10,561 bases of DNA from Campylobacteraceae bacterium (GTDB lineage: Bacteria; Campylobacterota; Campylobacteria; Campylobacterales; Sulfurovaceae), in contig JALUKJ010000209.1 of the NCBI GenBank assembly GCA_027056615.1, positions 1 through 10,561 on the forward strand, written 5' to 3'. A model generated the notes under the pieces. It had not been told where the DNA came from. It was given only the letters and a program-made list of their open reading frames with translations, and made no database searches. Position 1 is the first letter of the stretch. Each line of letters opens with the position of its first letter. The position numbers and the translations under genes are program-made. Below, piece by piece: positions 1-10,561 of the stretch.

Positions 1-73
1 CAGCAGCTGCCAATAAATATCTGTCAAAATTTACTTTTTCAAGTGCCAATGCTGTTAATTTTTCAATTTTCAT
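1..73 (-). CDS. rpoZ: RNA polymerase omega subunit, 5' part only
   Basis: Only the first 24 codons are inside the window; the gene runs off the left edge. They read MKIEKLTALALEK, then VNFDRYLLAAA. This fits the N-terminus of the small omega subunit, where a short KxxxLxxxAL helix is followed by a conserved DRY-type segment. Omega helps assemble and stabilise RNA polymerase by binding beta-prime. The ATG at 73-71 is preceded by an AAGGAT ribosome binding site a few bases upstream. It lies 102 bp downstream of pyrH on the same strand, and pyrH followed by rpoZ (then spoT) is a known order in Campylobacter relatives, so co-transcription is likely. The identification rests on a short segment plus gene order, hence moderate confidence. 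Confidence 0.72.
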   Translation of the reverse strand, partial: MKIEKLTALALEKVNFDRYLLAAA

Positions 74-175
74 CTTTATCCTTATGGTTAATTTTATTTC
101 AAACTAGGAACCGATAGCTTTAGCCTCGTTATGTTTGGGTGTAAACACTCCGATTCCAAAAAGTTTTAGAATAAT

Positions 176-919
<744 letters not shown>

Positions 920-951
920 CCCAAATGCTCTTAATATTGGTTGACTTTTGT

Positions 952-957
952 TATACT
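952..957 (+). promoter_or_regulatory. apt: Candidate extended -10 box of the apt promoter
   Basis: TTTTGTTATACTT carries TATACT preceded by TG plus one base, the extended -10 pattern. The start site would be near 964, giving a leader of about 24 bases. A TTGACT at 941-946 is too close to act as its -35 (5-base spacer). The apt and pyrH promoters are divergent in the 101-bp gap. Confidence 0.5.
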
Positions 958-987
958 TGCAAGAAAAATAGAATTAAAGGATTTCCT

Positions 988-1530
988 ATGTCAACATTAA
1001 CACAAGAAGAGAGAGAGATTATAGAGTCAAGCATTAGAGATATTCCAGATTTCCCCAAAAAAGGAATTGTTTTTAAAGATATTACTACCATTTTAAATAA
1101 CCCTAAAGCATTTCAAACACTTATGAATCACCTAACTAAACGTTACAAAAGTTACAATTTAGACTATGTAGCAGGTATAGATGCTCGTGGTTTTATTTTC
1201 GGTGCTATCTTAGCTGATAGATTGGGCATAGGTTTTGTACCTATTCGAAAAAAAGGAAAACTACCCTATACGACTGTTTCTGAAAAATACTCATTAGAGT
1301 ATGGTTTTGATGAAGTAGAAGTACACATTGACGCTTTTCCAAAAGAGAAGGCAAGAGTTTTACTTATAGATGACCTAATAGCCACAGGAGGAACAGCTAA
1401 AGCAGGTGTTTCACTTATTGGGAAAGTTGGTGCTACTTGTGTAGAGGCTTGTTTTATTGCTGAGTTGGACTTTTTAAAAGGGCGTGAGGGGATTGAAAGT
1501 GAGGTCTATTCTGTTTTGCATTTTGAGTAA
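988..1530 (+). CDS. apt: Adenine phosphoribosyltransferase
   Basis: Apt salvages adenine by joining it to PRPP to make AMP and pyrophosphate in the cytoplasm. The 180-residue product is the usual family length. It has the N-terminal [18 protein letters not shown] block (17-34), the [11 protein letters not shown] base-pocket segment (62-72), the flexible-loop region RKKGKLP (87-93), and the PRPP-binding motif [14 protein letters not shown] (124-137). I start at the ATG at 988 because an AAAGG ribosome binding site lies 7 bases before it and the conserved N-terminus begins there. The open frame continues upstream to 880, but that part overlaps the divergent pyrH start and the promoter and would add 36 non-conserved residues. 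It is monocistronic: its 3' side is a long region carrying repeats. Confidence 0.96.
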
Positions 1531-1537
1531 TAAATTG

Positions 1538-1574
1538 CGTAGGTGTTATTATCTCATATATGCGTCAACTTAAG
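1538..1574 (+). repeat. Left arm of an outer, degenerate inverted repeat
   Basis: The arm starts CGTAGGTGT (1538-1546), an exact inverse match to ACACCTACG at 1826-1834. The similarity continues inwards with CATATATG and TCAA-(2)-TAAG, with two small indels, over 37 bases. It lies 30 bp outside the left REPIN arm. Confidence 0.55.
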
Positions 1575-1603
1575 ATTTATATACAAATTTATGTTGGAAA
1601 CGG

Positions 1604-1747
1604 TGTAGGTCGGGTTGCCCTCATCCCGACATCAATTGATATAAATAAATATTTTATCGTTCAATATATATTTGCCAATTTTGTTTTGTTCTATCAAGTT
1701 TTCAATTTATGTATGTTTATGTCGGGATGAGGGCAACCCGACCTACA
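1604..1747. mobile_element. REPIN-like element: two inverted REP units (GTAG plus hairpin)
   Basis: The arms 1604-1632 and 1719-1747 are perfect 29-bp inverted repeats around an 86-base AT-rich centre, 144 bp in all. Each arm is itself a REP-type unit. The left one starts with GTAG (1605-1608), followed by the stem GTCGGG (1609-1614) and CCCGAC (1625-1630) around a 10-base loop. The right one is its mirror, ending in CTAC (1743-1746). A 5' GTAG next to an imperfect palindrome is the signature recognised by REP-associated tyrosine transposases (RAYT, IS200/IS605-like), and inverted REP pairs (BIME/REPIN) are the units they spread. The arms are far more GC-rich than their surroundings. No transposase gene is in the window, so it would be non-autonomous. 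Confidence 0.8.
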
Positions 1748-1797
1748 GACTGCCATCTTTTTTAAAAAAATAAGCTTCTACTTTATGTAAATTATGG

Positions 1798-1834
1798 CTT
1801 AGATTGACATATATGTGACATGGTCACACCTACG
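1798..1834 (-). repeat. Right arm of the outer inverted repeat, with a small hairpin
   Basis: It mirrors 1538-1574. It contains a 6-bp stem, TGTGAC (1814-1819) and GTCACA (1823-1828), with a 3-base loop, followed one base later by CTAC (1830-1833). Read on the minus strand this is again GTAG followed by a hairpin, the same architecture as a REP unit but with different sequence. Confidence 0.5.
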
Positions 1835-1948
1835 TGTAAATCGTTCTTGAATTTTAAAATCAGCATATTTTTTAATAAAAACGCCATAAATTCGCCTACT
1901 TACTGATAATGTAAAAAGATAAATTTTTTGAGGGGAATATTTTTGATG

Positions 1949-2023
1949 TGGCTCCGGATGTAGGATTCGAACCTACGACCAAATGATTAACAGTCATCTA
2001 CTCTACCACTGAGCTAATCCGGA
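1949..2023 (-). tRNA. tRNA-Asn (anticodon GUU), copy 2 of the tandem
   Basis: On the minus strand the sequence folds as a 75-nt cloverleaf: acceptor TCCGGAT paired with ATCCGGA, D-arm GCTC/GAGT, anticodon stem GATGA/TCATT around CTGTTAA (anticodon GTT), T-arm GTAGG-TTCGAAT-CCTAC, discriminator G, and an encoded CCA. It is identical to the copy 100 bp upstream and is the second gene of the transcript. No strong terminator is visible after it. Confidence 0.97.
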
Positions 2024-2048
2024 ACAGTTACTATGAAGAAAAATTTTA

Positions 2049-2123
2049 TGGCTCCGGATGTAGGATTCGAACCTACGACCAAATGATTAACAGTCATCTA
2101 CTCTACCACTGAGCTAATCCGGA
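2049..2123 (-). tRNA. tRNA-Asn (anticodon GUU), copy 1 of the tandem
   Basis: This has the same 75-nt cloverleaf as the neighbouring copy, with no differences, encoded CCA and anticodon GTT. It is the promoter-proximal gene. A strong promoter lies about 40 bp upstream (2162-2190), and the spacer to the second copy is 25 bases, so the pair is probably transcribed as one precursor. Confidence 0.97.
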
Positions 2124-2161
2124 ACAATCATTTAAAACAGTCTGTCTTAAATTGGAGTGCG

Positions 2162-2190
2162 ATTATAGACAAAAATCTCTTTTATGTCAA
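2162..2190 (-). promoter_or_regulatory. Consensus sigma70 promoter for the tRNA-Asn pair
   Basis: On the minus strand a perfect TTGACA (2190-2185) and a perfect TATAAT (2167-2162) are separated by exactly 17 bases. Transcription would start near 2155, about 30 bases before the first tRNA. The -35 box lies inside the terminator hairpin of the upstream operon. Confidence 0.85.
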
Positions 2191-2199
2191 GAGATTTTT
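2171..2199 (-). terminator. Hairpin terminator of the four-gene minus-strand operon
   Basis: A perfect 11-bp stem (2171-2181 with 2189-2199) around a 7-base loop begins 12 bases after the radical SAM stop codon. On the minus strand the distal stem half ends in a run of T, giving an intrinsic-terminator layout. The stem is AT-rich with few G-C pairs, so its strength is uncertain. Confidence 0.65.
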
Positions 2200-2210
2200 T
2201 GATTTTTTAC

Positions 2211-3131
2211 TTATCCTATAATATTTTTAACAAAAAAGTCATAATTGGCATAAGTTTCTAACTTAATTTTCTTATTATCTACAAGTAGTTGCAATCTCTC
2301 TTTACTGGCATCATCAAACAATACATCAATATCTTCAGGGGTTAATGGACGTTTTTTAATGGTCTCTAAAATATCATCTTTAGAGTAGCTAGAGGCTTTT
2401 GCCGAGAGTTTTTGACGATGAGCAATATAAATAGGCAATGTAGCATCAAACCATGTTGAACGCTCTAAAATATCCTCATAACTCAAACCCTCTACAGAGT
2501 AAGCAGGTGGTCTGTCTATGGTTCCTATATCTATACGAGTTGGTTTAAGCTTTAATAGGTAGCTATTTAAAGCTCTTATCTCCTCTTTTGTATCATTTAT
2601 ACCTTTGACCATTAAAATCTCTACAATTAAAGGCTTAGAGAACTTCTCTTTAAAACTTAACATTCCCTCTTTTATCTGTTCTACATCAATTCCTTTATTG
2701 GCTCTATCTAGCCTTTTTAGACAACGAGGTGTAGCACAATCTAAAGAGAGTTTTACGCTGTCAAATTTCATAAGTGCCTCTTGAATATCAGCTTTATTAA
2801 TAGTAGAAGCGTTAGACAAAATTAGTGTTTTTATATTTCCCTTAACACTATTTATTTTATTCATAAGTTCAGATAAATAGGGGTAAAGAGTCGGTTCTCC
2901 ATTGGCTGTGACCGTTAAAACATCAATATCTTGATGTTCAGCTAAAACACCATTTAAAGCCTCCATAATCTCCTCTACCGAAACCACATCTTTATAAGCT
3001 CCCATAGTCTTAGCAGGTTCAAGTTCACAGTAGAGACAGTCAAAGTTACACTGCTTTTTAGAGGGGCTAAGGTCAATACCAAGCGACTTTCCAAAACGTC
3101 GTGAGTTAATAGGTCCAAAGATAATAGGCAT
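2211..3131 (-). CDS. Radical SAM protein, COG0731 / TYW1-like family
   Basis: The N-terminal region carries PIIFGPINSRRFG, followed by the 4Fe-4S motif CNFDCLYC (CxxxCxxC). This combination is typical of the COG0731 family, related to the TYW1 wyosine-tRNA synthases. NGEPTLYP matches the SAM-binding GGE-type motif. The last 60 or so residues (KKRPLTPEDIDVLF onwards) look like a small winged-helix-type tail. Substrate and role in bacteria are unknown to me; a tRNA-modification role is only analogy. Two starts are possible. The ATG at 3131 gives 306 residues, follows the peptidase stop by one base, and puts the family's usual start at MPIIFGP. The ATG at 3146 adds five residues and overlaps the peptidase gene by 14 bp. 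I prefer the shorter form. It is the last gene of the operon. Confidence 0.88.
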   Translation of the reverse strand: MPIIFGPINSRRFGKSLGIDLSPSKKQCNFDCLYCELEPAKTMGAYKDVVSVEEIMEALNGVLAEHQDIDVLTVTANGEPTLYPYLSELMNKINSVKGNIKTLILSNASTINKADIQEALMKFDSVKLSLDCATPRCLKRLDRANKGIDVEQIKEGMLSFKEKFSKPLIVEILMVKGINDTKEEIRALNSYLLKLKPTRIDIGTIDRPPAYSVEGLSYEDILERSTWFDATLPIYIAHRQKLSAKASSYSKDDILETIKKRPLTPEDIDVLFDDASKERLQLLVDNKKIKLETYANYDFFVKNIIG

Positions 3132-3132
3132 A

Positions 3133-5085
3133 TTAATTAATTCCATATAGTTTCAAAAGGCTCTCAACTTTTGGTTCTCGACCAAGCCACTGTTTGTAGA
3201 GACTAGACATATCTTCTGAACCACCCTTGTTTAAAATATATTTTAAGTAACCATCTGCTTTTTCTTGATTAAAGCCTTTCTCTTCATCTAAACACTCATA
3301 GAAAGCATCTGCACTCAATACCTCTGCCCATTTATAAGAGTAGTACCCAGCTGAGTAGCCACCTGCAAAGATATGAGCAAACCCATTTTGAAACTTATTG
3401 TACTTTGGAACAGGTAAGAGAGCCGTTTTTTTGCGAATATCATCTAACAGAGCCTGAACCTCATCTCCTTGATAGAGCTTTTTATGAAGATTAAAATCAA
3501 ACAGAGAGAACTCAACCTGACGTAAAATCCCAAGAGCAGATTGAAAGTTTTTGGTCTCTTTGATTTTATCTAATAGCTCATCACTCATTGGCTCTCCACT
3601 CTTATAGTGAAAAGCAAACTTCTTTAAAATAGGCTTCTCATAAGCAAACGCTTCCAAAAACTGTGACGGAAATTCCACAACGTCCCAAGCTACACCATTA
3701 ATACCTGAAATTGAACGCTCTTTACATCTTCCAAAGAGATGGTGAATAGCATGTCCCATCTCATGAAATAGGGTTACAACATCATCATGACGTAGTAGGC
3801 TTGGGTTCTCATCGGTCGATGGTGAAAAGTTACAAACTACAAAAGCAGAAGGTAAATGTTCTTTACCTTGCCCATCAATATAATGTGTTTTCCAATCATG
3901 CATCCATGCTCCACCTCTTTTGCTCTCTCGTGCTTCAAGGTCAAAGTAAATTCGCCCCGCTAAGTTGTTTTCCCTATATATATCAAAAGTTTTTACCTTT
4001 TCATTCCAAACAGTTACATCAACCTCCTTAAACTCAACACCAAAGAGTCCAGAGACCACATTTAGCAGACCTTGAAGCACTTTTGACTGCTCAAAATAGG
4101 GCTTTGTCATACTCTCATCAAAATTAAACTTCTCTTTTTTAAGCTTTTCAGAGTAGTAGGCTACATCAAACCCTTGTAATGACTCAATGCCATCTGTACG
4201 TAGAGCAAACTCTTTTAGCTCCTCTAGCTCCTCTTTGGCTTGTGGAAGTGCTTTTTCTCCTAACTCCTCTAAAAACTTCGTTACATCATATATAGTAGAA
4301 GCATCTTTAGTTGCTAGTGAATATTCGGCAAAATTTTCAAATTCAAGCAGTTTAGCCTCTTGTTGTCGAAGTTCCAAGAGCTGGTCTATCACCTCTGCAT
4401 TTTCAGGGGCTCGACTTGTATAAGCTCTAGCCATCTCTTCACGCTTAGCTCGATTGCTACCATAGGTCATATAGGCTAGATAAGATGGAGTTTGTAGCGT
4501 AAATTTATAAACAGTTTTTCCATCTATCTCTGTTTTAGCTAATGCTAAGTCACTATGGGGTATTTCAGCTACATCACGCTCATCTTCAACTATCATCTCA
4601 AAAGCATTGGTTGCATCTAGTAGATTTTGAGAAAAGTTATTGCCTAGTTCACTAAGCTTTAGGTTTATCTCTTCTAGCTCTTTTTTCTGTTCTTGTGAGA
4701 GTTCAGCCCCAGAGAGAACAAAATCTCTTACATCATTTTCTAGTACCCTGTGTTCTTCTTTATCATTACTACTAATCTTTTTGAGTTTAGCATAGAGTGC
4801 CTCATTTTGAGAGACAGCACTTGAAAACTTAGAGAGCTGTGGTAGACAAGCCTCATAGGCTTTTTGTGTAACTTCACTATTTTCTACTGAATTTAGATGT
4901 GAAAGTGGTGTAAAGAAGTTCCCTAACTCTTCATCTAAATCTTGCATAGGTTTAATGACCCCTGCGTAAGAGTAGTCCTCATTGCTACTAAGTTCATTGA
5001 TTGTCTCTAATTGAGAAGCTAAAAGAGTCTCTAGCTTATTGGGGAATGTCTCTAAATTATCTATTTTAAATTCTTGAAAAGGCAT
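3133..5085 (-). CDS. M3 family oligopeptidase (oligopeptidase A-like)
   Basis: This is a cytoplasmic zinc metallopeptidase expected to degrade short peptides, related to oligopeptidase A (PrlC/OpdA). The 650-residue product is near family length and has no signal peptide. The zinc site is intact: HEMGH (441-445) within LFHEMGHAIHHLFG, and the third ligand glutamate E471 in VVEFPSQF, about 26 residues downstream as in M3 enzymes. The HIFAGGYSAGYYSY segment (571-584) is the conserved substrate-binding His/Tyr region. The N-terminal two thirds is the usual helical part. The ATG has an AGGA ribosome binding site 6 bases upstream. It lies 16 bp after the HD gene and directly abuts the radical SAM gene, so it belongs to the same operon. 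It could also be named prlC, but orthology cannot be settled here. Confidence 0.93.
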   Translation of the reverse strand: MPFQEFKIDNLETFPNKLETLLASQLETINELSSNEDYSYAGVIKPMQDLDEELGNFFTPLSHLNSVENSEVTQKAYEACLPQLSKFSSAVSQNEALYAKLKKISSNDKEEHRVLENDVRDFVLSGAELSQEQKKELEEINLKLSELGNNFSQNLLDATNAFEMIVEDERDVAEIPHSDLALAKTEIDGKTVYKFTLQTPSYLAYMTYGSNRAKREEMARAYTSRAPENAEVIDQLLELRQQEAKLLEFENFAEYSLATKDASTIYDVTKFLEELGEKALPQAKEELEELKEFALRTDGIESLQGFDVAYYSEKLKKEKFNFDESMTKPYFEQSKVLQGLLNVVSGLFGVEFKEVDVTVWNEKVKTFDIYRENNLAGRIYFDLEARESKRGGAWMHDWKTHYIDGQGKEHLPSAFVVCNFSPSTDENPSLLRHDDVVTLFHEMGHAIHHLFGRCKERSISGINGVAWDVVEFPSQFLEAFAYEKPILKKFAFHYKSGEPMSDELLDKIKETKNFQSALGILRQVEFSLFDFNLHKKLYQGDEVQALLDDIRKKTALLPVPKYNKFQNGFAHIFAGGYSAGYYSYKWAEVLSADAFYECLDEEKGFNQEKADGYLKYILNKGGSEDMSSLYKQWLGREPKVESLLKLYGIN

Positions 5086-5101
5086 GGTTTTTCCTAACTA
5101 T

Positions 5102-5704
5102 TTATATGAGAGAATTATACTCTATTAACATATTAACTCTAGCTTGTCTCTCATATTTGTCATAAAAATATCTACTCTTATAGATTCTCTCTTTATCTAA
5201 AAACCTCTCTAAAACCTTTTTACGTCCAAAAAGATAGGTAGTATCATCATAAAAAACATACTCTTTGCGTACATTTTGAGTATACTCTTTATATCTCTTT
5301 TGGCTAGAACCCAAAATGCTTAAATCGGCATCTAAAAAGATTGCATTTACCTCACTAGAGGCTTTATGAGTTTTTGTTTCAATTATGAGTTGAGAAACCT
5401 CTTCAATAAGCATCGATGATACACCTAACTCTTCAAGTCTCTTCTTAGCTAAAAGAGCCGATTGCTCTTCATTGTCATCTCTTTTTACATCATAAACAAT
5501 ATCATGATAAAAGATGCCAAATTCTAAAAGAGGAGTAAGTTTAAAAGATTGGAACTCTTTATAAATATGTTCAAGATGTTTTAATGTATGATAATATCTT
5601 ATGGGTTGGGAGTGTAAAATTCTAATCTCTTCCCCTAATAAAGAGATTCGTGCTGTATCTTTAGAAAATTTTTGACATAAAGTTCTAAATTTGTTTGCTA
5701 ACAT
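5102..5704 (-). CDS. HD-superfamily phosphohydrolase-like protein (COG4339 type)
   Basis: The 200-residue soluble protein has a metal-binding HD-domain pattern: YYHTLKHLEH (37-46, H39 and H43), FYHDIVYD (65-72, with the HD pair H67-D68), ETKTHK (109-114), and LDADLSILG (124-132, D125/D127). After these come the YKEYTQNVRKEY and FLDKERIYKSRYF segments common in COG4339 proteins. The domain suggests a metal-dependent phosphohydrolase, but the substrate is unknown. The ATG is the only likely start, because a stop lies two codons upstream. No clear Shine-Dalgarno sequence precedes it; a TATTAT-like box just 5 bases before the ATG raises the possibility of a near-leaderless transcript. It starts 39 bp after the oxidoreductase gene and ends 16 bp before the peptidase gene, so it is in the same operon. 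Confidence 0.85.
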   Translation of the reverse strand: MLANKFRTLCQKFSKDTARISLLGEEIRILHSQPIRYYHTLKHLEHIYKEFQSFKLTPLLEFGIFYHDIVYDVKRDDNEEQSALLAKKRLEELGVSSMLIEEVSQLIIETKTHKASSEVNAIFLDADLSILGSSQKRYKEYTQNVRKEYVFYDDTTYLFGRKKVLERFLDKERIYKSRYFYDKYERQARVNMLIEYNSLI

Positions 5705-5743
5705 AAGCTATAATAACTTTTATTTTTGGAAAAATAGGGTTTA

Positions 5744-6700
5744 TCACCTACCCTTCAAAATATGATTAACAATCCTGTACCCATGATTTAAAGCAATAGC
5801 AATACTTCCACCTGAGGAGAAAGCAATATCTCCTGCGATGTAAAGTCCTTTCACTTCACTCTCATAGTTCTCATCAAAAATCGGTTCACCTTTTTCATCT
5901 AATGTAATGCCACATGCCTTTAAAAAATCTTTAGGGGTTGTTCCTCCAATAGCATAGACAGCTTTATCATAAAGTTCGTATGTTCCATCAACATAGTTTA
6001 CTTTAATCTGTCCATGTTCATTTTCAATATTTTCAATGTCTATACCCAATTTTAAAGCTACTTTTCCATCTTGGGCATATTGTGCTATCATCTCTCTATT
6101 TGTTGGATTTGGTCGTGTAATTTTCTTTTGACGATAGGTTAAAGTTACATTGTTATTCTCACTTAATTCACAAGCATACTCAATAGCTGAATCACCACCT
6201 CCAACTACCAATACATTTTCACCTTGACCACATTTATCTAAATTATAACCAACTAGAGGTCTAAGTGAAACAGGGATTTTATATTTTGGCTTATTTGGTT
6301 TTCCCATTCTCCCAATAGCAACAATAATATTTTTAGCTTGGAAAGTTCCCTTACTACTCTCTACAGTAAAGAGTTTATCTACTTTATAGACTTTTTGCAC
6401 TTCACAATTAAATTCACTATCTATTAACTCATCATCAAGGAGTTTGTCAAAATAGTCTAAAGTACTCTCTTTTGTTCCATCAACAAAGTCAACATTTCCC
6501 TCTAACTTAACCATCTGACCTTGCCAATCTTTATCAACACGTTTTTTATCTTTATAGAACTTACGAATAGTATTTGAGTGGTTATCTGTTTTTTCTAACA
6601 AAAGTATCTTCTTTAGTCCCAACTCTTTCGCCTCTACCACAGAACCAATTCCCCCAGGTCCTCCACCAATTACAATTAAATCATAAACAATACTATTCAT
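5744..6700 (-). CDS. FAD/NAD(P)-dependent oxidoreductase, thioredoxin-reductase-like without CxxC
   Basis: This 318-residue flavoprotein has two nucleotide-binding domains. The N-terminal GGGPGG (12-17) is the FAD Rossmann loop, GGGDSAIE (167-174) the NAD(P)H loop, and AGDIAFSSGGSIAIALNHG (289-307) the closing FAD motif. Layout and length match low-molecular-weight thioredoxin reductases, but no CxxC pair is present; its cysteines (99, 157, 177, 263) are scattered. That resembles the YpdA / ferredoxin-NADP reductase-like side of the family, so the electron acceptor cannot be named. An AGAAGGA ribosome binding site precedes the ATG. It is the first gene of the four-gene operon and is divergent from the helicase gene. 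The protein is probably cytoplasmic. Confidence 0.87.
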   Translation of the reverse strand: MNSIVYDLIVIGGGPGGIGSVVEAKELGLKKILLLEKTDNHSNTIRKFYKDKKRVDKDWQGQMVKLEGNVDFVDGTKESTLDYFDKLLDDELIDSEFNCEVQKVYKVDKLFTVESSKGTFQAKNIIVAIGRMGKPNKPKYKIPVSLRPLVGYNLDKCGQGENVLVVGGGDSAIEYACELSENNNVTLTYRQKKITRPNPTNREMIAQYAQDGKVALKLGIDIENIENEHGQIKVNYVDGTYELYDKAVYAIGGTTPKDFLKACGITLDEKGEPIFDENYESEVKGLYIAGDIAFSSGGSIAIALNHGYRIVNHILKGR

Positions 6701-6736
6701 AATTTTTCCTTCTTATTTTTAAAATTACTTATTGAC

Positions 6737-6742
6737 ATTATA
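6737..6742 (-). promoter_or_regulatory. Candidate -10 box for the oxidoreductase-led operon
   Basis: Read on the minus strand, CTGTATAATGTC contains a perfect TATAAT. The start site would be about 6730, a leader of about 30 bases with the AGAAGGA site. No good -35 is seen. Confidence 0.5.
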
Positions 6743-6756
6743 CAGTAGAGTTTATT

Positions 6757-6770
6757 TATAATGATATAAT
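6757..6770 (+). promoter_or_regulatory. Candidate -10 boxes for the helicase gene (two overlapping choices)
   Basis: TATAAT occurs at 6757-6762 and again at 6765-6770. A TTGACA at 6732-6737 stands 19 bases before the first copy, a slightly long but possible spacer. The second copy would work as a -10 without a -35. Transcription would begin near 6770-6778, shortly before the AAGG site at 6793-6796. Confidence 0.5.
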
Positions 6771-6801
6771 TTCACTATCAAACAATAATGGAAAGGCATC
6801 A

Positions 6802-8124
6802 ATGTCATTTAAGGAACTTAATTTAAGCTCTAAACTTCTAAATACCCTAGAGCAATTAAACTATACAATCCCAACTGAAATTCAGAAAAAAGCCATACCT
6901 TTAATAATTCAAAAAAGAGACATATTGGCTACCTCTCAAACAGGTACAGGAAAAACAGCTACTTTTGTTCTGCCTATGTTAGAAAATATAGAAGAGGAAA
7001 AATCAAAAAGAGTTGGAGATGAACGCTATAAAATCAAAGCACTTATTTTAGCACCTACACGTGAACTTGTTATTCAAATTCAACAAAAAATTGAAATTTA
7101 TGGAGAAAACTTTACTCATAAATCTGTAGCACTCTATGGTGGAATTAAATTGGGTTCACAAGTATCTGCCATTCGTGCAGGAGCTAACATTGCTGTAGGA
7201 ACAACAGCTCGTGTTCGAGACCATATTAGAAACAAGTCATTAAATCTTTCAGAATTGGAGATAATAGTTCTTGATGAGGCTGATAAAATGTTAGAGATGG
7301 GATTTGTAGATGACATTCGAGCTATTATGGCACAACTTCCTACACAACGACACTCATTAATGTTTTCAGCCACCTTTGCTAAACCCATTATGAGTTTGGC
7401 AAAATCTTTTTTAAAAAATCCTATTATAGTAGAGATTGACAAAGAGAATTTATCAACGAAGCAAGTAAAACAAGTGGTACATTATGTTAATGAAGAGGAG
7501 AAAATTCTTTTACTCTCTCATCTTATTAAAAATAACAATTGGAATCAAGTGCTTATTTTTACCAATACAAAAGTACAAGCCGATAAAATTGTCGAACAGT
7601 TAAAAACTGAAAAGCTTACAGCAAAAGCCATTCATGGAGACAAAAGCCAAGGTATGAGAATGGAAGCACTTAAAGCCTTTAAAGAGAAAACTATTCAAGT
7701 ACTTGTCGCTACAGATGTAGCAGGGCGTGGTATTGATATTATTGAACTACCTCATGTTATTAACTTTGAACTACCTCTAAACAATGAAGATTATATTCAC
7801 CGAATAGGACGTACAGGACGAGCAGGAAAAGAAGGTGAAGCTCTATCACTTATCTGTGAAAAAGAGTTACCTCAATTAAAAGAGATTGAAAATTTAATTA
7901 ACAAAAAACTAGAAGCCATAGAAACAGAAGGTTTTAAGTTTACACCACATATCACACTCAGTAATAGGAAAATCAAACAAAAGAAAAAAAATAAAGGTGT
8001 AAACTTAAAGTTAGCAAAGGAACTAGCTGAAAAAATGATGGGAAGTGATAAATCTGACAAAAAAGGTACACAAAAAACAAAAAAAGTAGTAGCTAGAAAA
8101 TCTACAAATAAGAGACACTTTTAA
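6802..8124 (+). CDS. DEAD-box ATP-dependent RNA helicase (RhlE type)
   Basis: The protein unwinds or remodels RNA using ATP, probably in ribosome assembly or RNA decay. The 440 residues contain the full motif set in order: Q-motif region (3-33), Walker A ATSQTGTGKT (43-52), PTREL (85-89), DEAD (158-161), SAT (189-191), LIFTNTK (251-257), ATDVAGRGID (303-312) and HRIGRTGR (333-340). A lysine-rich tail (about 388-440) follows and probably adds non-specific RNA binding. Motif Ib, normally TPGR, reads TTAR (134-137). The ATG has GGAAAGG 5 bases upstream. It is divergent from the flavoprotein operon and appears to be transcribed alone. RhlE is the closest classical name by architecture, but no symbol is assigned without a phylogeny. 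Confidence 0.94.
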   Translation: MSFKELNLSSKLLNTLEQLNYTIPTEIQKKAIPLIIQKRDILATSQTGTGKTATFVLPMLENIEEEKSKRVGDERYKIKALILAPTRELVIQIQQKIEIYGENFTHKSVALYGGIKLGSQVSAIRAGANIAVGTTARVRDHIRNKSLNLSELEIIVLDEADKMLEMGFVDDIRAIMAQLPTQRHSLMFSATFAKPIMSLAKSFLKNPIIVEIDKENLSTKQVKQVVHYVNEEEKILLLSHLIKNNNWNQVLIFTNTKVQADKIVEQLKTEKLTAKAIHGDKSQGMRMEALKAFKEKTIQVLVATDVAGRGIDIIELPHVINFELPLNNEDYIHRIGRTGRAGKEGEALSLICEKELPQLKEIENLINKKLEAIETEGFKFTPHITLSNRKIKQKKKNKGVNLKLAKELAEKMMGSDKSDKKGTQKTKKVVARKSTNKRHF

Positions 8125-8148
8125 TTTTTATAAAAAAAACAAATATTT

Positions 8149-8171
8149 CTCTTTTAATTAAGAGTTATTTT
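8149..8171 (+). terminator. Weak possible terminator after the helicase gene
   Basis: CTCTT (8149-8153) can pair with AAGAG (8160-8164) around six bases, followed by TTATTTT. The 5-bp stem is short and AT-rich, so this is only a weak candidate. Confidence 0.3.
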
Positions 8172-8183
8172 ATCTTATTTAGA

Positions 8184-8330
8184 TATACTTCTTCCATATC
8201 TTAAGTAGTTGAATTTTTGATAATTTTCTTCCTCCTTTTAAATTGAGAATTCATTTCCTCCTTTATCTAGTATTTCTCCTTTGTAACTTAAATACTAACT
8301 CACTACTTAAGATTAAATCTCCTTTTTATC
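8184..8330 (+). other. CU-rich spacer with four CTCCTTT repeats inside a 12-bp inverted repeat; possible small RNA
   Basis: The helicase-rodA gap is 242 bp. Within it CTCCTTT occurs at 8232, 8258, 8276 and 8319, the first two as TTCCTCCTTT. A perfect 12-bp inverted repeat (8198-8209 with 8302-8313) encloses three of the four. TATACT at 8184-8189 could be a -10 box with a start near 8196, just at the left arm, and a T-run lies at 8323-8327. These parts could make an RNA of about 130 nt closed by a terminal stem with CCUCC-containing loops, but they may equally be chance in low-complexity DNA. Confidence 0.3.
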
Positions 8331-8340
8331 ATTTCATTTG

Positions 8341-8346
8341 TATAAT
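8341..8346 (+). promoter_or_regulatory. rodA: -10 box of the rodA promoter
   Basis: A perfect TATAAT in TTTGTATAATACAT lies 20 bases before the rodA ATG. The start would be near 8353, giving a leader of only about 14 bases. No -35 is seen. Confidence 0.55.
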
Positions 8347-8366
8347 ACATAAAAAAGTGACCATAT

Positions 8367-9503
8367 ATGAGAAATAGGTTTCAATTCGATAGACGTATAC
8401 TTCAACAGATAAATTTTTTACTTATTTTACAGCTTATTCCTCTCTTTGCTATCTCGTCATATCTAGTTTATGAAATTAATTTACACCTTTTTCAAAAACA
8501 GATGCTCTACTATGCAATTTCAGCTATTGCTTTTTTTGTTGCATTTTTAATTCCTTGGCGAAAATACCAATGGCTTATTCCCTTAACTTACTGGATTAAT
8601 CTTGGACTACTTTTAAGTGTTGAACTTTTTGGTAAAAAGATTTTAGGTGCTAGACGATGGATTGAAATTCCTGGTCTTGGAATAACTTTACAACCTTCAG
8701 AATTTATTAAAATTACTGTTTTATTAATGTTAGCATATATTATCTCTCGTAATCCACCTCCAAAAGATGGATATGGATGGAAAATGTTTGGAAAACTTGT
8801 AGCTTATGTATTAATTCCATTTTTACTTATTGCAAAAGAGCCTGACTTAGGAACAGGACTTATCCTATTGCTAACAGGAGTTGGAGTACTTTTTATTGTT
8901 GGTATTCAAGCACGTATATGGATTATACTTCTAATTATTCTTGGTGTTTCAGCTCCACCACTCTACACTTATGGACTAAAGCCATATCAAAAACAGCGTA
9001 TTGCAAATTTTCTTGGTGAACCTAGTTATCATGTACAGCAATCAATGATTGCTATTGGTTCAGGTGGAATGGATGGACAAAAAAAAGAGGAAGCAACGCA
9101 GACCCAACTTAAGTTTTTACCTGTCTCCTCTACAGACTTTATTTTTGCCTATCTAGGTGAACGTTTTGGTTTTACAGGAATGATGACCACCATTGGACTC
9201 TATATTTTTCTGATACTACATCTAATCTCTATATCAATGAAAAATATAAAAGACCACTATGTACAAGTTTTCGCTGCAGGAATTGCATTTCTCTTTTTTA
9301 TCTCCATGATTGTTAATATCTTTATGACCATTGGTCTAGCTCCTGTAGTAGGGCTACCACTACCAATGTTCTCTCATGGAGGAACCTCATTTATAATTTT
9401 TTCTATTCTTTTTGGAATTTTAGAGAATTTACTTGCATTTCGATTCTATTTTATGTATAATTCTGACTCCAAAATAACGATGATGCCTAAAAAAGCTCAT
9501 TAA
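8367..9503 (+). CDS. rodA: RodA, SEDS-family peptidoglycan glycosyltransferase
   Basis: RodA is a multi-pass inner-membrane enzyme that polymerises lipid II into glycan strands for lateral wall growth, working with a class B penicillin-binding protein and the MreBCD system. The 378 residues show about ten hydrophobic segments. SEDS motifs are present: RRWIEIPGLGITLQPSEF (96-113), KEPDLGTG (157-164), GSGGMDG (231-237), TQTQLKFLP (244-252), STDFIFAYLGE (255-265, whose D257 corresponds to the catalytic aspartate region) and GLPLPMFSHGGTSF (329-342). The usual H-T-D-F reads S-T-D-F here. Family length is normal. FtsW is less likely because of the short N-terminus and RodA-like loops. The ATG has only a weak AGTGA ribosome binding site. 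tRNA-Met follows 18 bp later. Confidence 0.92.
   Translation: MRNRFQFDRRILQQINFLLILQLIPLFAISSYLVYEINLHLFQKQMLYYAISAIAFFVAFLIPWRKYQWLIPLTYWINLGLLLSVELFGKKILGARRWIEIPGLGITLQPSEFIKITVLLMLAYIISRNPPPKDGYGWKMFGKLVAYVLIPFLLIAKEPDLGTGLILLLTGVGVLFIVGIQARIWIILLIILGVSAPPLYTYGLKPYQKQRIANFLGEPSYHVQQSMIAIGSGGMDGQKKEEATQTQLKFLPVSSTDFIFAYLGERFGFTGMMTTIGLYIFLILHLISISMKNIKDHYVQVFAAGIAFLFFISMIVNIFMTIGLAPVVGLPLPMFSHGGTSFIIFSILFGILENLLAFRFYFMYNSDSKITMMPKKAH
9433..9461 (+). promoter_or_regulatory. Candidate tRNA-Met promoter inside the 3' end of rodA
   Basis: TTGCAT (9433-9438, half match to -35) and a perfect TATAAT (9456-9461) are separated by 17 bases. They lie within the last codons of rodA, with the tRNA starting 60 bases after the -10. 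The tRNA could also be transcribed through from rodA. Confidence 0.4.
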
Positions 9504-9521
9504 TTCTTATTTTGCTCTAAC

Positions 9522-9598
9522 GGGTCGGTAGCTCAGTTGGTTAGAGCACTCGGCTCATAACCGAGTGGTCGAGAGTTCGAGTCTCTCCCGACCCACCA
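9522..9598 (+). tRNA. tRNA with CAU anticodon, probably elongator tRNA-Met
   Basis: This is a 77-nt cloverleaf: acceptor GGGTCGG/CCGACCC, D-arm GCTC/GAGC, anticodon stem CTCGG/CCGAG around CTCATAA (CAT), T-arm GAGAG-TTCGAGT-CTCTC, discriminator A, and an encoded CCA. It is not an initiator, because the first acceptor pair is G-C and the three-G-C anticodon stem of fMet is absent. A tRNA-Ile2 read through lysidine also has CAT. The U4-A69 pair resembles elongator Met more than E. coli Ile2, but this is not decisive. Confidence 0.92.
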
Positions 9599-9728
9599 CT
9601 TCTTAATTAATCATTAGATTAATAATATCTACTACTGCTTTTTAGCACTTTATTTGACTCTCTATATTTTATTGCATATGCTTTTTTAGTTTTAGTAACC
9701 CTACGTTTAATTATTTGTTTTCTTTCGC

Positions 9729-9734
9729 TATAAT
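9729..9734 (+). promoter_or_regulatory. thrC: Candidate -10 box of the thrC promoter
   Basis: TATAAT in TCGCTATAATTCC would start transcription near 9741, 20 bases before the ATG. A second possibility upstream is TTGACT (9654-9659), a 17-base spacer, then TATGCT (9677-9682). I see no attenuator-type leader peptide. Confidence 0.5.
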
Positions 9735-9760
9735 TCCACATATTTTTTATAGGATTTTTT

Positions 9761-10561
9761 ATGCAATTCATAGAGACACGTGGTAATGATGGTGTTAAGC
9801 CAAATAAAGTGAGTTTTTCAGAGGCTATTTTAAGCCCAAGTGCTAGTTTTGGTGGGATTTATGTACCTGAATTTTTACCTGTTTTTGACACAGAGTTTTT
9901 AACTTCTCATCTTGACTCTCATTATAAAGATTTAGCATTGGCTGTACTTCAAGGTTTTGATATTGATATAGATGAGGCTACACTAAAAGAGGCTCTATCT
10001 CGTTATGATGCTTTTGATGACCCTTCCAATCCTGTTCCTCTTTCTAAAATAGAAGATGACTGTTTTGTCTCTGAACTCTACCATGGACCAACTCGTGCGT
10101 TTAAAGATATGGCACTACAACCTTTTGGTTATGTTTTAGCAAAAGAGGCTCAAAAGAGAGGTGAAAACTACCTTATTATGGCTGCAACTTCGGGCGATAC
10201 AGGTCCAGCTACCTTGGAGACATTTAAAAATCAACCAAATATTAAAGTAGCTTGTCTCTACCCAGATGGGGGAACTTCTGATGTTCAGCGTCTTCAAATG
10301 GTCACAGAAGAGGCAGAGAACCTAAAAGTTATTGGTGTTCACGGAAACTTTGATGACACTCAAAATACCCTAAAAGCACTTCTTGCCTCAGAGGAGTTCA
10401 AAGAGGAGTTAGCAAGTAGAGACATTAAACTCTCAGCTGCAAACTCTGTTAACTTTGGACGTATTATTTTTCAGACTATCTATCATATTCACTCCTATTT
10501 AGAATTGGTAAGAATGGGTGAGATTGAAATGGGTGAAAAGGTCTACTTGGTAGTACCATCA
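9761..10561 (+). CDS. thrC: Threonine synthase, 5' part (runs off the window)
   Basis: ThrC converts O-phosphohomoserine to threonine using pyridoxal phosphate, the last step of threonine synthesis. The 267 codons present are open to the window end. The N-terminus MQFIETRGND fits the family. ELYHGPTRAFKDMALQ (105-120) holds the PLP-binding lysine K115, and ATSGDTGPA (142-150) is the conserved glycine-rich PLP segment; GGTSDVQRLQM (170-180), HGNFDDTQ (194-201) and NSVNFGRI (228-235) follow. This corresponds to the longer, bacterial/yeast-type ThrC with an N-terminal extension. The ATG has an AGGA site 6 bases upstream. It is preceded by the CAU tRNA and by 162 bp of AT-rich spacer with its own promoter. 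About 40 percent of the usual length is missing on the right. Confidence 0.95.
   Translation, partial: MQFIETRGNDGVKPNKVSFSEAILSPSASFGGIYVPEFLPVFDTEFLTSHLDSHYKDLALAVLQGFDIDIDEATLKEALSRYDAFDDPSNPVPLSKIEDDCFVSELYHGPTRAFKDMALQPFGYVLAKEAQKRGENYLIMAATSGDTGPATLETFKNQPNIKVACLYPDGGTSDVQRLQMVTEEAENLKVIGVHGNFDDTQNTLKALLASEEFKEELASRDIKLSAANSVNFGRIIFQTIYHIHSYLELVRMGEIEMGEKVYLVVPS

Follow-up and report, generated by a model that had tools for sequence, protein, structure and literature searches.

The element lying between apt and two tRNA-Asn genes in the stretch of DNA analysed here (10,561 nucleotides in full; hereafter the window) is very probably a nest of mobile repeats, in which a REPIN of the family REPIN_A is carried by a non-autonomous MITE of the IS231 type (IS4 family) that landed at a hairpin of a second REP type, REP_B. 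Positions 1604-1747 are a true REPIN and a member of a repeated family. The features of the region, with the MITE parts named according to this reading, are as follows.

988-1530, plus strand: apt (adenine phosphoribosyltransferase), upstream of the element; an open reading frame that we take to be apt from its sequence; relatives share 58-93% amino-acid identity
1539-1554, plus strand: degenerate remnant of the second REP type, REP_B (GTAGGTGT...), with 6 mismatches to GTAGGTGTGACCATGTCACAC at 1539-1559
1555-1574, plus strand: left terminal inverted repeat of the MITE, IS231-type (CATATATGCGTCAACTTAAG), 2 nt longer than in sister copies
1575-1603, no strand: left inner part of the MITE, which ends in TTGGAAACGG and recurs in copies at different sites and in different species
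1604-1632, plus strand: left REPIN arm, with the REP_A core at 1605-1630 and a GTAG tag
1633-1718, no strand: core of the REPIN, flanked by the arms; sister copies have it in one orientation or the other
1719-1747, minus strand: right REPIN arm, with the REP_A core at 1721-1746 and a GTAG tag
1748-1797, no strand: right inner part of the MITE, with matches elsewhere to the query 1748-1816
1798-1815, minus strand: right terminal inverted repeat of the MITE (reverse complement CATATATGTCAATCTAAG)
1813-1833, minus strand: REP_B hairpin, differing from GTAGGTGTGACCATGTCACAC at 1 position; REPs of this type also adjoin the RAYT genes of loci L068 and L073
1949-2023, minus strand: tRNA-Asn (gtt), converging with apt
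2049-2123, minus strand: tRNA-Asn (gtt), an identical second copy

The arm at 1604-1632 and the reverse complement of 1719-1747 were identical at 29 of 29 positions, and on extension the arms paired at 88% across 43 nt. A GTAG tag stands at the outer end of each arm, which reads from the outside inwards T-GTAG-GTCGGGTTG-CCCT-CATCCCGAC; the G+C content is 59% in the arms and 34% in the whole window. An earlier note on this DNA had described perfect 29-bp inverted arms with outward GTAG, situated between converging transcription units, and both observations hold, with apt on the plus strand (988-1530) and the two tRNA-Asn genes on the minus strand. That note had missed a weaker, outer inverted repeat (1538-1574 and 1798-1834, 76% complementary). 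The tandem tRNA-Asn genes are identical over 78 bp (1949-2026 and 2049-2126), and a search of the window against Rfam yielded nothing beyond three tRNAs.

None of 200 shuffles folded as well as the element, either as DNA (z -10.0) or as RNA (z -10.9). Such a very stable RNA fold, together with the position between convergent genes, would suit a structure kept for its function, as a bidirectional terminator or as a stabiliser of the 3' end of the apt mRNA. This explanation is nevertheless very unlikely, given that a simple scan of 1400-2250 found no terminator-like site, that the element is missing from the same gap in four relatives and that it occurs at other, unrelated sites; an effect on the host could be a by-product. 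Regarding the relatives, one or two tRNA-Asn genes stood beside apt in five of the 12 apt loci scanned for tRNAs. The apt-tRNA-Asn gap was short and without the element in four of these (L097, L098, L099 and L101), and in the fifth (G020) it contained a REP_B-like hairpin.

The arm core GTAGGTCGGGTTGCCCNCATCCCGAC gave 18 matches at up to 3 mismatches in the host assembly (G000), against none for the reversed-pattern control. It was present in 20 of 60 genomes (host included), every one of them in the genus of the window, and in none of the 26 genomes outside that genus. The stretches examined held 113 REP_A matches, which formed 43 head-to-head dimers with outer lengths of 105-227 bp (139-150 bp in 35 of the 43); 107 of the 113 matches start with GTAG, a feature that the search favoured. 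In an alignment of 33 rows, found by similarity to four REP_A variants, hairpin covariation exceeded that of all shuffles, yet one slid control equalled it (0.118 vs 0.116). The unit at 1604-1747 thus combines inverted REPs, outward tags, a short spacer and a hairpin with a copy number above chance. With 18 copies in the host, and with RAYTs that have matching REPs (see below), the arm is neither single-copy nor without a matching RAYT, the combination on which the earlier note had said its reading would fall.

Four REPINs of the host are borne on a common outer shell, on contigs C209, C220, C199 and C173 (the last two cut by contig ends), and further REPIN_A copies of the host lie outside such shells. 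When the search was made with the surrounding DNA, similarity to other copies extended past the REPIN arms, which ruled out the REPIN as the entire mobile unit. Copies on seven contigs, and more, have the same joints and the same outer parts. In the window the REPIN sits within a shell of 261 bp (1555-1815), whose two inverted ends follow the pattern CATAYGCGTCAACYTAAG; the left one, 1555-1574, is longer by 2 bases, and the right one is 1798-1815. The right end of the shell (query 1748-1816) gave 14 matches in six of 19 genomes, and 13 of the 14 adjoin REPIN_A; the sole exception is a partial match without the shell end. A MITE with a closed joint and without the REPIN was found in none of the 19 genomes (exact pattern), so the step of REPIN capture was not seen.

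These data bear on the simpler possibility that a RAYT alone inserted 1604-1747 and that the common flanks reflect a preferred target only. Many REPIN_A copies do lie outside the shell, some of the shell-less copies (L065, L072, L124 and L181) carry a TTGGAAACGG-like stretch before GTAG, and no target duplication was seen at the window copy. About 50 bp on each side plus the outer inverted ends, some with duplications, are however common to different sites, and the right shell end adjoins the REPIN in nearly all of its matches; insertion of the plain REPIN is accordingly considered a poor prospect, with a very low probability. The stretch just 5' of GTAG in the shell-less copies (L065 at 1581, L072 at about 1485, L124 at 124, L181 at 366) is TTGGAAACGG-like or TTGGAAACGGC-like, and the TTGGAAACGGC-like form occurs before GTAG also beside RAYT-A genes. 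A second common set of flanks (AAAATCTCGCC.AAAGGCT... and GGGAACAAGGGC..AGC.CT) was observed at the REP_A dimers of L191, L192, L193, L200, L203, L205 and L211, loci which belong to G030, G032 and G033; it is perhaps another carrier element.

According to the passages cited here from PMC2266710, the ends of the IS231 subgroup (IS4 family) have the form CAT-------AA--TAA---, and its direct repeats measure 10-12 bp. By eye, the sister-copy end CATAYGCGTCAACYTAAG and the right end of the window copy agree with this consensus at 8 of 8 fixed positions, and the left end of the window copy fits only when its 2 extra nucleotides are left out. Eight two-ended copies were examined by eye for target duplications. 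Exact duplications were found at three of them, of 12 bp in G006:C46, 12 bp in G029:C446 and 11 bp in G030:C21 (loci L139, L185 and L199, respectively); the flanking repeats of G011:C14 match at 9 of 11 positions, and no target duplication was seen at the window copy, C220, G032:C216 or G030:C42. The 18-base end occurs in at least 117 stretches of named genomes from many phyla, Sulfurovum sp. bin170 included. Among 80 of these loci that were examined, 25 contain a total of 26 inverted pairs. Three of the pairs span the length of an insertion sequence and code for IS4-family transposases scoring over the curated cut-off, and the rest measure 67-550 bp; ten of the 26 pairs have exact duplications of 9-11 bp, within palindromes by eye. 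IS4-family elements with the same ends were found at L264, L269 and L278, in other phyla. Its ends, the direct repeats at some copies and the IS4-family elements that share those ends lead us to read the shell as an IS231-type MITE.

It is highly improbable that the shell is instead the long terminal inverted repeat of a TIR-flanked tyrosine transposase (TIRtron). Long TIRs are known for such elements, some of them fusing degenerate GTAG units to other stem-loops (in the passages cited from PMC3733652), but the 11-12-bp direct repeats at three copies, the agreement with the IS231 end consensus and the occurrence of these ends on elements that encode IS4-family transposases all speak against it, as does the absence of a shell end (up to 3 mismatches) from all 52 Y1 loci examined. 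At 3 mismatches the outer-end pattern is largely a chance match in AT-rich DNA (the reversed control also matches), and follow-up was confined to matches with 2 mismatches or fewer. G011:C115 (L221) has no REP adjoining and was taken as a chance AT-rich match. The DDE genes of eight incomplete genomes were considered as the source of the MITE and rejected: DDE_Tnp_1 gave 19 matches in five of the eight, none with shell ends nearby, several of these loci being cut by contig ends. IS231-type ends are widespread across phyla (e.g., L286, L290, L295 and L323), and four MITEs of 214 bp sit within palindromes in a single Verrucomicrobiia genome. The G029 copy (L182) and a contig of Sulfurovum sp. 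bin170 (L291) are alike at the shell end and beyond; the genus of the window therefore includes genomes listed as Sulfurovum by NCBI.

Hairpins of other REP families frequently adjoin the shell ends. The window copy has REP_B on its right and a degenerate REP_B on its left, and other REP-like hairpins abut the shell at C220, C199 and in G006. Since the hairpins next to a given shell end differ from one sister copy to another, the idea that a REPIN_B simply encloses REPIN_A was ruled out. At one host site (G000:C105; L157, from 1456) the two shell ends stand 24 bases apart, without REPIN or inner shell, beside a REP_B-like hairpin.

The Y1_Tnp family was present in 42 of the 60 genomes, with several kinds of Y1 protein mixed therein. 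At least two matching GTAG hairpins were found at 14 of 19 short-RAYT loci, a label that for the 19 loci is based on length and motif, the profile scan having covered five short proteins. The corresponding counts were 0 of 15 for IS200-type, 1 of 12 for long-Y1 and 2 of 19 for DDE loci, and 0 of 28 for loci brought by the apt-tRNA search (apt being visible in 24 of the 28). The 19 loci comprise 17 of a set of 20 stretches (L079, L082 and L083 left out) plus L212 and L213, and L072 was scored as a miss, though variant REPs flank it on both sides. All five short proteins scanned (L064, L065, L068, L076 and L077) scored 144-154 bits against NF047646 (REP-associated tyrosine transposase; cut-off 80), the L064 protein reaching 147 bits, and the nearest solved chain to the L064 protein was 4er8, TnpArep (E 1e-20). 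A long Y1 protein (72.9) and the fragment on host contig C224 (55.6) fell below the cut-off; the C224 Y1 gene was rejected as the cognate RAYT, being of the longer class, below that cut-off and without a REP_A match on its contig.

In the protein tree, REP types A, B and C track RAYT clades (support 100/99, 100/100 and 98/97, respectively); the two RAYTs of REP type E form no supported clade, and L213 dropped out of the tree. Clade-A RAYTs adjoined by the REP type of the window are those of G024:C25, G030:C46 and G002:C128, and a further homologue that also adjoins it, in G022:C46, is absent from the tree. In close relatives, RAYT genes with matching REPs beside them were found at L064, L065, L212 and L213. 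Among 120 homologues listed for the clade-A protein, two are named Campylobacterota bacterium and Sulfurovum sp. The RAYT-A of the host survives as a C-terminus only, where contig C101 breaks off, and a REP variant lies about 40 bases past the stop. The earlier note's proposal of a REPIN with its own RAYT therefore stands as regards the family and the matching RAYT in relatives, and in the host its counterpart is this contig-edge fragment with a variant REP. Movement by a RAYT, as that note has it, would apply to the REPIN family; the unit here is about 1555-1815, not 1604-1747. Because the mobile unit of the window copy is an IS231-type MITE carrying a REPIN, a RAYT probably did not bring it to its present site. 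The RAYT stop codon TAG falls in the GTAG of the adjoining REP at L065, L066, L073, L074, L080 and L081. L079 (G024:C86), outside the RAYT set, encodes a different Y1 protein of 190 aa, and GTAG hairpins of its own (GTAGGGGCAGAGCC...) surround it.

The centre of the REPIN is not simply variable, as the earlier note had it: it measures about 90 bp, is common to copies and occurs in both orientations. Comparison of 11 full cores (the window itself, for which 1631-1720 was used as the core, and L195, which has the left shell half only, included) gave six in one orientation and five inverted, the latter in three genomes (G006, G030 and G032). One pair of sites is informative on how this arose. Between host C220 and G030 C42 the left host flank is 88% identical over 245 columns, and the shell halves are 96% and 97% identical, whereas the core matches at 62% forward and at 93% inverted. 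In the two species alike, the left flank contains the end of one and the same gene, and it was found nowhere else among the loci examined; past the right end of the shell the sites are unlike, so the orthology of the pair rests on the left side. The difference is read as an in-place inversion of the core between two species. No flip was seen in the 12 other dimer pairs matched by flank (some of them RAYT flanks rather than host sites, and one, L130/L202, with cores too diverged for their orientation to be judged).

An assembly artefact of fragmented drafts is an unlikely source of the inverted cores. Misassembly would be favoured by the full or near identity of the arms, by the fragmented state of the assemblies (that of the host has 467 contigs) and by the difference within the flipped pair past the right shell end. 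Inverted cores were however recovered repeatedly and from three different genomes, and in the flipped pair the left flank, both shell halves and the inverted core all match well. The flip is most simply explained by recombination or template switching between the arms, and action of the RAYT is possible.

Taken as a nest of mobile repeats, the element may have arisen as follows. REPIN_A, two inverted GTAG REPs around a core of about 90 bp, would be copied in trans by a putative clade-A RAYT, which presumably moved one REPIN_A into an IS231-type MITE. An IS4-family transposase would then have moved the composite into palindromic sites, the window composite landing at a REP_B between apt and tRNA-Asn, and at some sites the core may have been flipped later by recombination or template switching between the arms. 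A composite of two transposases, in which the RAYT copies the REPIN, a DDE transposase moves a MITE that homes on REPs, the REP families seed one another and the RAYT itself inverts the core in place, an unrecognised activity, is quite unlikely. REPINs are generally held to depend on their RAYT alone. If the reading as a nest of mobile repeats is true, a REPIN on a REP-landing MITE would have another way to spread, which could account for REP mosaics, and in-place inversion between the arms would offer a direct way to ask whether inserted REPINs are acted on by RAYTs or by plain recombination.

Searches of the literature, covering open-licence papers, returned nothing for REP-associated tyrosine transposase with Epsilonproteobacteria, no REPIN in an IS231-type or IS4-family MITE that itself lands in REPs, and no in-place inversion of a REPIN core; Sulfurovum with REPIN returned PMC3733652 alone. 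According to the cited passages of that paper, GTAG REPs occur in all proteobacterial divisions, with epsilonproteobacteria and Sulfurovum included, so that for this lineage, in which the earlier note had called a REPIN family worth characterising, GTAG REPs have been in print, for Sulfurovum by name, since 2013. The GTAG REP families described there are like the present one in head-to-head dimers, RAYT-specific REP types and TAG stops supplied by GTAG, and some GTAG dimers lie inside long palindromes, as here, but in those passages the palindromes are neither identified as IS231-type nor said to carry dimers to new sites. The REPINs and RAYTs of Pseudomonas fluorescens, as presented in the cited part of PMC3116915, resemble the present system in their pairs of inverted REPs around a spacer, their large number of copies and the RAYT dependence proposed for them, whereas here the lineage and the REP sequence are different, the copy is carried by a transposon and the core stands either way. 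The RAYTs flanked by REPs in PMC2817692 are alike in having GTAG-type REPs beside a Y1 gene, often directly behind the stop codon, but the passages cited from that paper name no epsilonproteobacterial case and no carrier transposon. With the IS231 subgroup of the IS4 family, to the extent that the cited passages of PMC2266710 describe it, the shell shares the end consensus and, at some of its copies, direct repeats of such length, and differs in its size of about 261 bp, in having no transposase gene and in the REPIN inside. ISRm22, an IS4-family element, is alike in targeting REPs, as stated in the cited part of PMC1525189, but is a full insertion sequence, whereas the MITE described here both abuts REPs and carries one.
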